Shown here: in pieces, positions 1-64,000 of the stretch
How positions within the stretch are numbered: the stretch's first letter is position 1
Layout of the letters: every line of letters starts with the position of its first letter
From: Klenkia marina
GTDB taxonomy: Bacteria > Actinomycetota > Actinomycetes > Mycobacteriales > Geodermatophilaceae
Length of the DNA: 64,000 nt
Assembly (NCBI RefSeq): GCF_900101025.1
Contig: NZ_FMUH01000002.1
Location: forward strand, 310,001 to 374,000
Reading direction: 5' to 3'
Notes under the pieces: generated by a model
Databases searched by the model: none
The model's input: the letters and a program-made list of their open reading frames with translations, nothing else
What the model was told of the DNA's origin: nothing
Translations under genes and position numbers: made by a program

Positions 1-1
1 G

Positions 2-256
2 CTGCTGGCCGCGGCGGAGAACCCCGACCAGGCCGCCGCCACCCTGCTCGGCGCTGCGCTGTCGGCCCCGGCGTCGGACAACGTGACCGTCGTGGTGGCC
101 GACGTCCTCGACGACATGGTCGACGGCATCCCGCCCACGCGCTTCCGCACCGTGGGGGCGGCCTCGGGGGCCCGCGACGAGACCGTCGAGGTGCTCGAGG
201 CCCTGTGGCCGGGCCCGGCGACCGGCGCCTTCCGCCCGGTCACCGCCCCGGACTGA
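2..256 (+). CDS. PP2C-family Ser/Thr protein phosphatase, C-terminal part
   Basis: Only the last 84 codons are in the window; the 5' end lies outside. The fragment carries the PP2C signature SDNVTVVVADV, whose Asp is a metal ligand in PPM phosphatases, at the usual place close to the C-terminus. A short tail without membrane segments follows, so this looks like a soluble PstP/RsbU-like catalytic domain rather than a membrane-anchored PstP. PPM phosphatases remove phosphate from Ser/Thr residues using two Mn/Mg ions. The gene ends facing the amine oxidase, with a strong hairpin between them. The family is clear; the substrate cannot be judged from this fragment. Confidence 0.85.
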   Translation: MLAAAENPDQAAATLLGAALSAPASDNVTVVVADVLDDMVDGIPPTRFRTVGAASGARDETVEVLEALWPGPATGAFRPVTAPD

Positions 257-261
257 GCTCG

Positions 262-294
262 CCCGCCGCCCGCCGGGACACGGCGGGCGGCGGG
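262..294. terminator. Bidirectional terminator hairpin
   Basis: A perfect 14-bp GC-only stem (262-275 with 281-294) and a 5-nt loop lie between the convergent phosphatase and amine oxidase genes. There is no T-run on either side, as is common in high-GC actinobacteria. Confidence 0.7.
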
Positions 295-301
295 GGCTGG
301 A

Positions 302-2188
302 TCAGTGGCAGTGCGGCTTCCCGGACGCCGAGGGCGGCATCGACAGCGTGGGGTTGCGGTCGAAGAAGCCGGTCGGCTTGAGCTCGAACCGCACGACGTC
401 CACCGGCATGACCGGCCAGTCCTCGACCCGCGGCACGTGGTGCAGGCCGAACACGTGCCACAGCACCACGTCGGTGGCCTCCACCGAGCGGCCGGCCTGC
501 GTCCACTCGGGCAGCCCGGCGTCGCGCGAGCTCTGGTTGCAGAACTCGCCCGAGGGCCAGCGCTCGTCCTCGTCGAACGGGCTGACCCACACCGGGTGGG
601 CGACCACGCCGGCCCGCTGCATGAGCGGTGACTCGGGCCCGGCCAGCGCCGGGATGGCCGCCGTCGGCACCAGCTTGTAGCTGGTCGGCGCACCCCAGGC
701 GTTCTTCCTCGACGCCGAGGTGACGGCGAACCCGCGCTGCGAGGCCCAGTCGAGGTCGAACCCGCCCTCGGTGGTGATCGGGGCCTTCCGCGGGGTCAGC
801 GCCATGCCGTACGGGTTGCCCGGGCCGATCGCCGGCACCTCGGTGTGCGACTGCACCACCGTGTTGTCCGGGGTGTCGACCTCCATGTCCAGCCGGGCCA
901 CGATGAAGTGCTGGTGGACCGGGGCGTAGGTGTGGTCGTCGACGACGGTGCCGTGCTCGGGCGGGGTGTCCTCGAACGCCGAGGTCACCATGATCCCGGT
1001 GGCGCGCACCTCGCACTCGATCTGGCCGTCGGGGTAGAAGCGCCAGTAGACGAGGTACTCGTAGTTGGCCACCGTGGCGTGGAAGCTCACGACCAGGCGG
1101 CGCGAGCGGCGCACCTCGGCGCCGGCGACCTCGTCGACGTGCTTCCAGAGCACGCCGTCGTCCTCCTCGTGGATGCAGACGGCGTTGGTGATCGTGTACG
1201 GCTCGCCGTGGCTGTCGTGCAGCACCGCGTCGAGGTAGGTGATCTCGCCCAGGCAGTCGCAGCCCAGCTCGAGCGAGGTGGTCATGAAGCCCAGGCCCCA
1301 CTCGCCGATGTCGAAGGCGGTGCGGCGGAAATGGTCGGTGCTGGGGTCGCGGTAGGGCACGACCATCTCGGCGAAGCTCATGCGGTGGGCCACCGACCGG
1401 CCGTCGATGGACACCCGGTGCAGCACGAGGCCCTCGCGGTGGTTGAACCCGATGCGCATCGACCAGTCAAGCCAGCGCAGCTCGTTGCCCTCCATCGACA
1501 GCGAGACGCCGTCGGGCTGGGTGAGCTCGAACTTCTTCACGTCGGTGCGCTCGACCAGGCCGGGCACCAGCGACGGCAGGTACTCGCCCATCGCGCCCTG
1601 CGGGGCGGGCACCGAGAAGGTGTCCTCGATGTCGAGGAGCTCCATGGTGTTGAGGTCGACCACGTGGTGCAGCCCGTTGACCGGGTGGGCGTAGGGGTTG
1701 CCGTTCGGGGTCTCGCGCACCCAGACGTCGGTCCAGCCCACCCGGCGGTCGGCGAACTGCTGCGGGATGAGCGAGTGCCCGTAGGCCCAGGTGTCGATGA
1801 GCACGAGGTCCAGGTCGGTGATGCCGCGCTCGGCCAGCGAGGCGATGACCTGCGGGTTCTTGATCAGCTCGACGTGCGCCTCGTGCCACTCGTCGACGGT
1901 CATGTTCGGCTGCTCGCCGGGCACCGCCGTCCACTCCACGACGGCGTCGTCGGTGAGCGACACGACCGCCTTGTAGGCGGAGTTCGTCGCGCGGTCGAAG
2001 CAGGTCACCCGCGCCGCGCGCGGGTTGGGGTCGCCGGTGGTCCAGGTGCGGACGACGTCCTTGGCGGGCTCGCGCAGCTCGATCGAGGCGAACCGCCAGC
2101 CCTCGGCCACGCCCTTCTCCCGCCGCAGGATCGCCGCGGCGGCGCGGAACTCGTCGGCGGACAGCGGGTCGAGCGGGTGTGCGGTCAC
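302..2188 (-). CDS. Copper-containing primary-amine oxidase
   Basis: A 628-residue protein, close in size to Arthrobacter-type copper amine oxidases (about 640 aa). Such enzymes oxidise primary amines to aldehydes, releasing ammonia and H2O2, using a topaquinone made from a Tyr. The TPQ signature NYEY is present with the precursor Tyr at about residue 376, and the catalytic-base Asp lies in FDIGEWG (about residue 293), the expected 80-odd residues before it. The copper ligands are visible as HQH, with a third His in the WHVFGLHHVPR segment. The GTG start at 2188 shares 4 nt with the stop of the upstream agmatinase-like gene, implying one transcript. The substrate is inferred to be putrescine or a related amine from that neighbour. 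Confidence 0.93.
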   Translation of the reverse strand: MTAHPLDPLSADEFRAAAAILRREKGVAEGWRFASIELREPAKDVVRTWTTGDPNPRAARVTCFDRATNSAYKAVVSLTDDAVVEWTAVPGEQPNMTVDEWHEAHVELIKNPQVIASLAERGITDLDLVLIDTWAYGHSLIPQQFADRRVGWTDVWVRETPNGNPYAHPVNGLHHVVDLNTMELLDIEDTFSVPAPQGAMGEYLPSLVPGLVERTDVKKFELTQPDGVSLSMEGNELRWLDWSMRIGFNHREGLVLHRVSIDGRSVAHRMSFAEMVVPYRDPSTDHFRRTAFDIGEWGLGFMTTSLELGCDCLGEITYLDAVLHDSHGEPYTITNAVCIHEEDDGVLWKHVDEVAGAEVRRSRRLVVSFHATVANYEYLVYWRFYPDGQIECEVRATGIMVTSAFEDTPPEHGTVVDDHTYAPVHQHFIVARLDMEVDTPDNTVVQSHTEVPAIGPGNPYGMALTPRKAPITTEGGFDLDWASQRGFAVTSASRKNAWGAPTSYKLVPTAAIPALAGPESPLMQRAGVVAHPVWVSPFDEDERWPSGEFCNQSSRDAGLPEWTQAGRSVEATDVVLWHVFGLHHVPRVEDWPVMPVDVVRFELKPTGFFDRNPTLSMPPSASGKPHCH

Positions 2189-3198
2189 GGCAGGTTCCGA
2201 TCTGCGAGCAGGGGGAGCGAGGGGTCGAACGGGGGGAGGGCCGAGCGGCGGCGGGCGATGGCGCTCAGCGCCTCGAGCACCACCCGGTTGGCCAGCGCGG
2301 CGGTGATGTCGGCGTGGTCGTAGGGCGGGGAGACCTCGACGACGTCGATGCCGACCACCGGCAGCTCGAGGCAGATGCGGCGCACCGAGTCCAGCAGCTC
2401 GCGGGCGGTGAGGCCGCCGGGCTCGGGGGTGCCGGTGCCCGGGGCGTGCCCGGGGTCGCAGACGTCGATGTCGACGGAGAGGAAGACGCCGTCGCAGTCG
2501 TCGGTGGCGATGGAGAAGGCCTCGGTGAGGCAGGTCTGCAGCCCGCGGTGGCCGATCTCGGTCATCTCGTACGAGCGCATGCGCTGGGCGGCCATCCAGT
2601 CCAGCGTCTCCGGCGGGGGCCAGTAGCCGCGCAGGCCGATCTGCAGGAACCGGTCGCCGCGCAGCGCGCCGGACTCGATGAGACGGCGCATCGGCTGGCC
2701 GTGGCCCCACAGCGAGCCGAACTCGATGTCGCCGGTGTCGGCGTGCGCGTCGAAGTGGATCATCGACACCCGGCCCTGCCCCAGCACGTCGGCCACCCCG
2801 CCCGCGTCGGCGAACGCGATCGAGTGGTCGCCGCCCAGCACCACCGGGATCGCCCCGGCCCGGACGACGTCGGCCACCGCCGAGCGCAGCGCGGGCAGCG
2901 CCACCTCGATGTCGCCGGAGTACATCTCGACGTCGCCGGCGTCGAGCACCCGCAGGTCGCGCAGGCCGTCGGTGCGCAGCGCCAGCGAGGGCCGGGAGCC
3001 GTCGTGCGGCAGGTAGTCGGTCATCCGGATCGCCTGCGGCCCGAACCGGGTGCCCGGGCGGTGGCTCGTGCCGCCGTCGAACGGGGCGCCCAGGATGACC
3101 ACGTCGGCGACTGCCATCGTCGCCGGGTCGGTGTGGTCGCAGCGGTCGACGCCGAGGTAGGTGATGTCCGGGCCGAACTGCGGGCCGTAGCGGGCCAT
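2185..3198 (-). CDS. Agmatinase / arginase-family ureohydrolase
   Basis: A 337-residue binuclear Mn ureohydrolase. Metal-binding motifs are intact: GGDHS (about 122-126), FDAHAD (149-154) and SVDIDVCDPGHAPGTG (from about 241). The family hydrolyses guanidino compounds to urea plus an amine; agmatine to putrescine is the most likely reaction given that the co-transcribed next gene is an amine oxidase, but guanidinobutyrase or proclavaminate amidinohydrolase-like activity is not excluded. ATG at 3198 is preceded by a purine-rich GAGGGGGAG ribosome site. The upstream 52 nt contain the palindrome CGACGG-AAA-CCGTCG, whose core is shared with the promoter region of the aldehyde dehydrogenase at 7249. 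Confidence 0.88.
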   Translation of the reverse strand: MARYGPQFGPDITYLGVDRCDHTDPATMAVADVVILGAPFDGGTSHRPGTRFGPQAIRMTDYLPHDGSRPSLALRTDGLRDLRVLDAGDVEMYSGDIEVALPALRSAVADVVRAGAIPVVLGGDHSIAFADAGGVADVLGQGRVSMIHFDAHADTGDIEFGSLWGHGQPMRRLIESGALRGDRFLQIGLRGYWPPPETLDWMAAQRMRSYEMTEIGHRGLQTCLTEAFSIATDDCDGVFLSVDIDVCDPGHAPGTGTPEPGGLTARELLDSVRRICLELPVVGIDVVEVSPPYDHADITAALANRVVLEALSAIARRRSALPPFDPSLPLLADRNLP

Positions 3199-3214
3199 CG
3201 CTCCCCCTCGTGGA

Positions 3215-3229
3215 CGACGGAAACCGTCG
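3215..3229. promoter_or_regulatory. Palindromic box upstream of agmatinase gene
   Basis: Perfect 6-bp inverted repeat CGACGG-AAA-CCGTCG lying 16 nt before the agmatinase start. The core ACGGAAACCGT recurs at 7157-7167 before the aldehyde dehydrogenase. I infer an operator for a shared regulator; its position downstream of any promoter would suit repression. Confidence 0.5.
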
Positions 3230-3250
3230 GTCGGATGTGCTGTGACGACG

Positions 3251-3931
3251 TTATCCGTTGTCGGCAGCGGCGTCGAGGTGCGCCCGCATGCCGGCGACCA
3301 GCGCCGTCAGCCCGAGCTCGAAGGCGGCGTCGGCCCGCTCCCGGCCGCGGGGGGCGGCCCGGACGGCGGCGTCCATGCGGGGCGTCGGGCTCTCCCCGCC
3401 CGCCGGGGCCGAGGGCGACCACACGTCGTCGGGGGCGGCGAGGTCCAGGGCCGAGCCCAGGGTGAAGTTGTCCACCACGCTGAGCCAGAGCACGACCTCG
3501 TCCTCGCCGAACCCGCCGCGCAGCAGCATCCCCGTGACCTGCTCGTAGGAGGCCAGCACCGTCGGGTCGGTGATGGTCTGCCCGGTGAGCATCGGGATCA
3601 GGTTGGGGTGGGCGGCGAAGGCGTCGCGGTAGCGGCGCACCCAGAGGGCCAACCCGGTGTCCCACGGCTGGTCGGCGGGGATCGCGCCGATGGCCTGGCC
3701 CATGCGGTCGCGCAGGGCCTCGAGGATCGCGTCGCGGCCGGGCAGGTGGTGGTAGATCGACGACGCGCTGCTGCCCAGCCGGGTCGCCAGTTCGCCCATC
3801 GTCAGCCGGCCGGTCTCGTCGACCAGGGCCAGGGCCGCGTCGAGGATCGCCTCGACGCTGAGCAGGCGCTTGCGGCGCCGGGGCGCGGGCGCGTTCACAG
3901 GGGACGACCCCTTGACGGTGATGGCGACCAC
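3251..3931 (-). CDS. TetR/AcrR-family transcriptional regulator
   Basis: A 226-residue repressor-type protein. Residues about 22-70 form the TetR helix-turn-helix, with the recognition stretch MGELATRLGSSASSIYHHL followed by the ligand-binding helical domain. A stretch rich in Pro, Ser and Ala near residues 165-195 is probably a loop. It lies between the agmatinase/amine oxidase pair (same strand, 52 nt downstream) and the divergent permease, which makes it the best local candidate to regulate amine use. A CCGAA-N5-TTCGG palindrome sits in the divergent promoter gap. The GTG at 3931 is taken as start; a later GTG/ATG is possible because the first 15 residues are poorly conserved in type. Confidence 0.88.
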   Translation of the reverse strand: MVAITVKGSSPVNAPAPRRRKRLLSVEAILDAALALVDETGRLTMGELATRLGSSASSIYHHLPGRDAILEALRDRMGQAIGAIPADQPWDTGLALWVRRYRDAFAAHPNLIPMLTGQTITDPTVLASYEQVTGMLLRGGFGEDEVVLWLSVVDNFTLGSALDLAAPDDVWSPSAPAGGESPTPRMDAAVRAAPRGRERADAAFELGLTALVAGMRAHLDAAADNG

Positions 3932-3943
3932 ACCTCACAGTAT

Positions 3944-3958
3944 CCGAACGTCATTCGG
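3944..3958. promoter_or_regulatory. Candidate TetR operator in divergent gap
   Basis: Inverted repeat CCGAA-CGTCA-TTCGG between the divergent TetR gene (start 3931) and permease gene (start 3995). Size and position fit an autoregulatory TetR site. No experimental link; the assignment rests on position only. Confidence 0.45.
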
Positions 3959-3994
3959 TTAAGAGTGCCCAGCGTCCCCGAGAGGACCCCGTCC

Positions 3995-5470
3995 ATGGCC
4001 ACCGATCTCCCTCCTGCTCCCGCCGCCGTCGCACCCGATGCGCCCGGCCTGCGGCGCAACGCCCTCGGCACCGGCGGCATCGTCTTCCTCGTGGTCGCCG
4101 CGGCCGCACCGCTGACCGTGATGGCCGGCGTCGCACCGCTGGCCCTCCTGGTCGGCGGGATCGGTGCCCCGGCGGGGTACCTCGCCGCCGGCGTCGTGCT
4201 GACCATCTTCGCCGTCGCGTTCACCGCCATGACCAAGCACGTGGGCAGCGCGGGCGCGTTCTACTCCTACGTCACCCGCGGGCTGGGCCAGACCGCCGGC
4301 CTCGCGGCCGCCGTCCTGGCGCTGGTGTCCTACAGCGGGCTGCAGGTCGGGGTCTACGGGCTGCTGGCCCAGCAGACCCAGGCCACGCTGCTCGACGTCC
4401 TCGGCATCTCGCTGCCCTGGCCGGTGATCGCGCTGGTCGGCATCGCGATCGTCACCGCGGTCTGCTGGTTCGGCATCGAGGTCGGCGCCAAGGTGCTCGG
4501 GGTGCTGCTGGTCGCCGAGACCGCGATCCTCGCCCTCATGGCCGGCGGGGTGATCGCCGAGGGTGGCGCCGAGGGGCTCTCGGGCGGTTCGTTCGCCGTG
4601 GGCAACCTGACCGGGCCCGGCATGGCGGCCATCCTCGCGCTCTGCTTCGCGGCCTTCATGGGCTTCGAGTCCACCGCGATCTACCGCAGCGAGGCTCGCC
4701 GCCCCGAGCGCACCATCCCGCGGGCCACCTACATCGCGGTCGGCTTCATGGCGATCTTCTACTGCGTCGTCGTGTGGTCGGTCGTGCAGGCGTTCGGCGA
4801 GGCCGGGGTGCAGGGCACTGCCGCGGCGAACCTGCCGGGCCTGTTCTTCGAGGTCATCGCCACCTACGTCGGCCCGTGGGCGGCCACGCTCATGCAGCTG
4901 CTGGTCGTCAGCAGCGTGCTGGCCTCCCAGATCGCCTTCCACAACGCCGTCACCCGCTACGCCCTGGCGCTGTCCGAGGACGGCGTCCTGCCCGCCGGCG
5001 CCGGCCGCCTGCACCCGCGGCACCAGTCGCCCACCACCGCGGGCCTGGTGCAGAGCGGCATCGCCGCCCTGGCCGTCGTCGCCTTCGGCCTCGCCGGCGC
5101 CGACCCCTTCCGCGGCCTGCTGGTCTGGATCAACACCCCCGCGGTGGTGGGCGTCCTACTGCTGCAGGTGCTCACCGCCGTGTCGGTCGTCGTCTTCTTC
5201 ACCCGCGCCGACCGGCCGGCCCGGCACCCGGTGGCGGTCGTCGCCGGCGTGCTCTCGGCCGTGCTGCTCGCCGTCGCCACCGCGCTGCTGGTCGACAACG
5301 TCAGCCTGCTCACCGCCACCGAGTCGTCGGCCAACTGGATCGTGGTCGGCATCGTGCCGGTGGTGCTGGTCGTCGGGGTCGTGGTGGCCCGCTGGCTGAA
5401 GGGCGCCAAGCCAGAGGTGTACGCCCGCGTCGGCCGCGGCACCGTGCCCACCGCCGAGGCGCACTCGTGA
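3995..5470 (+). CDS. APC-superfamily amino acid/amine permease
   Basis: A 491-residue integral membrane protein with about 12 hydrophobic segments. The N-terminal LGTGGIVFLVVAAAAPLT is typical of the conserved first unwound helix of APC transporters, and SYSGLQVGVYG and GFESTAIYRSEARRPERTIPRA are family landmarks. APC permeases import amino acids or polyamines with H+ or Na+. The ATG at 3995 has a GAGAGGA ribosome site 8 nt upstream and is the start that removes a long unlikely N-terminal extension. The stop overlaps the next gene by 4 nt, so permease and amidohydrolase are translationally coupled. The transported compound is inferred to be an amine or amino-acid derivative from context. Confidence 0.9.
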   Translation: MATDLPPAPAAVAPDAPGLRRNALGTGGIVFLVVAAAAPLTVMAGVAPLALLVGGIGAPAGYLAAGVVLTIFAVAFTAMTKHVGSAGAFYSYVTRGLGQTAGLAAAVLALVSYSGLQVGVYGLLAQQTQATLLDVLGISLPWPVIALVGIAIVTAVCWFGIEVGAKVLGVLLVAETAILALMAGGVIAEGGAEGLSGGSFAVGNLTGPGMAAILALCFAAFMGFESTAIYRSEARRPERTIPRATYIAVGFMAIFYCVVVWSVVQAFGEAGVQGTAAANLPGLFFEVIATYVGPWAATLMQLLVVSSVLASQIAFHNAVTRYALALSEDGVLPAGAGRLHPRHQSPTTAGLVQSGIAALAVVAFGLAGADPFRGLLVWINTPAVVGVLLLQVLTAVSVVVFFTRADRPARHPVAVVAGVLSAVLLAVATALLVDNVSLLTATESSANWIVVGIVPVVLVVGVVVARWLKGAKPEVYARVGRGTVPTAEAHS

Positions 5471-7074
5471 GCCCCGACCTGGTGGTGCTCGCCGGCACCG
5501 TGCACACGATGGACGGCGGCTCCTCCGCGCAGGCGGTCGCCGTGACGGACGGGGTCGTCACGGCCCTCGGCTCCGCCGCCGACGTCCCGGACTGGCGCGG
5601 CCCGCGCACCGAGGTGCTCGACCTCGGGACGGCGACCCTGCTCCCCGGCCTCACCGACGGCCACATGCACCCGGTCAGCGGCCTGCAGATGGCCGCCGGC
5701 ACCGACCTGTCCGCCGTCCGCGACCTGGGCGAGCTCCGCGCGGTGCTGGCCGAGACGGCCCGCGGGCGCCGTCCCGACGAGTGGGTGCTGGCCTGGGGGC
5801 TGGACCCCAACGTGTTCGGCCGCGCCCCGGTCGCCGCCGCCGAGCTCGAGGACGCCCTGGGCGGCCGGCCCGCGCTGCTGCGGCTGTTCGACGCGCACGG
5901 CGCCCTGGCCAGCGCTGCAGCGCTGCGGATCGCCGGTGTCGACGGGCCGCGGGAGTTCGACCAGCGGGCCCGGGTGGTCTGCGACGCCGACGGCGTGCCC
6001 ACCGGGCTGCTGCTCGAGTGGGCCGCCGTCGAGCTGGTCGCCCAGGTCGCCCCGGTGGCCCCCGTGGCGGCGCGGGCCGACGAGCTCCGCGAGCTGCTGC
6101 GCGGGATGGCGGCCAGCGGGCTGACCGGCGGGCACGTCATGGACTTCATCGGCGACAGCGCCGACGTGCTCGCCGCCGTCGAGGCCGACGGCGACCTGCC
6201 GCTGCGGCTGCGATTCGCCCCGTGGTGCATGCCCGGCGTGGACGACGACGGCCTGGCCGAGCTGGTGCACCTGCAGCGCACGGCGGGCCGGCGCTGGCAG
6301 GTCGGCGGGGTGAAGTTCATGGTCGACGGCACCATCGACGGCGGCACCGCCTGGCTGGACGAGCCCGACGCGTTCGGCGAGTCCACCGAGTCGTTCTGGC
6401 CCGACCCGCAGGCCTACACCCGCGCTGTGCGCCACCTCGCCGAACGGGGCATCCCGACCGCCACCCACGCGATCGGCGATGCGGCGGTGGCGCACGTCGT
6501 CCGGTCGCTGGAGGGGGTGGGCGGCGGGGCCACCCACCGGGTCGAGCACCTGGAGACCATGCCCGGCGAGCTGGTGCGCCGGTTCGCCGCCAGCGGGCTG
6601 GTCGCCAGCATGCAGCCGACCCACTGCACCCTGTACTCCCAGGCCGACCACTCGGACAACTGGTCGCACCGGCTCGGCGACGAGCGCGCCGACGGCGCCT
6701 GGCGGTGCGGCGACCTGCGCCGGGCCGGCGTCACCCTGGCCCTGGGGTCGGACTGGCCCGTCGCGCCCTACGACCCGCGGCCGGTGATGGCCGACGCCCA
6801 GCTGCGCCGTCCGGCCGGCCGCCGGGACTCGGTGCCGGTGCAGCCGGGCCAGGCGCTGACCGCGCGGCAGGCGCTCGAGGGGTACACCACCCACGCCGCG
6901 GCCGCGGCGGGGGAGTCGGGGGTGGCCGGGCGCATCGCGGTCGGCATGCGCGCCGACCTCACCGCGCTGGCGCTCGACCCGCTGACCACCCCGCCGGACG
7001 AGGCCGCCGAGAGCCCGGTGCTGCTCACCGTCGTCGGCGGCTCCCCGGTGCACCGCGCCGCGACGGTCGGCTGA
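5467..7074 (+). CDS. YtcJ-like amidohydrolase
   Basis: A 535-residue member of the amidohydrolase_3 group of metal-dependent hydrolases. It has the N-terminal metal motif GLTDGHMHP, a central carboxylated-Lys/His region (GVKFMVDGTIDGGTAWL), THAIGDAAV, and the C-terminal LGSDWPVAP Asp motif, followed by the usual beta-sandwich end (GRIAVGMRADLTAL). The family acts on amides and related C-N bonds; the natural substrate is seldom known. Coupling by a 4-nt GTGA overlap to the permease suggests it processes the imported compound, for example releasing an amine for the flanking oxidative enzymes. The GTG start at 5467 fits the family N-terminus (DLVVLAGTVHTMD). Confidence 0.87.
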   Translation: MSPDLVVLAGTVHTMDGGSSAQAVAVTDGVVTALGSAADVPDWRGPRTEVLDLGTATLLPGLTDGHMHPVSGLQMAAGTDLSAVRDLGELRAVLAETARGRRPDEWVLAWGLDPNVFGRAPVAAAELEDALGGRPALLRLFDAHGALASAAALRIAGVDGPREFDQRARVVCDADGVPTGLLLEWAAVELVAQVAPVAPVAARADELRELLRGMAASGLTGGHVMDFIGDSADVLAAVEADGDLPLRLRFAPWCMPGVDDDGLAELVHLQRTAGRRWQVGGVKFMVDGTIDGGTAWLDEPDAFGESTESFWPDPQAYTRAVRHLAERGIPTATHAIGDAAVAHVVRSLEGVGGGATHRVEHLETMPGELVRRFAASGLVASMQPTHCTLYSQADHSDNWSHRLGDERADGAWRCGDLRRAGVTLALGSDWPVAPYDPRPVMADAQLRRPAGRRDSVPVQPGQALTARQALEGYTTHAAAAAGESGVAGRIAVGMRADLTALALDPLTTPPDEAAESPVLLTVVGGSPVHRAATVG

Positions 7075-7137
7075 CCCGCCCGCCGCCCGCCGCCCGCCGC
7101 CCGTCCGCCCGACCGCCGCCCGCCGGGAGGGGCGGGT
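7074..7137. repeat. CCCGCCG heptad repeat and weak hairpin
   Basis: Three perfect tandem CCCGCCG units (7079-7099) followed by degenerate copies, bounded by ACCCGCCC (7074-7081) and its complement GGGCGGGT (7130-7137). Probably a C-rich terminator region for the permease-amidohydrolase operon. The same heptad doublet forms the stem of the hairpin at 262. Confidence 0.4.
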
Positions 7138-7150
7138 GCAACGGGTCGGG

Positions 7151-7170
7151 GCAACGACGGAAACCGTTGC
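7151..7170. promoter_or_regulatory. Palindromic box upstream of aldehyde dehydrogenase
   Basis: GCAACG (7151-7156) pairs with CGTTGC (7165-7170), and inside lies ACGG-AAA-CCGT (7157-7167), the same core as at 3217-3227. It is about 80 nt before the start codon and about 35 nt before a TAGGCT -10-like hexamer (7202-7207). I infer an operator shared with the agmatinase operon. Confidence 0.5.
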
Positions 7171-7248
7171 TCTCGGGTTCCCGGACAACCGGATCCGTCG
7201 CTAGGCTGTGATGCGGAGCGCATCGTCCCCCTGATCGGAGCACCCGCC

Positions 7249-8619
7249 GTGACCGAGTACGCCGTCGTCGACCCCGCCACCGGCGAGACCGTGGCCAGCT
7301 ACCCCACCGCCACCGACGAGCAGGTCGAGGCCGCCATCGCCGCAGCCACCGCCGCGCACCGCGGCTGGTCGCGCAGCTCGAGCGCCGCCGAGCGGGGCGC
7401 CCTGCTGCGCCGCGTCGCCGAGCTGCACCGCGAGCGCAGGGCCGAGCTGGCCGCGATCATCGTGCGCGAGATGGGCAAGACCATCACCGCCGCCGAGGGC
7501 GAGGTGGACTTCGCCGCCGACATCTACGAGTACAACGCCGACAACGCCGAGAAGGTCACCGCCGACCAGCCGATCGACCTGGCCGAGGGCTCGCAGGGCA
7601 CCGCGGTGATCCGGCGGGCGTCGCTGGGCCCGTTGCTGGGCGTCATGCCGTGGAACTTCCCGTACTACCAGGTGGCCCGGTTCGCCGGCCCGAACCTGGC
7701 GGTCGGCAACACGATCATCCTCAAGCACGCCCCGCAGTGCCCCGAGTCCGCGGCCGCCATCGAGAAGATCTTCCTCGACGCCGGCTTCCCCGAGGGCGCC
7801 TACGTCAACGTCTACGCCAGCAACGACCAGGCCGCGACCATCATCGGCGACCCCCGCGTGCAGGGCGTGTCGCTCACCGGTTCCGAGCGGGCCGGCACCG
7901 CGGTCGCCGAGGTGGCCGGCAAGCACCTGAAGAAGGTGGCGCTGGAGCTGGGCGGGTCCGACCCGTTCATCCTGCTCTCCACCGACGACCTCGACGGTGC
8001 CGTGTCGGCCGCGGTCGAGGCGCGGATGGACAACAGCGGGCAGTCCTGCAACGCGGCCAAGCGGTTCGTCGTCCACGCCGACCTGTACGAGGACTTCCTC
8101 GCCGGCATCGTCGCCGCGATGACCGCCATCGAGCCCGCCGACCCGACGAAGGCCGAGACGGAGCTGGGCCCGCTGTCCTCGCTGCGCGCCGCCGAGACCC
8201 TCGACCAGCAGGTGCAGCGGGCCGTCGCCGCCGGCGCCACCCTCGTCGCGGGCGGCACGCGCGAGGGCGCGTTCTTCGAGCCCACCGTGCTCACCGACGT
8301 CACGCCGGACAACCCGGCCTACGGCGAGGAGTTCTTCGGCCCGGTCGCGGTCGTGTACTCGGTGCCCGACGAGGACGCCGCCGTCGAGCTGGCCAACGAC
8401 ACCGGCTTCGGGCTGGGCTCCTACGTGTTCACCACCGACCCCGAGCAGGGCGAGCGCGTGGCGAACCGCATCGAGGCCGGCATGGTCTACGTCAACCTGG
8501 TGCTCGCCGACTCGCCCGAACTGCCCTTCGGCGGCGTCAAGCGCAGTGGCACCTCGCGCGAGATGGGCCTGCTGGCCGCCGACGAGTTCGTCAACAAGAA
8601 GCTGGTCCGCATCGGCTGA
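7249..8619 (+). CDS. NAD(P)-dependent aldehyde dehydrogenase (semialdehyde type)
   Basis: A 456-residue ALDH. The catalytic Cys is in NSGQSCNAAKRF (Cys267), the general-base Glu in ELGGSDPFI (Glu233), and the cofactor-anchoring motif PWNFPYY at about 134-140. Length and the short N-terminus match the succinate-semialdehyde dehydrogenase-like subgroup (GabD/YneI type). It oxidises aldehydes to acids; with the amine oxidase and agmatinase nearby it could oxidise 4-aminobutanal or succinate semialdehyde. Start GTG at 7249 follows GATCGGAGCACCC. It is a single-gene unit, closed by the hairpin at 8659. The enzyme class is certain, the substrate inferred. Confidence 0.92.
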   Translation: MTEYAVVDPATGETVASYPTATDEQVEAAIAAATAAHRGWSRSSSAAERGALLRRVAELHRERRAELAAIIVREMGKTITAAEGEVDFAADIYEYNADNAEKVTADQPIDLAEGSQGTAVIRRASLGPLLGVMPWNFPYYQVARFAGPNLAVGNTIILKHAPQCPESAAAIEKIFLDAGFPEGAYVNVYASNDQAATIIGDPRVQGVSLTGSERAGTAVAEVAGKHLKKVALELGGSDPFILLSTDDLDGAVSAAVEARMDNSGQSCNAAKRFVVHADLYEDFLAGIVAAMTAIEPADPTKAETELGPLSSLRAAETLDQQVQRAVAAGATLVAGGTREGAFFEPTVLTDVTPDNPAYGEEFFGPVAVVYSVPDEDAAVELANDTGFGLGSYVFTTDPEQGERVANRIEAGMVYVNLVLADSPELPFGGVKRSGTSREMGLLAADEFVNKKLVRIG

Positions 8620-8658
8620 CGCTGGGCGACCGCTGAGGTCGAACTCGGCTGCGCCACA

Positions 8659-8706
8659 GCGCGGGGTCCGATGGTGGTCAGGACGCACCACCACCGGACC
8701 CCGCGC
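8659..8706. terminator. Long hairpin after aldehyde dehydrogenase gene
   Basis: A 20-bp stem with one A-C mismatch (8659-8678 with 8687-8706) and an 8-nt loop. It starts 39 nt after the aldehyde dehydrogenase stop and ends immediately before the AGGAGCAG ribosome site of the next gene, so besides terminating transcription it could affect translation of that gene. Confidence 0.65.
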
Positions 8707-8716
8707 AGGAGCAGAC

Positions 8717-9145
8717 GTGACCGACCCGCAGCACCCCCGCACCGAGCAGTTCCCCCCGGCCACCCCGCCGAGCGACCCCGCCGTCCACACCCAGGCGCAG
8801 CCGTACGCCGGCGATGCGCCGGTCGAGGAGGCCCCGCACACGCGGCGCCGCAGCGGGAAGGCGCGGGTGGCACTGGTGGCCGCTGCGGCCGTCGGGCTGG
8901 CCGCCGTCGGCGGGGGTGGCTTCGCCGTGGGGCGGGCGACCGCGCCCGACACTGCAACGTCGTCCACGACCGACCAGGAGTTCCCGGGCGGCGGTCGGTT
9001 CGGCACCCCGCCCGGCGACGGGCAGCTGGTCACCCCGCCCGACGGCGACCAGTTCGGCACCCCGCCAGGCCAGGACGGCACCACCGACGGCATCACCACC
9101 GACGGGACCACCACCGACGGCGCGACGTCCGAGCCCACCACCTGA
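8717..9145 (+). CDS. Hypothetical single-pass membrane-anchored protein
   Basis: A 142-residue protein that I do not recognise. It has a hydrophilic N-terminal 50 residues rich in Pro, Thr and Glu, a basic patch RRRSGK, one hydrophobic segment (about residues 53-75, ending GGGFAVGRA), and a low-complexity outer tail with repeats of GTPPG-like and TTDG units. The order suggests an N-in, C-out membrane protein with a flexible extracellular tail. The GTG start at 8717 has AGGAGCAG 6 nt upstream. No partner gene is evident; it stands alone between two hairpins. Confidence 0.65.
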   Translation: MTDPQHPRTEQFPPATPPSDPAVHTQAQPYAGDAPVEEAPHTRRRSGKARVALVAAAAVGLAAVGGGGFAVGRATAPDTATSSTTDQEFPGGGRFGTPPGDGQLVTPPDGDQFGTPPGQDGTTDGITTDGTTTDGATSEPTT

Positions 9146-9146
9146 T

Positions 9147-9161
9147 CCCCGGCGACCGGGG
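9147..9161. terminator. Short hairpin after hypothetical gene
   Basis: CCCCGG-CGA-CCGGGG directly after the stop at 9145. Small but GC-only. The rest of the gap up to 9412 shows no further clear feature. Confidence 0.35.
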
Positions 9162-9412
9162 TCGAGCCCTGTCGGTGGCAGCGGGAGCCAGCAGCCGGCC
9201 CCGGCGTGCGCCCCGGTGCGGGTCGCCCGGGTCGTGGAGCAGGCTCCGGGCGCGCCGCCCTTCCCAGTGCGCCCTGACGCGGGTCAGCGCGGGGTGGCCC
9301 CGGCTGCCGCGCACCCGGGGAGTGGGCGGGCGGCGATGAGTTCTGCGGCGCGGGGGCGTCAGAGTGGGGACGGGGCCGGGAGGGCCGGCCCGAGCACCCC
9401 AGGGAGCACGCC

Positions 9413-9820
9413 GTGCGCATGATCTTCGTGAACCTGCCCGTGACCGACATCGACGCCGCCAAGGCGTTCTACGCGGGGCTCGGGTTCGAGCAGAACCTGC
9501 AGTTCTCCGACGAGACCACCGCGTCCTTCATGGTCGCCGAGAACATCGTGGCGATGGTGATGACCCGGGAGAAGTTCACCGGGTTCCTGCCCGCCGGCGC
9601 CACCACCGGTGACCCGGCTCAGCAGGTGTCGGTGATGAACGCGCTGTCGGCGGAGAGCCGCGTCGAGTGCGACGAGCTGCTGGCCAAGGCCGTCGCCCAC
9701 GGGGGCCGGCAGTTCAACGAGCCGGTCGACCACGGCTTCATGTACGGCACCAGCTTCACCGACCCCAGCGGCAACGTCTGGGAAGCCGCCTGGATGGACC
9801 CCTCAGCCCTGGAGGGGTGA
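9413..9820 (+). CDS. VOC-family (glyoxalase-like) protein
   Basis: A 135-residue protein with one vicinal-oxygen-chelate module pair. The start MIFVNLPVTDIDAAKAFYAG and the end TSFTDPSGNVWEAAWMDP are typical of single-chain VOC proteins annotated as glyoxalase/bleomycin-resistance-like; dimers usually chelate a metal with His/Glu. Only some ligands are evident here (the Glu in NVWEAAW), so a catalytic role is not assured. GTG at 9413 follows AGGGAGCAC; a Met codon two residues later is an alternative start. It converges on the PRC-barrel gene with a strong hairpin between. Confidence 0.82.
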   Translation: MRMIFVNLPVTDIDAAKAFYAGLGFEQNLQFSDETTASFMVAENIVAMVMTREKFTGFLPAGATTGDPAQQVSVMNALSAESRVECDELLAKAVAHGGRQFNEPVDHGFMYGTSFTDPSGNVWEAAWMDPSALEG

Positions 9821-9826
9821 TCGGAG

Positions 9827-9881
9827 GACCCCCTCGCCCCCCGGCCCGCGCACATGCGGGCCGGGCCCCTGCGAGGGGGTC
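9827..9881. terminator. Two-tier terminator hairpin between convergent genes
   Basis: Outer stem 9827-9837 with 9871-9881 (11 bp) and inner stem 9841-9849 with 9856-9864 (9 bp), separated by a small internal loop. It lies between the VOC gene and the PRC-barrel gene, so probably serves both. Confidence 0.7.
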
Positions 9882-9892
9882 GTTCCATCACG

Positions 9893-10252
9893 TCACCTGC
9901 GGGCCAGCTGCCGTTCGCCATTGGGGCCGGTGGCGTAGGGCAGCTGGTAGTGGGCGAAGACGTTGGGCTCCTCGGCGGCGGCGAGCTCCCCGTCGGTGTC
10001 GATGCTCGGCGCGGCCTTGGCCAGGTCGCGGGCGTAGGTCACGCGCACCTCGCGCGGGCCGACGGTGGCGTCCTTCAGCGGGACGAACACGATGGACTTG
10101 CCGCCGATGAGCCCGCCGACCTCGACCCCGATGAACGAGGGCTCGTCGCTGACGACGTCGACGTAGATCGACTCGAGGGTGCCGATCTTGTGGCCCTCGG
10201 GGTCGACGACGTTCTCGCCGCGCCAGTCGCGGATGTTGCCAGCGGGGATCAT
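9893..10252 (-). CDS. PRC-barrel domain protein
   Basis: A 119-residue protein beginning MIPAGNIRDWRGENVVDPEGHKIGTLESIYVD, a classic PRC-barrel module as in RimM and photosynthetic reaction-centre H subunits. The following residues (FIGVEVGG, KSIVFVPLKDATVG) complete the barrel, and a short acidic tail follows. Stand-alone PRC-barrel proteins of actinobacteria are of unknown or stress-related function. The ATG at 10252 has GGAGGA just upstream, which decides it over an earlier start at 10327 that would add 25 atypical residues. Confidence 0.8.
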   Translation of the reverse strand: MIPAGNIRDWRGENVVDPEGHKIGTLESIYVDVVSDEPSFIGVEVGGLIGGKSIVFVPLKDATVGPREVRVTYARDLAKAAPSIDTDGELAAAEEPNVFAHYQLPYATGPNGERQLARR

Positions 10253-10346
10253 GCGGTGTCCTCCGTGCTCGGTGGCCCCCGTCGGGAGCCGGTCGGGTCG
10301 GGGGTGCCCAGGGACGATCGTGCGCAACCGTCTCGGGCCGGGAGAC

Positions 10347-10850
10347 TTACGCCGTCAGCTGGGCCTCGAGGGCGGCCCGCACCTCAGGTGCGGTGGGCTC
10401 GGTGCGCGGTCGGAACCGGCCCACGACCTCGCCGTCGGCCGAGACCAGCCACTTCTCGAAGTTCCACTGGACGTCCCCGGCCTCGCCCGCGGCGTCGGGC
10501 ACGGCGGTGAGCGCCCGGAACAGCGGGTCGGCGTCCGGCCCGTTGACCTCGACCTTCGCCGTCATGGGGAAGGTGACGCCGTAGGTGGCCGAGCAGAACT
10601 CCTCGATCTCGGCCGCCGAGCCCGGCTCCTGGCCGGCGAACTGGTTGCACGGCACGCCGACGACGGTGAACCCGCGGTCGCCGTACTCGCGCTGCAGCTG
10701 CTCGAGCTGGGTGTACTGGGGCGTGAGCCCGCACCGGCTGGCCACGTTCACCACCAGCGCGGCGCGCCCGCCGGTCAGCTCGCCGAGGGTGGTCGGCTCG
10801 CCCTGCAGGGTGGTCACGGCCGCGGTGCGCAGATCGGTCACGCAGGTCAC
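10347..10850 (-). CDS. Glutathione peroxidase-family thiol peroxidase
   Basis: A 167-residue Gpx-type peroxidase. The peroxidatic residue is Cys (codon TGC, not selenocysteine) in NVASRCGLTPQY at about Cys40, followed by VPCNQFAGQEPGS with the Gln of the active-site tetrad and the possible resolving Cys, and WNFEKWLV with the catalytic Trp/Asn. Bacterial Cys-Gpx proteins reduce peroxides with thioredoxin or mycothiol-linked electrons. The GTG start at 10850 overlaps the DUF2237 stop by 4 nt, making it the last gene of a coupled operon with zwf, which provides NADPH for such reductions. An in-frame GTG at 10841 is a less likely start. Confidence 0.9.
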   Translation of the reverse strand: MTCVTDLRTAAVTTLQGEPTTLGELTGGRAALVVNVASRCGLTPQYTQLEQLQREYGDRGFTVVGVPCNQFAGQEPGSAAEIEEFCSATYGVTFPMTAKVEVNGPDADPLFRALTAVPDAAGEAGDVQWNFEKWLVSADGEVVGRFRPRTEPTAPEVRAALEAQLTA

Positions 10851-11278
10851 GAACCGGCGGCCGGCGGCGGGGATTCCCCCCACCCGGACAGGTCGTCGGG
10901 CACGTCGACCGCCTGCGCCCGCAGCATCTCCAGCGGCACGACCTCCAGCGCCCGCAGGTTGGTCGCGGCCAGCACCACCCCGGCCGGCGCCCCCGCCTCG
11001 TACGCCTGCCGCCACCGGACGGCGACCACGCACCACCGGTCGCCCGGGGTCAGCCCGCGGAAGCCGAACTCCGGCCGCGGCGTGGTGAGGTCGTTGCCCA
11101 ACCCGGCCTGCAGCGCCAGGAACTCCGCCGACACGACCGCGCACACCGTGTGGCTGCCGATGTCCTCGGAGCCGGTGCAGCAGTGGCCGTCGCGGTAGAA
11201 GCCGGTGACCGGGTCGTTGCCGCACTCCTCGAGCGGCCCGCCGAGCACGTTGCGCTCGCCGGGCACGTACGGGGTCAT
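10847..11278 (-). CDS. DUF2237-family protein
   Basis: A 143-residue protein of the DUF2237 family, recognisable from NVLGGPLEECGNDPVTGFYRDG, the CCTG motif and the DRWCVVAVRWRQAYEAG segment. The family has several conserved Cys residues (at least five here) and unknown function; no signal peptide is visible. ATG at 11278 overlaps the stop of zwf (ATGA), and its own stop overlaps the glutathione peroxidase start. Placement between NADPH-producing and peroxide-reducing genes suggests a redox-related role, which is inference. Confidence 0.85.
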   Translation of the reverse strand: MTPYVPGERNVLGGPLEECGNDPVTGFYRDGHCCTGSEDIGSHTVCAVVSAEFLALQAGLGNDLTTPRPEFGFRGLTPGDRWCVVAVRWRQAYEAGAPAGVVLAATNLRALEVVPLEMLRAQAVDVPDDLSGWGESPPPAAGS

Positions 11279-12618
11279 GCCGGTCCGTCCGAGCCGGCGG
11301 GGTAGTCGGCCAGCGGGACCTCGTCGGCGGCCCAGGCGTCGAGCACCGGCTGCACGATGCGCCAGCCCTGCTCGGCCTCGACGTCGGAGATCGACAGCGT
11401 CGGGTCGCCGGCCAGCATCTCGCGCAGCAGCAGGCCGTAGGCGGGGAGCTCCTGCTCGGGCGAGGTGGCCCGCAGCACCTCGCGCTCGAGGTCGAAGGGG
11501 TCGCCGGCGCCGTTGAGGTTGATCTCCAGCGCGATGCCGTCGGGCGACAGCTGCAGCCGCAGGACGTCGGGCTCGGGCTGCTCGTCGGCGAAGGGCAGGT
11601 GCGGCACGGGCTTGAACCGCACCACGATCTCCTTGCGCTTGGTGCCCAGCGCCTTGCCCGTGCGCAGCCGGAACGGCACCCCGCTCCAGCGCCAGTTCTC
11701 GACGGTCACGGTGAACTCGGCGTAGGTCTCGGTCTGCCGCGCCGGGTCGACGCCGTCCTCGTCGGCGTAGGCCGGCAGCTCGCGGGAGCCGATGGTGCCG
11801 GCGGTGTACCGGCCCCGCACGCTGCTGGCGACCTCGGCCTGCACCGCCCGCAGCACGTCGGCCTTGCGGGCCTGCAGGGTCGCGGCGTCCAGGGCCTGCG
11901 GCGGCTCCATCGCGACGACGGCCAGCAGCTGCAGCAGGTGGTTCTGCAGCATGTCGCGCAGTGCGCCGGCCTTGTCGTAGTAGCCGGCGCGGCCCTCCAG
12001 GCCCAGGTCCTCGTCGAACACGATGTCGACGGCCTCGACGTGCTGGGCGTTCCACACCGGCTCGAAGACGCGGTTGGCGAACCGCAGGCCCAGCACGTTG
12101 AGCACGGTCTGCTTGGCCAGGAAGTGGTCGATGCGGAACACGGCCTCCTCGGGCACCAGGCCGTGCAGCACCTCGTTGAGCTCGTGGGCGTCCTCGATGC
12201 CGGTGCCGAACGGCTTCTCGACCACCACGCGGGCACCGTCGGGCAGCCCGACCTCCCGCAGCGCGGTGAGCGCGGGCAGGAAGACGGTGTTGGGCAGCGC
12301 CAGGTAGACCACGGGCACGCCGTCCACCCGCTCCAGCGCCCGCCGCAGGTCGTCGGGGCTGGTCACGTCGCCGGGCTGGTGCCCGAGCTGCGCGACCACC
12401 CGCTCGCGGGCGTCCTCGGCGAGGTCGGCGGCGTGCGCGGTCAGCCGCTGGCGCGCCCAGTCCCGGTAGGCGTCGTCGTCCCAGTCCTGCTGGCTGACGG
12501 CGAGCACCTCGACGTCGCCGTCGAGCACACCGCGCTCGTACAGCTCGGCGAGGGAGGGCAGGAGGAGCCGGCCGGTGAGGTCGCCGGACCCCCCGAGGAC
12601 GACGAACGAGCGCTTCAC
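11275..12618 (-). CDS. zwf: Glucose-6-phosphate dehydrogenase
   Basis: A 447-residue G6PD catalysing glucose 6-phosphate oxidation to 6-phosphogluconolactone with NADP+. The N-terminal dinucleotide motif is [18 protein letters not shown], the catalytic motif [13 protein letters not shown] carries the His/Asp pair, and VEKPFGTG and [13 protein letters not shown] are also typical. It is shorter than the roughly 490-510 aa enterobacterial and OpcA-associated actinobacterial enzymes, so it may be the second, OpcA-independent paralogue. GTG at 12618 overlaps the upstream GH15 gene by 4 nt. Pairing with a GH15 hydrolase suggests that glucose released from trehalose or similar feeds the pentose phosphate route. 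Confidence 0.92.
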
Positions 12619-14468
12619 GAGCGGCCTGCCTCTGCGCGTCGGGCCTGCGCCAGCTTCCACCCCGACGCGATGACGCCGAGGTGGCTGAACGCCTGCGGGA
12701 AGTTGCCCAGGAACGAACCGTCCCCGGGGTCGATCTCCTCGCTGAGCAGGCCCAGCGGGGTGGCGCGGGCGCACAGCGAGTCGTAGAGCGCCTCGGCCTC
12801 GTCGAGGCGGCCCTGGCCGGTCAGGTTGTCCACCAGCCAGAAGCTGCACAGCAGGAACGCGCCCTCCTGCCCGGGCAGGCCGTCGTCTGACTCGCTGTGC
12901 AGGTAGCGGTACAGCAGGCCGTCGCCGGCGTCGAGGTGCGCGCGCACCTTCTCCACGGTGGCCACCATCCTCGGGTCGTCGAAGGGGACGACGCCGCGCA
13001 GGGGCAAGGCCAGCAGCGAGCCGTCCAGCCCGCCGTCGTTCGCGGTGCCCTCCTCGGCGAGGTGCTCGGTGAAGGTGCCCCGCTCGCCGTCCCACGACCG
13101 CTCGAGGACGGCGGCCCGCATCTCCTCGGCCGCGGCCCGCCAGCGCTCGCGGGGGTGGTCCAGGCCGCAGCGCTCGGCGATGCGCAGCGCACGGTCGACC
13201 GCCACCTGGCACATGGCCACCGAGTAGGTGAACGGGCGGCCGGCGCTGCGGATCTCCCAGATGCCCTGGTCGGGGGTCCGCCACTGGTCGATGGCCTGCT
13301 CGGCCAGCGCCGACAGCGCCGTCCAGAGGTGCTCGTCGACCTGGCCGCCGTCGGTCGTCCACTGGTGGGCGACGTCCATCAGCTCGCCGTAGACGTCGTG
13401 CTGGGTCTGCCCGGCCGCGCCGTTGCCCCACCGCACCGGCGCGGAGTCGCGCCAGCCGCGCAGGCCGGGGTCCTCCCACTCCTCCGGCGGCTGGCCGCCG
13501 TCGAGGGCGTACATGATCTTCGGCCCGCCGTCGCGCTCGGCGTTGGTGAGCGTCCAGGCCAGGAACGAGTCGGCTTCGGTGGTCAGCCCGATGCGGCGCA
13601 GCGCGTACACGCTGAACGCCGCGTCGCGCACCCAGGTGTAGCGGTAGTCCCAGTTGCGCACGCCACCCACGTCCTCGGGCAGCGACGACGTGGCGGCGGC
13701 CATGATCGCGCCGGTCGCGGCGTGGTCGAGCAGCTTGAGCGTCAGCGCCGAGCGGCGGACCAGCGCCCGCTGCGGGCCCTCGTACCGGATGCGCGCGGCC
13801 CAGGCCCGCCAGGCGGCGGCGGTCTGCTGCACCAGGGTCTCCGGGTCCTGCCGGTCCTGCAGGCGGGTGTTGCCCGACCAGTGCAGCGCGACGGTGAGCG
13901 GGTCGCCGGCGCGCAGGGTGACCGTGCCGCCGAGCACGCCGTCGTCGCCGACCGTGAGCGGGTGCGAGGACCAGAGGGTGAGCCGCAGCTCGGGCCGGGT
14001 GGGCCAGTGCAGGGCCCAGCCGCCGCCCTCCTCGCGCACCTGCACGTCGTCGCGGGGGCGCAGGCGCACGGTGAGCTCGGCGGTGCCGCTGACCACGCGG
14101 GCCAGGCGCAGCAGCTCCGAGCGGCCGCCGGGCACCAGCTCGGTGAGGTCGGCGCCGGCGCGCAGGGTGAGGCAGTCGGTGACCTCGACGACGCCGTCGG
14201 GCCCGTGCAGCTCGGTGACCAGCACGCCGGTGTCGTCGAGGTAGCGCTGGTCGGCGCTCTGCAGGCCGGTGAGCTCGAGGTCGAGGGACCCGCCCCGTTC
14301 GTGGTCCAGGATCCCGGCCAGGAACGGCGGGGAGTCGAACTCGGGCAGGCACAGCCACGGGATGGATGCGTCGCGGGCGACCAGCGCGCACGTGGCGCCG
14401 TCCCCGATCAGGCCGTGGTCCTCGATGGGCAGCTGACCGCGGTCTCGAGTCAGCGGGCGGGTCGGCAC
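12615..14468 (-). CDS. Glycoside hydrolase family 15 protein (trehalase/glucoamylase type)
   Basis: A 617-residue GH15 enzyme. The N-terminal beta-sandwich starts with PIEDHGLIGDGATCALV and the (alpha/alpha)6 barrel contains GVRNWDYRYTWVRDAAF and, near the C-terminus, LLSEEIDPGDGSFLGNFPQAFSH, the region holding a catalytic Glu in this family. Actinobacterial members of this length are often acid trehalases or glucan-processing enzymes; no signal peptide is seen, so it acts in the cytoplasm. GTG at 14468 is preceded by CCGAGGAG, fixing the start. It heads an operon with zwf, DUF2237 and glutathione peroxidase, each joined by 4-nt overlaps. Trehalose as substrate is inferred. Confidence 0.88.
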   Translation of the reverse strand: MPTRPLTRDRGQLPIEDHGLIGDGATCALVARDASIPWLCLPEFDSPPFLAGILDHERGGSLDLELTGLQSADQRYLDDTGVLVTELHGPDGVVEVTDCLTLRAGADLTELVPGGRSELLRLARVVSGTAELTVRLRPRDDVQVREEGGGWALHWPTRPELRLTLWSSHPLTVGDDGVLGGTVTLRAGDPLTVALHWSGNTRLQDRQDPETLVQQTAAAWRAWAARIRYEGPQRALVRRSALTLKLLDHAATGAIMAAATSSLPEDVGGVRNWDYRYTWVRDAAFSVYALRRIGLTTEADSFLAWTLTNAERDGGPKIMYALDGGQPPEEWEDPGLRGWRDSAPVRWGNGAAGQTQHDVYGELMDVAHQWTTDGGQVDEHLWTALSALAEQAIDQWRTPDQGIWEIRSAGRPFTYSVAMCQVAVDRALRIAERCGLDHPRERWRAAAEEMRAAVLERSWDGERGTFTEHLAEEGTANDGGLDGSLLALPLRGVVPFDDPRMVATVEKVRAHLDAGDGLLYRYLHSESDDGLPGQEGAFLLCSFWLVDNLTGQGRLDEAEALYDSLCARATPLGLLSEEIDPGDGSFLGNFPQAFSHLGVIASGWKLAQARRAEAGRS

Positions 14469-14543
14469 AGGTGTCTCCTCGGTGTCGGCTCGTCGTCCTG
14501 CCTCCCCTGCCCGATCGACCGGCGCCCGAACCCCGGGATCTGG

Positions 14544-14549
14544 CAGGGT
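14544..14549 (+). promoter_or_regulatory. -10-like element of acetoacetyl-CoA synthetase gene
   Basis: CAGGGT 7 nt before the GTG at 14557, in the context CTGGCAGGGTG that recurs before the gene at 48251. The spacing suits a leaderless transcript beginning at the start codon. Confidence 0.4.
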
Positions 14550-14556
14550 GCGGGGG

Positions 14557-16524
14557 GTGATGCTGTGGTCGCCGACACCGGAATCCATCGCCGCCTCCCA
14601 GCTGGGGCGGTTCGCTGCCTGGGCCGCCGACCGCCGCGGCATCCCGCTGCGCGGCTACGACGAGATCTGGGCGTGGTCGACGTCGCACCTGGACCAGTTC
14701 TGGGCCGACGTCGCCACCTGGTTCGACGTCTTCGAGGGCGAGGAGCCGGTCACCGACGACGAGGTGCTCGGGTCGCGGGCGATGCCCGGGGCCGAGTGGT
14801 TCCCGCGGCGCACGGTCAACCTGGCCCAGCTCGCGCTGCGGCACGCCACCGACGACCGGCCGGCGATCGTGTCGGTGCACGAGACCGCCGAGGGACTGAG
14901 CGATCCCGCATCGATGTCCTGGGCCGACCTGCGGGGTCAGGTGGGCGCCTTCGCCGCGACGCTGCGCCGGCTCGGGGTGCAGCGCGGCGACCGGGTGGCC
15001 GGCTACCTGCCCAACGTGCCCGAGGCGGTCGTCGCCTTCCTCGGCTGCGCCTCGATCGGCGCCGTCTGGTCGGCGTGTGCGCCGGACTTCGGCCCGCGCG
15101 CGGTGCTCGACCGGTTCGCCCAGATCGAGCCGGTGGTGCTGGTCGCCTGCGACGGCTACCGGTTCGGCGGCCGCGAGCACGACCGCCGGGACGTCGTCGC
15201 CGACCTGCGGGCCGCGCTGCCCACCGTGCGGACGACGATCGCGCTGCCCCGCCTGCACGCCGAGGTCCCCGCCGACGCGCTGCCGTGGGCCGAGGCGGTG
15301 GCCGACCTCCAGCCGCCGGTGTTCGAGGCGCTGCCCTTCGACCACCCGCTGTGGATCGTCTACTCCTCGGGCACCACGGGGCTGCCGAAGGGGATCGTGC
15401 ACGGGCACGGCGGGGTGGCGATCGAGCAGCTCAAGCAGGCCGGGTTGCACATCGACATCGGGCCCGGCGACCGGTTCTCCTGGTACGCCTCGACCGCCTG
15501 GATCATGTGGAACATCGCGGCCTGCTCGCTGCTGACCGGCGCGACGCTGGTGGTGCACGACGGCGCCCCGGGCTTCCCGTCGCTCGACGCCCAGTTCGCG
15601 GTCGCCGAGCGCTGCGGCACCACCTACCTCGGTACCAGCGCCGGGTACCTGACCGCGTGCGAGAAGGCCGGGCTGCGCCCTGGTGATGCGCACGACCTGT
15701 CGGCGTTGCGGGGGATCGGGTCGACCGGGTCGCCGCTGCCGGCGTCGACGTTCGAGTGGGTGTACGCGGCGGTGAAGCCCGACGTGTTCCTCGGCTCGCT
15801 GTCCGGCGGCACCGACGTGGCCACCGGGTTCATCGGCTCGTCGCTGCTGCTGCCGGTGGTGGCCGGAGAGCTGCAGCGACCGATGCTGGGGGTCGCCGCC
15901 GCGTCGTGGGACGAGGACGGCCACCCGGTGGTGGGGGAGCTCGGCGAGCTGGTGGTCACCGAGCCGATGCCCACGATGCCGCTGCGCTTCTGGGCCGACG
16001 CCGACGGTTCGCGCTACCGGGAGGCCTACTTCGAGCCGTGGCCCGGTGTGTGGCGGCACGGCGACTGGCTGGAGATCACCCCCACCGGCAGCTGCATCAT
16101 CACCGGCCGCTCGGACTCCACGCTCAACCGCGGCGGCGTGCGCATGGGGACGGCGGACCTCTACGCCGCGGTCGAGAGCATCCCCGCCATCGCCGACTGC
16201 GTGGTGCTCGGCGTCGAGCAGCGCGACGGCGGCTACTGGATGCCGCTGTTCGTGCAGCTGGCACCGGGGTTCGAGCTGACCGACGCGCTGGTGACCGAGA
16301 TCCGCGAGGCGGTGAAGCGCGAGGCCAGCCCGCGGCACGTGCCCGACGAGGTGCTCGTCGTCCCCGGCGTGCCGCACACCCGCACCGGCAAGCGCCTGGA
16401 GGTCCCGCTCAAGCGCCTGTTCCAGGGCGTCCCGCCGGAGAAGGCCCTGAACCTCGGCGCGGTCGACGACGCCGAGGTCGTGCAGCACTACGTGGCGCTG
16501 GCCGCCGACCGCGGCGTCCGCTGA
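14557..16524 (+). CDS. Acetoacetyl-CoA synthetase
   Basis: A 655-residue acyl-adenylate enzyme. The ATP-binding signature YSSGTTGLPKGIVH, the early FAAWAADRRGIPLRGYDEIWAWS, the RFWADADGSRY region and the hinge-Lys motif RTGKRLEVPLKRL fit acetoacetyl-CoA synthetase (AacS) and not acetyl-CoA synthetase. It activates acetoacetate for ketone-body or PHB-derived carbon use; the thiolase at 49011 could then cleave the product. GTG at 14557 and ATG at 14560 are adjacent candidate starts; a -10-like CAGGGT 7 nt before the GTG favours a leaderless start there. It is divergent from the GH15-zwf operon and ends at an elaborate hairpin/G-rich element. Confidence 0.9.
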   Translation: MMLWSPTPESIAASQLGRFAAWAADRRGIPLRGYDEIWAWSTSHLDQFWADVATWFDVFEGEEPVTDDEVLGSRAMPGAEWFPRRTVNLAQLALRHATDDRPAIVSVHETAEGLSDPASMSWADLRGQVGAFAATLRRLGVQRGDRVAGYLPNVPEAVVAFLGCASIGAVWSACAPDFGPRAVLDRFAQIEPVVLVACDGYRFGGREHDRRDVVADLRAALPTVRTTIALPRLHAEVPADALPWAEAVADLQPPVFEALPFDHPLWIVYSSGTTGLPKGIVHGHGGVAIEQLKQAGLHIDIGPGDRFSWYASTAWIMWNIAACSLLTGATLVVHDGAPGFPSLDAQFAVAERCGTTYLGTSAGYLTACEKAGLRPGDAHDLSALRGIGSTGSPLPASTFEWVYAAVKPDVFLGSLSGGTDVATGFIGSSLLLPVVAGELQRPMLGVAAASWDEDGHPVVGELGELVVTEPMPTMPLRFWADADGSRYREAYFEPWPGVWRHGDWLEITPTGSCIITGRSDSTLNRGGVRMGTADLYAAVESIPAIADCVVLGVEQRDGGYWMPLFVQLAPGFELTDALVTEIREAVKREASPRHVPDEVLVVPGVPHTRTGKRLEVPLKRLFQGVPPEKALNLGAVDDAEVVQHYVALAADRGVR

Positions 16525-16530
16525 CCCTCA

Positions 16531-16553
16531 CCCCACCCCCACCCCCACCCCCC
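16531..16553 (-). other. G-quadruplex motif on minus strand
   Basis: Read on the minus strand this is G6-T-G5-T-G5-T-G4: four G tracts with single-nucleotide loops, the most stable class of parallel quadruplex. Transcription from the lipoprotein gene would place it just after the 25-bp hairpin. Confidence 0.7.
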
Positions 16554-16617
16554 GGCGTCACATGACGCTGAGGACCCAGAATCGGCAGGAAGTGGGTCCT
16601 CAGCGTCATGTGACGCC
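16554..16617. terminator. Perfect 25-bp stem hairpin between convergent genes
   Basis: 16554-16578 is exactly complementary to 16593-16617, with a 14-nt loop. Each arm also contains its own palindrome (GCGTCA-CA-TGACGC and its complement). It sits between the convergent acetoacetyl-CoA synthetase and lipoprotein genes and probably terminates both. No T-run follows; instead a G-quadruplex motif follows the hairpin in each direction. Confidence 0.75.
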
Positions 16618-16620
16618 TCC

Positions 16621-16642
16621 GGGGGCGGGGCGTGGGGTGGGG
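16621..16642 (+). other. G-quadruplex motif on plus strand
   Basis: G5-C-G4-CGT-G4-T-G4 on the plus strand, 3 nt after the hairpin in the direction of acetoacetyl-CoA synthetase transcription. Loops are 1, 3 and 1 nt. Confidence 0.65.
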
Positions 16643-16658
16643 TGAGGTGGGAGCGAGG

Positions 16659-18377
16659 TCAGCGGGTGGGGGGCTGGCCGCCGCCGCCCGGGCCGCCGCC
16701 GGCGAAGCCACCGCCGCCCGTGCCGCCGCCCATCCCGCCCGCCGCTGCCTCGCCCGCGGTGACCGTCGTCGCGGTGCCGCCGTCGACCGAGACCGAGTAG
16801 GTCTCGCCGGTCGTGATCCCGGCCGCCGAGACCACCAGCGAGGCGATGGCCTTCTCCGCGGTGTAGCTGGCCACGACGGTGCCGTCGGCCGAGGTGACCA
16901 CCACGGTCGAGCCCGCGGTCGCCGTCCCCGACCAGGCCAGCCAGCCCTGGGCGGAGTCGGTGCCGGGGGACTCGGCCATGCCGGAGCTGCCGCCGGCCAC
17001 CAGCGTGCCGCCGCTGACCGCGATGCCGCCGTTGCTGTCCAGCGCCCCGTTGCCGTCGCCGGTGGGCCCGAAGACGGTGGTGTCCCCGCCGGTGATGCTG
17101 ATCGAGCCGTTGGAGTCCAGGCCGTCGCCCTCGGCACTGACCACCAGGGTGCCCCCGCTGATGGTGAGCGTGCTGCCGTCGTCCTGCATGCCCCCGCCGC
17201 CCGTGCCGCCGCCGGTGTCGGACGTCGACCCGGCCGAGGCGTTGACCCCGTCGTCCGAGGCCGTGACCGTCGTCGTCCCGCCCGAGAGGGTGATCGCCGC
17301 GCTCTCCAGGCCCTCGACCGCGTCGACCACGGTCAGCGTGCCGCCGGAGATCGTGAGGTCGGCGTCGGCGTGCACCCCGTCGTCCGCGGCGGTGAGCGTC
17401 TGCGTGCCGCCGGTGATCGAGATCGCGCCGTTCGAGTGCAGGGCGTCGTCGGTGGAGTCCACGGTGAGGTCGCCGCCGCCGATGACCACGCTCACGTCGC
17501 CCTCCACGCCCTTCGCCGACTCCCCGTCGGTGGCCACGTCGAGGATCCCGCCGCCGAGGACGACATCGGTCGCTGCGGACACCCCGTCGTCCCCCGCGGT
17601 CACGGTGACCGTGCCGTCGGCGACGTAGACGTAGCCGCGGGTGGTGTCCTCGGTGTCGTCGCTCTTCAGGCCGTCGCCGCCGGCGGTGACGGTGACGTCG
17701 CCCGTGAGCACGACCACCGAGTCCTGGCCCCGGATCCCGTCGTCGGCGGCGTCGACGGTGATCGTCCCGGACTCGATCGTGACCCCGTCGGAGCTGTTGA
17801 CGCCGTCGTTCGAGGCCCCGGTGACGGTGAGCGACCCCGTGCCGGTGATCACCAGGTCGGCGCTGGAGTCGACTGCCGCGCTGGTGCCGTCGTCGGCGTG
17901 TTCGGCCGTGTCGGCCAGGGTGTTCGTGGTCCCGTCGGCGAGCGACAGGACGACGGTCTCGGCGTCCGTCACCGCGATCGCCGCGCTGGTGGGTGAGGTG
18001 ATGGTGGCGCCGTCCAGCACGAGGACGACGTCCTCGGTGTCGGCGGCGTCGACGACGACCTGGCCCTCGAACGTGCCCGACAGCACGTAGGTGCCGGCAG
18101 CGGTGATCGTGACGGTGTTCCCGTCCACGGTCACGGCGGAGGAGTCGGAGGAGGCGGTGTCGCCCTCCAGCGAGATCGCCGTGCCCGACCCGACGGACGA
18201 CGAGGTCACCCAGCCGTCGTTCGCGGCCAGGGTCTCCTCGACGGTGCTGGCGGAGGCCGCGACGACCTCGGCGGAGGAGGCCGTGGTCGTGGTGCCGGTG
18301 GACGTGGTGCCGCAGGCGGCGACGAGGGTGGCGGCGGCACCGGCCACGAGGGCGGTGCGGATGCGGCGCAGGTTCAC
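16659..18377 (-). CDS. Carbohydrate-binding (DUF4353-type) repeat lipoprotein
   Basis: A 572-residue secreted lipoprotein. The signal peptide ends in the lipobox LVAAC at about residues 18-22. The mature part is a long run of beta-helix-like repeats of the form ISGGTLTV-x-A-DDGV/DGLDSNG, strongly enriched in Asp, Gly and Thr, matching the carbohydrate-binding DUF4353 type that accompanies CotH and VTC-domain genes. A Gly-rich tail with GGGTGGGGF units closes the protein. Such Asp-rich turns often bind calcium. It is coupled by a 4-nt overlap to the VTC-domain gene, suggesting that it acts on or binds the polymer that system makes at the cell surface; this role is inference. Confidence 0.85.
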   Translation of the reverse strand: MNLRRIRTALVAGAAATLVAACGTTSTGTTTTASSAEVVAASASTVEETLAANDGWVTSSSVGSGTAISLEGDTASSDSSAVTVDGNTVTITAAGTYVLSGTFEGQVVVDAADTEDVVLVLDGATITSPTSAAIAVTDAETVVLSLADGTTNTLADTAEHADDGTSAAVDSSADLVITGTGSLTVTGASNDGVNSSDGVTIESGTITVDAADDGIRGQDSVVVLTGDVTVTAGGDGLKSDDTEDTTRGYVYVADGTVTVTAGDDGVSAATDVVLGGGILDVATDGESAKGVEGDVSVVIGGGDLTVDSTDDALHSNGAISITGGTQTLTAADDGVHADADLTISGGTLTVVDAVEGLESAAITLSGGTTTVTASDDGVNASAGSTSDTGGGTGGGGMQDDGSTLTISGGTLVVSAEGDGLDSNGSISITGGDTTVFGPTGDGNGALDSNGGIAVSGGTLVAGGSSGMAESPGTDSAQGWLAWSGTATAGSTVVVTSADGTVVASYTAEKAIASLVVSAAGITTGETYSVSVDGGTATTVTAGEAAAGGMGGGTGGGGFAGGGPGGGGQPPTR

Positions 18378-19126
18378 GAGGTCTCCATGGAGTGGTCGAG
18401 GAGGTGACGGGTCAGGACGGGGTGCCAGCGGTTGCGCGGCAGGTCGGGGTGCAGGGCGGCGAGGCCCGTGCCGTACTTGGAGATGCGGGCGGGGCGGTGG
18501 CCGGCCCGCCAGAGCAGCCGGTCGGCCGCCGAGGGGGCGGAGCCGGACTTGGTCTCGACCACCACCCGCTCGACGAGGGGGAGCAGCCGCCCGCCCGGGG
18601 TGCGCCACACGAGGTCGGTGTCGACCGTGACCCGAGCGAGCCCGACCAGCAGGGTCGAGCGCGAGTACCGGGTGCCCAGCACCGGCACGAGGTCACCGAC
18701 CAGCCCGACCCCGGACCGCGCCAGGACGTCGTCCACGAAGTCGCGGGCCGGGCCGTCGCCGGGGGTGCGGTCCTTGACGGTGGCCCCGCGCGGGCCGCGG
18801 GTCTTCACCTCCACCCAGTGCTCGCCGCTGTCGGTGTAGGTGCGTCGGCGCACCTTGAACCGGCGCCGCCGGCCGCGGGCGGCGAGGTGGAACCCGGTGA
18901 GCGCGGGGGTGTCGAGGTAGAGCGAGTCGTAGCCGAAGCTGCGCTGCCCGCTGATGGTCAGCACCCGGGCACCGGGCAGCCGGCCGAGCACGGTGGCCGC
19001 GGCGTCGGGGGTCAGCACGTACTTGCGGTCGACCCGGGTCAGCAGGGCGGCCGTGCCGACGAGCTCGTCGAGGGTGACCGGGGGCAGCTCGGCGAGCGTG
19101 CCGCGCAGGCGGGCCGGGCCGGTCAC
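18374..19126 (-). CDS. VTC-domain (polyphosphate polymerase-type) protein
   Basis: A 250-residue protein with the VTC fold of the triphosphate-tunnel superfamily: TRVDRKYVL near the N-terminus, the basic strand RRRRFKVRRRTY, HWVEVKTRG, VVVETKSGS and the C-terminal RISKYGTG. In yeast VTC this domain polymerises ATP gamma-phosphate into polyphosphate; the tunnel Lys/Arg and Glu residues appear retained. There are no membrane segments, and the adjoining DUF4956 protein (4-nt overlap) probably provides the membrane part. Bacterial VTC-DUF4956 pairs are often linked with CotH and carbohydrate-binding proteins, as here with the lipoprotein, though no CotH kinase is seen. Confidence 0.88.
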   Translation of the reverse strand: MTGPARLRGTLAELPPVTLDELVGTAALLTRVDRKYVLTPDAAATVLGRLPGARVLTISGQRSFGYDSLYLDTPALTGFHLAARGRRRRFKVRRRTYTDSGEHWVEVKTRGPRGATVKDRTPGDGPARDFVDDVLARSGVGLVGDLVPVLGTRYSRSTLLVGLARVTVDTDLVWRTPGGRLLPLVERVVVETKSGSAPSAADRLLWRAGHRPARISKYGTGLAALHPDLPRNRWHPVLTRHLLDHSMETS

Positions 19127-19737
19127 CGCAGGGCGCCGGTCAGCTGCGGCTCGACCGGGACGGCGGGGCGGTGCGCGGGCTGCCGGACGCCCAGCTCGAG
19201 CCGGACGTCGACGGTGGTCGTGTCGTCGACGAGGTCGACCCGCTGCACCGTCGCCTGGTGCACCCGGGCGTCGAACAGCTGCTCGAGGTGGGCGACCAGG
19301 GCCGCCTCGTCGGTGAACGCGCGGTCCAGGACCACCTGCTGCTGGCGGTAGCTGCGCATCAGCCGCGGGTGACCGCCGGCCCACATCACCGCCACGACGA
19401 GGGCCATGAGCGCCCCGACCAGCAGCTCGGCGCCGGTGGTGCCCGCGCCGAGCCCCCCGAGCAGGCCCAGGGCGAGGGCGGCGAAGTAGAAGGCGACCTC
19501 GGTCTGGGCCAGCTCGGTCGAGCGCAGCCGGATGATCGACAACACCCCGAACAGGCCCAGGCCCAGGCCGACGCCGACCGTGCTGGAGCTCAGCGCGGTC
19601 GACACGGCCAGCACGCCGACGTTCACCCCGAGGTAGGCCGCGACCAGGTCGCGGCGCCGGTGCCGGGGGAAGTAGACGCCGAGGACCAGGACGCCGACGG
19701 CGACGAGATCGGCGGCGAGGAGCACGAGCTGGGGCAT
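19123..19737 (-). CDS. DUF4956-family membrane protein
   Basis: A 204-residue protein with about five hydrophobic segments in the first 130 residues (PQLVLLAADLVAVGVLVLGV, VGVGLGLGLFGVLSII and others) and a soluble C-terminal domain of about 70 residues. The motif IIRLRSTELAQTEVAFYF is characteristic of DUF4956. Function is unknown; the family is consistently linked to VTC-domain proteins, here by a 4-nt overlap. It heads the three-gene unit DUF4956-VTC-lipoprotein and is divergent from the phosphodiester glycosidase gene. Confidence 0.87.
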   Translation of the reverse strand: MPQLVLLAADLVAVGVLVLGVYFPRHRRRDLVAAYLGVNVGVLAVSTALSSSTVGVGLGLGLFGVLSIIRLRSTELAQTEVAFYFAALALGLLGGLGAGTTGAELLVGALMALVVAVMWAGGHPRLMRSYRQQQVVLDRAFTDEAALVAHLEQLFDARVHQATVQRVDLVDDTTTVDVRLELGVRQPAHRPAVPVEPQLTGALR

Positions 19738-19885
19738 GACGGTCCGTTCGTCGGGGGTGGTGTGGTGCCCACCGTCGAGGGCCTGACCAGGTGGTGGCCG
19801 AGCGACGGCTGAGCGGTTCCTGTGCGCATCGGGCGCTCACGCGGCGCACAGCCGGCGCTGGGGGAGGCGCTCCACCGTCGTCCTC

Positions 19886-20836
19886 ATGACTGCTCCCGCA
19901 CCCACCCGGACCATCAGCAGACGGGCCTTCCTCGGCGGCGCCGCCGGCGTGCTGGCCGCCGCCGCGGGCGGCGGGTCGTGGTGGGCGCTCGACCGGTTCG
20001 TCATCGACCACGTCGAGGTGTCGAACGCGTCGGCCTACGAGGCCGCCTCCGGCGCCGACCAGGGGACGACGACCACCACCAACGGCACGGTCGACGGCGC
20101 CGCCTACACCTCCGACCAGGCCTCGATCACCATCTCCACCGTCGTCACCGGCAGCGGCGACGCCACGGTGACCTACTTCGTGGCCGACGTCGTGCTCACC
20201 GACGCCACGGTGCTGCGCTCGGCGTTCGCGAACGACGAGTTCGGGCTGAACATCACCGCCGACCCGTCCGACATCGCGGCCTCCGTCGGCGCGGTGTGGG
20301 CGGTCAACGGCGACTACTACGGGTTCCGGGAGACCGGCATCGTGATCCGCAACGGGGTGGCCTACCGCGACGCCGGCGCACGGGAGGGCCTGGCCTTCCA
20401 CCGGGACGGCACCGTGCGCGTCTACGACGAGACGGCGACGACGGCCGCGCAGCTGGTCGCCGACGGGGTCTGGAACACGCTCTCGTTCGGCCCGGCGATC
20501 GTCTCCGGGGGCGCGGTGGTCGCCGGGATCGACTCCGTGGAGGTGGACACCAACGTCGGCAACCACTCGATCCAGGGCGACCAGCCGCGGACCGCCGTCG
20601 GGGTCATCGACAGCAACCACCTGGTGTTCGTGGTGGTCGACGGGCGGGCCGAGGGCTACAGCGAGGGCGTCACGCTGCCCGAGCTGGCCGAGATCTTCGT
20701 GGGGCTGGGTGCGGTGACCGCCTACAACATCGACGGCGGCGGCTCCTCGACGATGGTGTTCGACGGCGCGCTGGTGAACGACCCGCTCGGCAAGGGCACC
20801 GAGCGCGGCACCTCCGACGTCCTGTACATCGCGTGA
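19886..20836 (+). CDS. Phosphodiester glycosidase family protein, Tat-exported
   Basis: A 316-residue protein with a twin-arginine signal (SRRAFLGGAAG, then a hydrophobic stretch to about residue 35) and a NAGPA-type phosphodiester glycosidase domain. Family landmarks are AVNGDYYGFRETG, RTAVGVID and the C-terminal AYNIDGGGSSTMVFDG. The eukaryotic relative removes GlcNAc from a phosphodiester; bacterial members act on cell-wall or exopolysaccharide phosphodiesters. Its stop overlaps the glycosyltransferase start by 4 nt, and it is divergent from the DUF4956-VTC-lipoprotein unit, so the five genes may handle one envelope glycan. No ribosome site is obvious before the ATG at 19886. Confidence 0.88.
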   Translation: MTAPAPTRTISRRAFLGGAAGVLAAAAGGGSWWALDRFVIDHVEVSNASAYEAASGADQGTTTTTNGTVDGAAYTSDQASITISTVVTGSGDATVTYFVADVVLTDATVLRSAFANDEFGLNITADPSDIAASVGAVWAVNGDYYGFRETGIVIRNGVAYRDAGAREGLAFHRDGTVRVYDETATTAAQLVADGVWNTLSFGPAIVSGGAVVAGIDSVEVDTNVGNHSIQGDQPRTAVGVIDSNHLVFVVVDGRAEGYSEGVTLPELAEIFVGLGAVTAYNIDGGGSSTMVFDGALVNDPLGKGTERGTSDVLYIA

Positions 20837-21912
20837 CCACCGTCCTGGTCCCGGCGTACCGGCCCGACGGGCGGCTGCCCGCGCTGCTGTCGGCCCTGCG
20901 CCGCCTGGACCCGCACCTCGACCTGCTCGTCGTCGACGACGGCTCGCCGGGCCCGGTGCTCGACGACTGCCGGGCGCTGGGCGCCACGGTGCTGCACCAC
21001 GGGGTGAACCGGGGCAAGGGTGCGGCGCTGCGCAGCGGGTTCGCCCACGTCGCCCTCGTGTCGCCCGGGTCGGCCGTGGTCACCGCGGACGCCGACGGCC
21101 AGCACCTGCCCGAGGACGTCGTCCGGGTGGCCCGTGCCGTGCCCGCCGGGACCGGCACAGGGGGCGGCATCGTGCTGGGGGTCCGGTCGTTCGGCGGGGA
21201 CGACGTGCCGCTGCGCTCGCGGGTCGGCAACCGGGTGTCCGCCGTCCTGGTGCGGGCCGCCACCGGTCGGGCGCTGGCCGACACCCAGACCGGGCTGCGC
21301 GGGTTCGCCCCCGACCTGCTGCCCTGGCTGCTGGACGTCACCGGCGACCGCTTCGAGTACGAGCTGCGGGTGCTGCTGGAGGCGGCCCGGCGCGGCACCC
21401 CGATCGACCAGGTGCCGATCGCGACCGTCTACCTCGAGGGCAACGCCTCCTCGCACTTCTCCCCGGTGCGCGACTCGCTGCGGGTGTACCGGCCGCTGGC
21501 GCTGTTCCTGCTGTCGTCGCTGAGCGCGTTCGCCGTCGACCTGGTGGCGTTGCTCGTGCTCGGCGCGCTGACCGGGTCGTTGTGGGTGTCGGTGGTGGGC
21601 GCCCGGCTGCTGAGCGGGACGGTGAACTTCCAGGTCAACCGACGCGTGGTGTTCTCCGCGCCGCGCAGTCGGCGGTCGCTGCTCGGGTACGTCGCCCTCG
21701 CCGGCGTGCTGCTGGGGTCGAACCTGGCGCTCATCTCGGCGCTGACCTGGGTGGGGGTACCGCTGCTGGCGGCGAAGCTGACCACCGAGGTGACGCTGGT
21801 GGCGGTGAGCTTCACGGTGCAGCGCTGCGCCGTCTTCCGCCGCCGCCGCGCCGTCCGGTCGCTCCCCGCGCAGCCGGTCATCCTGCAGCGATCCGGTCGC
21901 GGCGTGCGCTGA
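20833..21912 (+). CDS. Glycosyltransferase family 2 fused to GtrA-like membrane domain
   Basis: A 359-residue two-domain protein. Residues about 1-220 are a DPM1-like GT2 domain (TVLVPAYRPDG, LLVVDDGSPG, ADADGQHLPED, DTQTGLRGFAPDLL). Residues about 225-345 form four hydrophobic segments of the GtrA/DPMS type, including NFQVNRRVVF. GT2-GtrA proteins transfer a sugar to polyprenyl phosphate and may flip the product for surface glycosylation. The GTG start at 20833 overlaps the phosphodiester glycosidase stop. Together they imply that a lipid-linked sugar is made and a glycosyl phosphodiester trimmed outside the membrane; the polymer is unknown. Confidence 0.9.
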   Translation: MTTVLVPAYRPDGRLPALLSALRRLDPHLDLLVVDDGSPGPVLDDCRALGATVLHHGVNRGKGAALRSGFAHVALVSPGSAVVTADADGQHLPEDVVRVARAVPAGTGTGGGIVLGVRSFGGDDVPLRSRVGNRVSAVLVRAATGRALADTQTGLRGFAPDLLPWLLDVTGDRFEYELRVLLEAARRGTPIDQVPIATVYLEGNASSHFSPVRDSLRVYRPLALFLLSSLSAFAVDLVALLVLGALTGSLWVSVVGARLLSGTVNFQVNRRVVFSAPRSRRSLLGYVALAGVLLGSNLALISALTWVGVPLLAAKLTTEVTLVAVSFTVQRCAVFRRRRAVRSLPAQPVILQRSGRGVR

Positions 21913-22006
21913 CCGGATGCACGCGTGGTGACCGTCCGAGCCGCCGTGCCGGGTCGCGGGCGGGCGGCCGGCGGGGTGTGATCTCGACCGGCGCGGGTGC
22001 CTCGTT

Positions 22007-22023
22007 GGTTACCCGCCGGTAAC
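22007..22023. promoter_or_regulatory. Palindrome upstream of acyl-CoA dehydrogenase gene
   Basis: GTTACC-CGCC-GGTAAC (22008-22023), 6-bp perfect arms, 40 nt before the start codon. It is AT-richer than its surroundings and of TetR-operator size. No further copy was noticed in the window. Confidence 0.45.
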
Positions 22024-22062
22024 TTGGCACCGAACCCGCCCGACGACGTGCAGGAGACCGCT

Positions 22063-23334
22063 GTGACGACCTCGCAGACCGCTGCGACCGACGAGACCAC
22101 CACCGGCACCGTCGAGATGGAGCCGCGCCGGCCCGACCTGCTGCCGCCGTGGCACACCCCCGAGCGCGAGGCCCTGCAGCTGCAGGCGCGGGCGTTCGCC
22201 ACGGACGAGGTGCTGCCGGTGGCGAACGAGCTCGACCCGCAGAAGGGCGAGATCCCGCAGCGCATCCTCGAGCGCCTCGGTGAGCTCGGGTACTTCGGCA
22301 TCACCGTCGACCGCGAGCACGGCGGGCTGGGCCTCGGCGTCTTCGAGTACTGCATGGTCAGCGAGGAGCTGGCGCGGGCGTGGATGAGCGTGGCCTCGAT
22401 CCTGGCCCGCTCGCAGGGCATGGGCACCTCGGTCGCCGACCCCGACCGGCGCGCGACGCTGCTGCGGAAGTCCGCCGAGGGGTCGTGGATCGGGGCCGTG
22501 GCGCTCAGCGAGCCCGACGCCGGCTCCGACCTCGCCAACGTGCAGACCCGCGCCGTCCGCGAGGGCGACGAGTGGGTGATCACCGGGCACAAGCGCTGGT
22601 GCGGCAACGCGAAGGCCGCCGACTTCATCCAGGTGCTGGTGCGGGTGGCCGACCCGGAGCCGGGGGAGTCCCGCTCGCGCGGGCTGCGCAACGTGCTGCT
22701 GGCCAAGGAGCGCGGCTCGTTCCCCGCGGGCCTCTCCGGCTACCCGATCGACAAGGTCGGCTACCACGGCTTCCTGACCTGGGACCTGGAGTTCGACGGC
22801 GTCCGCATCCCGGCTGACGACCTCATCGTGGGCCCCGGGGACGGCGACGGCGACGGCGGCTCGAAGGCCGGGTTCGCCGAGGCGCAGGCCTTCCTGAACA
22901 CCGCCCGGGTGCACACCGCCGCCCGTGCGGTGGGCCTGGCCCGGGCCGCGGTCGAGGACACCACCACCTACCTGCAGGAGCGCGAGCAGTTCGGCCACCC
23001 GATCGGCGACTTCCAGGCGCTGCGGTTCGCCCTGGCCGAGATGGCCGCGCAGGTCGAGGAGTCGCGAGCGTTCTACCGGCAGGTGGCCCACCTGCTCGAC
23101 GTCGGCGTCCCGTGCGAGCGCGAGGCGGCGATGGTGAAGCTGCAGGCCACCGAGATGGCGGTGCGGGTGACCAACCAGGCCATGCAGCTGCACGGCGGCA
23201 ACGGCTACACCACCGAGCGGCAGGTCGAGCGGCACTGGCGCGACGCCCGGCTGACCACGATCTTCGAGGGCACGAGCGAGATCCAGAAGCGGATCATCAG
23301 CGACCGCATGCTGCCCCGCTCCCCCCTCACCTGA
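22063..23334 (+). CDS. Acyl-CoA dehydrogenase
   Basis: A 423-residue FAD enzyme that oxidises acyl-CoA to trans-2-enoyl-CoA. Landmarks are ALSEPDAGSDLANVQT and ITGHKRWCGNAKAADF (FAD and substrate contacts), GYHGFLTWDLEFDGVRIP, the REQFGHPIGDFQALRF helix and the C-terminal QLHGGNGYTTERQVERHWRDAR with IFEGTSEIQKRII. The variant resembles the actinobacterial FadE group whose chain-length preference cannot be read. GTG at 22063 has CAGGAG 7 nt upstream; an earlier start at 21997 would add 22 unlikely residues. It is a single gene, preceded by a GTTACC/GGTAAC palindrome and followed by a long palindromic repeat. Confidence 0.92.
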   Translation: MTTSQTAATDETTTGTVEMEPRRPDLLPPWHTPEREALQLQARAFATDEVLPVANELDPQKGEIPQRILERLGELGYFGITVDREHGGLGLGVFEYCMVSEELARAWMSVASILARSQGMGTSVADPDRRATLLRKSAEGSWIGAVALSEPDAGSDLANVQTRAVREGDEWVITGHKRWCGNAKAADFIQVLVRVADPEPGESRSRGLRNVLLAKERGSFPAGLSGYPIDKVGYHGFLTWDLEFDGVRIPADDLIVGPGDGDGDGGSKAGFAEAQAFLNTARVHTAARAVGLARAAVEDTTTYLQEREQFGHPIGDFQALRFALAEMAAQVEESRAFYRQVAHLLDVGVPCEREAAMVKLQATEMAVRVTNQAMQLHGGNGYTTERQVERHWRDARLTTIFEGTSEIQKRIISDRMLPRSPLT

Positions 23335-23349
23335 CCCGTCCGCTCGGCC

Positions 23350-23433
23350 TGGATCAGCTGGGTTGATCCAACTCCGTCCTGGTTCACCGACGCCGGTGAG
23401 CCAGGACGGCCTCTGGTGGACCCAGCTGATCCA
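23350..23433. repeat. Dispersed palindromic repeat, copy A
   Basis: Nested inverted repeats: outer stem 23350-23363 with 23420-23433 (14 bp, perfect) and inner stem 23374-23389 with 23394-23409 (16 bp with one G-T pair, 4-nt loop). The inner stem and the flank TGATCCACGCCGG are shared with 48941-49008, so this is a repeated element. It sits between convergent genes and probably also terminates transcription. Confidence 0.75.
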
Positions 23434-23463
23434 CGCCGGACCGGGATGCGGCGGCGCCGGAGC

Positions 23464-23871
23464 TCAGGTGAGGCGGGCGCGGAGCTGGCGGCAGCGGTGC
23501 GCGGTCTCCGCGGCGGCCTCGGCCTGCAGGCGGCAGGCGCGGACCTCCAGGTTCTGCGCCCCGCAGTGCGCCGCGCGGTCCAGGGCGTGCACCGCCGTGC
23601 CCAGCACCGAGCGCCAGACCGCGCTGCTCGCGGGGGTGTTGCGGGCCAGCACATGCCGGGTCGCGGCCGCGACGTCGACGGCGTCCTGGGTGGCCCCGAT
23701 GCAGGTGCGCAGCGACGCGACCCGGGCGTCGCCCATCATCGTGGCGACGCCGGTGAGCGCGACCTGCTCGTAGCCGGCGAGGGCGTCGAGGGTGGCGGCG
23801 AGGTCGTCGGGTGCGGTGCCCAGCGGGACGGTGCGGGCCTCTTCGCGCAGCATGGTGGTGGTCGACTGCAT
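23464..23871 (-). CDS. Hypothetical small helical Cys-containing protein
   Basis: A 135-residue protein that I cannot assign firmly. It reads as four amphipathic helices ([75 protein letters not shown]), with four Cys spaced along them. The layout resembles small four-helix-bundle Cys proteins of the DUF326/ferritin-like kind that bind copper, but too few Cys are present to claim that. ATG at 23871 has GAGGAGGAC just upstream. It is divergent from the membrane acyltransferase-like gene. Confidence 0.6.
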   Translation of the reverse strand: MQSTTTMLREEARTVPLGTAPDDLAATLDALAGYEQVALTGVATMMGDARVASLRTCIGATQDAVDVAAATRHVLARNTPASSAVWRSVLGTAVHALDRAAHCGAQNLEVRACRLQAEAAAETAHRCRQLRARLT

Positions 23872-23901
23872 GGCGTCCTCCTCGATCGGTTCCTGCGACC
23901 A

Positions 23902-23960
23902 CGGTTTTCCCGCGACCTCGGAGAACGCTGTGGAGGTGCTCCGAGGTCGCTGCGGAACCG
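23902..23960. repeat. Inverted repeat in divergent intergenic region
   Basis: GCGACCTCGGAG (23912-23923) pairs perfectly with CTCCGAGGTCGC (23939-23950) across 15 nt, and CGGTT (23902-23906) pairs with AACCG (23956-23960) around a mismatched bulge. It lies between divergent genes, so a terminator role is unlikely; it may be another mobile-type palindrome or a protein-binding site. Confidence 0.5.
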
Positions 23961-24024
23961 GTGCGCGGAGCCTGTGCCCACCCACCATGGACGGGTGGGA
24001 TCCGGGCGCAGGGCGGGCGAGGCC

Positions 24025-25038
24025 GTGGAGAAGGTGCGACTGCACGGCGTGGACGTCGCCCGTGGGCTCGCCGTCGTCGGCATGCTGTTCGTGGACAACC
24101 GCGGCAACGCCGAGATCGGTGAGCAGTTCGTGCACGCCCCCTGGCACGGGCTGCGGCTGGCCGACGTCGTCTTCCCGGTGTTCCTGCTGGTCGTCGGGGT
24201 GTCGATGCCCTTCTCGCGCCGCGCCGACCGGCCCCGGGCCGTGCTCGTCCGCGTGCTCAAGCTGGCCCTGCTCGGGTGGTTGATCGTCGTCGCCAAGTAC
24301 GGGTTCGACTCGGTCGGCGCCGGGGTGCTCGGCCACATCGCCGGGGCGTACCTGCTGTGCTGGCTGCTGCTCCGGCTGCCCCGTCGCGCCCAGGTGCCCA
24401 CCGCGGCGGCGGTGCTCGCCGTCCTCACGCTGGTCGCCGTGCTCGTGCCGGTCCCGGGCACGGGCCGGACGGCGGTCGAGCCCGACGCGAGCTGGGCGCA
24501 CTGGTTCGACGACCTGCTCGGGCTCGACTTCTCCGCCGAGGCGCCGCACTCGTACCTGCCCAGCGCGGTCACCGTCTTCATCGGTGTGCTGGCCGGCCGG
24601 GCGCTGGTGGAACGCGGCGCCCGCGGTGCGCTGTCCCGCATGCTGGCCGGCGCGGGGGTGCTCCTGGCGCTGGGTCTGGTGCTGGCCCCGCTGCTGCCGG
24701 TCAACAAGCGGCTCTGGACGCCCTCGTTCGTATTGGTCGCCGGGGGTGTCGGGTTGCTCGTGCTGGCCGCGGCGATCTGGCTGGTCGACGTCCGCGGGGT
24801 GCGGCGCCCGTTCCGCCCGGCGGAGGTGCTGGGCCTCAACGCGATCGTGGCCTTCGCGCTGTCGGAGCTGCTGTTCCGCGCCGTGCTGCGGTACGACGTC
24901 CAGCCGGCGGTCGTCGGGTGGCTGACCGACCGGACGACGGCCACGACGTCGGCCTACCTCTACGCGGCGTTCTCCGTGGTCGTGGTGTGGGCGGTGTGCC
25001 AGGTGCTGGCCCGGCGGGGGATCGTCGTGCGCATCTGA
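24025..25038 (+). CDS. Heparan-glucosaminide N-acetyltransferase-like membrane protein (DUF5009/DUF1624 type)
   Basis: A 337-residue polytopic protein with about nine membrane segments. The start RLHGVDVARGLAVVGMLFVDN and the following HAPWHGLRLADVVFPVFLLVVGVSM match bacterial relatives of HGSNAT, which move an acetyl group across a membrane onto a sugar; the His in APWHGL is at the equivalent of the catalytic position. Bacterial members may acetylate cell-wall sugars. Start is uncertain: GTG 24025 is chosen for a weak GGGCGAGG site, with GTG 23995 and 24034 as alternatives. Confidence 0.78.
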   Translation: MEKVRLHGVDVARGLAVVGMLFVDNRGNAEIGEQFVHAPWHGLRLADVVFPVFLLVVGVSMPFSRRADRPRAVLVRVLKLALLGWLIVVAKYGFDSVGAGVLGHIAGAYLLCWLLLRLPRRAQVPTAAAVLAVLTLVAVLVPVPGTGRTAVEPDASWAHWFDDLLGLDFSAEAPHSYLPSAVTVFIGVLAGRALVERGARGALSRMLAGAGVLLALGLVLAPLLPVNKRLWTPSFVLVAGGVGLLVLAAAIWLVDVRGVRRPFRPAEVLGLNAIVAFALSELLFRAVLRYDVQPAVVGWLTDRTTATTSAYLYAAFSVVVVWAVCQVLARRGIVVRI

Positions 25039-25053
25039 CCCCCCCCCACGTGC

Positions 25054-25539
25054 TCAGCGCGCCGCGTCGCGGTTGCGGTCCAGGTCGACGGCGGCGGTCC
25101 GGAACCCCAGGGCGGCGGCCCCGGCGCAGGCGCCCAGGGCGAGCGCGAGCCCGGTGTGCCCGCCCGCCAGGTCGTCGTCGACGGACACGACCAGCACGAC
25201 CAGCAGCAGCACCACCGTGCCGGTGGCCCCCAGGCCGGCGAGCACCTGCGAGCGCCGCCGGCCCGGGTCGGCCGACACCAGCGCGGCAGCGACGGCGGTG
25301 GCCAGCACCAGCAGCACCGGCACCGAGAACGCGAGCGCCGCCCCCGTGGAGCCGTCGGCGTCCCGGGCGCTCGCCGCCGGGCCGTAGCCCAGCCCGAGCA
25401 CGTCGCGGTCGGGCCGGCCGGCGGTCTCGGTCACCCAGGTGGAGAGCAGCGAGACCGCCAGCAGGAGGCACAGCACGGCGGCCGCGGACCGGACGGCAGC
25501 GCGCCGCTCGGCGTTGCGGGACTGCTCCCAGGTGCTCAC
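25054..25539 (-). CDS. Hypothetical four-helix membrane protein
   Basis: A 161-residue protein with four hydrophobic segments (AAAVLCLLLAVSLLSTWV, ALAFSVPVLLVLATAVAAALV, VLAGLGATGTVVLLLVVLVV, GLALALGACAGAAALGF) and a basic N-terminus SRNAERRAAVRS. No known family is recognised. GTG at 25539 lies 6 nt after a CAGGAT element, matching the leaderless pattern seen elsewhere in the window. It converges on the preceding acetyltransferase-like gene with only 15 nt between stops. Confidence 0.65.
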   Translation of the reverse strand: MSTWEQSRNAERRAAVRSAAAVLCLLLAVSLLSTWVTETAGRPDRDVLGLGYGPAASARDADGSTGAALAFSVPVLLVLATAVAAALVSADPGRRRSQVLAGLGATGTVVLLLVVLVVSVDDDLAGGHTGLALALGACAGAAALGFRTAAVDLDRNRDAAR

Positions 25540-25564
25540 CCGGTCATCCTGCCCCACCCACGGG

Positions 25565-25836
25565 TCACCAGGAGGGGGCCACGTCCAGCACCCAGGTGAC
25601 GCCGAACCGGTCGGTGACCATGCCGTACAGCGGGAGAACCCGGCCGGGCCGAGGGCTGCCCGCACGGTGCTGCCGTCGGCCAGCCCGGTGAAGCACCGGG
25701 TGATCTCCTCGGCGTCGTCCCCGCGCGCCGAGACGTAGAGGGGGTCGAACCCCTGGTCGAAGGTGCGGCCGGGCGGGACGTCGAAGGCCATGATCGAGAA
25801 GCCGGCGGGCGAGGTGACCCCGCCCCAGAGCTGAGC
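25565..25836 (-). pseudogene. Truncated, frameshifted VOC (PhnB-like) gene
   Basis: The minus strand encodes the C-terminal half of a PhnB-like VOC protein: GFSIMAFDVPPGRTFDQG, EEITRCFTGLADGSTVRAAL, then PLYGMVTDRFGVTWVLDV. The last part is in a different frame: restoring one C in the run at 25632-25634 joins the two parts and reaches a stop at 25565. The N-terminal half of the normal 130-150 residue protein is missing, and the remnant begins 5 nt after the polysaccharide deacetylase stop. I take it as a decaying gene. A sequencing error could explain the frameshift but not the truncation. Confidence 0.7.
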
Positions 25837-25841
25837 AGTGG

Positions 25842-26747
25842 TCAGTCCACCGTCGTCGCGGGCTGGCCGCCGACCGGCTCGGCCTCGCTGAGGGCCAGCA
25901 GCCGGTTCGCGCTCATCAGCGTGATGCCGCGGTCGGCGATCTGCTGCAGCGCCGAGGGCAGCGCCTGCACCTCCAGCTCGCGCCGCTCGGCCAGGGCCTT
26001 CGCGAACGAGGCGTCGGGGTCGAAGGTGCCGCGGCCGATGCCGTCGTGCAGGCCCAGGACGTCGCCGGCGATCACCGTCCGGCCCATGTAGTCGCCGATC
26101 TCGGAGACCTCCTTCTTGTCCCCGGGCCCGCGGGTGACCGACCAGATGTAGGTGTCGTAGCCCAGCTCGGCGGCCACCCGCAGCGCGTAGCCGGTGATCT
26201 CGCCGCGCGGTGGCCGGAAGCTGGTGAACGGCGCGTCGATGATCGCGGCCACCTCGTCGCGGCAGCGCACCAGCTCCTCGCGCGTCTGGGCCGCGGTCAG
26301 CGTGGTGAGGTCCTGGTGGTCCCAGGTGTGGTTGCCGATCTCGTGCCCGGCGGCGACCACCTCGCGCAGCAGGTCGGGGTGCGCGACGGCGTTGTGGCCC
26401 ATGACGTTGAACGTCGCGGTCACCCCGGCGGCGGCCAGTGCCTCGAGGATCCGCGGGGTGTACTCCGGCGTCGGGCCGTCGTCGAAGCTGATGCAGGCGA
26501 TCGGTGAGGTCACCGTGGTGTTCCAGACGACCCGGTGGGTGCCCAGCCGGGCCACCGACTCGCCCTCGTCGGCGGCTCCGCCGGCCTCCATGAACTGCTC
26601 CTGCGCCCGGGCCCGCGCCTCGTCGCGCACGTCGTCGTCACTGCGGGTGAGCACGGTGCCCAGGGTGCCGCCGACCGCTCCGCCCACCGCCAGCCCGCCG
26701 ATGCCGAGCCCGGCGCGACCGAGGAACTGCCTCCTGCTGCTGCTCAT
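25842..26747 (-). CDS. Polysaccharide deacetylase (NodB/CE4), Tat-exported
   Basis: A 301-residue protein with a twin-arginine signal (SSSRRQFLGRAGLGIGG) and a NodB domain from about residue 75. Catalytic motifs are SFDDGP (base Asp and metal Asp), GNHTWDH (two metal His) and RPPRGE. CE4 enzymes remove acetyl groups from peptidoglycan or other amino sugars in the envelope. The closing motif LGLHDGIGRG carries the expected His. It is monocistronic apart from the pseudogene remnant directly downstream, and is divergent from the MprF-like pair at 26861. Export by Tat suggests a folded, metal-loaded enzyme. Confidence 0.92.
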   Translation of the reverse strand: MSSSRRQFLGRAGLGIGGLAVGGAVGGTLGTVLTRSDDDVRDEARARAQEQFMEAGGAADEGESVARLGTHRVVWNTTVTSPIACISFDDGPTPEYTPRILEALAAAGVTATFNVMGHNAVAHPDLLREVVAAGHEIGNHTWDHQDLTTLTAAQTREELVRCRDEVAAIIDAPFTSFRPPRGEITGYALRVAAELGYDTYIWSVTRGPGDKKEVSEIGDYMGRTVIAGDVLGLHDGIGRGTFDPDASFAKALAERRELEVQALPSALQQIADRGITLMSANRLLALSEAEPVGGQPATTVD

Positions 26748-26846
26748 GCAGCAGTTCTACCGCCCGGCAGCTGGGAGCCGGCTGCCAGTTCGCCATGTCG
26801 CGCTGTGAGTCGGCTGGGAGCCGGGTCCGCGGGCCCCCACCGGTCC

Positions 26847-26852
26847 TACCGT
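26847..26852 (+). promoter_or_regulatory. -10 element of the flippase-like gene
   Basis: TACCGT 8 nt before the GTG at 26861, with no ribosome site between. The same hexamer, 6 nt before an ATG, occurs at 45056. This indicates a leaderless mRNA. Confidence 0.45.
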
Positions 26853-26860
26853 CACCGGAC

Positions 26861-27868
26861 GTGACGGGTGCAGCGACGACGGGACGACGGCTGGCGCTCG
26901 CCGCAGCGGTGGGCGTCGTGGTGGTGGCGGTGGCCTGGACCCACCGCGAGGACCTGACCGGCACCACGGTGCACCTGAGCGACCCGCGCTGGGTGCTGGT
27001 GCTCGCCGCCGCCCTGCTGCTGTGGTGGTCCGGTTGGGTCGCGCTGCACGCCGGTGCCCTCGCCGCGGTCACCCGGGTGCGCGCGGCCGACCTGCCCGAG
27101 GTCGCGCGCGGCGCGGTCGCCGCCGTCGCGCTCAACTCGGTGGTCACCTCCGCCGGGCTGGCCGGCCTCACGGCGATGGCCCGGGCCGGGCGGCGCCGCG
27201 GGATGGCCCGGGCCGAGGTGGCCAGCGGCTACCTGCTCGCCGCCACCGTCACCGACCTGGGCTTCCTGCTGGTCATGGTCGCCGGCTTCGGCGTGCTGGG
27301 CGCACACCACCAGCTGACCGCGCTGGACCTGCTCGCCGGGGTGCTGTTCCTGGCCCTCTGCGCGGCGCGGGTGGCGCTCACGGTGCTGGCCGTGCGCCGT
27401 CCGGCCGCGCTGCACCGGCTGGCCGGGTGGGCCCTGCGGGTGAGGGCGCGGGTGCTGCGGCGCCCGGTCGAGCAGCCCGACCCCGAGCGCGCCCAGGAGC
27501 TGGTGCGGGCCGCCGAGCTGGTCACCCGCCGTCCGGCCCGCGCTCTGCCGCCGCTGCTGGCCGCCACCGTGGTCGACGTCGCCGGCGTGCTCATGCTGTG
27601 GGCGGCGCTGGCCGCCGTCGGCGGGGGAGCGGACCTCGGGCTGGCGCTGTCGGCGTACGTGCTGGCCAGCGTGGCGGCGATCCTGGGACCGGTCCCGGGC
27701 GGGGTCGGCGCCGCCGAGGTGGGCGCGGCCGCCGCCCTCACCGTGGGCGGGGTGCCGCTGGGCGTGGCCGCCGCCGCGACCCTGCTGTTCCGGGTCGCCG
27801 AGTTCTGGGTGCCGCTCGCCGTCGGCGGGCTGGCGTGGATCACCGCGCGTGCGGAGGTGGCGGCGTGA
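26861..27868 (+). CDS. Lysylphosphatidylglycerol flippase-type membrane protein (UPF0104/MprF N-domain)
   Basis: A 335-residue polytopic protein with about eight hydrophobic segments matching the LPG_synthase_TM family, the flippase half of MprF. Characteristic are LNSVVTSAGLAGLTAMARAGRRRGM near residue 95 and GPVPGGVGAAEVGAAAAL near residue 285. The next gene, overlapping by 4 nt, encodes the DUF2156 synthetase half, so the two would form a split MprF that makes and flips an aminoacylated lipid, lowering surface charge. A GTG start at 26861 preceded by TACCGT suggests a leaderless message. The lipid and amino acid are not known. Confidence 0.85.
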   Translation: MTGAATTGRRLALAAAVGVVVVAVAWTHREDLTGTTVHLSDPRWVLVLAAALLLWWSGWVALHAGALAAVTRVRAADLPEVARGAVAAVALNSVVTSAGLAGLTAMARAGRRRGMARAEVASGYLLAATVTDLGFLLVMVAGFGVLGAHHQLTALDLLAGVLFLALCAARVALTVLAVRRPAALHRLAGWALRVRARVLRRPVEQPDPERAQELVRAAELVTRRPARALPPLLAATVVDVAGVLMLWAALAAVGGGADLGLALSAYVLASVAAILGPVPGGVGAAEVGAAAALTVGGVPLGVAAAATLLFRVAEFWVPLAVGGLAWITARAEVAA

Positions 27869-30444
27869 CCGTGGTCGGGCAGGGGCGATGGGTGCGCCGG
27901 GTCAGCGCGCTGGTCGCCCTGGTCGTGGGCGTGGCGTCGCTGGCCGCCGTCGTCGCCGTGGTGCCGCACCCGCACCGTCGACCGGTCCCCGGGCTGCGGC
28001 CGTTCGAGGGGGCGGTCGCAGCGGTGGAGGGCGGCCGCTACCTGCTGCTGGGCGCCGGGCTGGTGCTGCTGCTCGTCGTCCGGGCGCTGCTGCGGGGCCG
28101 TCGGGCCGCATGGCTGGCCGCCGTCGCCGCGCTCGCGGCCGCCGCCGTCGGGTCGCTCGTGGTGCACCGGCACTGGCCGGTGTCGATCCTGCTGGCCGTG
28201 CTGACCGCGGGGGTGGGGCTCGGCGGCAGGGCGTTCGTCGCCCGCGGTGACCCGATGCTCGTGCGCCGCGGCATCGCGGTGCTCGCCGGCGGGTCCGCGT
28301 TGGTCGGCACCGTCGCCACCGTCGGGCTCTACCAGCTCGACGACCAGTTCCGCGGTGGGACGACGTTCTGGGGCTCGGTCGCCGACGCCGCCCGGTTGCT
28401 GCTCATGCTGCCCGTCGACGAGCAGCCGCTGACCCGGCACGCCGGCTGGTTGGTGTCGGCCTCGCGCGGGGCCGCGCTGGCCGTCGTCCTGGTCGGGGCG
28501 GCGATGCTGGTGGCCGCGGTCTCGGGCGGCCGGCAGCGCCAGGCCGACCGGGCGGCCGTCGCCGCGCTGCTCGAGCGGTACGCGACCACGTCGCTGGCGC
28601 ACTTCCAGCTGCTGCCCGACAAGCGCTGGCTGGTCGGCGCCGACGGCGAGGCCTTCGTCGGGTACGGCCTGCACGGCCGGACGGCGGTCGCGCTGGGCGG
28701 CCCGATCGGCGCGCCGGGCAGCCGGCGGGCGGTGGCCGAGGAGTTCCTCGAGCTGTGCCGCCGCAACGGCTGGACGCCGGGCTTCCACCAGGTCACCGAG
28801 GCCGAGCTGGCCGACCTCGAGCCGCTCGGTCTGCGCGCGTACAAGATCGGCGACGAGGCCGTCGTCCCGCTCGACGGCGCCGTCGCACCCGAGGGCCGAG
28901 CGGGCAAGTCGATCCGGTCGGCCGTACGCCGCTGCGAGCGGGCCGGCTACCGGGTGGTCGAGCTCGCGCACCCGCTCACCGACGCCGACCTCGACCGCCT
29001 GCGGGAGGTGTCCGACGCCTGGTCGGCCGACGGCGAGCACCGCGAGCGCACGTTCACCCTCGGCCAGTTCGACGCCGAGCAGCTGCGGCAGACCCCGGTG
29101 CTGGCCGTCGTGGACGCCGACGGCCGGGTGCAGGCCTTCGCCAACACGCTCCCGACCCACCAGGGCCGCGAGCGCAGCTTCGACCTCATGCGCCGCCGGC
29201 CCGGGTCGGTCAACGGGGTCATGGACCAGCTGTTCATCGGCATGGGCGAGCGGTTCGCCGCGGCCGGCGCCACCGGCATGAACCTCGGCCTGGCCCCGTT
29301 CACCGGCCTGGCCGACCAACCCGGCGTCCCGGCCCGGGTGATGCGGGCCCTGTACGACCACGGCGGGGTGCTGCTGGACTACCCCGGCCTGCGCGCGTTC
29401 AAGGGCAAGTGGGCGCCGCGCTGGGAGCCCCGCTACCTCGTGACCAGCGGGGACAGCGCCCTGCCGCGGGTCGCGGTGGCCGTCGCCCGGCTCGGCGAGC
29501 TGCCCGACCCGCGCTCGCCGCTGGTGCGGGCCGGCTCGCTGGTGCGCCGGTTCCCGGTGACGACGGCGTTCGTCGCCGTCCAGCTGTGGTTGATGCTGTC
29601 CAGCGCCTACGACCCGGCGGTGCACCAGCAGCTGTTCGCGGCCGCGGGCTCGTCGTGGGACCTGCTCGCGCACGGCCAGCTGTGGCGGCTGCTGACCTCG
29701 CCGGTCGTGCAGGCCAGCCCGGGCCTGGCCTGGGTGAACGTGCTGCTGGCGGTGGTCGTCCCGGTCGCGGAGGCCCGGTTCGGCAGTCGCTGGGCGGCGG
29801 TGGGCTTCTTCGCCGGCGACCTGCTCGGCTCGGTGCCGGTGGTCGTCGGGCTGCGGGTGGCCGCGGCGGTCGGCTCGGGCGCGGCCCTGGACCACCTGCG
29901 CGAGGTCGACGGCGGCACCTCGGCCGGGTGCTGGGCGCTGGTCGCGGCGCTGGTGGTGGGGCTGCCGGCCGGTCGCCTGCGCCGCGGGGCCGGCGGGGCG
30001 CTGGCCCTGGCGATGGCCGGCGGGATCCTGCTCGACCGGGGCATCGCCGACGTCCAGCACGCGGTGTCGGTGGTCGGCGTCGTCCTGGTGCTCACCGTCG
30101 GCCGCCATGCTCTCGACCGTGCCCGGGCGGCCCGACGGGCCCGGGGGTCAGAGGCCGGCCAGCAACGAGACGGCGAGGACGGCCATCACCGCGGCGATCA
30201 CCCCGTCGAGCACCCGCCAGGCGGCCGGCCGGGCGAACACCGGTCGCAGGGCCCGCGCCCCGAACCCGAGACCGACGAACCAGACGACGCTGGCCGTGCA
30301 CGCACCGGCGGCGAACCACCAGCGGTGCTCCCCGTGGGTGCCGGCGATCGAGCCCAGCAGCAGCACGGTGTCCAGGTAGACGTGCGGGTTCAGCCAGGTC
30401 AGCGCGAGCGCGGTGCCGACCACCGGGGCCAGCGGCGCCCGTGA
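27865..30444 (+). CDS. DUF2156 lysylphosphatidylglycerol synthetase-like protein with rhomboid-like C-domain
   Basis: An 859-residue protein. Residues 1-225 hold about six membrane segments; about 230-530 form the DUF2156 GNAT-like transferase of MprF (HFQLLPDKRWLVG, AYKIGDEAVVPL, GKSIRSAVRRCERAGY, MDQLFIGMGERF, FKGKWAPRWEPRYL). From about 550 to 750 is a rhomboid-like membrane domain with GQLWRLLTSPVV, a candidate nucleophile in DGGTSAG and a candidate His in DVQHAVSVVG. The final roughly 99 codons run antisense through the lysE gene and have the low-complexity look of a shadow frame, so the functional C-terminus is doubtful although no stop occurs earlier. Coupled by GTGA to the flippase-like gene. 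Confidence 0.82.
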   Translation: MTVVGQGRWVRRVSALVALVVGVASLAAVVAVVPHPHRRPVPGLRPFEGAVAAVEGGRYLLLGAGLVLLLVVRALLRGRRAAWLAAVAALAAAAVGSLVVHRHWPVSILLAVLTAGVGLGGRAFVARGDPMLVRRGIAVLAGGSALVGTVATVGLYQLDDQFRGGTTFWGSVADAARLLLMLPVDEQPLTRHAGWLVSASRGAALAVVLVGAAMLVAAVSGGRQRQADRAAVAALLERYATTSLAHFQLLPDKRWLVGADGEAFVGYGLHGRTAVALGGPIGAPGSRRAVAEEFLELCRRNGWTPGFHQVTEAELADLEPLGLRAYKIGDEAVVPLDGAVAPEGRAGKSIRSAVRRCERAGYRVVELAHPLTDADLDRLREVSDAWSADGEHRERTFTLGQFDAEQLRQTPVLAVVDADGRVQAFANTLPTHQGRERSFDLMRRRPGSVNGVMDQLFIGMGERFAAAGATGMNLGLAPFTGLADQPGVPARVMRALYDHGGVLLDYPGLRAFKGKWAPRWEPRYLVTSGDSALPRVAVAVARLGELPDPRSPLVRAGSLVRRFPVTTAFVAVQLWLMLSSAYDPAVHQQLFAAAGSSWDLLAHGQLWRLLTSPVVQASPGLAWVNVLLAVVVPVAEARFGSRWAAVGFFAGDLLGSVPVVVGLRVAAAVGSGAALDHLREVDGGTSAGCWALVAALVVGLPAGRLRRGAGGALALAMAGGILLDRGIADVQHAVSVVGVVLVLTVGRHALDRARAARRARGSEAGQQRDGEDGHHRGDHPVEHPPGGRPGEHRSQGPRPEPETDEPDDAGRARTGGEPPAVLPVGAGDRAQQQHGVQVDVRVQPGQRERGADHRGQRRP

Positions 30445-30753
30445 CCCACCGGCGTCGGTGGCCAGGACGGCGGGGCGCAGCGCCCGGCGGGCGGCCAGCA
30501 CCGCGTAGCCGAGCAGGAACGCCGCCCCGGCCACCCGCACCGCCGTGACCAACCAGGGCGCCCGCCCCAGCAGGGCGCCGGTGCCGCCGACCCCGGCCAG
30601 GATCAGGACGACGTCCGACGCGGTGCACACCGCGACCACGGCGAGCACGTGCTCCTGCCGCAGGCCCTGGCGCAGCACGAACGCGTTCTGCGCGCCGATG
30701 GCGACGATCAACGACAGACCCAGGCCGAGCCCGGCCAGTGCAGCAGCTCCCAC
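30148..30753 (-). CDS. lysE: LysE/ArgO-family amino acid exporter
   Basis: A 201-residue exporter with six hydrophobic segments. The start GLGLGLSLIVAIGAQNAFVLRQG is the LysE signature, and TALALTWLNPHVYLDTVLLLGS is the conserved fourth-helix region with the Asn-Pro-His. The family exports basic amino acids such as lysine and arginine. A LysG/ArgP-like regulator is encoded at 31484 on the opposite strand, supporting the assignment. GTG at 30753 lies 7 nt after TACGTT on the minus strand, suggesting a leaderless mRNA. Its 3' 297 nt overlap the convergent synthetase-rhomboid reading frame. Confidence 0.9.
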   Translation of the reverse strand: MGAAALAGLGLGLSLIVAIGAQNAFVLRQGLRQEHVLAVVAVCTASDVVLILAGVGGTGALLGRAPWLVTAVRVAGAAFLLGYAVLAARRALRPAVLATDAGGSRAPLAPVVGTALALTWLNPHVYLDTVLLLGSIAGTHGEHRWWFAAGACTASVVWFVGLGFGARALRPVFARPAAWRVLDGVIAAVMAVLAVSLLAGL

Positions 30754-30760
30754 AGCGCAG

Positions 30761-30766
30761 AACGTA
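30761..30766 (-). promoter_or_regulatory. -10 element of lysE
   Basis: Minus-strand TACGTT, 7 nt before the GTG of lysE, with no ribosome site between, fitting leaderless transcription. Confidence 0.4.
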
Positions 30767-30892
30767 GGTGCCCGGCCGCGACAGCAGCATGCGTGTTCGT
30801 GACGTACCGACAGCACAGCTGTTGGTCGTGCAGCGGCGGCACCGGGCGGGTTAGCGTGCTGCGCAGCTGGCCGGCGTGCGGACGGAGACGGT

Positions 30893-31471
30893 GTGGACGA
30901 CAAGGCGGAGGTGCTGGAGCTCGACGACGCGGCTCAGCTCGCCGTCATCGCCTCGCCCGTGCGCTTCATCGCGTTCGAGGAACTGTTCGCCAGCCAGGTG
31001 CCCATGACGGCCACCCAGCTCGCCCGGCGGACCCGGGTCAGCCCGAGCTCGATGAGCTACCACCTGCGCGAGCTGCAGCGGGTGGGTCTGGTGCGGCGGG
31101 CGACGCCGGGCGGGGACGGCCGGGAACGGTTGTGGGAGGCCCCGGCGCTGCGCTACGACATCCGGCTGAGCGCGGTCGACGACCCGGCGGGTCGGCTGGC
31201 CCTCGTCGACGCCTACCTCTCTCCGTTGCGCGCCCGCATCGCGGCCACGCTGGAACGTCGGTCCGGCACGGGGGCCGAGCGGGACGGGGAGCACGCCCTG
31301 GGCATGGGGCGCCTGCGCCTCACCCGCGAGGAGATGGTCGCCCTGCAGGCCGAGGTGGCTGCCGTGTGGCACCGGTACGAGGACGTCGGCTGGCGGCGTG
31401 ACCAGGCAGGTGCCGACCTGGTCACCGCGCACTACGTGTGGTCGTTGCTGTCCGACGAGCAGCAGCCCTAG
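30893..31471 (+). CDS. ArsR-like winged-helix transcriptional regulator
   Basis: A 192-residue regulator with a winged helix at about residues 15-75 (RFIAFEELFASQVPMTATQLARR, VSPSSMSYHLRELQRVGLVRR) and a C-terminal helical part without metal-binding Cys clusters. It belongs with the HTH_20/ArsR-like proteins rather than metal sensors. It lies between the divergent lysE and the LysR-type gene 12 nt downstream. Either GTG (30891 frame-shifted, 30893 in frame) is close to a GGAGACGG site; 30893 is used. Its target is unknown; control of lysE or of the LysR gene is plausible. Confidence 0.83.
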   Translation: MDDKAEVLELDDAAQLAVIASPVRFIAFEELFASQVPMTATQLARRTRVSPSSMSYHLRELQRVGLVRRATPGGDGRERLWEAPALRYDIRLSAVDDPAGRLALVDAYLSPLRARIAATLERRSGTGAERDGEHALGMGRLRLTREEMVALQAEVAAVWHRYEDVGWRRDQAGADLVTAHYVWSLLSDEQQP

Positions 31472-31474
31472 GGT
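31469..31474 (+). promoter_or_regulatory. -10 element of lysG/argP-like gene
   Basis: TAGGGT overlapping the stop codon of the ArsR-like gene, 9 nt before the GTG at 31484. It would give the LysR-type gene its own leaderless transcript. Confidence 0.4.
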
Positions 31475-31483
31475 CCGCGGCCC

Positions 31484-32353
31484 GTGGACCTCCCCCAGCT
31501 GCAGGCGCTGGCGGCCGCCGTCGAGGCCGGCACGCTCGACGGCGCGGCCCGGCTGCTGCACGTCACCCCCTCGGCGGTCAGCCAGCGGCTGCGTGCGCTG
31601 GAGACCTCGACCGGCCAGGTGCTGCTCGTGCGCAGCCGTCCCGTCGTCCCGACCCCGGCCGGGGCCGCCGTCCTGCGGCTGGCCCGCCAGGTGGAGCTGC
31701 TGGTGGCCGACACCCGCACCGCGCTCACCGGGGACGAGGGGACGGCGGGGCCGCCGGTGCTGCCGCTGGCGGTGAACGCCGACTCACTGGCCACCTGGTT
31801 CCTGCCCGCCGTCGCCCCGCTGGCCGCCGACGTGCAGCTGGACCTGCGGGTGGCCGACCAGACGATGACCTCGGCGCTGCTGCGCGACGGCAGCGTCATG
31901 GCCGCGGTGACCGCCGACCCCGTCGCCGTCCCGGGGTGCACGGCCACCCGGCTGGGTGCGATGACCTACCGCCCGGTGGCGGCCCGCGCCGTGGCCGACC
32001 GCTGGTTCACCGACGGGGTGACCCCCGCGGCCCTGCGGCGGGCCCCCGTGGTGGTCTTCGACCGCACCGACGACCTGCAGGCGCACTACCTGCGCCGGCG
32101 CGCCGGCGACGGGCCGCCCCCGCCCACCCACCACGTGCCCTCCAGCGCCGACTACCTGGCCGCGGTGCGGTGGGGCATGGGCTGGGGCATGGTCCCCGAC
32201 CTGCAGACCGGCCCCGACGACGGCCTCGTCGAACTGGACGCCGGGGGCGCGGTCGAGGTCGAGCTGTGGTGGCAGCAGTGGCGGCTGCGCTCGCCCAGCC
32301 TGGACCGCGTCGCCGACGCCGTCCGCGCCGCCGCAGCCGCCGCGCTCGGCTGA
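31484..32353 (+). CDS. lysG: LysR-family regulator of LysG/ArgP type
   Basis: A 289-residue LysR-type regulator. The N-terminal DNA-binding part (LPQLQALAAAVEAGTLDGAARLLHVTP region with SAVSQRLRALE) has the wording of ArgP/LysG, and the effector domain includes LPLAVNADSLATWFLPA, also typical of ArgP. In Corynebacterium LysG activates lysE when basic amino acids are high; the exporter here lies 730 nt upstream on the other strand. A TAGGGT hexamer 9 nt before the GTG start suggests its own promoter within the end of the ArsR-like gene. Confidence 0.87.
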   Translation: MDLPQLQALAAAVEAGTLDGAARLLHVTPSAVSQRLRALETSTGQVLLVRSRPVVPTPAGAAVLRLARQVELLVADTRTALTGDEGTAGPPVLPLAVNADSLATWFLPAVAPLAADVQLDLRVADQTMTSALLRDGSVMAAVTADPVAVPGCTATRLGAMTYRPVAARAVADRWFTDGVTPAALRRAPVVVFDRTDDLQAHYLRRRAGDGPPPPTHHVPSSADYLAAVRWGMGWGMVPDLQTGPDDGLVELDAGGAVEVELWWQQWRLRSPSLDRVADAVRAAAAAALG

Positions 32354-32365
32354 CCCGGCGCCGGC

Positions 32366-33256
32366 TCAGTCGTCGCCGGTGTGGCGGCCGGCAAGGCGGG
32401 CGAGCACGCGGCCGCCCTCGACCCTCACCAGCAGCTTCTCCTGCGGGACGGCGGCCGGGCCGCGGGTGGGCTGGCCCTTCTCGAGGTCGAAGGCCGAGTC
32501 GTGCCAGGGGCAGACCAGGCAGTCGCGGCCGCGCACCCGGGTCACGGTGCCCTCGGACAGCGGGCCGCCGAGGTGCGCGCACGCGTCGAGCAGGACGTCG
32601 ACCCGGTCACCCCGCCGCACGACGGCCAGCGCCACGGGCTCACCGGTGCCCTCGCCCGACCGGCGCACGGGCTCGCCGTCGGGCAGGTCGGCCAGCGGGC
32701 CGAGGTCCACCCAGTCGTGGGTCAGCGACCGGGCGGCGGTGGCCGCGTGCGAGGCACCCGAGCTCTGCGCGTAGCTCATGTGCCCACCCACGGCAGCCGA
32801 GCCGCCGGCCAGCGCGAGACCGGCGTAGGCCAGCACCCGGCCGGTGGTGCCCGAGCCCCGGCGGCGGGCGACCAGCGAGCCGGCGTAGAGCCCGAGCGCG
32901 ACGGTGTTGAGCGCGGCGTGCACCAGCCCGACCCGGCGGACGCCGACCTCCTGCTCGGACCAGTCGGCCGACCCGGCCAGTGCGGTGGGGACGGCGGCGG
33001 CCACCCCGGTGCCGATCAGCACGGTGGCCGCCGGGCGCAGCGGCGGGACGGCGTCGAGCAGCCCGGCGGCCAGCCACGACCCCACCGGCACCTGGGCGAG
33101 CACCGGGTGCAGCGGGTGCCCCAGCCAGGTGCCGTGCAGGGCGTCCTTGAGGCCCTGCGGGCGCAGTGCTGCCTGGACGGCGTCGCGCGCCGGGCGGTCG
33201 GCGCCGTCGAGGGCGGGGGAGTCGGCGATCCGGTCGAGGAATCCGAGCAGGCTCAT
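32366..33256 (-). CDS. Rieske [2Fe-2S] protein with DUF2231 membrane domain
   Basis: A 296-residue fusion. Residues about 1-170 are a DUF2231-like membrane region with about four hydrophobic segments and the motif GTWLGHPLHPVLAQVPVGSW. Residues about 180-290 are a Rieske domain: C226-A-H228 and C249-x2-H252 (CLVCPWHDSAFD) bind the cluster. Such fusions are membrane-anchored electron-transfer proteins of unknown partner in actinobacteria. ATG at 33256 is 6 nt after a minus-strand TAGGGC, possibly leaderless. It is on the same strand as, and 47 nt downstream of, the TetR gene at 33304. Confidence 0.9.
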   Translation of the reverse strand: MSLLGFLDRIADSPALDGADRPARDAVQAALRPQGLKDALHGTWLGHPLHPVLAQVPVGSWLAAGLLDAVPPLRPAATVLIGTGVAAAVPTALAGSADWSEQEVGVRRVGLVHAALNTVALGLYAGSLVARRRGSGTTGRVLAYAGLALAGGSAAVGGHMSYAQSSGASHAATAARSLTHDWVDLGPLADLPDGEPVRRSGEGTGEPVALAVVRRGDRVDVLLDACAHLGGPLSEGTVTRVRGRDCLVCPWHDSAFDLEKGQPTRGPAAVPQEKLLVRVEGGRVLARLAGRHTGDD

Positions 33257-33303
33257 CGTGCCGCCCTACCCGACCTCGAGGGGATGGAACCGGACCGTGC
33301 GGA

Positions 33304-34263
33304 TCACATCCCGGAGGGTGGTGGCTCCTCGAGGTCGGCCTCCTCGACGGCGAGCGAGGGCAGGTGGCGCGACCCGCTCTCGAGCATCGCCTGCAGCCGG
33401 TCCAGCAGGCTCTCGAGCGACTCCTCGAACTCGGCCAGCGTCTCGTCGAGGGACAGCAGCGGCTGGAGCTCGGTGATGAGCGGGAACTCGACCAGGTCGA
33501 GCGCGGTGCTGGTGGGGGAGCCGTCGGGGTCGTCGACGGCGTTGATGGCGACGCCGCGCTGGGCGACCTCGAGCAGCAGGTGCCCGAGCAGGAAGCTGGT
33601 GTAGGCCCGGTAGGCGACCACCGACTGCACGCTGGTGAACCCCGAGGTCTGCAGGGCCCGGAGGAAGGACTCGACCCACTTCAGGCTGCGCAGCGGGGGG
33701 CGCACCCACGGTGCGGCCGGGGGCCGGGAGGCGACCAGCGGGAAGACCGCGGGGTGGGCCAGGGCGATCCGCCGCACGCCGTGGGCCAGGCGCTGCAGGT
33801 AGTCCTGCCAGCCGTGCCGGGGCTCCAGGTGCACCTCGTCGTCGGAGAACAGCTCGTCGACCACCGTGTCGACGACGCCGTCGAGCAGGTCGTCGCGGCT
33901 GGGCACGTAGCGGTACAGGCTCATCGCCTCGACGCCCAGCGCGGCTCCCAGCCGCCGCATGGTCAGCAGGGGGAGCCCCTGGTGGTCGATGAACTCGATC
34001 GCACCGCGGATGATCCGCTCCCGGTCGAGCGGGACGCGGGTGCCGAGGTCGACGACGCCGGTGGGCTGGTGCGCGGGCCGGCCACCGCGGTTCTCCGGGA
34101 GGTCGGGGTCGTCGGGGTGGTCGGGCGGTTCGATGCCACCCTCCACGATGGCCCCCACCTCGCCCGGGCCCGCGTCGTCGGGGTCGGGTGGCGTCTGCGC
34201 GGCCACCGCTGCCTCCTCGTGCGTCTCGTCCTGCCTTGTCAGGTCCGCGGTCGAGGGTGTCAC
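33304..34263 (-). CDS. TetR-family regulator with long acidic N-terminal tail
   Basis: A 319-residue protein, about 100 longer than usual. The first 75 residues are disordered and acidic (many Asp, Glu, Pro). The TetR DNA-binding domain follows at about 78-125 (RERIIRGAIEFIDHQGLPLLT, LGVEAMSLYRYVPSRDDLLDG), then a C-terminal domain of the classical TetR_C type. The target is unknown; the Rieske protein gene downstream on the same strand is a candidate. GTG at 34263 is used; a start near the GTG or ATG codons close to residue 70 would give a standard-length regulator, so the N-terminus is uncertain. Confidence 0.82.
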   Translation of the reverse strand: MTPSTADLTRQDETHEEAAVAAQTPPDPDDAGPGEVGAIVEGGIEPPDHPDDPDLPENRGGRPAHQPTGVVDLGTRVPLDRERIIRGAIEFIDHQGLPLLTMRRLGAALGVEAMSLYRYVPSRDDLLDGVVDTVVDELFSDDEVHLEPRHGWQDYLQRLAHGVRRIALAHPAVFPLVASRPPAAPWVRPPLRSLKWVESFLRALQTSGFTSVQSVVAYRAYTSFLLGHLLLEVAQRGVAINAVDDPDGSPTSTALDLVEFPLITELQPLLSLDETLAEFEESLESLLDRLQAMLESGSRHLPSLAVEEADLEEPPPSGM

Positions 34264-34354
34264 TGCACGGATGCCCCGGCACGTCGAGGGGTGCGACGTG
34301 TGAGACGGGTCACGCAGGTTTGGGTTCGCTGGATTCGGTGCATCAATGGCTCGT

Positions 34355-34386
34355 CGCCACTGCCTTACACCGTAGGAACAGTGGCG
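34355..34386. promoter_or_regulatory. Inverted repeat upstream of csbD
   Basis: CGCCACTG (34355-34362) and CAGTGGCG (34379-34386), 8-bp perfect arms around 16 nt that are less GC-rich than the surroundings. It is about 75 nt before the csbD start, in the divergent gap with the TetR gene. It could be a regulator site; nothing identifies the protein. Confidence 0.35.
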
Positions 34387-34460
34387 GACGATCTGGTTTC
34401 GAGCAAAGGGACCAGACCCACCGCGGCACCACAGGGTGCCCCACCAGGGAGGGACGTGCC

Positions 34461-34631
34461 ATGAGCGCCATCGACAAGATCAAGAACAAGGCCGAGGAGC
34501 TCGTCGGCGAGGCCAAGGAGGCCGTCGGCAAGGCCACGGACAACGAGCAGCTGCAGGCCGAGGGCCAGCGGGACCAGGCCGCCGGCAACACCAAGCAGGC
34601 CGGCGAGAAGGTCAAGGACGTCTTCAAGTGA
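34461..34631 (+). CDS. CsbD-family stress protein
   Basis: A 56-residue CsbD-like protein: MSAIDKIKNKAEELVGEAKE, then NEQLQAEGQRDQAAGNTKQAG and a Lys-rich end VKDVFK. It is charged, helical and lacks hydrophobic segments, as usual for the family, which is induced by general stress in many bacteria but has no established activity. ATG at 34461 follows GGGAGGGACG. A perfect hairpin after the stop suggests monocistronic expression. Confidence 0.92.
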   Translation: MSAIDKIKNKAEELVGEAKEAVGKATDNEQLQAEGQRDQAAGNTKQAGEKVKDVFK

Positions 34632-34637
34632 TCGCCG

Positions 34638-34668
34638 GGGGTGGGGGATGCCCGGCATCCCCCACCCC
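34638..34668. terminator. Palindromic terminator after csbD
   Basis: A 15-bp perfect palindrome around a single central base (34638-34652 with 34654-34668), GC-rich, starting 7 nt after the csbD stop. Confidence 0.7.
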
Positions 34669-34734
34669 GACCGCACCACCCCTCACCTGACCGACCACCC
34701 CCGCCCGACGCGGGGAACCCGACGAGGAGCCCCC

Positions 34735-35415
34735 GTGTCCATCGACCCGAACCCGCGGCCGACCACCACCCCGGCCGGCACCACCGCGCCCACCACCACC
34801 TCGAGCACCGCCGCGCACGCCGCCCCGGCCGAGACCGTGGTCGCCACCCCCAGCCGCCGTGACGTCCTCACGGCCGAGAAGGAGCGCGCCGGCGGCGTGA
34901 AGATCGGCTCCGCCTTCTTCGGCTGGCTGACCGCCACCGGCATGGCCGTGCTGCTGACCGCCCTGGTCGCCGCGGCGGGCACCGCGGTCGGGCTGGCCAC
35001 CGACACCTCGCTGGCCGAGGCCGCCGACCAGGCCGCCAGCGACCCCTCGACCGTCGGCTGGACCGGCGGGATCGCCCTGCTGGTGATCCTCTTCCTCTCC
35101 TACTGCTCCGGTGGCTACGTGGCCGGCCGCATGGCCCGCTTCCACGGCATGCGCCAGGGCATCGCCGTGTGGGGCGTCGCGGTCGTCGTCGCCGTCGTGG
35201 TGGCCGTGCTGGCCGCCGTCGCCGGCGACCAGTACGACGTGCTCGGCCAGCTCAACGCCTTCCCGCGGCTGCCCGTCGGCAACGGCGACCTGACCACCAC
35301 CGCGGTGGTGGTGGCCGTGGCCGTCGCCGGTGTCGCGCTGATCGGGTCGGTGCTCGGCGGTCTCGCCGGCATGCGCTTCCACCGCAAGGTGGACAAGGCC
35401 GGTCTCGGCGCCTGA
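34735..35415 (+). CDS. Hypothetical four-helix membrane protein with Thr/Pro-rich head
   Basis: A 226-residue protein. The first 45 residues are low-complexity Thr/Pro/Ala, then RRDVLTAEKERAGGVKIGSAFFGW leads into four membrane segments (GMAVLLTALVAAAGTAVGLA, ALLVILFLSYCSGGYVAGRMA, GVAVVVAVVVAVLAAVAG, AVVVAVAVAGVALIGSVLGGLAG). The arrangement with GGYVAGRMARF resembles actinobacterial YrzE/TIGR04086-like proteins of unknown role. GTG at 34735 has GAGGAG 6 nt upstream, which fixes the start. It is bounded by two strong hairpins. Confidence 0.7.
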   Translation: MSIDPNPRPTTTPAGTTAPTTTSSTAAHAAPAETVVATPSRRDVLTAEKERAGGVKIGSAFFGWLTATGMAVLLTALVAAAGTAVGLATDTSLAEAADQAASDPSTVGWTGGIALLVILFLSYCSGGYVAGRMARFHGMRQGIAVWGVAVVVAVVVAVLAAVAGDQYDVLGQLNAFPRLPVGNGDLTTTAVVVAVAVAGVALIGSVLGGLAGMRFHRKVDKAGLGA

Positions 35416-35426
35416 TCTGCACCCGT

Positions 35427-35464
35427 GCTCCGGCCCGGTCCCCCGCGGGGGGCCGGGCCGGAGC
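35427..35464. terminator. Terminator hairpin between convergent genes
   Basis: GCTCCGGCCCGG (35427-35438) pairs with CCGGGCCGGAGC (35453-35464); the intervening C and G runs extend the stem. It lies between the convergent membrane-protein genes. Confidence 0.7.
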
Positions 35465-35482
35465 CGTGTCCGGGTCCCGGCG

Positions 35483-36112
35483 TCAGCCGGGGAGCAGTCC
35501 GTACAGCACGTCGAGGGCGGCGGCGGTGACCACGGCGGCCGGTACGAGCAGCACCAGGGCGACGGCCCGGGTGCGGTGGTGGCGGGGGAGGACCCCGGCC
35601 ACCACCAGGGCGACGACGGCGGACACCACCCCCTGCACCGGGTGCGGGACCACCCCCTCGGGCCGGACGACCAGCACCCACAGCGTGCGGTCGGCCAGTG
35701 CCAGCGACGCCGCCCCGGCCAGCAGCGCCCCCGGCAGCACACCGCGCCGCACGCACGCCTCGCGGACGACGGCGGCGAAGGCCGGCACCGCGGTCAGCGA
35801 CAGCAGCACCCACGCGGCCAGCAGCACCAGGTTCGCCCGCAGCCCGAAGCCGAGCACGCCGACCGCCCAGCCGTAGTAGCCCGCGCTCATGACGGCGAAG
35901 AACACCGCGCTGCCCGTCGCTGCCGACCGGGCGACGAGCGCGACGGCGAGCACCCACGCGGCCGGGTAGGACCCCAGGTCGGCCAGCCACGTCACCCCGG
36001 AGGCGTCCGCGGCCTTCGCCGCCACCCCGGCCAGCAGCCCGAGCCCGGCGAGCAGCCCGAGCCCGGCCCGCCGCGCCGGCCGCCCGGTCGACGTCTGCAT
36101 GCCGGGCAGCAT
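35483..36112 (-). CDS. DUF6518-like multi-pass membrane protein
   Basis: A 209-residue protein with about six hydrophobic segments (AGLGLLAGLGLLAGVAAKAA, YPAAWVLAVALVARS, NLVLLAAWVLLSLTAVPAF, and further ones to VTAAALDVLYGLLPG). The SAATGSAVFFAVMSAGYYGW region resembles DUF6518 proteins, whose function is unknown. ATG at 36112 or 36100 may be the start; no clear ribosome site favours either. It begins 10 nt after the acyl-CoA ligase stop on the same strand, so it may be the last gene of that operon, though a functional link is not evident. Confidence 0.68.
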   Translation of the reverse strand: MLPGMQTSTGRPARRAGLGLLAGLGLLAGVAAKAADASGVTWLADLGSYPAAWVLAVALVARSAATGSAVFFAVMSAGYYGWAVGVLGFGLRANLVLLAAWVLLSLTAVPAFAAVVREACVRRGVLPGALLAGAASLALADRTLWVLVVRPEGVVPHPVQGVVSAVVALVVAGVLPRHHRTRAVALVLLVPAAVVTAAALDVLYGLLPG

Positions 36113-36122
36113 GCCGGACCGG

Positions 36123-37655
36123 TCAGCCGGACCCGAGCACGTGCGCCCGCACGTCGGTCTTGAGCACCTTGCCCACCGTCGACCGCGGCAGGTCGGGCCA
36201 GACGTGCAGCTCCTTGGGTGCCTTGACGCTGCCGATCCGCTCCTTGACGAACGCCGTCACGGCCGCCGCGTCGAGCTGCGCCCCGGGCCGGGCCTGGACG
36301 ACGGCCACCACCCGCTCGCCCCACTTCTCGTCGGGGACCCCGACCACGGCGGCGTCGGCGACGTCCGGGTGGGCGGTGAGCGCGTTCTCCACCTCGGCGG
36401 AGTACACGTTGAACCCGCCCGTGATGATCATGTCCTTGGCCCGGTCGACGACGTACAGCCAGTTCTCGGCGTCGAGGTACCCGATGTCGCCCGTGTGGTG
36501 CCAGCCGTGCGCCGACGCCGCCGCCGTGGCTGCCGGGTCGCCCAGGTAGCCGGCCATGACCAGCGAGCTGCGCGCCACGATCTCGCCCCGCTCGCCGGTC
36601 GGCAGCAGGGTGCCGTCGTCCGCCATGATCGCGACGGTGACCAGCGGCGACGGCCGGCCGGCCGACGACAGGTGCTCGACGGCGACGCTGCCGTCGGGTC
36701 GCCGGTGGTCGGCCGGCGACATCGTCGAGATCATCATCGGCGCCTCGGACTGGCCGAACAGCTGCGCCATCGGCCAGCCGCGCTCCAGCGCCTCGGTCAG
36801 CCGGGCCACCGACATGGGCGCCGCGCCGTACCAGAAGCACTGCAGCGACCCGAGGTCGGTGACGGCTGACCGCGGGTGGTCCAGCAGCATGTAGACCAGC
36901 GTCGGCGGCAGGAACGTGTGCGTGACCCGGTGTCGCGGGACTGCGTCGAGGAAGTCGTCCAGCGAGGGCTTGGGCAGCACCACGACCTGCCCGCCCAGCG
37001 CCATCACCGGGAAGCAGAGCACCCCGGCCGCGTGGGTGAGCGGCGCGAGCGCCAGGTAGACCGGCCGGCCCTCGAACGGGTAGCTCATCAAGGTGATCGC
37101 CGACATCGTCTCGATCGACCGCGAGGTGAGCAGCACACCCTTCGGCCGGCCGGTGGTGCCTCCGGTGCCGACCACCATGACGACGTCGTCGACGGGTTCG
37201 ACCTCGAACGGGTCGGCCGGGACGCCGTCGAGCCACTGCGCCAGCGACGGCGCCCCGGTGTCCTCGGCGTCCAGGCAGACCAGCGTGGTGAGCGCCGGCA
37301 GCTGGTCGCGGATCTGCGCCACCAGGGGTGCGAAAGCCGCCTGGTAGAGCAGCGCGGTGCAGCCGAACAGGTCGAGCAGCTCGCGGTTCTCCGCGGCCTG
37401 GTTGCGCGGGTTCACCGGCGCCCACACGGCACCGGCGCGGGCGATGCCGAAGACGCAGGCGAACGCGACCGGGTCGTTGGCCGACAGCACCGCGACGCTC
37501 TGGCCGGGCCGGACGCCCGAGCGCACGAGCGCCCGGGCGACCCGGTGGCTGACCTCCTGGACCTGGCCGTAGCTGTACGTCGTCTCCCCGGCCGTGAGGC
37601 AGGGGGCGTCCGGGCCGAGCGAGGCGCCCTTGTCGAGCCAGGAGGTCAGCCCCAT
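36123..37655 (-). CDS. Fatty-acid/aryl CoA ligase (AMP-dependent synthetase)
   Basis: A 510-residue acyl-adenylate enzyme. The phosphate-binding loop is VGTGGTTGRPKGVLLT, with the later YGAAPMS, LFGQSEAPM (adenine), HTGDIGYLD (ribose Asp) and the hinge and Lys motifs VVDRAKDMIITGGFNVY and STVGKVLKT. It activates a carboxylic acid to its CoA thioester; the exact acid is not readable. Only 1 nt separates it from the saccharopine-dehydrogenase-like gene upstream, and the SDR precedes that, so the three act together, probably in catabolism of a cyclic or branched acid. Confidence 0.9.
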   Translation of the reverse strand: MGLTSWLDKGASLGPDAPCLTAGETTYSYGQVQEVSHRVARALVRSGVRPGQSVAVLSANDPVAFACVFGIARAGAVWAPVNPRNQAAENRELLDLFGCTALLYQAAFAPLVAQIRDQLPALTTLVCLDAEDTGAPSLAQWLDGVPADPFEVEPVDDVVMVVGTGGTTGRPKGVLLTSRSIETMSAITLMSYPFEGRPVYLALAPLTHAAGVLCFPVMALGGQVVVLPKPSLDDFLDAVPRHRVTHTFLPPTLVYMLLDHPRSAVTDLGSLQCFWYGAAPMSVARLTEALERGWPMAQLFGQSEAPMMISTMSPADHRRPDGSVAVEHLSSAGRPSPLVTVAIMADDGTLLPTGERGEIVARSSLVMAGYLGDPAATAAASAHGWHHTGDIGYLDAENWLYVVDRAKDMIITGGFNVYSAEVENALTAHPDVADAAVVGVPDEKWGERVVAVVQARPGAQLDAAAVTAFVKERIGSVKAPKELHVWPDLPRSTVGKVLKTDVRAHVLGSG

Positions 37656-37656
37656 G

Positions 37657-38778
37657 TCAGCGGTGCTCGGTCACGACCGGGTCGAGCACCAGCCCGAACT
37701 GGCGCAGCACGCCCAGCAGCTGCCGGTGGCCGAAGGCCTGGCAGCCCGAGGCGAACCCGACCCGCAGCGGCTTCTGCTGCAGCAGCGACATCGCGGCCCA
37801 GGCCTGCATGAGCCCGGTCTGCTTGTAGTTGCTGTTGCCGTGGATGACCACGTGCTTGCGGCCCAGTGGGCCCGAGGCGTGCACCGAGTCGATCGAGGTG
37901 TTGATCCGGGGGTTCTCCCGCGGGGGCATGCCGGTGCTCCACTGCTCGGCGATCGCGGCCAGCTTCTCGTCCCACTGGTCGCGGGGCAGGGTCTTGATCT
38001 CGCTCTCGACCATCGCCGTGGTGGCCACGACGGCCTGCATGACCGGCTTGTTCATGACGCCGCCGGCGACCTTGACGGTGGAGACGCGTGGGTCGTCCTT
38101 GAACCAGACCGGGTGCGAGGTGCCGCCCCACGGCACGGCCAGGGCCAGCTCGTGGCTGCCGGGCACCACGACGTCGAACGTGTGGGTCGGCTCGAACTTC
38201 ACGTACTGGTTCTCCTCCAGGTGGAACCAGTCGGCCTTGAGGATGGTGAAGATCGTCTCGGTCGAGGCCTTGGTCGGGAAGCCCTTCCAGAGCACCAGGA
38301 CGTCGAGGGTGTCCAGCCCCGGGGTCTCCAGCGCGATGTTGATGGCGATCTCGCCGGTCGTGTACATCTGCGCGATGCCGGGGGAGAGCAGCAGGCCGGC
38401 GTCGGCGAACTGCGTGCCCCAGCGGCGCTGGCACTCCAGCACCCAGTCCTGCTCGCCGGTGGTGTCCAGGTAGTGCGTGCCGGCGGCCAGGCAGGCGTCG
38501 ACCACCGCCGGGCCGAGGTTGATGAACGGGCCGACCATGTTGCAGACCACCTGGGCGCCGGTGAAGAGCTCGGTGAGCGCTTCGACGGTGTGCTCGACCT
38601 CGACCACCTCGTACTGCGCGGTCTCGATCCCGGGGATCTTCTCGACCACCTCGCGCACGCGGGCGGCGTCGCGGCCGGCGGCCACGAAGGGCACGTTGAG
38701 CTCGCGCAGGTACTCGCAGACCAGGCGGCCGGTGTAGCCGCTGGCGCCGTAGACGACGACCGGCTTCGTGTCGGTCAC
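37657..38778 (-). CDS. Saccharopine dehydrogenase-like NAD(P)-binding protein (DUF5938)
   Basis: A 373-residue protein. The N-terminal Rossmann motif VVVYGASGYTGRLVCEYLRE and VCNMVGPFINLGPAVVDACL are typical of saccharopine-dehydrogenase-like trans-acting enoyl reductases, and the C-terminal part matches the DUF5938 extension (HGNSNYKQTGLMQAWAA). Biochemical activity is unknown; such proteins are usually reductases of acyl or keto groups. The GTG start at 38778 overlaps the SDR stop by 4 nt. Its position between an SDR and a CoA ligase suggests redox handling of the same substrate. Confidence 0.82.
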   Translation of the reverse strand: MTDTKPVVVYGASGYTGRLVCEYLRELNVPFVAAGRDAARVREVVEKIPGIETAQYEVVEVEHTVEALTELFTGAQVVCNMVGPFINLGPAVVDACLAAGTHYLDTTGEQDWVLECQRRWGTQFADAGLLLSPGIAQMYTTGEIAINIALETPGLDTLDVLVLWKGFPTKASTETIFTILKADWFHLEENQYVKFEPTHTFDVVVPGSHELALAVPWGGTSHPVWFKDDPRVSTVKVAGGVMNKPVMQAVVATTAMVESEIKTLPRDQWDEKLAAIAEQWSTGMPPRENPRINTSIDSVHASGPLGRKHVVIHGNSNYKQTGLMQAWAAMSLLQQKPLRVGFASGCQAFGHRQLLGVLRQFGLVLDPVVTEHR

Positions 38779-39578
38779 GACCCCATCCCCCCGTCGACCG
38801 AGATGCCGGTGCCGTTGACGAACCGGGCGGCGTCCGAGGCCAGGAAGGCGACGACGTCGGCCATGTCGGCGACCTCGCCGAGCCGGCCCGAGGGGGTGAG
38901 CGAGACGACGGCGCCCACGGCCTCCTCGACCGAGGGGAACAGGCCGAGCTCGGCCATGTCGACGGCGAGCTGGTTGCCCATCGTGGTGGGCACCAGGCCG
39001 GGGTAGATGCAGTTGACCCGCACGCCGTAGCCGAGCTTGCCCGACTCGGCCGCGGCGATCCGGGTGAGCCGGTCGACGGCGGACTTGGTGGCCGAGTACC
39101 CCGAGATGCCGGGGAAGACGATGGTGGCGGCGACCGAGGCGATGTTGACGATCGAGCCGCCGGTGCCGGCGACCCCGCCGGGGCGCATGGCCCGCAGGCC
39201 GTGCTTGACGCCCAGCGCGGTGCCCAGCACGTTGACCTCGAGCATGCGGCGCAGGTCGGCCGGGTCGAACTCCGTGATCAGCGACGAGATCTCGATGCCG
39301 GCGTTGTTCACCAGGACGTCGAACCCGCCCATGATCCCGCTGGCCTCGGCGACGGCGGACTCCCAGCCGGCTTCGTCGGTGACGTCGAGGTGCACGAACC
39401 CGGTGGTGGCACCGTCCGCGCCCAGCTCCTCGGCCGTGGCGCGGCCCTCGTCGTCGAGCAGGTCGGCCACCACCACCGACGCGCCGTTCCGCACGAGGGC
39501 CTCGGCCATGCCCTGGCCGAGGCCGCGGGCCCCTCCGGTGACCAGGGCCTTGCGCCCGGTCAGGTCGAACACCGACAT
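38775..39578 (-). CDS. Short-chain dehydrogenase/reductase
   Basis: A 267-residue classical SDR. It has the TGGARGLGQGMA cofactor loop, VADLLDDEG and DVTDEAGWE (NAD-type Asp after beta-2), NNAG, the catalytic Ser in NIASVAATI, and YSATK (Tyr-x3-Lys), ending with GISVDGGMGS. It oxidises or reduces a hydroxyl/keto group, probably with NAD(H). ATG at 39578 has a GCGGAGG site. It is the first gene of the operon with the DUF5938 and ligase genes, reading away from a TetR gene across a region with two operator-like repeats. Confidence 0.92.
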   Translation of the reverse strand: MSVFDLTGRKALVTGGARGLGQGMAEALVRNGASVVVADLLDDEGRATAEELGADGATTGFVHLDVTDEAGWESAVAEASGIMGGFDVLVNNAGIEISSLITEFDPADLRRMLEVNVLGTALGVKHGLRAMRPGGVAGTGGSIVNIASVAATIVFPGISGYSATKSAVDRLTRIAAAESGKLGYGVRVNCIYPGLVPTTMGNQLAVDMAELGLFPSVEEAVGAVVSLTPSGRLGEVADMADVVAFLASDAARFVNGTGISVDGGMGS

Positions 39579-39666
39579 CAGTGCCTCCGCTGCGTCCGGT
39601 CACCGGGCCGCCGGCCGACGCTGGCCGGCGGTCCCCGCTGTGACGCCGGTCATGCTTCGCTGTCGT

Positions 39667-39704
39667 CTTGACGACTGTCAAGGAAAATCTTGACGACTGT
39701 CCAG
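39667..39704. promoter_or_regulatory. Tandem TetR-type operators between SDR operon and TetR gene
   Basis: CTTGAC-GACT-GTCAAG (39667-39682) is a perfect palindrome; a second copy, CTTGACGACTGTC followed by CAG (39689-39704), begins exactly 22 bp later, two helical turns on. The first copy contains a consensus TTGACA -35 on the minus strand (39676-39681) facing the SDR gene. Placement fits repression of both genes by the TetR protein encoded at 39752. Confidence 0.7.
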
Positions 39705-39751
39705 AGGGCGGACGGGCCGGTACGCTCGGCCGGATCGGAGGGGGTGACGGC

Positions 39752-40369
39752 GTGGCCGAACGGGTGGACAAGGTCGCGGCGCGGCGGGCCGAGCTCGCGG
39801 CGGCGACGCTGCGGACGCTGGCCGAGCTGGGGTACGCCCGCACGAGCCTGCGCGAGATCGCGCAGAACTCGGAGTTCAGCCACGGGGTGCTGCACTACTA
39901 CTTCCAGGACAAGGTCGACCTGATCACGCACTGCGTGCGCGAGTACAAGGCGATCTGCGTGACCCGCTACGACCAGGTCGTCGCCACGGCCACCACGCCG
40001 GCGCAGCTGCGCGAGGGCTTCCTCGAGAAGCTCGCGCAGACGCTGGTGGAGGAGCCGCACATGCACCGGCTCTGGTACGACCTGCGCAACCAGTCGATGT
40101 TCGAGCCCTCCTTCCGGGTCGACGTCGCCGCCATCGACGACAGCCTCGAGCGCATGGTCTGGCGGGTCGTCTCCCGCTACGCCGACCTGGTCGGCACCCC
40201 GCCCCTGGTCACCCCGCCGGTCATGTACGCCCTCTTCGACGGGCTCTTCCAGCAGGCCCTGCTGCGCCAGCTGGCCGGCGACCCCGCGGCCGCCGCCGAC
40301 CTGCAGGCCGGGGTCACCGCCGTCGTCGCCCAGGTCGTCCCGGCCGACCGGGCGGCCGTCCCCGGCTGA
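39752..40369 (+). CDS. TetR-family regulator of the SDR operon (inferred)
   Basis: A 205-residue TetR protein. The DNA-binding domain spans about 5-55 (RAELAAATLRTLAELGYARTS, QNSEFSHGVLHYYFQDKVDLI) and the rest is a helical BetI-like ligand domain. GTG at 39752 lies 8 nt after GGAGGGGG, a better start than one at 39668 that would lie within the operator. Divergent orientation to the SDR/DUF5938/ligase operon and the paired CTTGAC/GTCAAG sites in between make autoregulation and control of that operon likely. The inducer is probably a CoA ester, by analogy with similar arrangements. Confidence 0.88.
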   Translation: MAERVDKVAARRAELAAATLRTLAELGYARTSLREIAQNSEFSHGVLHYYFQDKVDLITHCVREYKAICVTRYDQVVATATTPAQLREGFLEKLAQTLVEEPHMHRLWYDLRNQSMFEPSFRVDVAAIDDSLERMVWRVVSRYADLVGTPPLVTPPVMYALFDGLFQQALLRQLAGDPAAAADLQAGVTAVVAQVVPADRAAVPG

Positions 40370-40437
40370 GCGGGTCTGGTTGGCTGGAGGCGAGCGCCGG
40401 GGTGGTCCCCGGCCCGTGACGCGAGAAGGAGCCCCCC

Positions 40438-40815
40438 GTGGCCGAGCTGACCCGCCCCGACGTCGAGCCCCCCACCGGCCCGGCCCCCGACGACCTGGTG
40501 ATCGAGGACCTCGTGGTCGGTGACGGCGACGAGGCCACCGTGGGCAAGCGCGTGTCGGCGCACTACGTCGGCGTCACCCACGACACCGGTGAGCAGTTCG
40601 ACGCCTCCTGGGACCGCGGTGACGCGTTGGAGTTCCAGCTCGGCGTGGGCATGGTCATCGCCGGCTGGGACGAGGGCATCGCCGGCATGAAGGTCGGCGG
40701 TCGCCGCCGGCTCACCATCCCGCCGCACAAGGCCTACGGCGACCGCGGCGCCGGCGGCGTCATCAAGCCCGGCGCCACGCTGGTCTTCGTCGTGGACCTC
40801 GTCGGCGTCCGCTGA
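40438..40815 (+). CDS. FKBP-type peptidyl-prolyl cis-trans isomerase
   Basis: A 125-residue single-domain FKBP. Active-site residues are recognisable in VSAHYVGVTHDTGEQFDASWDRG, FQLGVGMVIAGWDEGIAGMKVG, RRRLTIPPHKAYGDRG and LVFVVDLVGV. It accelerates prolyl isomerisation in protein folding and is cytoplasmic, with no signal peptide. The GTG start at 40438 has AAGGAG 7 nt upstream. It stands between the TetR gene and the DsbA-like oxidoreductase on the same strand; no shared role is evident. Confidence 0.95.
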   Translation: MAELTRPDVEPPTGPAPDDLVIEDLVVGDGDEATVGKRVSAHYVGVTHDTGEQFDASWDRGDALEFQLGVGMVIAGWDEGIAGMKVGGRRRLTIPPHKAYGDRGAGGVIKPGATLVFVVDLVGVR

Positions 40816-40882
40816 CCCGGTCGAGCCCCTCACCGCGCCCCCGTCGGGAACACCCGGCGGGGGCGTGCTGTTGGGGCCGGTC

Positions 40883-41575
40883 GTGAAGGTGGAGATCTGG
40901 TCCGACGTCGTCTGCCCGTGGTGCTACATCGGCAAGCGCCGGTTCGAGACCGCGCTGTCGAGGTTCGAGCACGCCGACGACGTCGAGGTGGTCTGGCGCA
41001 GCTTCCAGCTCGACCCCACGGTCGCCGAGGGCGACGTCCACCCGACGCTGCCGGCGCTGGCCCGCAAGTACGGCCGCAGCGAGGCCGAGATGCGCGAGCA
41101 GATGACCTCCCTCGACGCGCTCGCCCTGCGCGAGGGCCTGCACTACGACCTCGCGAACGGCATGGCGGGCAACACCCTGCTGGCCCACCAGCTCATCCAC
41201 CTCGCCGCCGCGCGCGGCGTGCAGGACGCGATGAAGGAACGCCTGCTGCACGCCTACTTCGAGGAGCGCGCGTCGGTGTTCGACGTCGACTCCCTGGTGC
41301 CGCTGGCCGTCGAGGTCGGCCTGGACGCCGACGAGGTGCGCGCCGCGCTCACCGACCGCCGGTACCTGGCCGCCGTCCACGAGGACATCGCCACCGCCCG
41401 GGCGCTCGGCGCCACCGGCGTCCCGTTCTTCGTCGTCGACCGCGCCTACGGCGCCTCCGGCGCCCAGGACCCCGACGTCCTGCTCCAGCTGCTGCAGCGC
41501 GCCTGGACCGACAGCCACCCGCTGGCGACCGTGCCGCCGGCCGCCGGGTGCGAGGGCGACAGCTGCACCGTGTGA
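40883..41575 (+). CDS. DsbA-family oxidoreductase, FrnE type
   Basis: A 230-residue thioredoxin-fold protein of the FrnE/2-hydroxychromene-2-carboxylate isomerase-like group. The CPWC active site is at residues 11-14 in SDVVCPWCYIGKRRFE; a helical insertion follows, then the cis-Pro motif GATGVPFFVVDRAYG. A C-terminal CEGDSC pair, typical of FrnE, may be a second redox site. There is no signal peptide, so it works in the cytoplasm. GTG at 40883 places the first strand VKVEIWSD at the N-terminus as in the family; a start at 40865 adds six residues. Confidence 0.9.
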   Translation: MKVEIWSDVVCPWCYIGKRRFETALSRFEHADDVEVVWRSFQLDPTVAEGDVHPTLPALARKYGRSEAEMREQMTSLDALALREGLHYDLANGMAGNTLLAHQLIHLAAARGVQDAMKERLLHAYFEERASVFDVDSLVPLAVEVGLDADEVRAALTDRRYLAAVHEDIATARALGATGVPFFVVDRAYGASGAQDPDVLLQLLQRAWTDSHPLATVPPAAGCEGDSCTV

Positions 41576-41577
41576 CC

Positions 41578-41583
41578 TAGGGT
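41578..41583 (+). promoter_or_regulatory. -10 element of DUF1707 gene
   Basis: TAGGGT, 7 nt before the ATG at 41591, with no ribosome site between; fits leaderless transcription. Confidence 0.45.
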
Positions 41584-41590
41584 CGGCGGC

Positions 41591-42211
41591 ATGGTCGACC
41601 CGCGCCGGTACCGCATCTCCGACGCCGACCGCGAGCGGGCGGCCCAGCGGCTGCACACCGCGATGGCCGAGGGTCGCATCACCTTCACCGAGCTCGACGA
41701 GCGGTTGGCGCAGGTCTACGCGGCCCTGTACGCCGAGGACCTCGAACCGCCGTTGGCCGACCTGCCGCCCGAGCACCCCGCGCCGTCCGGTCTGGCCGTT
41801 CCGCCGCCGTCCACGACCACCGCGTGGCAGCCCGCGCCGCCGGCCGGCCCCGCCCCCGTCGTGCTGAAGACGGGCATGGGCGACATCAAGCGCAACGGCG
41901 CCTGGCAGGTGCCACCCGTGCTGGAGGTGCAGAGCACCATGGGCAACGCCGTCCTGGACTTCACCCAGGCGCTGGTTCCCCAGCAGGTCATCGAGCTGCG
42001 GCTGAAGCTGGGCGCCGGCACGGCGAAGCTGATCCTCCCGGACGGCGCCACCGCTGACGTCGACGGCGTCTCGGCCGGCATGGGCAGCGTGAAGAACAAG
42101 GTGCCGGCCGGCCCGCAGCCCGGTCAGCTGCACGTGGTGGTGCGCGGCAAGGTGTCGATGGGCGACGTCGTCGTCCGGTACCCCTACGAGATCGGCCGCT
42201 TCCGGTTCTGA
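41591..42211 (+). CDS. DUF1707 / LiaF-like domain protein
   Basis: A 206-residue protein. Residues 1-55 are a DUF1707 (SHOCT-like) module: RYRISDADRERAAQRLHTAM, GRITFTELDERLAQVYAA. A Pro-rich linker follows, then a beta-rich LiaF/YvqF-like domain (KTGMGDIKRNGAWQ, STMGNAVLDFTQAL, VRGKVSMGDVVVRYP). Such proteins are thought to take part in cell-envelope stress sensing; there is no membrane segment here. It precedes a hydrolase gene by 20 nt on the same strand. Confidence 0.87.
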   Translation: MVDPRRYRISDADRERAAQRLHTAMAEGRITFTELDERLAQVYAALYAEDLEPPLADLPPEHPAPSGLAVPPPSTTTAWQPAPPAGPAPVVLKTGMGDIKRNGAWQVPPVLEVQSTMGNAVLDFTQALVPQQVIELRLKLGAGTAKLILPDGATADVDGVSAGMGSVKNKVPAGPQPGQLHVVVRGKVSMGDVVVRYPYEIGRFRF

Positions 42212-42231
42212 GGGCCGGGTAGGGGACGCCG

Positions 42232-43005
42232 GTGCTGAACCACGCCGACCCCTTCCCCGACCGGCCCGGCCCGGTCGTCGTCCTGCTGCCGGCCTTCCCG
42301 CTGGACCACCGGCTCTGGGACGACGTCGCAGCCCTCCTGCCCGCCCCGCTGCGGCCGGTCGCGGTCGACCTGCCCGGGCTCGGCTCCACGGCGGCGGGTG
42401 AGCCGTCGCTGCAGGTGGCCGTCGACGGGGTCGTCGAGCTGCTGGACCACCTGGGCGCCGCCCGGGCCGTGGTCGCGGGGCTGTCCACGGGCGGGTACGT
42501 CGCCGCGCTGCTGGCCGGCCACGCGCCGGACCGCGTCGCGGCGCTGGCCCTGTGCGACACGACCACCGAGGTCGGCCCGCCCGACGTCCCCGCCGACCGG
42601 CTGGCCGTGGCCGCCGACCTGGAGCAGCACGGCATCGAGGTGGTGCTCGACTCCGTGGCCGAGGGCCTGGGCCCGCACGCCGGCCCGGAGCTGGCCGGCC
42701 GGGTCGAGACGATGATCCGGTCGCAGGACCCCGACGACGTCGCGTGGGTGTGCCGCGCCCTGGCCGCCCGGCCCGACACGTCGCAGGCCGTGCGCGACTT
42801 CCCGGGCCCGGTGCTGCTGGTGTTCGGCGAGCACGACGCACCCACCCCGCCGGCGCAACGCCTGGCCGGGCTGCAGGAGCTCCGCCCGGACGCGGTCGCG
42901 CTGGTCGTGCCGGGGTCGGGCCACCTCACCGCGCTGGAGTCCCCGGCCGCGGTCGCGGAGGCCCTGACGACGCTCGCCTCCCAGGAGCAGGAGCAAGACG
43001 TCTGA
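42232..43005 (+). CDS. Alpha/beta hydrolase
   Basis: A 257-residue alpha/beta-fold hydrolase. The oxyanion region is LLPAFPLDHRLWDDV, the nucleophile elbow GLSTGGY contains the Ser, the acid is likely the Asp in VFGEHDAPTPP, and the His is in GSGHLTALESP. These form a complete triad. The sequence resembles 3-oxoadipate enol-lactonase/BioH-like esterases, but the substrate cannot be told. GTG at 42232 is used. The stop codon lies inside the first of two palindromes that precede pckG. Confidence 0.85.
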   Translation: MLNHADPFPDRPGPVVVLLPAFPLDHRLWDDVAALLPAPLRPVAVDLPGLGSTAAGEPSLQVAVDGVVELLDHLGAARAVVAGLSTGGYVAALLAGHAPDRVAALALCDTTTEVGPPDVPADRLAVAADLEQHGIEVVLDSVAEGLGPHAGPELAGRVETMIRSQDPDDVAWVCRALAARPDTSQAVRDFPGPVLLVFGEHDAPTPPAQRLAGLQELRPDAVALVVPGSGHLTALESPAAVAEALTTLASQEQEQDV

Positions 43006-43040
43006 TACGTCTTGCCCAGTGGTAGACGTCATGTACGTCT
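42993..43040. promoter_or_regulatory. Two tandem AGACGT-N5-ACGTCT operators before pckG
   Basis: First site: GCAAGACGT-CTGAT-ACGTCTTGC (42993-43015, 9-bp arms). Second site: AGACGT-CATGT-ACGTCT (43024-43040, 6-bp arms). Both share AGACGT-N5-ACGTCT and their starts are 28 bp apart. They lie just upstream of a candidate pckG promoter (TGTCCT 43045-43050, 17-nt spacer, TAGCCT 43068-43073). Confidence 0.65.
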
Positions 43041-43044
43041 CGGC

Positions 43045-43073
43045 TGTCCTGGACCGCGCGTCGGCGCTAGCCT
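43045..43073 (+). promoter_or_regulatory. Candidate pckG promoter
   Basis: TGTCCT and TAGCCT separated by 17 nt. It implies a leader of about 80 nt before the GTG at 43159. Confidence 0.35.
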
Positions 43074-43158
43074 CCATGGATCGCACCCGCCGGGCGGGCG
43101 CGAGCACCACCGCCGGTGCGAGCTCCGCAGCGGCGGGAACAGAGGATGGAGACGCCCT

Positions 43159-44973
43159 GTGACGTCCGTGGCCACCCCCGGTCTGGAGAACGCCCCCACC
43201 ACCCACTCGCGCCTGCTGGCCTGGGTGGCCGAGATGGTGGAGCTGACGACCCCGGACCGCGTGGTGTGGGTGGACGGCAGCGACTCCGAGTACGCCCGCC
43301 TCACCGACCAGCTGGTCGAGGCCGGCACGTTCACCCGGCTGGAGGCCAAGCCGCACTCGTTCCTGGCCCAGTCCGACCCCAGCGACGTCGCCCGGGTGGA
43401 GGACCGCACCTACATCTGCTCGGTCGACGAGGCCGACGCCGGTCCCACCAACAACTGGATGGAACCGGCCGAGATGAAGGCCGTCATGACCGAGCTGTAC
43501 CGCGGGTGCATGCGCGGTCGCACGATGTACGTCATCCCGTTCTGCATGGGGCCCATCGAGGCCGAGTCGCCCATGTTCGGCGTCGAGATCACCGACTCCG
43601 AGTACGTCGTCGTCTCCATGCGGGTCATGGCGCGCATCGGCACCCGGGCGCTGGAGGCCATGGGCACCGACCGGCCGTTCGTGCCGGCGATGCACTCCCT
43701 CGGCGCCCCGCTCGAGCCCGGCCAGGCCGACGTCCCGTGGCCCTGCAGCTCCACCAAGTACATCGTCCAGTTCCCCGAGGAGCGGATGATCTGGTCCTAC
43801 GGCTCGGGCTACGGCGGCAACGCCCTGCTGGGCAAGAAGTGCTACTCGCTGCGCATCGCCTCGGTCATGGCCCGCGACGAGGGCTGGCTCGCCGAGCACA
43901 TGCTGATCCTCAAGCTCACCAACCCCGAGGGGAAGGTGCACTACATCGCCGCGGCGTTCCCGAGCGCCTGCGGCAAGACCAACCTGGCGATGCTCGAGCC
44001 CACCATCCCGGGCTGGAAGGTCGAGACCCTCGGCGACGACATCGCGTGGATGCGGTTCGGCGAGGACGGCCGGCTCTACGCCCTGAACCCCGAGTTCGGC
44101 CTGTTCGGCGTGGCGCCGGGCACCGGCTGGGACACCAACCCCAACGCGATGCGCGCCATCGACCAGGGCAACTCGGTGTTCACCAACGTCGCGCTCACCG
44201 ACGACGGCGACGTCTGGTGGGAGGGCATGACCGACGAGCCGCCGGCACACCTGACCGACTGGAAGGGCCGCGACTGGACGCCGGACTCCGACGAGCCCAG
44301 CAGCCACCCGAACAGCCGGTTCTGCACGCCGATCACCCAGTGCCCGATCCTCGCCCCCGAGTACGACGACCCGAAGGGCGTGCCCATCTCGGCGATCCTC
44401 TTCGGCGGTCGCCGCAAGACCACGATCCCGCTGGTCTCCCAGGCGCGGGACTGGAACCACGGCGTCTTCATGGGGGCCACGCTCTCCTCGGAGACCACCG
44501 CGGCCGCCACCGGCGCGGTCGGCGTCGTGCGCCGCGACCCGTTCGCGATGCTGCCGTTCATCGGCTACAACGCCGGTGACTACTTCAACCACTGGGTCGA
44601 GACCGGCAAGTCGGCCGACGCGAGCAAGCTGCCGTCGATCTTCTACGTCAACTGGTTCCGCCGGGACGACGAGGGCGGCTTCCTGTGGCCGGGCTTCGGC
44701 GAGAACTCCCGCGTGCTCAAGTGGGTCGTCGAGCGGCTCGAGGGCACCGCGTCGGCCGTCGAGACCCCGGTCGGCCACGTGCCGACCGTGGACTCCCTCG
44801 ACGTCGAGGGCCTGGGCATGACCCGCGAGCAGGTCGAGGCGGCGCTGGCGGTGGAGCCGGAGGAGTGGCGCGAGGAGATCCCGCAGATCACCGAGTGGTT
44901 CGAGAAGTTCGGCGACAAGCTCCCCACGACGATGTGGGACGAGCTGGAGATCCTCAAGAGCCGCCTGGCCTGA
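43159..44973 (+). CDS. pckG: GTP-dependent phosphoenolpyruvate carboxykinase
   Basis: A 604-residue PEPCK of the GTP type, the expected length. The nucleotide-binding signature [12 protein letters not shown] contains the hyper-reactive Cys271 and Lys273, and the Mn/substrate regions [29 protein letters not shown] and [12 protein letters not shown] are intact. It converts oxaloacetate to PEP for gluconeogenesis (or the reverse). GTG at 43159 with GAGGATGGAG upstream gives a family-like N-terminus. Two tandem palindromes and a candidate promoter precede it, so transcription is likely controlled by carbon source. A hairpin follows the stop. Confidence 0.96.
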
Positions 44974-44983
44974 GCGAGGCCAC

Positions 44984-45020
44984 CCTCGCCCCCGGTGCGC
45001 CGTGCGCGCCGGGGGCGAGG
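44984..45020. terminator. Terminator after pckG
   Basis: CCTCGCCCCCGG (44984-44995) pairs with CCGGGGGCGAGG (45009-45020); the GC-rich loop may add a short inner stem. Confidence 0.65.
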
Positions 45021-45055
45021 AGCCCGACCTGCATGCCGGTCGGGCTCCGCCCGGC

Positions 45056-45061
45056 TACCGT
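45056..45061 (+). promoter_or_regulatory. -10 element of membrane-protein gene
   Basis: TACCGT, 6 nt before the ATG at 45068; no ribosome site, leaderless pattern. Confidence 0.4.
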
Positions 45062-45067
45062 GACGGG

Positions 45068-45616
45068 ATGAGGCATGTCGCGGGGTTCGTCGTCGGGCTC
45101 GTCCTGGCTGCCGCCGCGTTGCTGACCGTGGGCAACGGTGCGCTGCGGCTGGGCGCCGCCGTCCTGCGCGGTGCGACCAGCACCGACGGCTTCGTCTGGC
45201 TGGCCGTCGGCGCCGGCGTCCTCGGTGTCGCCGCGGCGCTGCGTCGGCTCTCGCCGTTGGTGCCGCTGCTGGCCGGTGCCCCGTTCGTGGCCCTGGGCGT
45301 GCTCGTGCAGTTCGCCCCCGAGCAGCTGGCCCGGTTCGCCCCGCGCATCGGCGGCGAGGTCCTCGACGGACTGCGCGCCTTCGCCGGGGTGGGTGGCGCG
45401 CTGGTGGTCGGCGTGGTGCTGGTGCTGCTCGCCCTGGTGCCGCAGGGGCGGCGCCGTGCCCGGCTCGACCGCGGTGACGACGGCCGCGACGACGACGGCT
45501 TCACCGCGGTGCCCACCGCCGAGCCGGAGGCCTGGCGCTCGGGTGGCCCGAGCACCAACGCCTATCCTTCGGCCACCCCCTACGAGCGGCCCCCGCTGGA
45601 CCGGCCCTCGTCCTGA
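45068..45616 (+). CDS. Hypothetical membrane protein
   Basis: A 182-residue protein with four hydrophobic segments in residues 5-125 ([68 protein letters not shown]) and a hydrophilic C-terminal tail of about 55 residues, rich in Asp, Arg, Pro and Ser. The family is not recognised. The tail is probably cytoplasmic and disordered. A TACCGT hexamer close to the ATG suggests leaderless expression. Confidence 0.68.
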   Translation: MRHVAGFVVGLVLAAAALLTVGNGALRLGAAVLRGATSTDGFVWLAVGAGVLGVAAALRRLSPLVPLLAGAPFVALGVLVQFAPEQLARFAPRIGGEVLDGLRAFAGVGGALVVGVVLVLLALVPQGRRRARLDRGDDGRDDDGFTAVPTAEPEAWRSGGPSTNAYPSATPYERPPLDRPSS

Positions 45617-45688
45617 CCACCGGGCCGGCGCCACCTGCGCCGCCGTCCCGCACGTCCCCCGGACCCTGCCGTCGGAGGCCTCCCGCTC

Positions 45689-46903
45689 GTGCCCAACCCC
45701 TACCTGCAGGTGCTGCGCACGCCGCACGCGCTGCCGATGGTGGCCTCGGCGTTCATCGGGCGGCTCCCGCTGTCGATGATCGGGCTGGGCAGCGTGCTGC
45801 TCGTGCAGGACTACACCGGCTCCTACGCCCTCGGCGGCGGGGTCGCCGCGGCCGGCGCGATCGCCACCGCGATCAGCGGGCCGGTCCTGGGCCGGCTGGC
45901 CGACACCCTGGGCCAGCGCCGGGTGCTGCTGCCGTTGCTGGTGGTCTTCGTGCTGGCCGGCTTCGGCTTCCTGTTCTCGGTGCGCGAGGGCTGGCCGCTG
46001 TGGATCGTGTTCGCCACCGGTGCGCTGGCCGGGGCGTGCATCCCGCCGGTGGGCTCGATGATCCGGGTGCGCTGGACCCACCTGCTGCGCGGTACCCCGC
46101 GGCTGCCGACCGCGCTGGCGATGGAGTCGGTGGTCGACGAGTTCGTCTTCATCGTCGGGCCGGTGCTGGTCACGTTCCTGTCCACCACCGGGCACACCAC
46201 CTCCGGTGTGGTCACCGCGTTCAGCCTCGCCGTGGTCGGCAGTCTGGCCTTCGCCGCCCAGGGGCGCACCGAGCCGCCCGCGCACGGCCACGAGAGCCGG
46301 CAGGGGCCCTCGGCCATGCGCACGGCGGGGCTGCGGGTGCTCTTCGTCGTCGGCCTGGCCGTGGGCACGATCCTGGGCACGCTGGAGATCGCCCTGGTCG
46401 CCTTCGCCGACGAGGTCGGCGCGAAGTCCTACTCGGGCGTGCTCATCGCCGCGCTGGCGATCGGCTCGATGGTCTCGGGCATCGGCTGGGGCACGGTGCA
46501 CTTCCGGTCGCCGGTGCGCCGTCGGCTGCTCGTCGTCCTGCCCGTGTTCGTGCTGTTCAGCCTGCCGCTGGTGCTGGTCACCGATCTCTGGGTGATGATC
46601 CCGTTCGTCGTGCTGGCCGGTCTGGCCGTGTCCCCCTCGCTCATCAGCGCCTTCACCCTCACCGAGGTGCTGGTGCCGCGGGCGGTGGTGACCGAGGCGT
46701 TCACCTGGATCGGCACCGCGCTGGCCATCGGGGTCGCGGTCGGGGCCTCGGTCGCGGGCAAGGTCGTCGACGTCGCCGGGGCCAACCAGGCCTTCCTGGT
46801 CGCCACGGTCGGCGCCGCGGCCGCCGGGGTGGTCGTGGCGGTGTTCCAGCGCCTGCTGGTGGTCCCCGCCGAGCACGCCGGGGACCCCGCGCTCGCCCGC
46901 TGA
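45689..46903 (+). CDS. MFS transporter
   Basis: A 404-residue transporter with about twelve hydrophobic segments. The loop GRLADTLGQRRVL between helices 2 and 3 is the MFS signature, repeated less clearly in the second half after a short central loop (RTEPPAHGHESRQGPSAM). It resembles drug- or sugar-efflux MFS proteins of actinobacteria. The substrate is unknown. GTG at 45689 follows CGGAGG. It is followed by the cysteine-dioxygenase region on the same strand, but a 246-nt gap with its own leader suggests separate regulation. Confidence 0.86.
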   Translation: MPNPYLQVLRTPHALPMVASAFIGRLPLSMIGLGSVLLVQDYTGSYALGGGVAAAGAIATAISGPVLGRLADTLGQRRVLLPLLVVFVLAGFGFLFSVREGWPLWIVFATGALAGACIPPVGSMIRVRWTHLLRGTPRLPTALAMESVVDEFVFIVGPVLVTFLSTTGHTTSGVVTAFSLAVVGSLAFAAQGRTEPPAHGHESRQGPSAMRTAGLRVLFVVGLAVGTILGTLEIALVAFADEVGAKSYSGVLIAALAIGSMVSGIGWGTVHFRSPVRRRLLVVLPVFVLFSLPLVLVTDLWVMIPFVVLAGLAVSPSLISAFTLTEVLVPRAVVTEAFTWIGTALAIGVAVGASVAGKVVDVAGANQAFLVATVGAAAAGVVVAVFQRLLVVPAEHAGDPALAR

Positions 46904-46924
46904 CGGCGATCCGCACGGAGAAGT

Positions 46925-46939
46925 GCACCGAATCGGTGC
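46925..46939. promoter_or_regulatory. Palindrome upstream of cysteine-dioxygenase leader
   Basis: GCACCGA-A-TCGGTGC, 7-bp arms around one base, 22 nt after the MFS stop and 44 nt before the leader peptide. Followed by GGTTTCTTG, it could be a weak terminator for the MFS gene or a regulator-binding site for the next unit. Confidence 0.4.
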
Positions 46940-46982
46940 GGTTTCTTGCGCTGTGCTGCCGTCGTGTGGTTGCCTCTCCGGC

Positions 46983-47063
46983 GTGACGTACTCGCTCGCG
47001 CTCCACCGGAGGTCCGCCGTGGACCTGCTGCGTGTCGCCAGCGCGCTGTGTCCGGGCTGCTGA
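46983..47063 (+). CDS. Cysteine-ended leader peptide before cysteine dioxygenase
   Basis: A 26-codon reading frame starting GTG at 46983 and encoding VTYSLALHRRSAVDLLRVAS then ALCPGC and a stop. The pattern RR-x2-VDLxRVxSALC at the end is that of the actinobacterial putative leader peptides found upstream of sulfur-metabolism genes. Two Cys codons sit in the last four sense codons, right before the stop, as expected for translation-dependent sensing of cysteinyl-tRNA. An internal GTG at 47019 with CCGGAGG upstream could give a 14-residue version. It ends 86 nt before the dioxygenase start. Confidence 0.7.
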   Translation: MTYSLALHRRSAVDLLRVASALCPGC

Positions 47064-47149
47064 CCTCTCCCCAGCGCCCGCACCCGTCACCCGCCGCGAG
47101 GACCCGGACGACCCCGGTCCCGCCGCGCCCGCACTCCCGGAGATCCCGC

Positions 47150-47710
47150 ATGACCACCGTGCTGCCCCCTGCCACCCCGAGCGCCGTCCCCGCCGCGGCG
47201 CCGAGCACCGCACCCGCCGGCGCCGCCGCGCTCGCCGTCGCCCTCGCCATCCGCACCGACCTGTGGGCCGACCGGGTCGAGTACCGCGAGGAGTCCCGCT
47301 GGACCTCGCTGCTCGACCCCGCCGACGTCGCGCACGCCATCGACCCCTCGCTGCACGCCGAGCTGCACGACGCCCAGATCTGGCTGCTGTCCTGGCTGCC
47401 CGGCCAGGGCACCCCGCTGCACGACCACGGCACCTCGGCCGGGGCGTTCGCCGTCGCCCGCGGCGGGCTCACCGAGCGGGTGGTCGCCCGGGGGGTGGAC
47501 GGCGCGCCGCGCCAGAGCACCGCCGACCTCGCGGCCGGGCGCGTGCGGTTCTTCGGTGCCCACTACGTGCACCAGGTGGTGAACACGCTGCACGAGCCCG
47601 CGGTCAGCGTGCACGTCTACGCCCCGCGGCTGACGCTGATGAACACCTACCGCATCGACGAGTCCGGGCTGGTCCGCGTCGGCACCGAGCGCGCCGGGGT
47701 GGACTGGTGA
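47150..47710 (+). CDS. Cysteine dioxygenase family protein
   Basis: A 186-residue cupin. After a Pro/Ala-rich N-terminus of about 27 residues comes the cysteine-dioxygenase domain; the iron ligands are H91 and H93 (PLHDHGTSAGAF) and H141 (GAHYVHQVVN). The enzyme oxidises cysteine thiol to the sulfinate with O2, the first step of cysteine catabolism; related thiol dioxygenases take 3-mercaptopropionate. ATG at 47150 has GGAG upstream. Its stop overlaps the rhodanese start by 4 nt, a pairing common in actinobacteria. The upstream leader peptide ending in Cys codons suggests cysteine-dependent expression. Confidence 0.92.
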   Translation: MTTVLPPATPSAVPAAAPSTAPAGAAALAVALAIRTDLWADRVEYREESRWTSLLDPADVAHAIDPSLHAELHDAQIWLLSWLPGQGTPLHDHGTSAGAFAVARGGLTERVVARGVDGAPRQSTADLAAGRVRFFGAHYVHQVVNTLHEPAVSVHVYAPRLTLMNTYRIDESGLVRVGTERAGVDW

Positions 47711-48162
47711 CCGCCGTCCTCGAGCCGGTCACCCGGCGCGCCCCCGCCCTCCGGCCCCCGGGCGCGGTCTCGGTCGACGAGCTGCTGGCCGACGCCCGCT
47801 CGCGCATCCAGCGGGTCACCCCGCAGCAGGCCGCGGCGCGCATCGCCGCCGGTGCGCTGCTGGTCGACATCCGCCCCGCCGCCCAGCGCAACCGCGAGGG
47901 CTGGGTCGCCGGGGCCACCGTCGTCGAGCGCAACGTGCTCGAGTGGCGGTTCGACCCGACCAGCGACGCCCGCCTGCCCGAGGCCACCGGCTACGACCTC
48001 GACGTCGTCGTGCTGTGCTCGGAGGGCTACACCTCCAGCCTGGCCGCCGACGCCCTGCGTTCGCTGGGCCTGCGCACCGCCACCGACGTCGTCGGCGGCT
48101 TCCACGCCTGGGTGGCGGCGGGCCTGCCGCACGTGCCCGGGTACGGCGCCCGCGCCGTCTGA
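47707..48162 (+). CDS. Rhodanese-like sulfurtransferase
   Basis: A 151-residue single rhodanese domain. The active-site loop is VVLCSEGYTSSLAA with the catalytic Cys, and GALLVDIRPAAQR, VVGGFHAW and PHVPGY complete the fold. Rhodaneses carry sulfur as a persulfide. It is coupled by a GTGA overlap to the cysteine dioxygenase gene, and so probably handles sulfur released in cysteine catabolism. The N-terminal 25 residues are Pro/Ala/Arg-rich and variable. A strong hairpin after the stop closes this two-gene unit. Confidence 0.92.
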   Translation: MTAVLEPVTRRAPALRPPGAVSVDELLADARSRIQRVTPQQAAARIAAGALLVDIRPAAQRNREGWVAGATVVERNVLEWRFDPTSDARLPEATGYDLDVVVLCSEGYTSSLAADALRSLGLRTATDVVGGFHAWVAAGLPHVPGYGARAV

Positions 48163-48166
48163 GACC

Positions 48167-48210
48167 CGCCCGGCCCGCGCACCCGACGGAGGGGTGCCGC
48201 GGGCCGGGCG
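48167..48210. terminator. Terminator after rhodanese gene
   Basis: CGCCCGGCCCGCG (48167-48179) pairs with CGCGGGCCGGGCG (48198-48210), and CACCC (48180-48184) with GGGTG (48192-48196) inside, with one bulged base. Confidence 0.75.
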
Positions 48211-48238
48211 TCGTCCACCGGCGCGCAGCCCCGCCTGG

Positions 48239-48244
48239 CAGGGT
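48239..48244 (+). promoter_or_regulatory. -10-like element of VLRF1 gene
   Basis: CAGGGT, 6 nt before the ATG at 48251, within the same CTGGCAGGGTG context as at 14544. Suggests leaderless transcription. Confidence 0.35.
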
Positions 48245-48250
48245 GGGGCG

Positions 48251-48904
48251 ATGACCCGATCGCGCGCGGCCGCCGGCGGTGGCCGGCTGGTGCTGGTGCC
48301 GCCCGAGCGGGTGGAGCGGTGGCTGGACAACGCCGCGGCCCGGCACGGCTCGTTCGCCGACGTCGCGGCCGACGCCGAGGGCGTCATGCTCACCTGCGCC
48401 GACGGCGACGTCCTGCGCCTGGTGCCGCCCTTCGGGTGGGACGGTCCCGGCCCGGCCGCGCTCACCCGGCTGGGGGTGGCTGCCCGCTCCCGGCACCGGG
48501 TGGCCGTGCTGCTGGTGCGCCGCGGGCGGTGGGCCGTCGGGGTGTTCGACGGCCCCGACCTGGTCGTCTCCAAGGTCGACAGCCGGCTCGTGCAGGGCCG
48601 CACCGCGGCGGGCGGGTGGTCGCAGCAACGGTTCGCCCGGCGGCGCGGCAACCAGACCGACGCGGTGGTCGACCACGCCGTGGAGACCGCGCTGCGGGTG
48701 CTCGGACTGCACGTCGCCACCTGCGCGGCGCTGGTGACCGGTGGCGACCGCGGCCTGGTCGACGACGTCCTCGGCGACCGGCGGCTGGCCGACCTCGCGG
48801 CCCTGCGCCGGCTGGACCCGGTGGAGGTGGGCGAACCCACCAAGGAGGTGCTGCTGGCCACCCCGGCCCAGTTCCGCGCCGTCCGGGTGCACCTGACCGG
48901 GTGA
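48251..48904 (+). CDS. Actinobacterial Vms1-like peptidyl-tRNA release factor (acVLRF1)
   Basis: A 217-residue protein matching the actinobacterial VLRF1 family, relatives of Vms1/ANKZF1 and eRF1. The key segment is TAAGGWSQQRFARRRGNQ at about residues 118-135, where the conserved Gln is thought to act like the GGQ Gln in freeing nascent chains from tRNA in ribosome quality control. Before it is FDGPDLVVSKVDSRLVQGR, and the C-terminal GDRGLVDDVLGDRRL also fits the family. It would act on stalled large subunits. ATG at 48251 is preceded by CAGGGT, the leaderless pattern. It is monocistronic. Confidence 0.85.
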   Translation: MTRSRAAAGGGRLVLVPPERVERWLDNAAARHGSFADVAADAEGVMLTCADGDVLRLVPPFGWDGPGPAALTRLGVAARSRHRVAVLLVRRGRWAVGVFDGPDLVVSKVDSRLVQGRTAAGGWSQQRFARRRGNQTDAVVDHAVETALRVLGLHVATCAALVTGGDRGLVDDVLGDRRLADLAALRRLDPVEVGEPTKEVLLATPAQFRAVRVHLTG

Positions 48905-48940
48905 CCGGGGCGCGGCAGTGATGAGCCGGGTCCACCGATG

Positions 48941-49008
48941 TCCGTCCTGGCTCACCGGCGTCGGTGAGCCAGGACGGACTTCGATCAGCTGAGCTGATCC
49001 ACGCCGGG
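48941..49008. repeat. Dispersed palindromic repeat, copy B
   Basis: Perfect 17-bp stem 48941-48957 with 48962-48978 (4-nt loop), nearly identical to the inner stem at 23374-23409. It is followed by a second palindrome GATCAGCT-G-AGCTGATC (48983-48999) and CACGCCGGG, again as in copy A. Like copy A it separates convergent genes. Confidence 0.75.
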
Positions 49009-49010
49009 CG

Positions 49011-50153
49011 TCAGAGCAGCTCGAGGACGGTGGCGTTGGCCTGGCCGCCGCCCTCGCACATGGTCTGCAGGCCGTAGCGGATCCCGTTGTCGCGCATGTG
49101 GTGGACCATCGTGGTCATGATGCGGGCGCCCGAGGCGCCCAGCGGGTGGCCCAGGGCGATGGCCCCGCCGAGGGGGTTCAGCATCTTCTCGTCGGCCCCG
49201 ATCTCGGCCTGCCAGGCCAGCGGCACCGAGGCGAAGGCCTCGTTGACCTCGAAGACGCCGATCTCGTCGAGCCGCAGCCCCGAGCGGTCGAGCACCTTCT
49301 TCGTGGCCGGGATGGGCGCGGTCAGCATGATGACCGGGTCGTCGGCGGCCAGCGCCACGCTGTGCACCCGGGCGATGGGGGTCATGCCCAGCTGGGCGGC
49401 CTTCTCGCTGGTCATCATGAGCAGCGCGGCCGAGCCGTCGGAGATCTGGCTGGCGTTGCCGGCACTGACCACGCCGTCGGCCTGGAACGGGGTCTTGAGG
49501 CCGGCCAGGGCCTCGACGGTGCCGCCGCGGCGCACACCTTCGTCGGCGCCCACGCGGCCCTCGGGGGCGTCGACCGGGGCCAGCTGGGCGTCGAACCGGC
49601 CCTCGTCCTGCGCGGCGGCGGCGCGCTCGTGGGAGCGGAGGGCGAACTCGTCGAGCTGGGTGCGCGACAGGCCCCAGCGGGCGGCGATCATCTCGGCGCC
49701 GATGCCCTGGTTCGGGCTCACGCCGTCGTACCGGTCCATGAACTTCGGGCCCATGGGGTCCTGGGTGCCGCGGGAGGAGCCCATGGGCACCCGCGACATC
49801 GACTCGATGCCACCGGCGACGACGACGTCGTAGTGCCCGGCGACCAGGCCGGCCGCGGCGAAGTGCACGGACTGCTGGGAGGAGCCGCACTGCCGGTCGA
49901 CCGTGGTGCCGGGGACCGACTCGGGCCAGCCCGCGGCCAGCACGGCGGTGCGGGCGATGTCGAAGGTCTGCTCGCCGCTCTGCGAGACGCAGCCCCAGAT
50001 GACGTCGTCGACCAGGGCCGGGTCCAGGCCGGAGCGGGAGGCCAGTGCGCTGAGCACGTGGGCGGACAGGTCGGCCGGGTGGACGCCGGACAGGCCCCCG
50101 TTGCGCTTGCCGACGGGCGTGCGCACGGCCTCGACGATGACTGCGTCGCGCAT
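49011..50153 (-). CDS. Acetyl-CoA acetyltransferase / thiolase
   Basis: A 380-residue thiolase. The acyl-accepting Cys89 is in TTVDRQCGSSQQS, and the C-terminal active-site motifs are VNEAFAS, GGAIALGHPLGASGAR (His) and TMCEGGGQ (second Cys). It cleaves 3-ketoacyl-CoA with CoA or condenses two acetyl-CoA. It could process acetoacetyl-CoA from the synthetase at 14557 or beta-oxidation products. ATG at 50153 has GAGAGGAG upstream. A small palindrome GTCAG-CT-CTGAC (50202-50213) lies beside a minus-strand TACAGT -10-like element about 60 nt before the start. Confidence 0.93.
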   Translation of the reverse strand: MRDAVIVEAVRTPVGKRNGGLSGVHPADLSAHVLSALASRSGLDPALVDDVIWGCVSQSGEQTFDIARTAVLAAGWPESVPGTTVDRQCGSSQQSVHFAAAGLVAGHYDVVVAGGIESMSRVPMGSSRGTQDPMGPKFMDRYDGVSPNQGIGAEMIAARWGLSRTQLDEFALRSHERAAAAQDEGRFDAQLAPVDAPEGRVGADEGVRRGGTVEALAGLKTPFQADGVVSAGNASQISDGSAALLMMTSEKAAQLGMTPIARVHSVALAADDPVIMLTAPIPATKKVLDRSGLRLDEIGVFEVNEAFASVPLAWQAEIGADEKMLNPLGGAIALGHPLGASGARIMTTMVHHMRDNGIRYGLQTMCEGGGQANATVLELL

Positions 50154-50298
50154 CCGGCGACTCCTCTCGTGGGGCGCCGGCTCCGCTGCCGACGCTGAAC
50201 GGTCAGCTCTGACTGTAGCGCGGCGGAGCCGATCGGTGGAGGGAGGACGAGCCGGTCGGTGGATGCCGGTGCGGGCCGCCGCCCGCGAGGGTCGTGGC

Positions 50299-51258
50299 AT
50301 GGCGTTGATCGAGGTGCGCGGACTGCGCAAGACCTACGGCCGCACGGTCGCGGTGGACTCGCTGGACCTGGACGTCGACGAGGGGCAGGTGGTCGGTGTC
50401 CTGGGGCCCAACGGGGCGGGCAAGACGACCACCGTCGAGTGCGTCGCCGGCCTGACCCGCCCGGACGCCGGCACGGTGTCGCTGGCCGGGCACGTGCCCT
50501 GGCGCGACCGCGGGCCGGTGACCCGGCTGCTCGGGGTGCAGCTGCAGAGCTCCGGGCTGCCGGCCAAGCTCACCGCCCGCGAGGCGGTGCAGATGGTCGC
50601 CGCCTGCCACGACGACCCGGTCGACCCCGACGAGCTGGTCGACCGGCTGGGGCTGGGGCCGGTCGCCGGCACCCGGTACGCCAAGCTCTCCGGCGGCCAG
50701 CAGCAGCGGCTGGCGATCGCCACCGCCCTGGTCGGCCGGCCCCGCGTGGTGCTGCTCGACGAGCTGACCACCGGCCTGGACCCCGAGGCCCGCCGCCGGA
50801 CCTGGGACCTGGTCCGCGACGTCCGGGACGCCGGGACGACGGTCGTGCTGGTCACCCACCTGATGGAGGAGGCCCAGCAGCTCTGCGACCGCATCACGGT
50901 GGTCGCCGGTGGCCGGGTGGTCGCCGAGGGCACCCCGGACGAGGTCGTCGCCGGGCGGTCCGCGGCCACCACGATGTCCTTCCTCCCCACCGCTGCGCTG
51001 CCGTCCGGTGCGCTGGACGGGCTGCCCGGCGTCGTCGGGGTGCGCCGGGCCGGTGACCGGGTGGAGGTCACCGGGTCCGACGACGGCGTCCGCGCGGTGC
51101 TGCGCGCGCTCACCGCGCACGGCGTCGAGCCCGCGGGCCTGCGGGTGGCCGCCAGCACCCTCGACGAGGCCTACCTGGAACTGGTCCGCACCACGTCCCT
51201 CAGCACCGCCCCTGCCAGCACCGCCCCCGTCAGCACCGTCGCCGAGGAGTCCCGATGA
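50299..51258 (+). CDS. ABC transporter ATP-binding protein
   Basis: A 319-residue ABC-2-type ATPase. Walker A is GPNGAGKTTT, the Q-loop region VQLQSSGLP, signature LSGGQQQRL, Walker B VVLLDELTTGLDP, and the switch His is in VTHLMEE. The C-terminal about 90 residues form the extension common in DrrA/CcmA-like exporters. A Ser/Thr/Ala tail ends the protein. The stop overlaps the permease start by 4 nt. With the two-component system downstream the set resembles drug- or lipid-export modules controlled by LiaSR/DesKR-like systems. Confidence 0.94.
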   Translation: MALIEVRGLRKTYGRTVAVDSLDLDVDEGQVVGVLGPNGAGKTTTVECVAGLTRPDAGTVSLAGHVPWRDRGPVTRLLGVQLQSSGLPAKLTAREAVQMVAACHDDPVDPDELVDRLGLGPVAGTRYAKLSGGQQQRLAIATALVGRPRVVLLDELTTGLDPEARRRTWDLVRDVRDAGTTVVLVTHLMEEAQQLCDRITVVAGGRVVAEGTPDEVVAGRSAATTMSFLPTAALPSGALDGLPGVVGVRRAGDRVEVTGSDDGVRAVLRALTAHGVEPAGLRVAASTLDEAYLELVRTTSLSTAPASTAPVSTVAEESR

Positions 51259-52025
51259 CCACCGCCGTCCGCACGACCGGCCGTGCCCGCCCGGGGCGCG
51301 CCGTCCTGGCCGCGGAGACGCGGTTGTTCCTCCGCGAGCCCGGCTCGCTGTTCTGGGTGCTGGCCTTCCCCACCCTGCTGCTCGTGGTCCTCGGTCTGGT
51401 GCCGGGCATGACCCAGCCGGACGACGACCTCGGCGGGCGCAGCTTCGTCGAGCTGTACGTGCCGGTGTCCTGCCTGCTGGCCGCGATCATGGCCGGGGCG
51501 ATGGCGCTGCCGACGGTGGTGGCCACCTACCGCGAGCAGCGGATCCTGCGGCGCATCGCCACCACGCCGGCGCGGGCCGGGCACGTGCTCGGCGCCCAGG
51601 TGGTGCTGCACGGCACCGCGGTGGCCCTGTCGGTCGTGGTGGTCCTCGCCTGCGCCCGGCTCGTCCTGGGCGTCGCGCTGCCGGCGCAGCTCGCCGGCTG
51701 GGGGCTCGCCTTCCTGCTCGCACTGGTGGCGGTGCTGGCCGTGGGCGGGCTGGTGGCCGGCACCGCGCCCTCGGTGCGGATCGCCACGGCCCTGGGGACG
51801 GCGGTGTTCTTCCCGCTCATGTTCACCGCCGGCGTCTGGTTCCCGGTGAGCGGGATGGGCGGGGCGCTGCGCGACGTCGTGGCGGCGACCCCGCTGGGTG
51901 CGGCGGCGCTGGCGCTGGAGCAGGCCCAGGCCGGGGTCTGGCCGGACGCCGTCCACCTGCTGGTGGTGGCCGCGTGGGCGGTCGGGCTGACCGCGGTGGC
52001 GGTGCGATGCTTCCGGTGGCAGTGA
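51255..52025 (+). CDS. ABC-2 type transporter permease
   Basis: A 256-residue permease with six hydrophobic segments, starting with a cytoplasmic N-terminal helix (AVLAAETRLFLREPGSLFW). The YREQRILRRIATTPARAGHVLGAQ segment is the conserved coupling region of ABC-2 permeases, and FPLMFTAGVWFPVSGM the typical fifth-helix region. It pairs with the preceding ATPase (ATGA overlap) to form an exporter. Transported substrate is unknown. The kinase gene begins 16 nt downstream, so the four genes are probably one operon. Confidence 0.92.
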   Translation: MTTAVRTTGRARPGRAVLAAETRLFLREPGSLFWVLAFPTLLLVVLGLVPGMTQPDDDLGGRSFVELYVPVSCLLAAIMAGAMALPTVVATYREQRILRRIATTPARAGHVLGAQVVLHGTAVALSVVVVLACARLVLGVALPAQLAGWGLAFLLALVAVLAVGGLVAGTAPSVRIATALGTAVFFPLMFTAGVWFPVSGMGGALRDVVAATPLGAAALALEQAQAGVWPDAVHLLVVAAWAVGLTAVAVRCFRWQ

Positions 52026-52041
52026 CGGGCAGGGAGGACCG

Positions 52042-53298
52042 GTGACCGACCTCGGCAGCAGCATCGAGCTGCGCTGGCGCGCCCTGCTCCGCCGCGGCCC
52101 CTACCTGCTGCTGGCGCTGGCCACCGCGGTGTCCGCGGGCACGATGCCGCTGTTCGGCGCCGGGCCGGTTGCGTGGAGCCTGCTGCTGGCCGGTGCCGTG
52201 GTGATCGCAGTGGCCCACCGGTTCGCCGTCGACCGGCGCTGGGGGGAGACCAGCCCCGGCCCGGACCGGGTCGGTGCCGCCTACGTCGCCGGCCGGACGG
52301 CGCTGGCCTTCGTGCTGACCTGGGTCAACCCGTTCTTCGCGCTCTTCGCGTTCGTCGGCTACTTCGACGCCTTCGAGCACGTGCGCCGCCGGTGGGTCAC
52401 CCCGGTCGTGCTGGTCACCGCCGTCACCATGGCCGGCTCGCAGTCGGGCGGGCTGCCGCCGCAGGACCTCACCCAGGGTCTCGTGTTCGCCGGCCTGCTG
52501 GTGCTCAACGGCGGGTTGGCCGGGTTCTTCGTGCGCATGGAGCTCGACGAGAACCTGCTCAGCGCGCAGCGGGTGGCCACCATCGCCGAGCTCGAGCGCA
52601 CGAACGCCCGGCTGGCCGAGGCGCTGGCGGAGAACGCCGACCTGCAGGCCGAGCTGGTGCAGCGGGCCCGCGACGCCGGGGTGCACGAGGAGCGGGAGCG
52701 GCTGGCGCTGGAGATCCACGACACCATCGCGCAGAGCCTGGTCGGCGTCGTCACGCAGCTGCAGGCGGTCGGGCCGTCCGACGAGCCGGTCGCCGTCCGG
52801 GCGCGGGTCGACCGGGCCACCGAGCTGGCCCGGGGGGCGCTGGTCGAGGCGCGGCGGTCGGTGGCCGGGTTGCTGCCCGCCGAGCTGGACGGCGCCGCGG
52901 CGCCGGCGGCCATCGAACGGCTGGCCGCCGAGTGGACCGCGCGCACCGGGTCGCCGCTGGAGGTGGTCGTCACCGGCGAGCCGCGGGCGGTGCCGGCCGA
53001 GGTCGAGGCCACCCTGCTGCGGGTCGCGGGTGAGGCGTTGGCCAACGTCGACCGGCACGCGCGGGCGCGCCGGGTGGGCCTGACCCTGTCGTTCATGCCC
53101 GACGAGGTGGTGCTCGACGTCCGCGACGACGGCGTGGGCTTCGCCGGAGACCGGACCGACGCAGTCACCGACGGTGCCCGGTTCGGGGTGCGCGGCATGC
53201 GGCAGCGGGCCGACCGGGTGGGCGGGGAGCTGGTGCTGGAGTCCGAGCCCGGCGCGGGCACGGCGATGTCGCTGCGGGTGCCGGTGCCCCGTGGGTGA
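52042..53298 (+). CDS. Sensor histidine kinase (HisKA_3, DesK/LiaS type)
   Basis: A 418-residue kinase. Residues about 1-160 contain five or six membrane segments with short loops, so it probably senses within the membrane. A coiled coil (about 170-215) leads to the dimerisation domain with the phospho-acceptor His226 in LALEIHDTIAQSL, and the ATPase domain has the N-box VAGEALANVDRHARA, DDGVGFAG and GVRGMRQRADRVGGEL. GTG at 52042 has GGGAGGACC upstream. It overlaps the response regulator by 8 nt and lies next to the ABC exporter, whose activity or substrate it may monitor. Confidence 0.93.
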   Translation: MTDLGSSIELRWRALLRRGPYLLLALATAVSAGTMPLFGAGPVAWSLLLAGAVVIAVAHRFAVDRRWGETSPGPDRVGAAYVAGRTALAFVLTWVNPFFALFAFVGYFDAFEHVRRRWVTPVVLVTAVTMAGSQSGGLPPQDLTQGLVFAGLLVLNGGLAGFFVRMELDENLLSAQRVATIAELERTNARLAEALAENADLQAELVQRARDAGVHEERERLALEIHDTIAQSLVGVVTQLQAVGPSDEPVAVRARVDRATELARGALVEARRSVAGLLPAELDGAAAPAAIERLAAEWTARTGSPLEVVVTGEPRAVPAEVEATLLRVAGEALANVDRHARARRVGLTLSFMPDEVVLDVRDDGVGFAGDRTDAVTDGARFGVRGMRQRADRVGGELVLESEPGAGTAMSLRVPVPRG

Positions 53299-53908
53299 GG
53301 TCCGGGTGGTGCTGGCCGACGACCACCCGGTGGTGCGGGACGGGCTGCGCGGCATGCTCGCCGCCGTCCCCGGGGTCGAGGTGGTCGGCGAGGCCGCGGA
53401 CGGCGTCGAGGCGGTGGCCGTGGTGCGGGCGACCCGGCCCGACGTGCTGCTGCTGGACCTGCGGATGCCCGGCGGCGACGGCCTCGACGCCATCGCGGCG
53501 CTGCGCGGGGACCCGGTGCGGGTGCTGGTGCTGTCCACCTTCGCCACCGGGCGCGACGTCACCGCGGCGCTGGAGGCCGGCGCCACCGGCTACGTCCTGA
53601 AGGACACCCCGGCCGCCCAGCTGGTGGCCGCGCTGCGGGCCGCGGCGGCGGGGGAGTCGGTGCTCTCGCCGGCGGTGGCGACCCAGGTGGTGTCGCGGCT
53701 GCGCGGGGAGACCGACGGCCTGACCGACCGGGAGCTGGCCGTGCTGCGACTGGTCGCCCAGGGCACCCCGAACCGGGCGATCGCGGCGTCGCTGTTCGTC
53801 AGCGAGGCCACCGTGAAGACCCACCTGGGCCACGTGTTCGGCAAGCTCGGCGCCACCGACCGCGCCGCGGCCGTGGCCACCGCCTACGAACGCGGCATCC
53901 TGCCCTGA
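53291..53908 (+). CDS. NarL/LuxR-family response regulator
   Basis: A 205-residue regulator with a receiver domain (VVLADDHPVVRDG, phospho-acceptor Asp56 in LLLDLRMPGGDG, the Lys in YVLKDTPAAQL) and a C-terminal LuxR helix-turn-helix (LTDRELAVLRLVAQGTPNRAI, EATVKTHLGHVFGKLG). The GTG start at 53291 lies inside the kinase gene. It probably controls the ABC exporter operon of which it is the last gene. Its 3' end overlaps the convergent binding-protein gene by 25 nt. Confidence 0.94.
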   Translation: MGEVRVVLADDHPVVRDGLRGMLAAVPGVEVVGEAADGVEAVAVVRATRPDVLLLDLRMPGGDGLDAIAALRGDPVRVLVLSTFATGRDVTAALEAGATGYVLKDTPAAQLVAALRAAAAGESVLSPAVATQVVSRLRGETDGLTDRELAVLRLVAQGTPNRAIAASLFVSEATVKTHLGHVFGKLGATDRAAAVATAYERGILP

Positions 53909-54651
53909 CCCGCCAGCACGGCGGTCAGGTCGGCGCGGGCGGTGGTGAGCGAGGGGCCGTACCAGGTGAGCTGCCGGCCGCTGACCAAGGCCGTCGCCCG
54001 GCCGGGGAAGGCCTCGGGGCCGTCGTCGGCGGTGAAGACGTAGGGCTCGTCGGGCAGCAGCACGAGCTCGGCGTCCACGTCCCCGGGCTCGACCTTCGGG
54101 TAGCGCTCGGCGGTCACGGCGTTGGTGCAGCCGAGCCTGGTCAGCAGGTCGCCGGTGAAGGTGCGCGCACCCACCCACATCCACGGGTCGCGCCAGACCG
54201 CCACCGCCACCCGGGGGCCAGGCGGCGGCGGGGTGGCCCAGGCCTGCTCGGCGGCGGTCAGCCAGTCGGGGGCGGGCACCTGCAGGACGTCTGCGAACAA
54301 CCGGCGCATCGAGGCGAAGGCATCGTCCAGCGTCTCGATGCGGGTCACCCACACCGGGACGCCCGCCTCGCGCAGCCGCCGGACGTCGAGCTCCCGGTTC
54401 TCCTCCTGGTTGGCCACCACGAGGTCGGGCGCCAGCTCGCCGATCGTGGCCAGCGCGGGGTTCTTGGTGCCGCGCACCCGGGTGACGTCGAGGCCCGCCG
54501 GGTGGGTGCACCAGTCGGTCGCGCCCACCAGCCGGTCGGGCACGGTGACCGACAGCGCCTCGGTCAGCGACGGCACCAGCGACACGACCCTGCGCGGCGG
54601 CCCTGCCAGCTCGACCGGGTGCCCGAGGTCGTCGTCCAGGCCGAGTGTCAC
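53884..54651 (-). CDS. Helical-backbone metal-chelate binding protein (BtuF-like)
   Basis: A 255-residue periplasmic-binding-protein fold of the FecCD/BtuF type: RRVVSLVPSLTEAL, LVGATDWCTHPAG, RGTKNPALATIGELAPDLVVANQEENR and AELVLLPDEPYVF. It lacks a signal peptide or lipobox with the GTG start at 54651, and no FecCD permease or ATPase is adjacent, so it may be a cytoplasmic cobalamin- or corrinoid-binding protein rather than a transporter part. A start at 54708 would add 19 residues that are not signal-like and would overlap the MarR gene. The nearby B12-dependent icmF is consistent with a corrinoid link, which is inference. Confidence 0.82.
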   Translation of the reverse strand: MTLGLDDDLGHPVELAGPPRRVVSLVPSLTEALSVTVPDRLVGATDWCTHPAGLDVTRVRGTKNPALATIGELAPDLVVANQEENRELDVRRLREAGVPVWVTRIETLDDAFASMRRLFADVLQVPAPDWLTAAEQAWATPPPPGPRVAVAVWRDPWMWVGARTFTGDLLTRLGCTNAVTAERYPKVEPGDVDAELVLLPDEPYVFTADDGPEAFPGRATALVSGRQLTWYGPSLTTARADLTAVLAGQGRMPRS

Positions 54652-54682
54652 GTGAGGTCGGTCCGGGCAGGACGGTGAGCGG

Positions 54683-55243
54683 TCACTGGATGTCCCCGGC
54701 GTCGGCACGGAGCTCGCGGAGCACGGCGATCAGGTCCTGCACGCGGTCGGGGGCCAGGCCGGGGCGGGTGAAGACCTCGGCGTTCAGGGCGTCGGTGGCC
54801 TTGGCGGCCACCCGCCGTCCTTCGTCGGTGATGGAGACGACCACCACCCGGCCGTCGGACGGCGACGGCCGGCGCGCCACCAGCTCGGCCGCCTCCAGCC
54901 GCTGCGCCGCGTTGGTGACCGACGCCGGGTGCACCTGCAGCAGCGCGCCGGCCTTGGTCATGGGCAGCGAGCCCTCGCGGGTGAACGACAGCAGCTGGAG
55001 CAGCTCGTAGCGGGCGAAGGTCAGCCCGAGCGGGCGCAGCACGGCGTCCACCCGGGCCTGCACGATCGCCTGCGCCCGCATGATCGAGGTGACCGCGAGC
55101 ATCCCGGGGGTGGCGTCGTCCCATCCCCGGGCCGACCACTGCCGCCCGGCCTCCGCGATCGGATCAAGCACACGGGGCTCCTCACCACGAGCAAGCTCGC
55201 GGCGAGCCTCCGCCCCGGGCTGGCCGCTGGTGCCGTCGCGCAT
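54683..55243 (-). CDS. MarR-family transcriptional regulator
   Basis: A 186-residue MarR protein. After about 45 N-terminal residues comes the winged helix: LTFARYELLQLLSFTREGSLP, KAGALLQVHPASVTNAAQRLEAA, wing RRPSPSDGRVVVVSITDEGRR. The ATG at 55243 shares one base with the icmF stop (TGATG), so it is translationally coupled to icmF and is a likely local regulator of this operon, binding perhaps at the palindromes upstream of icmF. The downstream binding-protein gene follows after 31 nt. A later start near GTG (VLDPIAEAGRQW) is possible. Confidence 0.88.
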   Translation of the reverse strand: MRDGTSGQPGAEARRELARGEEPRVLDPIAEAGRQWSARGWDDATPGMLAVTSIMRAQAIVQARVDAVLRPLGLTFARYELLQLLSFTREGSLPMTKAGALLQVHPASVTNAAQRLEAAELVARRPSPSDGRVVVVSITDEGRRVAAKATDALNAEVFTRPGLAPDRVQDLIAVLRELRADAGDIQ

Positions 55244-58200
55244 CAGACGTTGCGCCGGTACTGGCCGCCGACCTCGAAGAAGGCGTCGCTGATCTGGCCG
55301 AGCGAGCACACCCGGACGGCGTCCATCAGCGCGGCGAAGACGTTGCCGCCGTGCATGGCGGCCTCCTGCAGCGCGGACAGCGCGGCCGGGGCCTCGGCGG
55401 CGTGCCGGGCGTGGAAGTCGGCCAGCCGGGCGAGCTGCGACTGCTTCTCGTCCTCGGTGGCCCGGGCCAGCTCGACGGTCTGCGGCTCCTCCTCGGCCGC
55501 GTGCGGGTCGAGGAAGGTGTTCACGCCGACGATGGGCAGCGAGCCGTCGTGCTTGCGGTGCTCGTAGAGCATCGACTCGTCCTGGATCCGGCCGCGCTGG
55601 TAGCCGGTCTCCATGGCGCCCAGCACGCCGCCGCGCTCGGCGATCCGGTCGAACTCGGCCAGCACGGCCTCCTCGACCAGGTCGGTGAGCTCGTCAACGA
55701 CGAACGAGCCCTGCAGCGGGTTCTCGTTCATCGCCAGGCCCCACTCCTGGTCGATGATCATCTGGATGGCCAGCGCCCGGCGGACCGAGTGCGCCGAGGG
55801 CGTGGTCACGGCCTCGTCGTAGGCGTTGGTGTGCAGCGAGTTGGCGTTGTCGTAGATCGCGCACAGCGCCTGCAGCGAGGTGCGGATGTCGTTGAAGTCC
55901 ATCTCCTGCGCGTGCAGCGACCGGCCGGAGGTCTGCACGTGGTACTTCAGCTGCTGGGCGCGCGGGTTGGCGCCGTAGCGCTCCTTCATCGCCACCGCCC
56001 AGATGCGGCGGGCGACCCGGCCGATGACGGTGTACTCGGCGTCCATGCCGTTGGAGAAGAAGAAGCTCAGGTTGGGCGCGAAGTCGTCGATCGACATGCC
56101 GCGGGCCAGGTAGGCCTCGACGTAGGTGAACCCGTTGGCCAGGGTGAAGGCGAGCTGGCTGATGGGGTTCGCCCCGGCCTCGGCGATGTGGTAGCCCGAG
56201 ATCGAGACCGAGTAGAAGTTGCGCACCTTCTCGGCGATGAACCACTCCTGGATGTCGGCCATGCAGCGCAGCGCGAACTCCGTGGAGAAGATGCAGGTGT
56301 TCTGGCCCTGGTCCTCCTTGAGGATGTCGGCCTGCACGGTGCCGCGGACGTTGGCCAGCACCCAGGCGCGCACCTCGTCGGGGTCGGAGTCGGGGTGGGC
56401 GGCCAGCCGCTGGTCGACCGCGGTGTTGAGGAACATCGCGAGGATCGCCGGCGCCGGGCCGTTGATGGTCATCGACACCGACGTGGTGGGCGAGCACAGG
56501 TCGAAGCCGTCGTAGAGCGCCTTCATGTCCTCCAGCGTCGCGATCGAGACGCCGGAGGTGCCGACCTTGCCGTAGACGTCGGGGCGGGGGTCGGGGTCGC
56601 GGCCGTAGAGGGTGACCGAGTCGAACGCGGTCGACAGCCGGGTCGCGGGCTGGCCCTCGCTGAGCAGCTGGAAGCGGCGGTTGGTGCGGAAGGCATCGCC
56701 CTCGCCGGCGAACATGCGGGCCGGGGCCTCGCCGTCGCGCTTGAACGGGAAGACGCCGGCGGTGTAGGGGAACCGGCCGGGCACGTTCTCCGAGCGCAGC
56801 CAGCCGACGAGCTGGCCGTGGTCCTCGGTGCGCGGCAGCGACACCCGCCGCACCTGGTTGCCCGACAGCGTCTCGCGGGTCAGCGGGACGGCGATCTCCT
56901 TGCCCCGGACGGTGTAGGTGTAGGTGTCGCCCGAGTAGTCCTCGACCAGCTGGGGCCAGCCCTCGAGCAGGTGCACGGTGTCGGGCAGCAGGTCGATCTC
57001 GGCGGCGCGGGCCCGGGCGGCGTCGGCTGCATCGCCGGACAGGAGCTCGGCCGCCGTCCCCAGGTGCTGCACGTCCCGGGCGAGGGCGGCCTGCTCGGCC
57101 GTGGTGCGGTGGTAGCCGCGCACGGTGTCGGCGACGTCGGCCAGGTACCGGGCCCGGGACGACGGGACGACGCTGGTCAGCCCGGTGGAGGCCATCACGT
57201 CGACGGTGGGCAGCACGCCGGTGGCCAGCGGGAGGCCCTTCTCGGCGAGCAGCCGCTTCAGCTCCTGGAACAGGGCGGTGACGCCGTCGTCGTTGAACCG
57301 GGCCGCCGACGTCCCGAAGACCGGCATGGTCTCCCAGCTCTGCCCGAACGCCTCGCGGTTGCGCACGAGCTGGCGGGCGACGTCGCGGCGGGCGTCCTCG
57401 GCGCCGCGGCGCTCGTACTTGTTCACCGCGACGACGTCGGCGAAGTCGAGCATGTCGATCTTCTCCAGCTGCGACGCGGCGCCGAACTCCGGCGTCATCA
57501 CGTACAGCGAGACGTCGGAGAACGGCAGGATCGCCGCGTCGCCCTGCCCGATGCCCGGGGTCTCGACGACGACGAGGTCGAAGCCGGCGGCCTTCGTGGC
57601 GGCGATGACGTGGTCGAGGTGCTCGGGCACCTGGGCGCCCGCGGTGCGGGTGGCCAGCGAGCGGAAGAAGGTGGACCCGCGGTCCCCGGTCTCCAGCGCG
57701 TTCATCCGGATCCGGTCGCCGAGCAGGGCGCCACCGCCGCGGCGGCGCGAGGGGTCGACCGCCAGGACGGCGATGCGCAGCTTGTCCTCCTGGTCCAGCC
57801 GCAGCCGGCGGAGCAGCTCGTCGGTGAGCGAGGACTTGCCCGACCCGCCGGTGCCGGTGATGCCCAGGACCGGCACGTGCCGCTGCGCCGCCTCGCGGGT
57901 GACCCGCTCGGCGAGCTCGGGGTCGGCGCCGGCCTCCAGCACGGTGATCGCGCGGGCCAGGGCCGCCGGGTCGCCGGTGAGCAGGGCCCCGACGTCCGGG
58001 CCGTCGGTGGTCAGGTCGACGTCGCAGGCCGCGATCAGCTCGTTGATCATGCCGGGCAGGCCGAGGCGCTGGCCGTCCTCGGGGGCGAAGATGCGCACCC
58101 CGCGCGAGCGCAGCAGCGCGATCTCCTCGGGGACGATGACGCCGCCGCCCCCGCCGAACACCTGCACGTGGCCGGCGCCGTGCCGCTCGAGCTCCTCCTT

Positions 58201-58443
58201 CAGGTAGCTGAAGTACTCGACGTGCCCGCCCTGGTAGGAGCTCAGCGCGATGCCCTGCGCGTCCTCCTCCAGCGCCGCCCGGACGACGGTGGCCACGCTG
58301 CGGTCGTGCCCGAGGTGGACGACCTCCGCGCCCTGGCTCTGCAGCAGCCGCCGCATGACGTTGATCGCGGCGTCGTGCCCGTCGAACAGGCTCGCGGCGG
58401 TGACGAACCGGACGGGGTTCACGGGCACGTGCAGGTCGGTCAC
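55243..58443 (-). CDS. icmF: Fused isobutyryl-CoA mutase IcmF
   Basis: A 1066-residue fusion. Residues about 8-140 are the B12-binding domain (ASLFDGHDAAINVM, GVRIFAPEDGQ); about 185-500 the G-protein chaperone with P-loop GITGTGGSGKSSLTDEL and VETPGIGQGDAAI, VNKYERRGAED; about 540-1066 the mutase large domain (YGKVGTSGVSIATLEDMK, TSVSMTINGPAPAILAMF, NFYSVSISGYHIAEAGANP). IcmF interconverts isobutyryl-CoA and butyryl-CoA (also isovaleryl/pivalyl-CoA), with GTP-driven cofactor loading. GTG at 58443 has GCCGGAGGACC upstream. A promoter flanked by two TGGACGTCCA palindromes precedes it; MarR follows. Confidence 0.96.
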   Translation of the reverse strand: MTDLHVPVNPVRFVTAASLFDGHDAAINVMRRLLQSQGAEVVHLGHDRSVATVVRAALEEDAQGIALSSYQGGHVEYFSYLKEELERHGAGHVQVFGGGGGVIVPEEIALLRSRGVRIFAPEDGQRLGLPGMINELIAACDVDLTTDGPDVGALLTGDPAALARAITVLEAGADPELAERVTREAAQRHVPVLGITGTGGSGKSSLTDELLRRLRLDQEDKLRIAVLAVDPSRRRGGGALLGDRIRMNALETGDRGSTFFRSLATRTAGAQVPEHLDHVIAATKAAGFDLVVVETPGIGQGDAAILPFSDVSLYVMTPEFGAASQLEKIDMLDFADVVAVNKYERRGAEDARRDVARQLVRNREAFGQSWETMPVFGTSAARFNDDGVTALFQELKRLLAEKGLPLATGVLPTVDVMASTGLTSVVPSSRARYLADVADTVRGYHRTTAEQAALARDVQHLGTAAELLSGDAADAARARAAEIDLLPDTVHLLEGWPQLVEDYSGDTYTYTVRGKEIAVPLTRETLSGNQVRRVSLPRTEDHGQLVGWLRSENVPGRFPYTAGVFPFKRDGEAPARMFAGEGDAFRTNRRFQLLSEGQPATRLSTAFDSVTLYGRDPDPRPDVYGKVGTSGVSIATLEDMKALYDGFDLCSPTTSVSMTINGPAPAILAMFLNTAVDQRLAAHPDSDPDEVRAWVLANVRGTVQADILKEDQGQNTCIFSTEFALRCMADIQEWFIAEKVRNFYSVSISGYHIAEAGANPISQLAFTLANGFTYVEAYLARGMSIDDFAPNLSFFFSNGMDAEYTVIGRVARRIWAVAMKERYGANPRAQQLKYHVQTSGRSLHAQEMDFNDIRTSLQALCAIYDNANSLHTNAYDEAVTTPSAHSVRRALAIQMIIDQEWGLAMNENPLQGSFVVDELTDLVEEAVLAEFDRIAERGGVLGAMETGYQRGRIQDESMLYEHRKHDGSLPIVGVNTFLDPHAAEEEPQTVELARATEDEKQSQLARLADFHARHAAEAPAALSALQEAAMHGGNVFAALMDAVRVCSLGQISDAFFEVGGQYRRNV

Positions 58444-58467
58444 GAGAGGTCCTCCGGCGCTGGGTAC

Positions 58468-58511
58468 GTGGACGTCCAAGCAACCTACGCGGAGATTGCT
58501 TGGACGTCCAC
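58468..58511 (-). promoter_or_regulatory. icmF promoter embedded in double palindromic operator
   Basis: A perfect 16-bp inverted repeat (58468-58483 with 58496-58511, 12-nt spacer). Each arm contains the self-palindrome TGGACGTCCA (58469-58478 and 58501-58510), 32 bp apart. On the minus strand TGGACG of the upstream copy is followed after 17 nt by TAGGTT, a -35/-10 pair toward icmF; the -10 lies between the copies and the downstream copy covers the expected transcription start. Strong evidence for repression. Confidence 0.75.
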
Positions 58512-58515
58512 AGAT

Positions 58516-59013
58516 CTACTCGCCGACGACCTGTGCGGCGAACGCGGCCGACCGGGCCCGTAGCGCCTCGATGCGCTCGGCGACGACCTGGTCGGCGATC
58601 GCCTCGATGCCGTCGCCGGCCTCGCTGCTGGTCGGGGGCCGCCGCACGTTGGTCGAGCAGGACAAGTCGTCGCACAGCAGCACGCCGAGGGTGTTGCCGG
58701 CCCGCCCGGACGCGCCGCCCCGGCGGGCGACGAACAGGCCCGCCCGCACCGTGAGCAGGTCGCGGCACCAGGCGCACATGGCCTTCTTCCGCCGCCCGCC
58801 GGGCTCGGGGGCGCGCAGCAGGATGCCGACGGGCCCGCGGTCGAGCTCGAGGACGACGTAGGCGCGCAGCGGGGCCTTGGGGTCGCGCCAGCCCAGCATC
58901 TCCAGGTGCTCCCACGGCTGGGTGGCCAGGTCGGGCAGGACGGCGTCGGCGACCTCGCGGCGGGAGGCGTTGACGAAGGAGGAACGGATCTGCTTCTCGG
59001 TGAGGGCGTGCAC
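58516..59013 (-). CDS. FBP-domain zinc-finger protein (EF-G-binding type)
   Basis: A 165-residue protein. The N-terminus LTEKQIRSSFVNASRRE and the WEHLEMLGWRDPKAPLRAYV segment match the FBP family, named after fusidic-acid/EF-G-binding proteins. A treble-clef zinc finger is visible: MCAWCRD (Cys-x2-Cys) and LLCDDLSCSTNVRRP (Cys-x4-Cys). FusB-type relatives bind EF-G and release it from the ribosome. Whether this protein does so is untested. GTG at 59013 gives the family N-terminus; earlier starts add low-complexity residues. It lies 72 nt upstream of icmF on the same strand. Confidence 0.85.
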   Translation of the reverse strand: MHALTEKQIRSSFVNASRREVADAVLPDLATQPWEHLEMLGWRDPKAPLRAYVVLELDRGPVGILLRAPEPGGRRKKAMCAWCRDLLTVRAGLFVARRGGASGRAGNTLGVLLCDDLSCSTNVRRPPTSSEAGDGIEAIADQVVAERIEALRARSAAFAAQVVGE

Positions 59014-59366
59014 AGCTGACTCCGGTGCGGGAGGAGGGGTGGGGGATGCGTCGTCCCGTCCCGGGCACGCCGCCGCACCGGCCGCTCGGCGGCCGTGGAT
59101 CGCGCGGGTCAGCGGAGCCGGACGCGGGTCCGGCTCGGGGTCGACCAGGCCATCGCGGCCACCTGCCTCCCCGCGGGTCCCCCCGCACACGTACCGCTCG
59201 GTCGGCCCCGACGCTACGCCCGGGGTCCACCCTTCTGCCGCTGATCACCCCGGGTGGGTTGCTGCCTCGTCGGACGTGAGGCCACGGTGGACCTGGGGTG
59301 ATCATGGAGTCGTGGGTGCCGGGCGGTGTGGCACCGTGGGTGGCTCACGTCGAGCGAGGAGTGGCA
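59014..59366. other. Divergent intergenic region with interleaved inverted repeats
   Basis: A 353-nt gap without a credible gene. TGATCACCCC (59242-59251) pairs with GGGGTGATCA (59295-59304), and GGTCCACC (59225-59232) pairs with GGTGGACC (59287-59294). The order A-B-A'-B' is interleaved, not nested, so these are more likely paired operators (or a pseudoknot) than a terminator. The part nearer 59014 is GC-rich with nothing recognisable. Confidence 0.45.
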
Positions 59367-60218
59367 GTGCAGCGGATCGCAGTCATCGGTGGCGGGCAGA
59401 TGGGGGCCGGCATCGCCGAGGTCAGCGCCCGGGCGGGGTGCGACGTCGTCGTGGTGGAGGCCGACGAGGACGGTGCCGAGCGGTTCCGCGCCCGGCTCGA
59501 GAAGAGCCTGCAGCGCGCTGCGTCCTCCGGCCGGATCTCCGCCGAGGACGCCGACGCCGCGTTCGCCCGGGTGGAGGTCGCCACGTCGCTCGAGGGGGCC
59601 GTGCACGCCGACCTGGTGATCGAGGCCGCGCCCGAGGTCGAGGCGCTGAAGCTGGACCTGTTCCGCAGGCTCGACGAGATCCTGCCGACCGACGCGATCC
59701 TGGCGTCGAACACCTCGTCGATCCCGCTGGTGAAGATGGCCAGCGTCACGAAGCGACCGGACAAGGTCGTCGGCGTCCACTTCTTCAACCCCGCACCCGT
59801 GCTGCCGCTGGTCGAGGTCGTGGCCAGCCTGCTGACCAGCGACGAGACCCTCGCCGCGGTGACCGCGTTCGCCGAGGACCAGCTGGGCAAGACGACCATC
59901 CGGTCCAAGGACCGCGCCGGGTTCATCGTCAACGCCCTGCTCATCCCGTACCTGCTCAGCGCGATCCGGATGATGGAGAGCGGTTTCGCCTCGGCCGAGG
60001 ACATCGACGCCGGCATGGTGCAGGGCTGCGCGCACCCGCAGGGCCCGCTGGCGCTGGCCGACCTGATCGGTCTGGACACCACCGCGGCCGTCGCGCAGTC
60101 GATGTACGAGGAGTTCAAGGAGCCCCTGTACGCCCCGCCGCCGCTGCTGCTGCGCATGGTCGACGCCGGCCTGCTGGGTCGGAAGACCGGGCGCGGCTTC
60201 TTCCCCTACTCAAGGTAG
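59367..60218 (+). CDS. 3-hydroxyacyl-CoA (3-hydroxybutyryl-CoA) dehydrogenase
   Basis: A 283-residue dehydrogenase. The NAD-binding motif VIGGGQMGAGIAEVSA starts the protein, and the catalytic segment ASNTSSIPLVKMA, GVHFFNPAPVLPLVEVV (His) and the Asn/Phe motif DRAGFIVNALLIPYLLSAIRM are intact, as are the C-terminal domain GCAHPQGPLALADLIGLD. It oxidises 3-hydroxyacyl-CoA to 3-ketoacyl-CoA; length fits PaaH/Hbd/FadB2. GTG at 59367 is 6 nt after GAGCGAGGA and is preferred to GTG 59361. The TetR gene downstream has its own promoter-like region. Confidence 0.93.
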   Translation: MQRIAVIGGGQMGAGIAEVSARAGCDVVVVEADEDGAERFRARLEKSLQRAASSGRISAEDADAAFARVEVATSLEGAVHADLVIEAAPEVEALKLDLFRRLDEILPTDAILASNTSSIPLVKMASVTKRPDKVVGVHFFNPAPVLPLVEVVASLLTSDETLAAVTAFAEDQLGKTTIRSKDRAGFIVNALLIPYLLSAIRMMESGFASAEDIDAGMVQGCAHPQGPLALADLIGLDTTAAVAQSMYEEFKEPLYAPPPLLLRMVDAGLLGRKTGRGFFPYSR

Positions 60219-60245
60219 TCGGCGCGGCGGAGTTGCCGAGTACCG

Positions 60246-60261
60246 GAACGCGTTCTAGCCT
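60246..60261 (+). promoter_or_regulatory. Palindrome and -10 element before TetR gene
   Basis: GAACGCGTTC (60246-60255), a perfect 10-bp palindrome, immediately followed by TAGCCT (60256-60261), a -10-like hexamer. The overlap fits an autoregulated TetR promoter; AACGCGTTCTA resembles half of the mycobacterial KstR site, but this is only a partial match. Confidence 0.5.
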
Positions 60262-60340
60262 CCACCTCGTCACCCAGCACCGGGTGCCAGTCGCGCAGGT
60301 GCGCGCCGGGCCCGCGGGCCCGTCGAGGAGCTGGGTCCCC

Positions 60341-60925
60341 ATGGACGAGCTGACCGACCGGAGCGCGCCCCGTCGCGGGCGGCCACCGGACCCCACACTC
60401 CGACCTCGCCTGCTCGCCACGGCCCGTCGCCTGCTGGCCGAGGGTGGACTGCAGGCGCTGAACGCCGACCGCCTGGCGCGTGCGGCCGGGGCGGGGAAGT
60501 CCGCCGTGCACCGGCGGTGGCCCGACCTCCTCGACCTGGCCGCCGACGTCGTCCGCACCGCCGACCTCGCGAAGCCGGCGCAGGGCGCGGCCGCCACCGT
60601 CGACGACCTGGCTGCGCTCGCCGCAGGGTGGTCGGCCCCCCTCAGCCTGCCCGAGCGGGCCGCGGCGTCGCTCGTCGGCGCCCACCGGCACCACGCCGCG
60701 CTGGCGGAGGCGTTCGTCGGCGCGGTCGACACCCCGCTGACGGAGCTGGCCACGACCCTGCTGGCCCGCCGGGGGCCGGTCGACCCCGCCCGCGCATCGC
60801 GGGTGGCCCAGGTGCTGCGCGCCCTGCTGGTCGGCCGTCTCGTGCGGGGTCCGGTGTCCCCGGCCCATGCCGACGGCCTCGCCCGGGAGGTGCTGGACCC
60901 CCTGCTCGGCCGGCCCGGGGGCTGA
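60341..60925 (+). CDS. TetR-family transcriptional regulator
   Basis: A 194-residue TetR protein. After a basic start (RSAPRRGRPPDPTLR) is the DNA-binding domain at about 20-65 (ATARRLLAEGGLQALNADRLA, GAGKSAVHRRWPDLLDLA) and a short ligand domain. ATG at 60341 has CGAGGAG 8 nt upstream. It follows the 3-hydroxyacyl-CoA dehydrogenase gene by 122 nt, with a GAACGCGTTC palindrome and -10 element between, suggesting autoregulation and possibly control of nearby beta-oxidation genes. Only 4 nt separate its end from the convergent ANTAR gene. Confidence 0.87.
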   Translation: MDELTDRSAPRRGRPPDPTLRPRLLATARRLLAEGGLQALNADRLARAAGAGKSAVHRRWPDLLDLAADVVRTADLAKPAQGAAATVDDLAALAAGWSAPLSLPERAAASLVGAHRHHAALAEAFVGAVDTPLTELATTLLARRGPVDPARASRVAQVLRALLVGRLVRGPVSPAHADGLAREVLDPLLGRPGG

Positions 60926-60929
60926 CCCG

Positions 60930-61709
60930 TCAGCTCGGGTGGGCGCGCCCGGCGACGACGTCGACGGCGAGGTCGCGCAGCTTGCGGCGGGTCTGCTGCG
61001 AGTTCCGCGACAGCACCTCGAAGGCCTCGTCGGCGGTGCAGTGCAGGCGGGCCATGACCATGCCCTTCGCCTGCTCGATGACCAGGCGCGCCTCGATGGC
61101 CTCGCGCAGACCGTCGACCGTGGCCCGGCTGGCGGCCAGGGCGCGCATGTTGGCCACCGCGGTGGCCGCCCCGTCCGTGTAGCGCTGGCAGGCGCGCACC
61201 GCGACGTCGTCGAAGGCGCCGGGGGTGGTGGCGTAGAGGTTGAGCGCGGCCCGCACGCGACGGCGGTGCTGGGCGCGTTCCTCGGGGCTGCGCGGCAGCT
61301 CGACCGGCACCGACAGCACGCTGCCGGCCCCGAGTTCACGGGCATGCCGCACGAAGGCCGGCCACCGGACCTCCTCGGCCGTGTCGGCCAGCAGGACCGG
61401 GCCGTCCCCCGCCTCGGCCGCGCTGAGGCACGGACCGTCGCCGCTGCGGTACTGCGTCTCGTCGAGCTCGTAGGCCATCACCCCGGACGACGCCACCGTG
61501 GCCCCGTCGCCGGCGGCCTGCAGGATGGTGATCGAGGCCTCGGCCACGCCGGGCAGCACGGCGGCGGCCAGCTCGACCACCCGCTGCAGCACCGAGGGCA
61601 CGGAGTGGTCGGCGAGGAAGAGGCGGTGCAGGGCAGCGACCGCGGCGTCCACGGCGGCGTCGGACCTGGCCGGGTGCTCGCCGGCGCCGTGCGGGAGGTC
61701 TGGGCCCAT
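60930..61709 (-). CDS. GAF-ANTAR RNA-binding antiterminator-type regulator
   Basis: A 259-residue protein. A GAF domain covers about 25-185 (ASITILQAAGDGATVASSG, YRSGDGPCLSAAEAG, SVLSVPVEL), followed by the ANTAR helices about 195-255 (LREAIEARLVIEQAKGMVMAR, TADEAFEVLSRNSQQTRRKLRDLA). ANTAR domains bind paired RNA hexaloop hairpins to prevent termination; the GAF domain probably senses a small ligand or redox state. ATG at 61709 has GGGGAGCC upstream. A second GAF-ANTAR gene lies just upstream on the same strand. Confidence 0.91.
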   Translation of the reverse strand: MGPDLPHGAGEHPARSDAAVDAAVAALHRLFLADHSVPSVLQRVVELAAAVLPGVAEASITILQAAGDGATVASSGVMAYELDETQYRSGDGPCLSAAEAGDGPVLLADTAEEVRWPAFVRHARELGAGSVLSVPVELPRSPEERAQHRRRVRAALNLYATTPGAFDDVAVRACQRYTDGAATAVANMRALAASRATVDGLREAIEARLVIEQAKGMVMARLHCTADEAFEVLSRNSQQTRRKLRDLAVDVVAGRAHPS

Positions 61710-61822
61710 CGGCTCCCCACCTGTCCCCGGCGAACGGGTCGCCAGGTGCCGCTCCGGGTCGGAGCGGACGCACGCCGCGGGTTTCGGCGCAGGCCGGCGG
61801 GGACGCCCGACCGCCGTCCACC

Positions 61823-62548
61823 CTATCGACCGGACGAGGGCGCCGAGGGTTCCTCCCCGGCCAGGACCGCGGCGGCCACGGACTCGAGGTCGCGCCCGAG
61901 GGTGAAGGCGCGGGCCCGCAGCCGGGCGATGGCGGCACCCGCGGAGCCGCCGTCCCGGCCCACCAGGAACCCGACCGCGCGCCACACCTGTTGCCGGTCG
62001 GCGACCGGCTCGCCGTCCAGCCACGCCGGCATGCCGAGAGGGCGCCCGGCGCTCCCGGCGAGGTCGTCCCCCAGAGCGGCCCCCATCGCGGCCGCCACCG
62101 CGAGGAGGTCGGCCTCGTCGACGGCTGCGACGTCCTCGGCGCGGCGCAGGAAGACGTTGACCGCCGCCGTGCGGCTGAGCGCGCCGGGCACCGGGGCGGA
62201 CACCACGCCCCGGTAGCGGGTGCGCAGGGCGAGCTCGGCGGCGTAGACCGGCCAGCGTGCGGCCATCTCGTCGCCGGCCGTGGCCACCGTCCGCTGCTCG
62301 ACGTGCGCGGTGAGGCAGGGCCCCTCGCCCACGGTGAACTGCAGCCGCTCCGCTGCCGCGGCCTCGGCGTCGCTGGACCCGATGGGCAACCGGCGGTCGG
62401 CGCTGAACGTGCAGGTCAGGCCGGCCCCGTCGACGGGGAGCGCGGCTGCGCAGGCGCGGGCCAGCCGCTCGGGGAGGAGGGCGGGGTCCGGCGACCCCAG
62501 CTCAAGCGCGGTCAGCGCCGCCGCGAACCTCCCCGCAGCGTCGTCCAC
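61823..62548 (-). CDS. Second GAF-ANTAR regulator
   Basis: A 241-residue protein of the same type: GAF domain about 10-165 (GAGLTCTFSADRRLPIGSSD, FTVGEGPCLTAHVE, GVVSAPVPG) and a C-terminal ANTAR-like region (PVADRQQVWRAVGFLVGRDG, AGAAIARLRARAFTLGRDLESV). The ANTAR part is somewhat divergent, with fewer of the usual aromatic/Lys residues, so RNA binding is less certain than for its neighbour. GTG at 62548 is used. The 113-nt gap to the neighbour suggests co-transcription is possible. HelD is divergent. Confidence 0.84.
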   Translation of the reverse strand: MDDAAGRFAAALTALELGSPDPALLPERLARACAAALPVDGAGLTCTFSADRRLPIGSSDAEAAAAERLQFTVGEGPCLTAHVEQRTVATAGDEMAARWPVYAAELALRTRYRGVVSAPVPGALSRTAAVNVFLRRAEDVAAVDEADLLAVAAAMGAALGDDLAGSAGRPLGMPAWLDGEPVADRQQVWRAVGFLVGRDGGSAGAAIARLRARAFTLGRDLESVAAAVLAGEEPSAPSSGR

Positions 62549-62596
62549 CGACCCATGGTGCGCGCCGGCCCGCCGATCCGCTCGGCGGCGGTGCGC

Positions 62597-62606
62597 ACGG
62601 AAACCG
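62597..62606. promoter_or_regulatory. Third ACGGAAACCG box, upstream of helD
   Basis: ACGGAAACCG, the same 10-mer as at 3217 and 7157, lies 38 nt before the helD start and 24 nt before its TAACGT -10-like element. Here the palindrome is incomplete, so relatedness to the other two is uncertain. Confidence 0.3.
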
Positions 62607-62629
62607 CTGGACGGCGCAGCCAGAAGGCG

Positions 62630-62635
62630 TAACGT
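62630..62635 (+). promoter_or_regulatory. -10 element of helD
   Basis: TAACGT, 9 nt before the GTG at 62645 with no ribosome site; leaderless pattern. Confidence 0.4.
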
Positions 62636-62644
62636 GCTCCGACC

Positions 62645-64000
62645 GTGCCCGACGCCGTCCTCACCGCCGAACGCGCACACCTCGCGCTCGCCGCCCGCTG
62701 CCTGACCGGCATGCGTGCGGCCACCGCCGCCACCGCCGACGCCGGTGTCGATGCCTGGGCCTCCGAACGCCTGGGCGCTGCCCGCGCCGAGCGGCTCCGG
62801 TCGCTGGCCGCCGACCCCGGCGCGCCGCCCTTCTTCGGCCGCACCGACACCGCCGACGAGACCTTCCACATCGGCCGCCGGCACGTGCGCGACGCCGCCG
62901 GCGATCCGGTGGTGATCGACTGGCGCGCCCCGATGAGCCGGCCGTTCTACCAGGCCAGCGCGGCCGACCCGCAGGGCCTGCAGCGCCGCCGTCGGTTCGG
63001 CTTCGCCGACGGCGAGCTCACCTCCTACGAGGACGAGTCGCTGACCGCCGACGACCGCCCGTCGGAGCTGCTGCGCGACGAGATCGAGCGGCCCCGTTCG
63101 GGCCCGATGCGCGACATCGTGGCCACGATCCAGCCCGACCAGGACGACATCGTGCGCGCGCCGCTGGCCGCGTCGATCTGCGTGCAGGGCGCTCCGGGCA
63201 CCGGCAAGACCGCCGTCGGGCTGCACCGCGCCGCCTACCTGCTCTACACGCACGGCGAGCAGCTGGGCCGCACCGGGGTGCTGGTCGTCGGGCCGAACCG
63301 GGCCTTCCTGCGCTACATCGAGCAGGTGCTGCCCGCACTCGGCGAGGTGGAGGTCGACCAGGCCACCGTCGCCGACCTGACCGGCCGGGTGCCGGTGCGG
63401 GCCGAGGACCCCGACGACGTCGCCGTGCTCAAGGGCGACCCGCGCCTGGCCGACGTCCTGCACCGGGCGCTGTGGCGCGGGGTGACCAAGCCGCGCGACT
63501 CGGTGCAGGTGCCGCTGTCGGGACGCCGCTACCGGATCCCCGAGGAGCGGCTGCGCCGGTACGTCGACGACCTGCGCCGCGCCGACATCTCCTACGGCGC
63601 GGGCCGCCAGCGGCTCGCGCTGTCGCTGGCCGAGGATGCCCGCCGGCAGAAGGAGGAGGCCGGGGGCAGCCCGTCGGACGCCGACACGCGGCGCTGCGCC
63701 CGCTCGGCCGAGGTGCGCGCCTTCTGCGACGAGCACTGGCCCGCGGTGGACGCCGCCGCGCTGGTCGCGTCGGTGCTCGCCGACCCGTCGGTGGCCGGGT
63801 CCCTGCTGACCGCCGAGGAGCAGGACCTGCTCCGGCGGGCACCGGGCCGGTCGGTGCGGGCCACCCGGTGGACGGCGGCCGATGCGGTCCTCGTCGACGA
63901 GGTGGCCGGGCTGCTGGAGAGGCTGCCCGGCTACGGGCACGTGGTGGTCGACGAGGCGCAGGACCTCTCACCCATGCAGTGCCGGGCGGTCGCCCGCCGC
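62645..64000 (+). CDS. helD: HelD-like RNA polymerase recycling ATPase, 5' part
   Basis: The first 452 codons of a superfamily-1 helicase-like protein; the gene continues past the window. An N-terminal coiled-coil arm (about 1-60) is followed by FFGRTDTADETFHIGRRHVRD and VVIDWRAPMSRPFYQA, which are HelD hallmarks, then Walker A GAPGTGKTAVGLHRAAYLLY (about 182-201) and Walker B VVVDEAQDLSP near the window end. Actinobacterial (class II) HelD removes RNA polymerase from DNA and can protect it against rifampicin. GTG at 62645 follows TAACGT by 9 nt, a leaderless arrangement. Confidence 0.9.
   Translation, partial: MPDAVLTAERAHLALAARCLTGMRAATAATADAGVDAWASERLGAARAERLRSLAADPGAPPFFGRTDTADETFHIGRRHVRDAAGDPVVIDWRAPMSRPFYQASAADPQGLQRRRRFGFADGELTSYEDESLTADDRPSELLRDEIERPRSGPMRDIVATIQPDQDDIVRAPLAASICVQGAPGTGKTAVGLHRAAYLLYTHGEQLGRTGVLVVGPNRAFLRYIEQVLPALGEVEVDQATVADLTGRVPVRAEDPDDVAVLKGDPRLADVLHRALWRGVTKPRDSVQVPLSGRRYRIPEERLRRYVDDLRRADISYGAGRQRLALSLAEDARRQKEEAGGSPSDADTRRCARSAEVRAFCDEHWPAVDAAALVASVLADPSVAGSLLTAEEQDLLRRAPGRSVRATRWTAADAVLVDEVAGLLERLPGYGHVVVDEAQDLSPMQCRAVARR

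Follow-up and report, generated by a model that had tools for sequence, protein, structure and literature searches.

What does a perfect palindrome without a U-tract do between two convergent genes of Klenkia marina, and does it belong to this site alone? The locus lies in a stretch of 64,000 nucleotides of the genome, referred to below as the window, in which genes were called by a codon-score finder trained on the window itself, no annotation being used. It consists of the following features, in window coordinates.

16554 to 16617, no strand assigned: F1 element, a 64-nt palindrome with a perfect 25-bp stem and a 14-nt loop (direct reading, alignment)
16556 to 16567, no strand assigned: first CGTC-RNNY-GACG block (CGTCACATGACG), its CGTC and GACG near-invariant in 52 aligned copies
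16604 to 16615, no strand assigned: second CGTC-RNNY-GACG block (CGTCATGTGACG), 48 bp from the first, a spacing fixed in the 64-nt copies
16572 to 16578, no strand assigned: 5' arm of the apical stem, covarying (element columns 19-25)
16593 to 16599, no strand assigned: 3' arm of the apical stem (element columns 40-46)
16579 to 16592, no strand assigned: loop of 14 nt, identical in length in the 52 aligned copies
16531 to 16553, minus strand: C-rich left flank (G6TG5TG5TG4 on the minus strand), predicted to pair with the right flank and peculiar to the window copy
16621 to 16642, plus strand: G-rich right flank (G5CG4CGTG4TG4), predicted to pair with the left flank and peculiar to the window copy
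14548 to 16524, plus strand: AMP-binding enzyme gene (AACS), converging from the left (PF00501, PF13193)
16659 to 18377, minus strand: gene of a Cthe_2159-type carbohydrate-binding protein, converging from the right (PF14262)

The AMP-binding gene at 14548-16524 is presumably acetoacetyl-CoA synthetase-like, hence the short name AACS. The structural part of the original prediction was borne out. By direct reading, positions 16554-16578 (GGCGTCACATGACGCTGAGGACCCA) pair with 16593-16617 in a perfect 25-bp stem, the neighbouring genes converge and end at 16524 (plus) and 16659 (minus), and the runs of G stand on opposite strands as described, minus to the left (G6-T-G5-T-G5-T-G4) and plus to the right (G5-C-G4-CGT-G4-T-G4). 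The suggested extension to about 50 bp was reproduced by the plus-strand minimum free energy structure, which has 50 pairs outside the loop. The stem lies 29 and 41 nt from the two flanking stop codons. The folding energies of the RNAs read in the two directions were determined to be -113.2 and -115.6 kcal/mol (z -13.5 and -12.0), and none of 200 shuffles was as stable in either direction. According to a simple composition model, about 1e-5 perfect 25-bp stems are expected per genome. The hairpin tops the inverted-repeat list of the window with 48-nt arms that are 79% complementary; another pair on the list has equally long arms, 73% complementary. No match above the gathering score of Rfam was obtained within the 64-kb window, so the hairpin was rejected as a known Rfam RNA.

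The window hairpin belongs to a family of dispersed palindromes, F1, of the genus Klenkia. The 14-mer GCGTCATGTGACGC occurred at six places of the 4.2-Mb genome, in five hairpins of like kind, and six F1 copies could be aligned without gaps over 64 nt. The genus was represented by nine genomes, G000 (the window genome) to G008, of which G008 is incomplete. A covariance-model search matched 7 of 41 genomes, the window genome included, in two genera, the second weakly. The models R1 and R2 scored the window copy at 9e-17 and 3e-13, this copy being among the building sequences of both. R2, built from 52 copies, matched six of the nine Klenkia genomes, G004, G005 and the incomplete G008 being the exceptions; the scores are high by construction because many of the copies matched had gone into R2. 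When 150 genomes drawn from the order were searched with R2 under stricter filters, four Klenkia genomes matched, and one other genome did so weakly. The full-length copies collected per genome numbered 13, 12, 12, 12, 9 and 6. Altogether 77 copies were collected, 75 from Klenkia and 2 from outside. By a rule on length and blocks, 59 of the 77 were classed as strong and used for the context and flank counts below. The 52-copy alignment consists of the 44 among the first 54 copies that were exactly 64 nt long and of 8 added from a pattern scan. Among the at least 80 loci listed from a block-pattern scan of GTDB genomes, 19 were from Klenkia and most of the others had a poor apical stem. The short-word search yielded noise, with the control above the pattern. 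Papers on these repeats were not found in the openly licensed texts searched. Close-packed copies were seen at three loci: two copies with one block in common, 48 bp apart, in L236 (1501-1612); two copies of differing subtype, 6 bp apart, in L074 (1431-1564); and two copies 94 bp apart in L099 (1475-1632).

The geometry of F1 was ungapped over 64 nt in the 52 copies, with two CGTC-RNNY-GACG blocks flanking the apical stem. Columns 3-6, 11-14, 51-54 and 59-62, i.e. CGTC and GACG twice, were nearly invariant. Columns 2/63 and 15/50 were mostly C or G irrespective of pairing, and no covariation was detected there. The apical stem (19-25/40-46) changed on both arms together, with A-U and G-C in pair 21-44 and C-G and A-U in pair 22-43. 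In the long hairpin 82.5% of the alignment cells were paired vs 74.0% in shuffles, and the covariation score was 0.318 vs 0.185. An alternative fold, composed of two small block hairpins and the apical stem, did about as well as the long hairpin (85.8% vs 82.5% of the cells paired) and may form in its place. From the alignment, conservation appears to act on the sequence of the blocks and on the structure of the apical part. Since the sequence of the blocks is conserved more strictly than pairing would require (columns 2/63 and 15/50 are without covariation), a role in RNA only is insufficient.

The strong copies sit mostly beside gene ends. Of the 59 strong copies, 23 were in convergent, 28 in tandem and 8 in divergent gaps, resulting in 51 at gene 3' ends. 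By intergenic length in 464 kb of the window genome, 15% convergent and 32% divergent copies would be expected; the p values for the convergent excess and for the divergent share were 5e-6 and 0.0012, respectively. For tandem copies, the median distance was 23 nt to the preceding stop and 83.5 nt to the following start, and convergent copies lay at a median of 20.5 nt from the stop. Six of the eight divergent copies, from five species, represent a single locus adjoining a VTT-domain gene (L222, L227, L228, L233, L097), the domain being assigned by Pfam in three of the species and by neighbour homology in the others. The opposite gene encodes an ECF sigma factor in the two species checked. A terminator role makes little sense at this locus. 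U-tracts were absent from F1: the 10 nt after the stem contained 1.09 T on average, and none of the 118 flanks had 5 or more T in these 10 nt. F1 was thereby rejected as a canonical intrinsic terminator, for which a U-tract should follow the hairpin. The combination found, a stable stem at most about 50 bp past the stop and no U-tract, is the one expected of an I-shaped terminator.

Strong hairpins at gene ends occur with and without F1. At a stem score of at least 12, the window genome had them in 15 of the 27 convergent gaps sampled, in 21 of 116 tandem gaps and in 2 of 55 divergent gaps, and the shuffles had none. The corresponding values of the F1-free G005 were 14 of 26, 23 of 104 and 1 of 53. 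A convergent site between a sigma-factor gene and a Band_7 gene had a hairpin in all nine genomes, which was F1 in G000, G001 and G007 only; hairpins without F1 blocks were found there in five genomes by script and in G005 by eye. The hairpin of G002 at this site may be an F1 remnant, as judged from its GGGCCCACCTCC-like apical stem, which also occurs in some F1 copies. At the window site, only G003 retains the AACS gene pair with room between the genes, and the gap holds a 19-bp stem without F1 blocks. At the sigma-factor/Band_7 and AACS sites, a hairpin is thus present with or without the F1 blocks, which suggests that the sites ask for a hairpin and that F1 is one supplier. From the sequences compared, structure rather than sequence seems to be kept at the conserved convergent site.

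In all six genomes with F1, two copies about 1.1 kb apart bracket a gene. The gene codes for 312-326 aa, has a low codon score, and its 3' end is overlapped by the downstream copy. The bracketing was taken from model and pattern hits together, and the second copy of G002 from the R2 model search only. As the locus is inherited, the six genomes amount to one event. In G005, which has no F1, the neighbours stand in the same order in the syntenic region, with another ORF present and with neither the bracketed gene nor the copies; this absence covers 400 kb and the syntenic site, i.e. one site in one F1-free genome. The proteins fell into identity groups (G000/G003/G006, 73-83%; G002/G007, 78%; G001, 61-66% to all) that match the F1 subtype at the locus, and an AACS fragment groups the species otherwise. 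The F1 copies of the cassette resembled the other copies of their own genome overall (p 0.010), hardly so in G006; those of G002 were closer to foreign copies than to the others of their own genome.

The C-terminus of the F1-bracketed protein matched PF18741 in all six genomes (E 2e-6 to 4e-10), above the cut-off in G002 only. AbiEi profiles of PADLOC matched up to four of the six proteins with a best E of 2.3e-8; the copy of G000 had no such match. The first predicted structure was poor (pLDDT 54.4), and a model from nine sequences reached a mean pLDDT of 69.6. In the latter, the C-terminal domain aligned with I-Bth0305I (3r3p; Z 10.3, rmsd 3.1 over 96 residues), NGO0050 (3hrl; Z 10.2) and Vsr (1cw0; Z 8.3). 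Residues 1-50 aligned with winged helices, the AbiEi antitoxin 6y8q giving a Z of 4.2 only. Foldseek matches were weak, all with E above 0.2 and the best at 0.22, no sequence relatives were found in the PDB, and the NCBIfam matches were stray and weak. According to the model, the C-terminal domain is predicted to have the Vsr/PD-(D/E)XK fold. The protein is thus like Vsr and I-Bth0305I in its modelled C-terminal fold and like the AbiEi antitoxin in its winged-helix-like N-terminus, but unlike each of them it fuses both domains.

Three further palindromes, F2 (CGTCCTGG..CCAGGACG), F3 (GGCCCAGAAC..GTTCTGGGCC) and F4 (GATGTCGGGG/CCCCGACATC), were found around AbiEi-like genes. The copies of F2 in the window and the cassettes of F3 and F4 are located as follows.

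Window, 23375-23408 and 48943-48976: F2 copies in convergent gaps
L260 (G000, C5), 1494-1540, 1577-2596 and 2832-2880: F3-bracketed AbiEi-like/DUF559 gene beside clpX
L252 (G000, C8), 7926-7986, 8166-8933 and 8954-9014: F4-bracketed AbiEi-like gene of a random stretch

The F2 pattern had 25, 17, 8, 8, 7 and 7 matches in the six F1 genomes, the 25 being those of the window genome, and none in G004, G005 and G008; inspection by eye assigned at least three of the eight G002 matches, one match of G000 and one of G007 to other sequences. The two F2-richest genomes, G000 and G006, each have an AbiEi-like gene between two F2 copies, arranged like the F1 cassette; in G000 the following gene, of ordinary codon score, likewise stands between a pair of F2 copies. 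The F2-bracketed proteins matched AbiEi with E values of 1.7e-22 and 4.4e-23 and had no Pfam nuclease match. Joint alignment with the F1-bracketed proteins gave 22-24% identity. The profile of the F1-bracketed proteins alone did not find the F2-bracketed gene, and the hhalign comparison gave an E of 0.008 and a probability of 4.9. L296 was found by both profiles (F1, 5e-7; F2, 3e-8). Judged by sequence, the F1-F2 protein link appears to run only through the AbiEi-like part and L296. A weak AbiEi/F2-type relative without bracketing palindromes was observed in L244 at 16425-17510 (G000, C7).

The gene of L260, bracketed by two F3 palindromes, is a clear relative of the F1 gene (profile E 2e-54), with PF18741 and DUF559 above the cut-off. 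In other genera, a third palindrome of the GATGGCCCAGAAC type, as in F3, adjoins a sigma gene in five of the six loci checked, and Band_7 was confirmed opposite the sigma gene in one of them. As a dispersed family in Geodermatophilaceae, F3 (GATGGCCCA) was rejected, since it occurred in 9 of 76 genomes at one or two places each. The two F4 palindromes of L252 are 61 nt long with 17-bp stems, and two more intergenic positions within 464 kb carry F4-like words. An F4-similar arm pair was seen downstream of AACS in L271 (G007).

The bracketed genes of F1, F2 and F3 were found through their palindromes. Among five relatives of bracketed genes in unselected stretches, one was bracketed (L252), and L244, L288, L296 and L300 were without a matching pair. 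A plain hairpin bracketing test was positive for one of six F1 loci, two of two F2 loci and the single F3 locus, and negative for L244; L252 was missed because loops of up to 20 nt were allowed and those of L252 have 21 nt. Flanking hairpins with a common 9-mer were found for 3 of 273 and 0 of 256 sampled control genes.

Several described systems resemble F1 in part. CGTC- and GTAG-tagged REPs are short dispersed palindromes situated mostly between convergent or co-directional genes, beside 3' ends, and in the available text of that study CGTC REPs have no known transposase, are often paired, and the way they move is left open by the authors (PMC3733652). F1 is similarly a dispersed palindrome adjoining 3' ends. 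A CGTC REP is defined there by an unpaired CGTC tag at one end, an unpaired tail that is mostly CCA, a stem of 8-9 bp and a loop of 4-5 nt, whereas F1 spans 64 nt, places CGTC in a palindromic block at either end and has a 25-column stem with a loop of 14 nt; Actinomycetota is not among the phyla named in the available text (PMC3733652). Against that definition, F1 was rejected as carrying the CGTC tag, its CGTC standing at both ends and being pairable (columns 3-6/59-62, in at least 50 of 52 copies) with no CCA tail. It was also rejected as a GTAG REP, since CGTC/GACG blocks, not GTAG, stand at both ends of the 52 aligned copies. The Y1 transposase PF01797, found by the control in 5 of 14 known genomes, had no match in the nine Klenkia genomes, which rules F1 out as a RAYT-driven REP. 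The F1 locus resembles RAYT-REP units (REPtrons) in that a nuclease-type gene is bracketed by two copies of a dispersed palindrome, and differs from them in the gene, which would encode an AbiEi-like winged helix with a Vsr/PD-(D/E)XK fold and not a RAYT. Palindromes are mentioned for CRISPR only in the available text of PMC9686282.

U-poor structured 3' ends are described for Streptomyces (PMC8269248, PMC12207403). Of 535 highly structured 3' ends in S. clavuligerus, 353 were without U, and the authors interpret them as I-shaped terminators or as Rho ends that are protected (PMC8269248). In a Term-seq atlas of 13 species, the Streptomyces hairpins are described as the most stable and the longest (PMC12207403). 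I-shaped terminators are described for mycobacteria in a review whose cited titles point both ways on U-less termination (PMC12288462). F1 resembles these Actinomycetota 3' ends in its strong stem near the stop followed by few U (PMC12288462, PMC8269248). It differs from them in its conserved sequence blocks and in being a repeat family.

On this evidence, F1 is rather likely to be a REP-like, U-less hairpin that serves 3' ends in both directions, perhaps spread by the bracketed AbiEi-like/Vsr-fold protein. As DNA, the element is two near-identical palindromic blocks 48 bp apart, and the stem between them differs in sequence from copy to copy but retains its pairing. At convergent and tandem ends, transcription would reach it immediately past the stop codon, at convergent sites from either side. 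The RNA is predicted to fold into a very stable hairpin without a U-tract, which most likely defines mRNA 3' ends, either by pausing or ending transcription in the manner of an I-shaped terminator or by blocking 3'-5' exonucleases after Rho-dependent termination. Definition of the 3' end is the role favoured by the sequence data, and its two forms, pausing/termination and exonuclease protection, are not ranked. The G/C-rich flanks would mainly lengthen the stem of the window copy. As the linkage suggests, F1 was probably spread, or kept similar by conversion, through the bracketed protein. The symmetric terminator or RNA 3'-end stabiliser of the original prediction therefore stands as far as the convergent 3'-end position and the enrichment of hairpins go and loses its G-quadruplex part, the mechanism being inference.

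The main alternative is that F1 is a selfish REP-like repeat without any function for the cell, collecting at 3' ends because insertions are least harmful there. The copies are dispersed and limited to a clade, some are close-packed (L099, L236) or stand in divergent gaps, and a gene is bracketed, all of which would suit such a repeat. So would the likeness of copies within a species across loci. There are three recurring subtypes, roughly ATGT/GGACCC, ACCT/GGCCC and GATC/CGATCA, and one orthologous site may carry differing subtypes across species. For the 60 copies compared, the mean identity was 0.668 at the same site in different species (76 pairs), 0.648 in the same species at different sites (279 pairs) and 0.617 with neither in common (1409 pairs), and the permutation p was 0.0005 for both excesses. 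Inheritance by site together with likeness within the genome would fit conversion or replacement among F1 copies. Shared sites speak against such a repeat: 57 of the 75 Klenkia copies fell into 16 neighbour-based clusters common to at least two species, where clusters were formed by single linkage on one matching neighbour and a few may join two sites. The occupation of the same sites elsewhere by non-F1 hairpins suggests that a hairpin is kept, and paired changes maintain the apical stem. We consider the purely selfish repeat unlikely.

A site acting at the DNA level is a still less probable explanation than the selfish repeat. Here a dimeric protein, perhaps the AbiEi-like domain, would bind both blocks as a roadblock or insulator, and the RNA hairpin would be a by-product. 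The near-invariant blocks with neighbouring columns that vary without covarying, the fixed 48-bp spacing and the existence of divergent copies are what such a site would show. However, the apical stem covaries across its arms and hairpins without the blocks replace F1. Lone CGTC-RNNY-GACG sites were not enriched either, with 7 in 464 kb vs a mean of 6.7 for control palindromes and 5 in 400 kb vs 5.2, by which lone blocks were ruled out as a genome-wide signal.

The original prediction had a G-quadruplex (G4) follow the hairpin in each direction. The motifs are real and rare: four runs of at least 4 G occurred 6 times in the 464 kb sampled, and 2 of these were the flanks of the window copy. Each flank alone was predicted to form a G4 (-41.7 and -40.8), and a hairpin with a G4 was predicted only once the C-flank had been removed (-97.8 and -95.6). 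With full flanks, the extended stem was preferred over the G4 (-113.2 and -115.6), and even the G4-allowed fold paired the C-rich with the G-rich flank (-113.2) and retained the 50-pair stem. In the folding model, a G4 could form at the window copy if another partner occupied the C-flank. With a flank motif defined as four runs of at least 3 G within 60 nt downstream of the stem, both sides had the motif in 2 of the 59 strong copies, the window copy included. Single flanks had it in 12 of 118 cases, all downstream (0 of 118 upstream), vs 14 expected when the letters of these flanks are shuffled. When the window copy was excluded, the motif was more frequent at F1 (10 of 116) than at other strong hairpins (1 of 100; p 0.012), the latter being 0 of 49 in the window genome and 1 of 51 in G005. 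An uneven base composition accompanies this bias. In convergent copies other than the window one, the stretch from stop to element had a C content of 0.53 and a G content of 0.25, with the mirror side G-rich, and the baseline after convergent stops was 0.45 and 0.33, respectively. As this stretch is C-rich, a G4 motif found past the hairpin is the other gene's C-rich 3' stretch read in reverse, and the downstream bias is taken to belong to a C-then-G skew at F1 copies. G-rich flanks are somewhat typical of F1 and are not needed. In L244, a convergent gap was seen to contain a run of five GGGGC units and no strong hairpin. With other strong hairpins generally free of the motif and the orthologous AACS/Cthe_2159 site of G003 holding a differing hairpin without G-runs, a two-way terminator in which a G4 replaces the U-tract is very improbable.

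The preferred reading, a REP-like hairpin used at 3' ends, can be extended to the other palindromes. AbiEi-like proteins, of which at least some have a Vsr-fold nuclease domain, would each recognise the palindrome that brackets their gene (F1-F4), spread or convert its copies and in this way supply interchangeable U-less 3'-end hairpins. This wider proposal, drawn from gene arrangement, is put forward tentatively, as one that may well prove wrong; the role given to the bracketing protein rests on linkage, one absence and one unselected case (L252).

How transcript ends are marked without U-tracts in high-GC Actinomycetota is debated, and a site that keeps a hairpin while the sequence is exchanged makes the question of U-less 3' ends testable site by site. 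If the bracketed protein does recognise its palindrome, it would be, to our knowledge, the first candidate enzyme for REP-like repeats that lack a RAYT, and REPs without a transposase would thereby gain a candidate enzyme.
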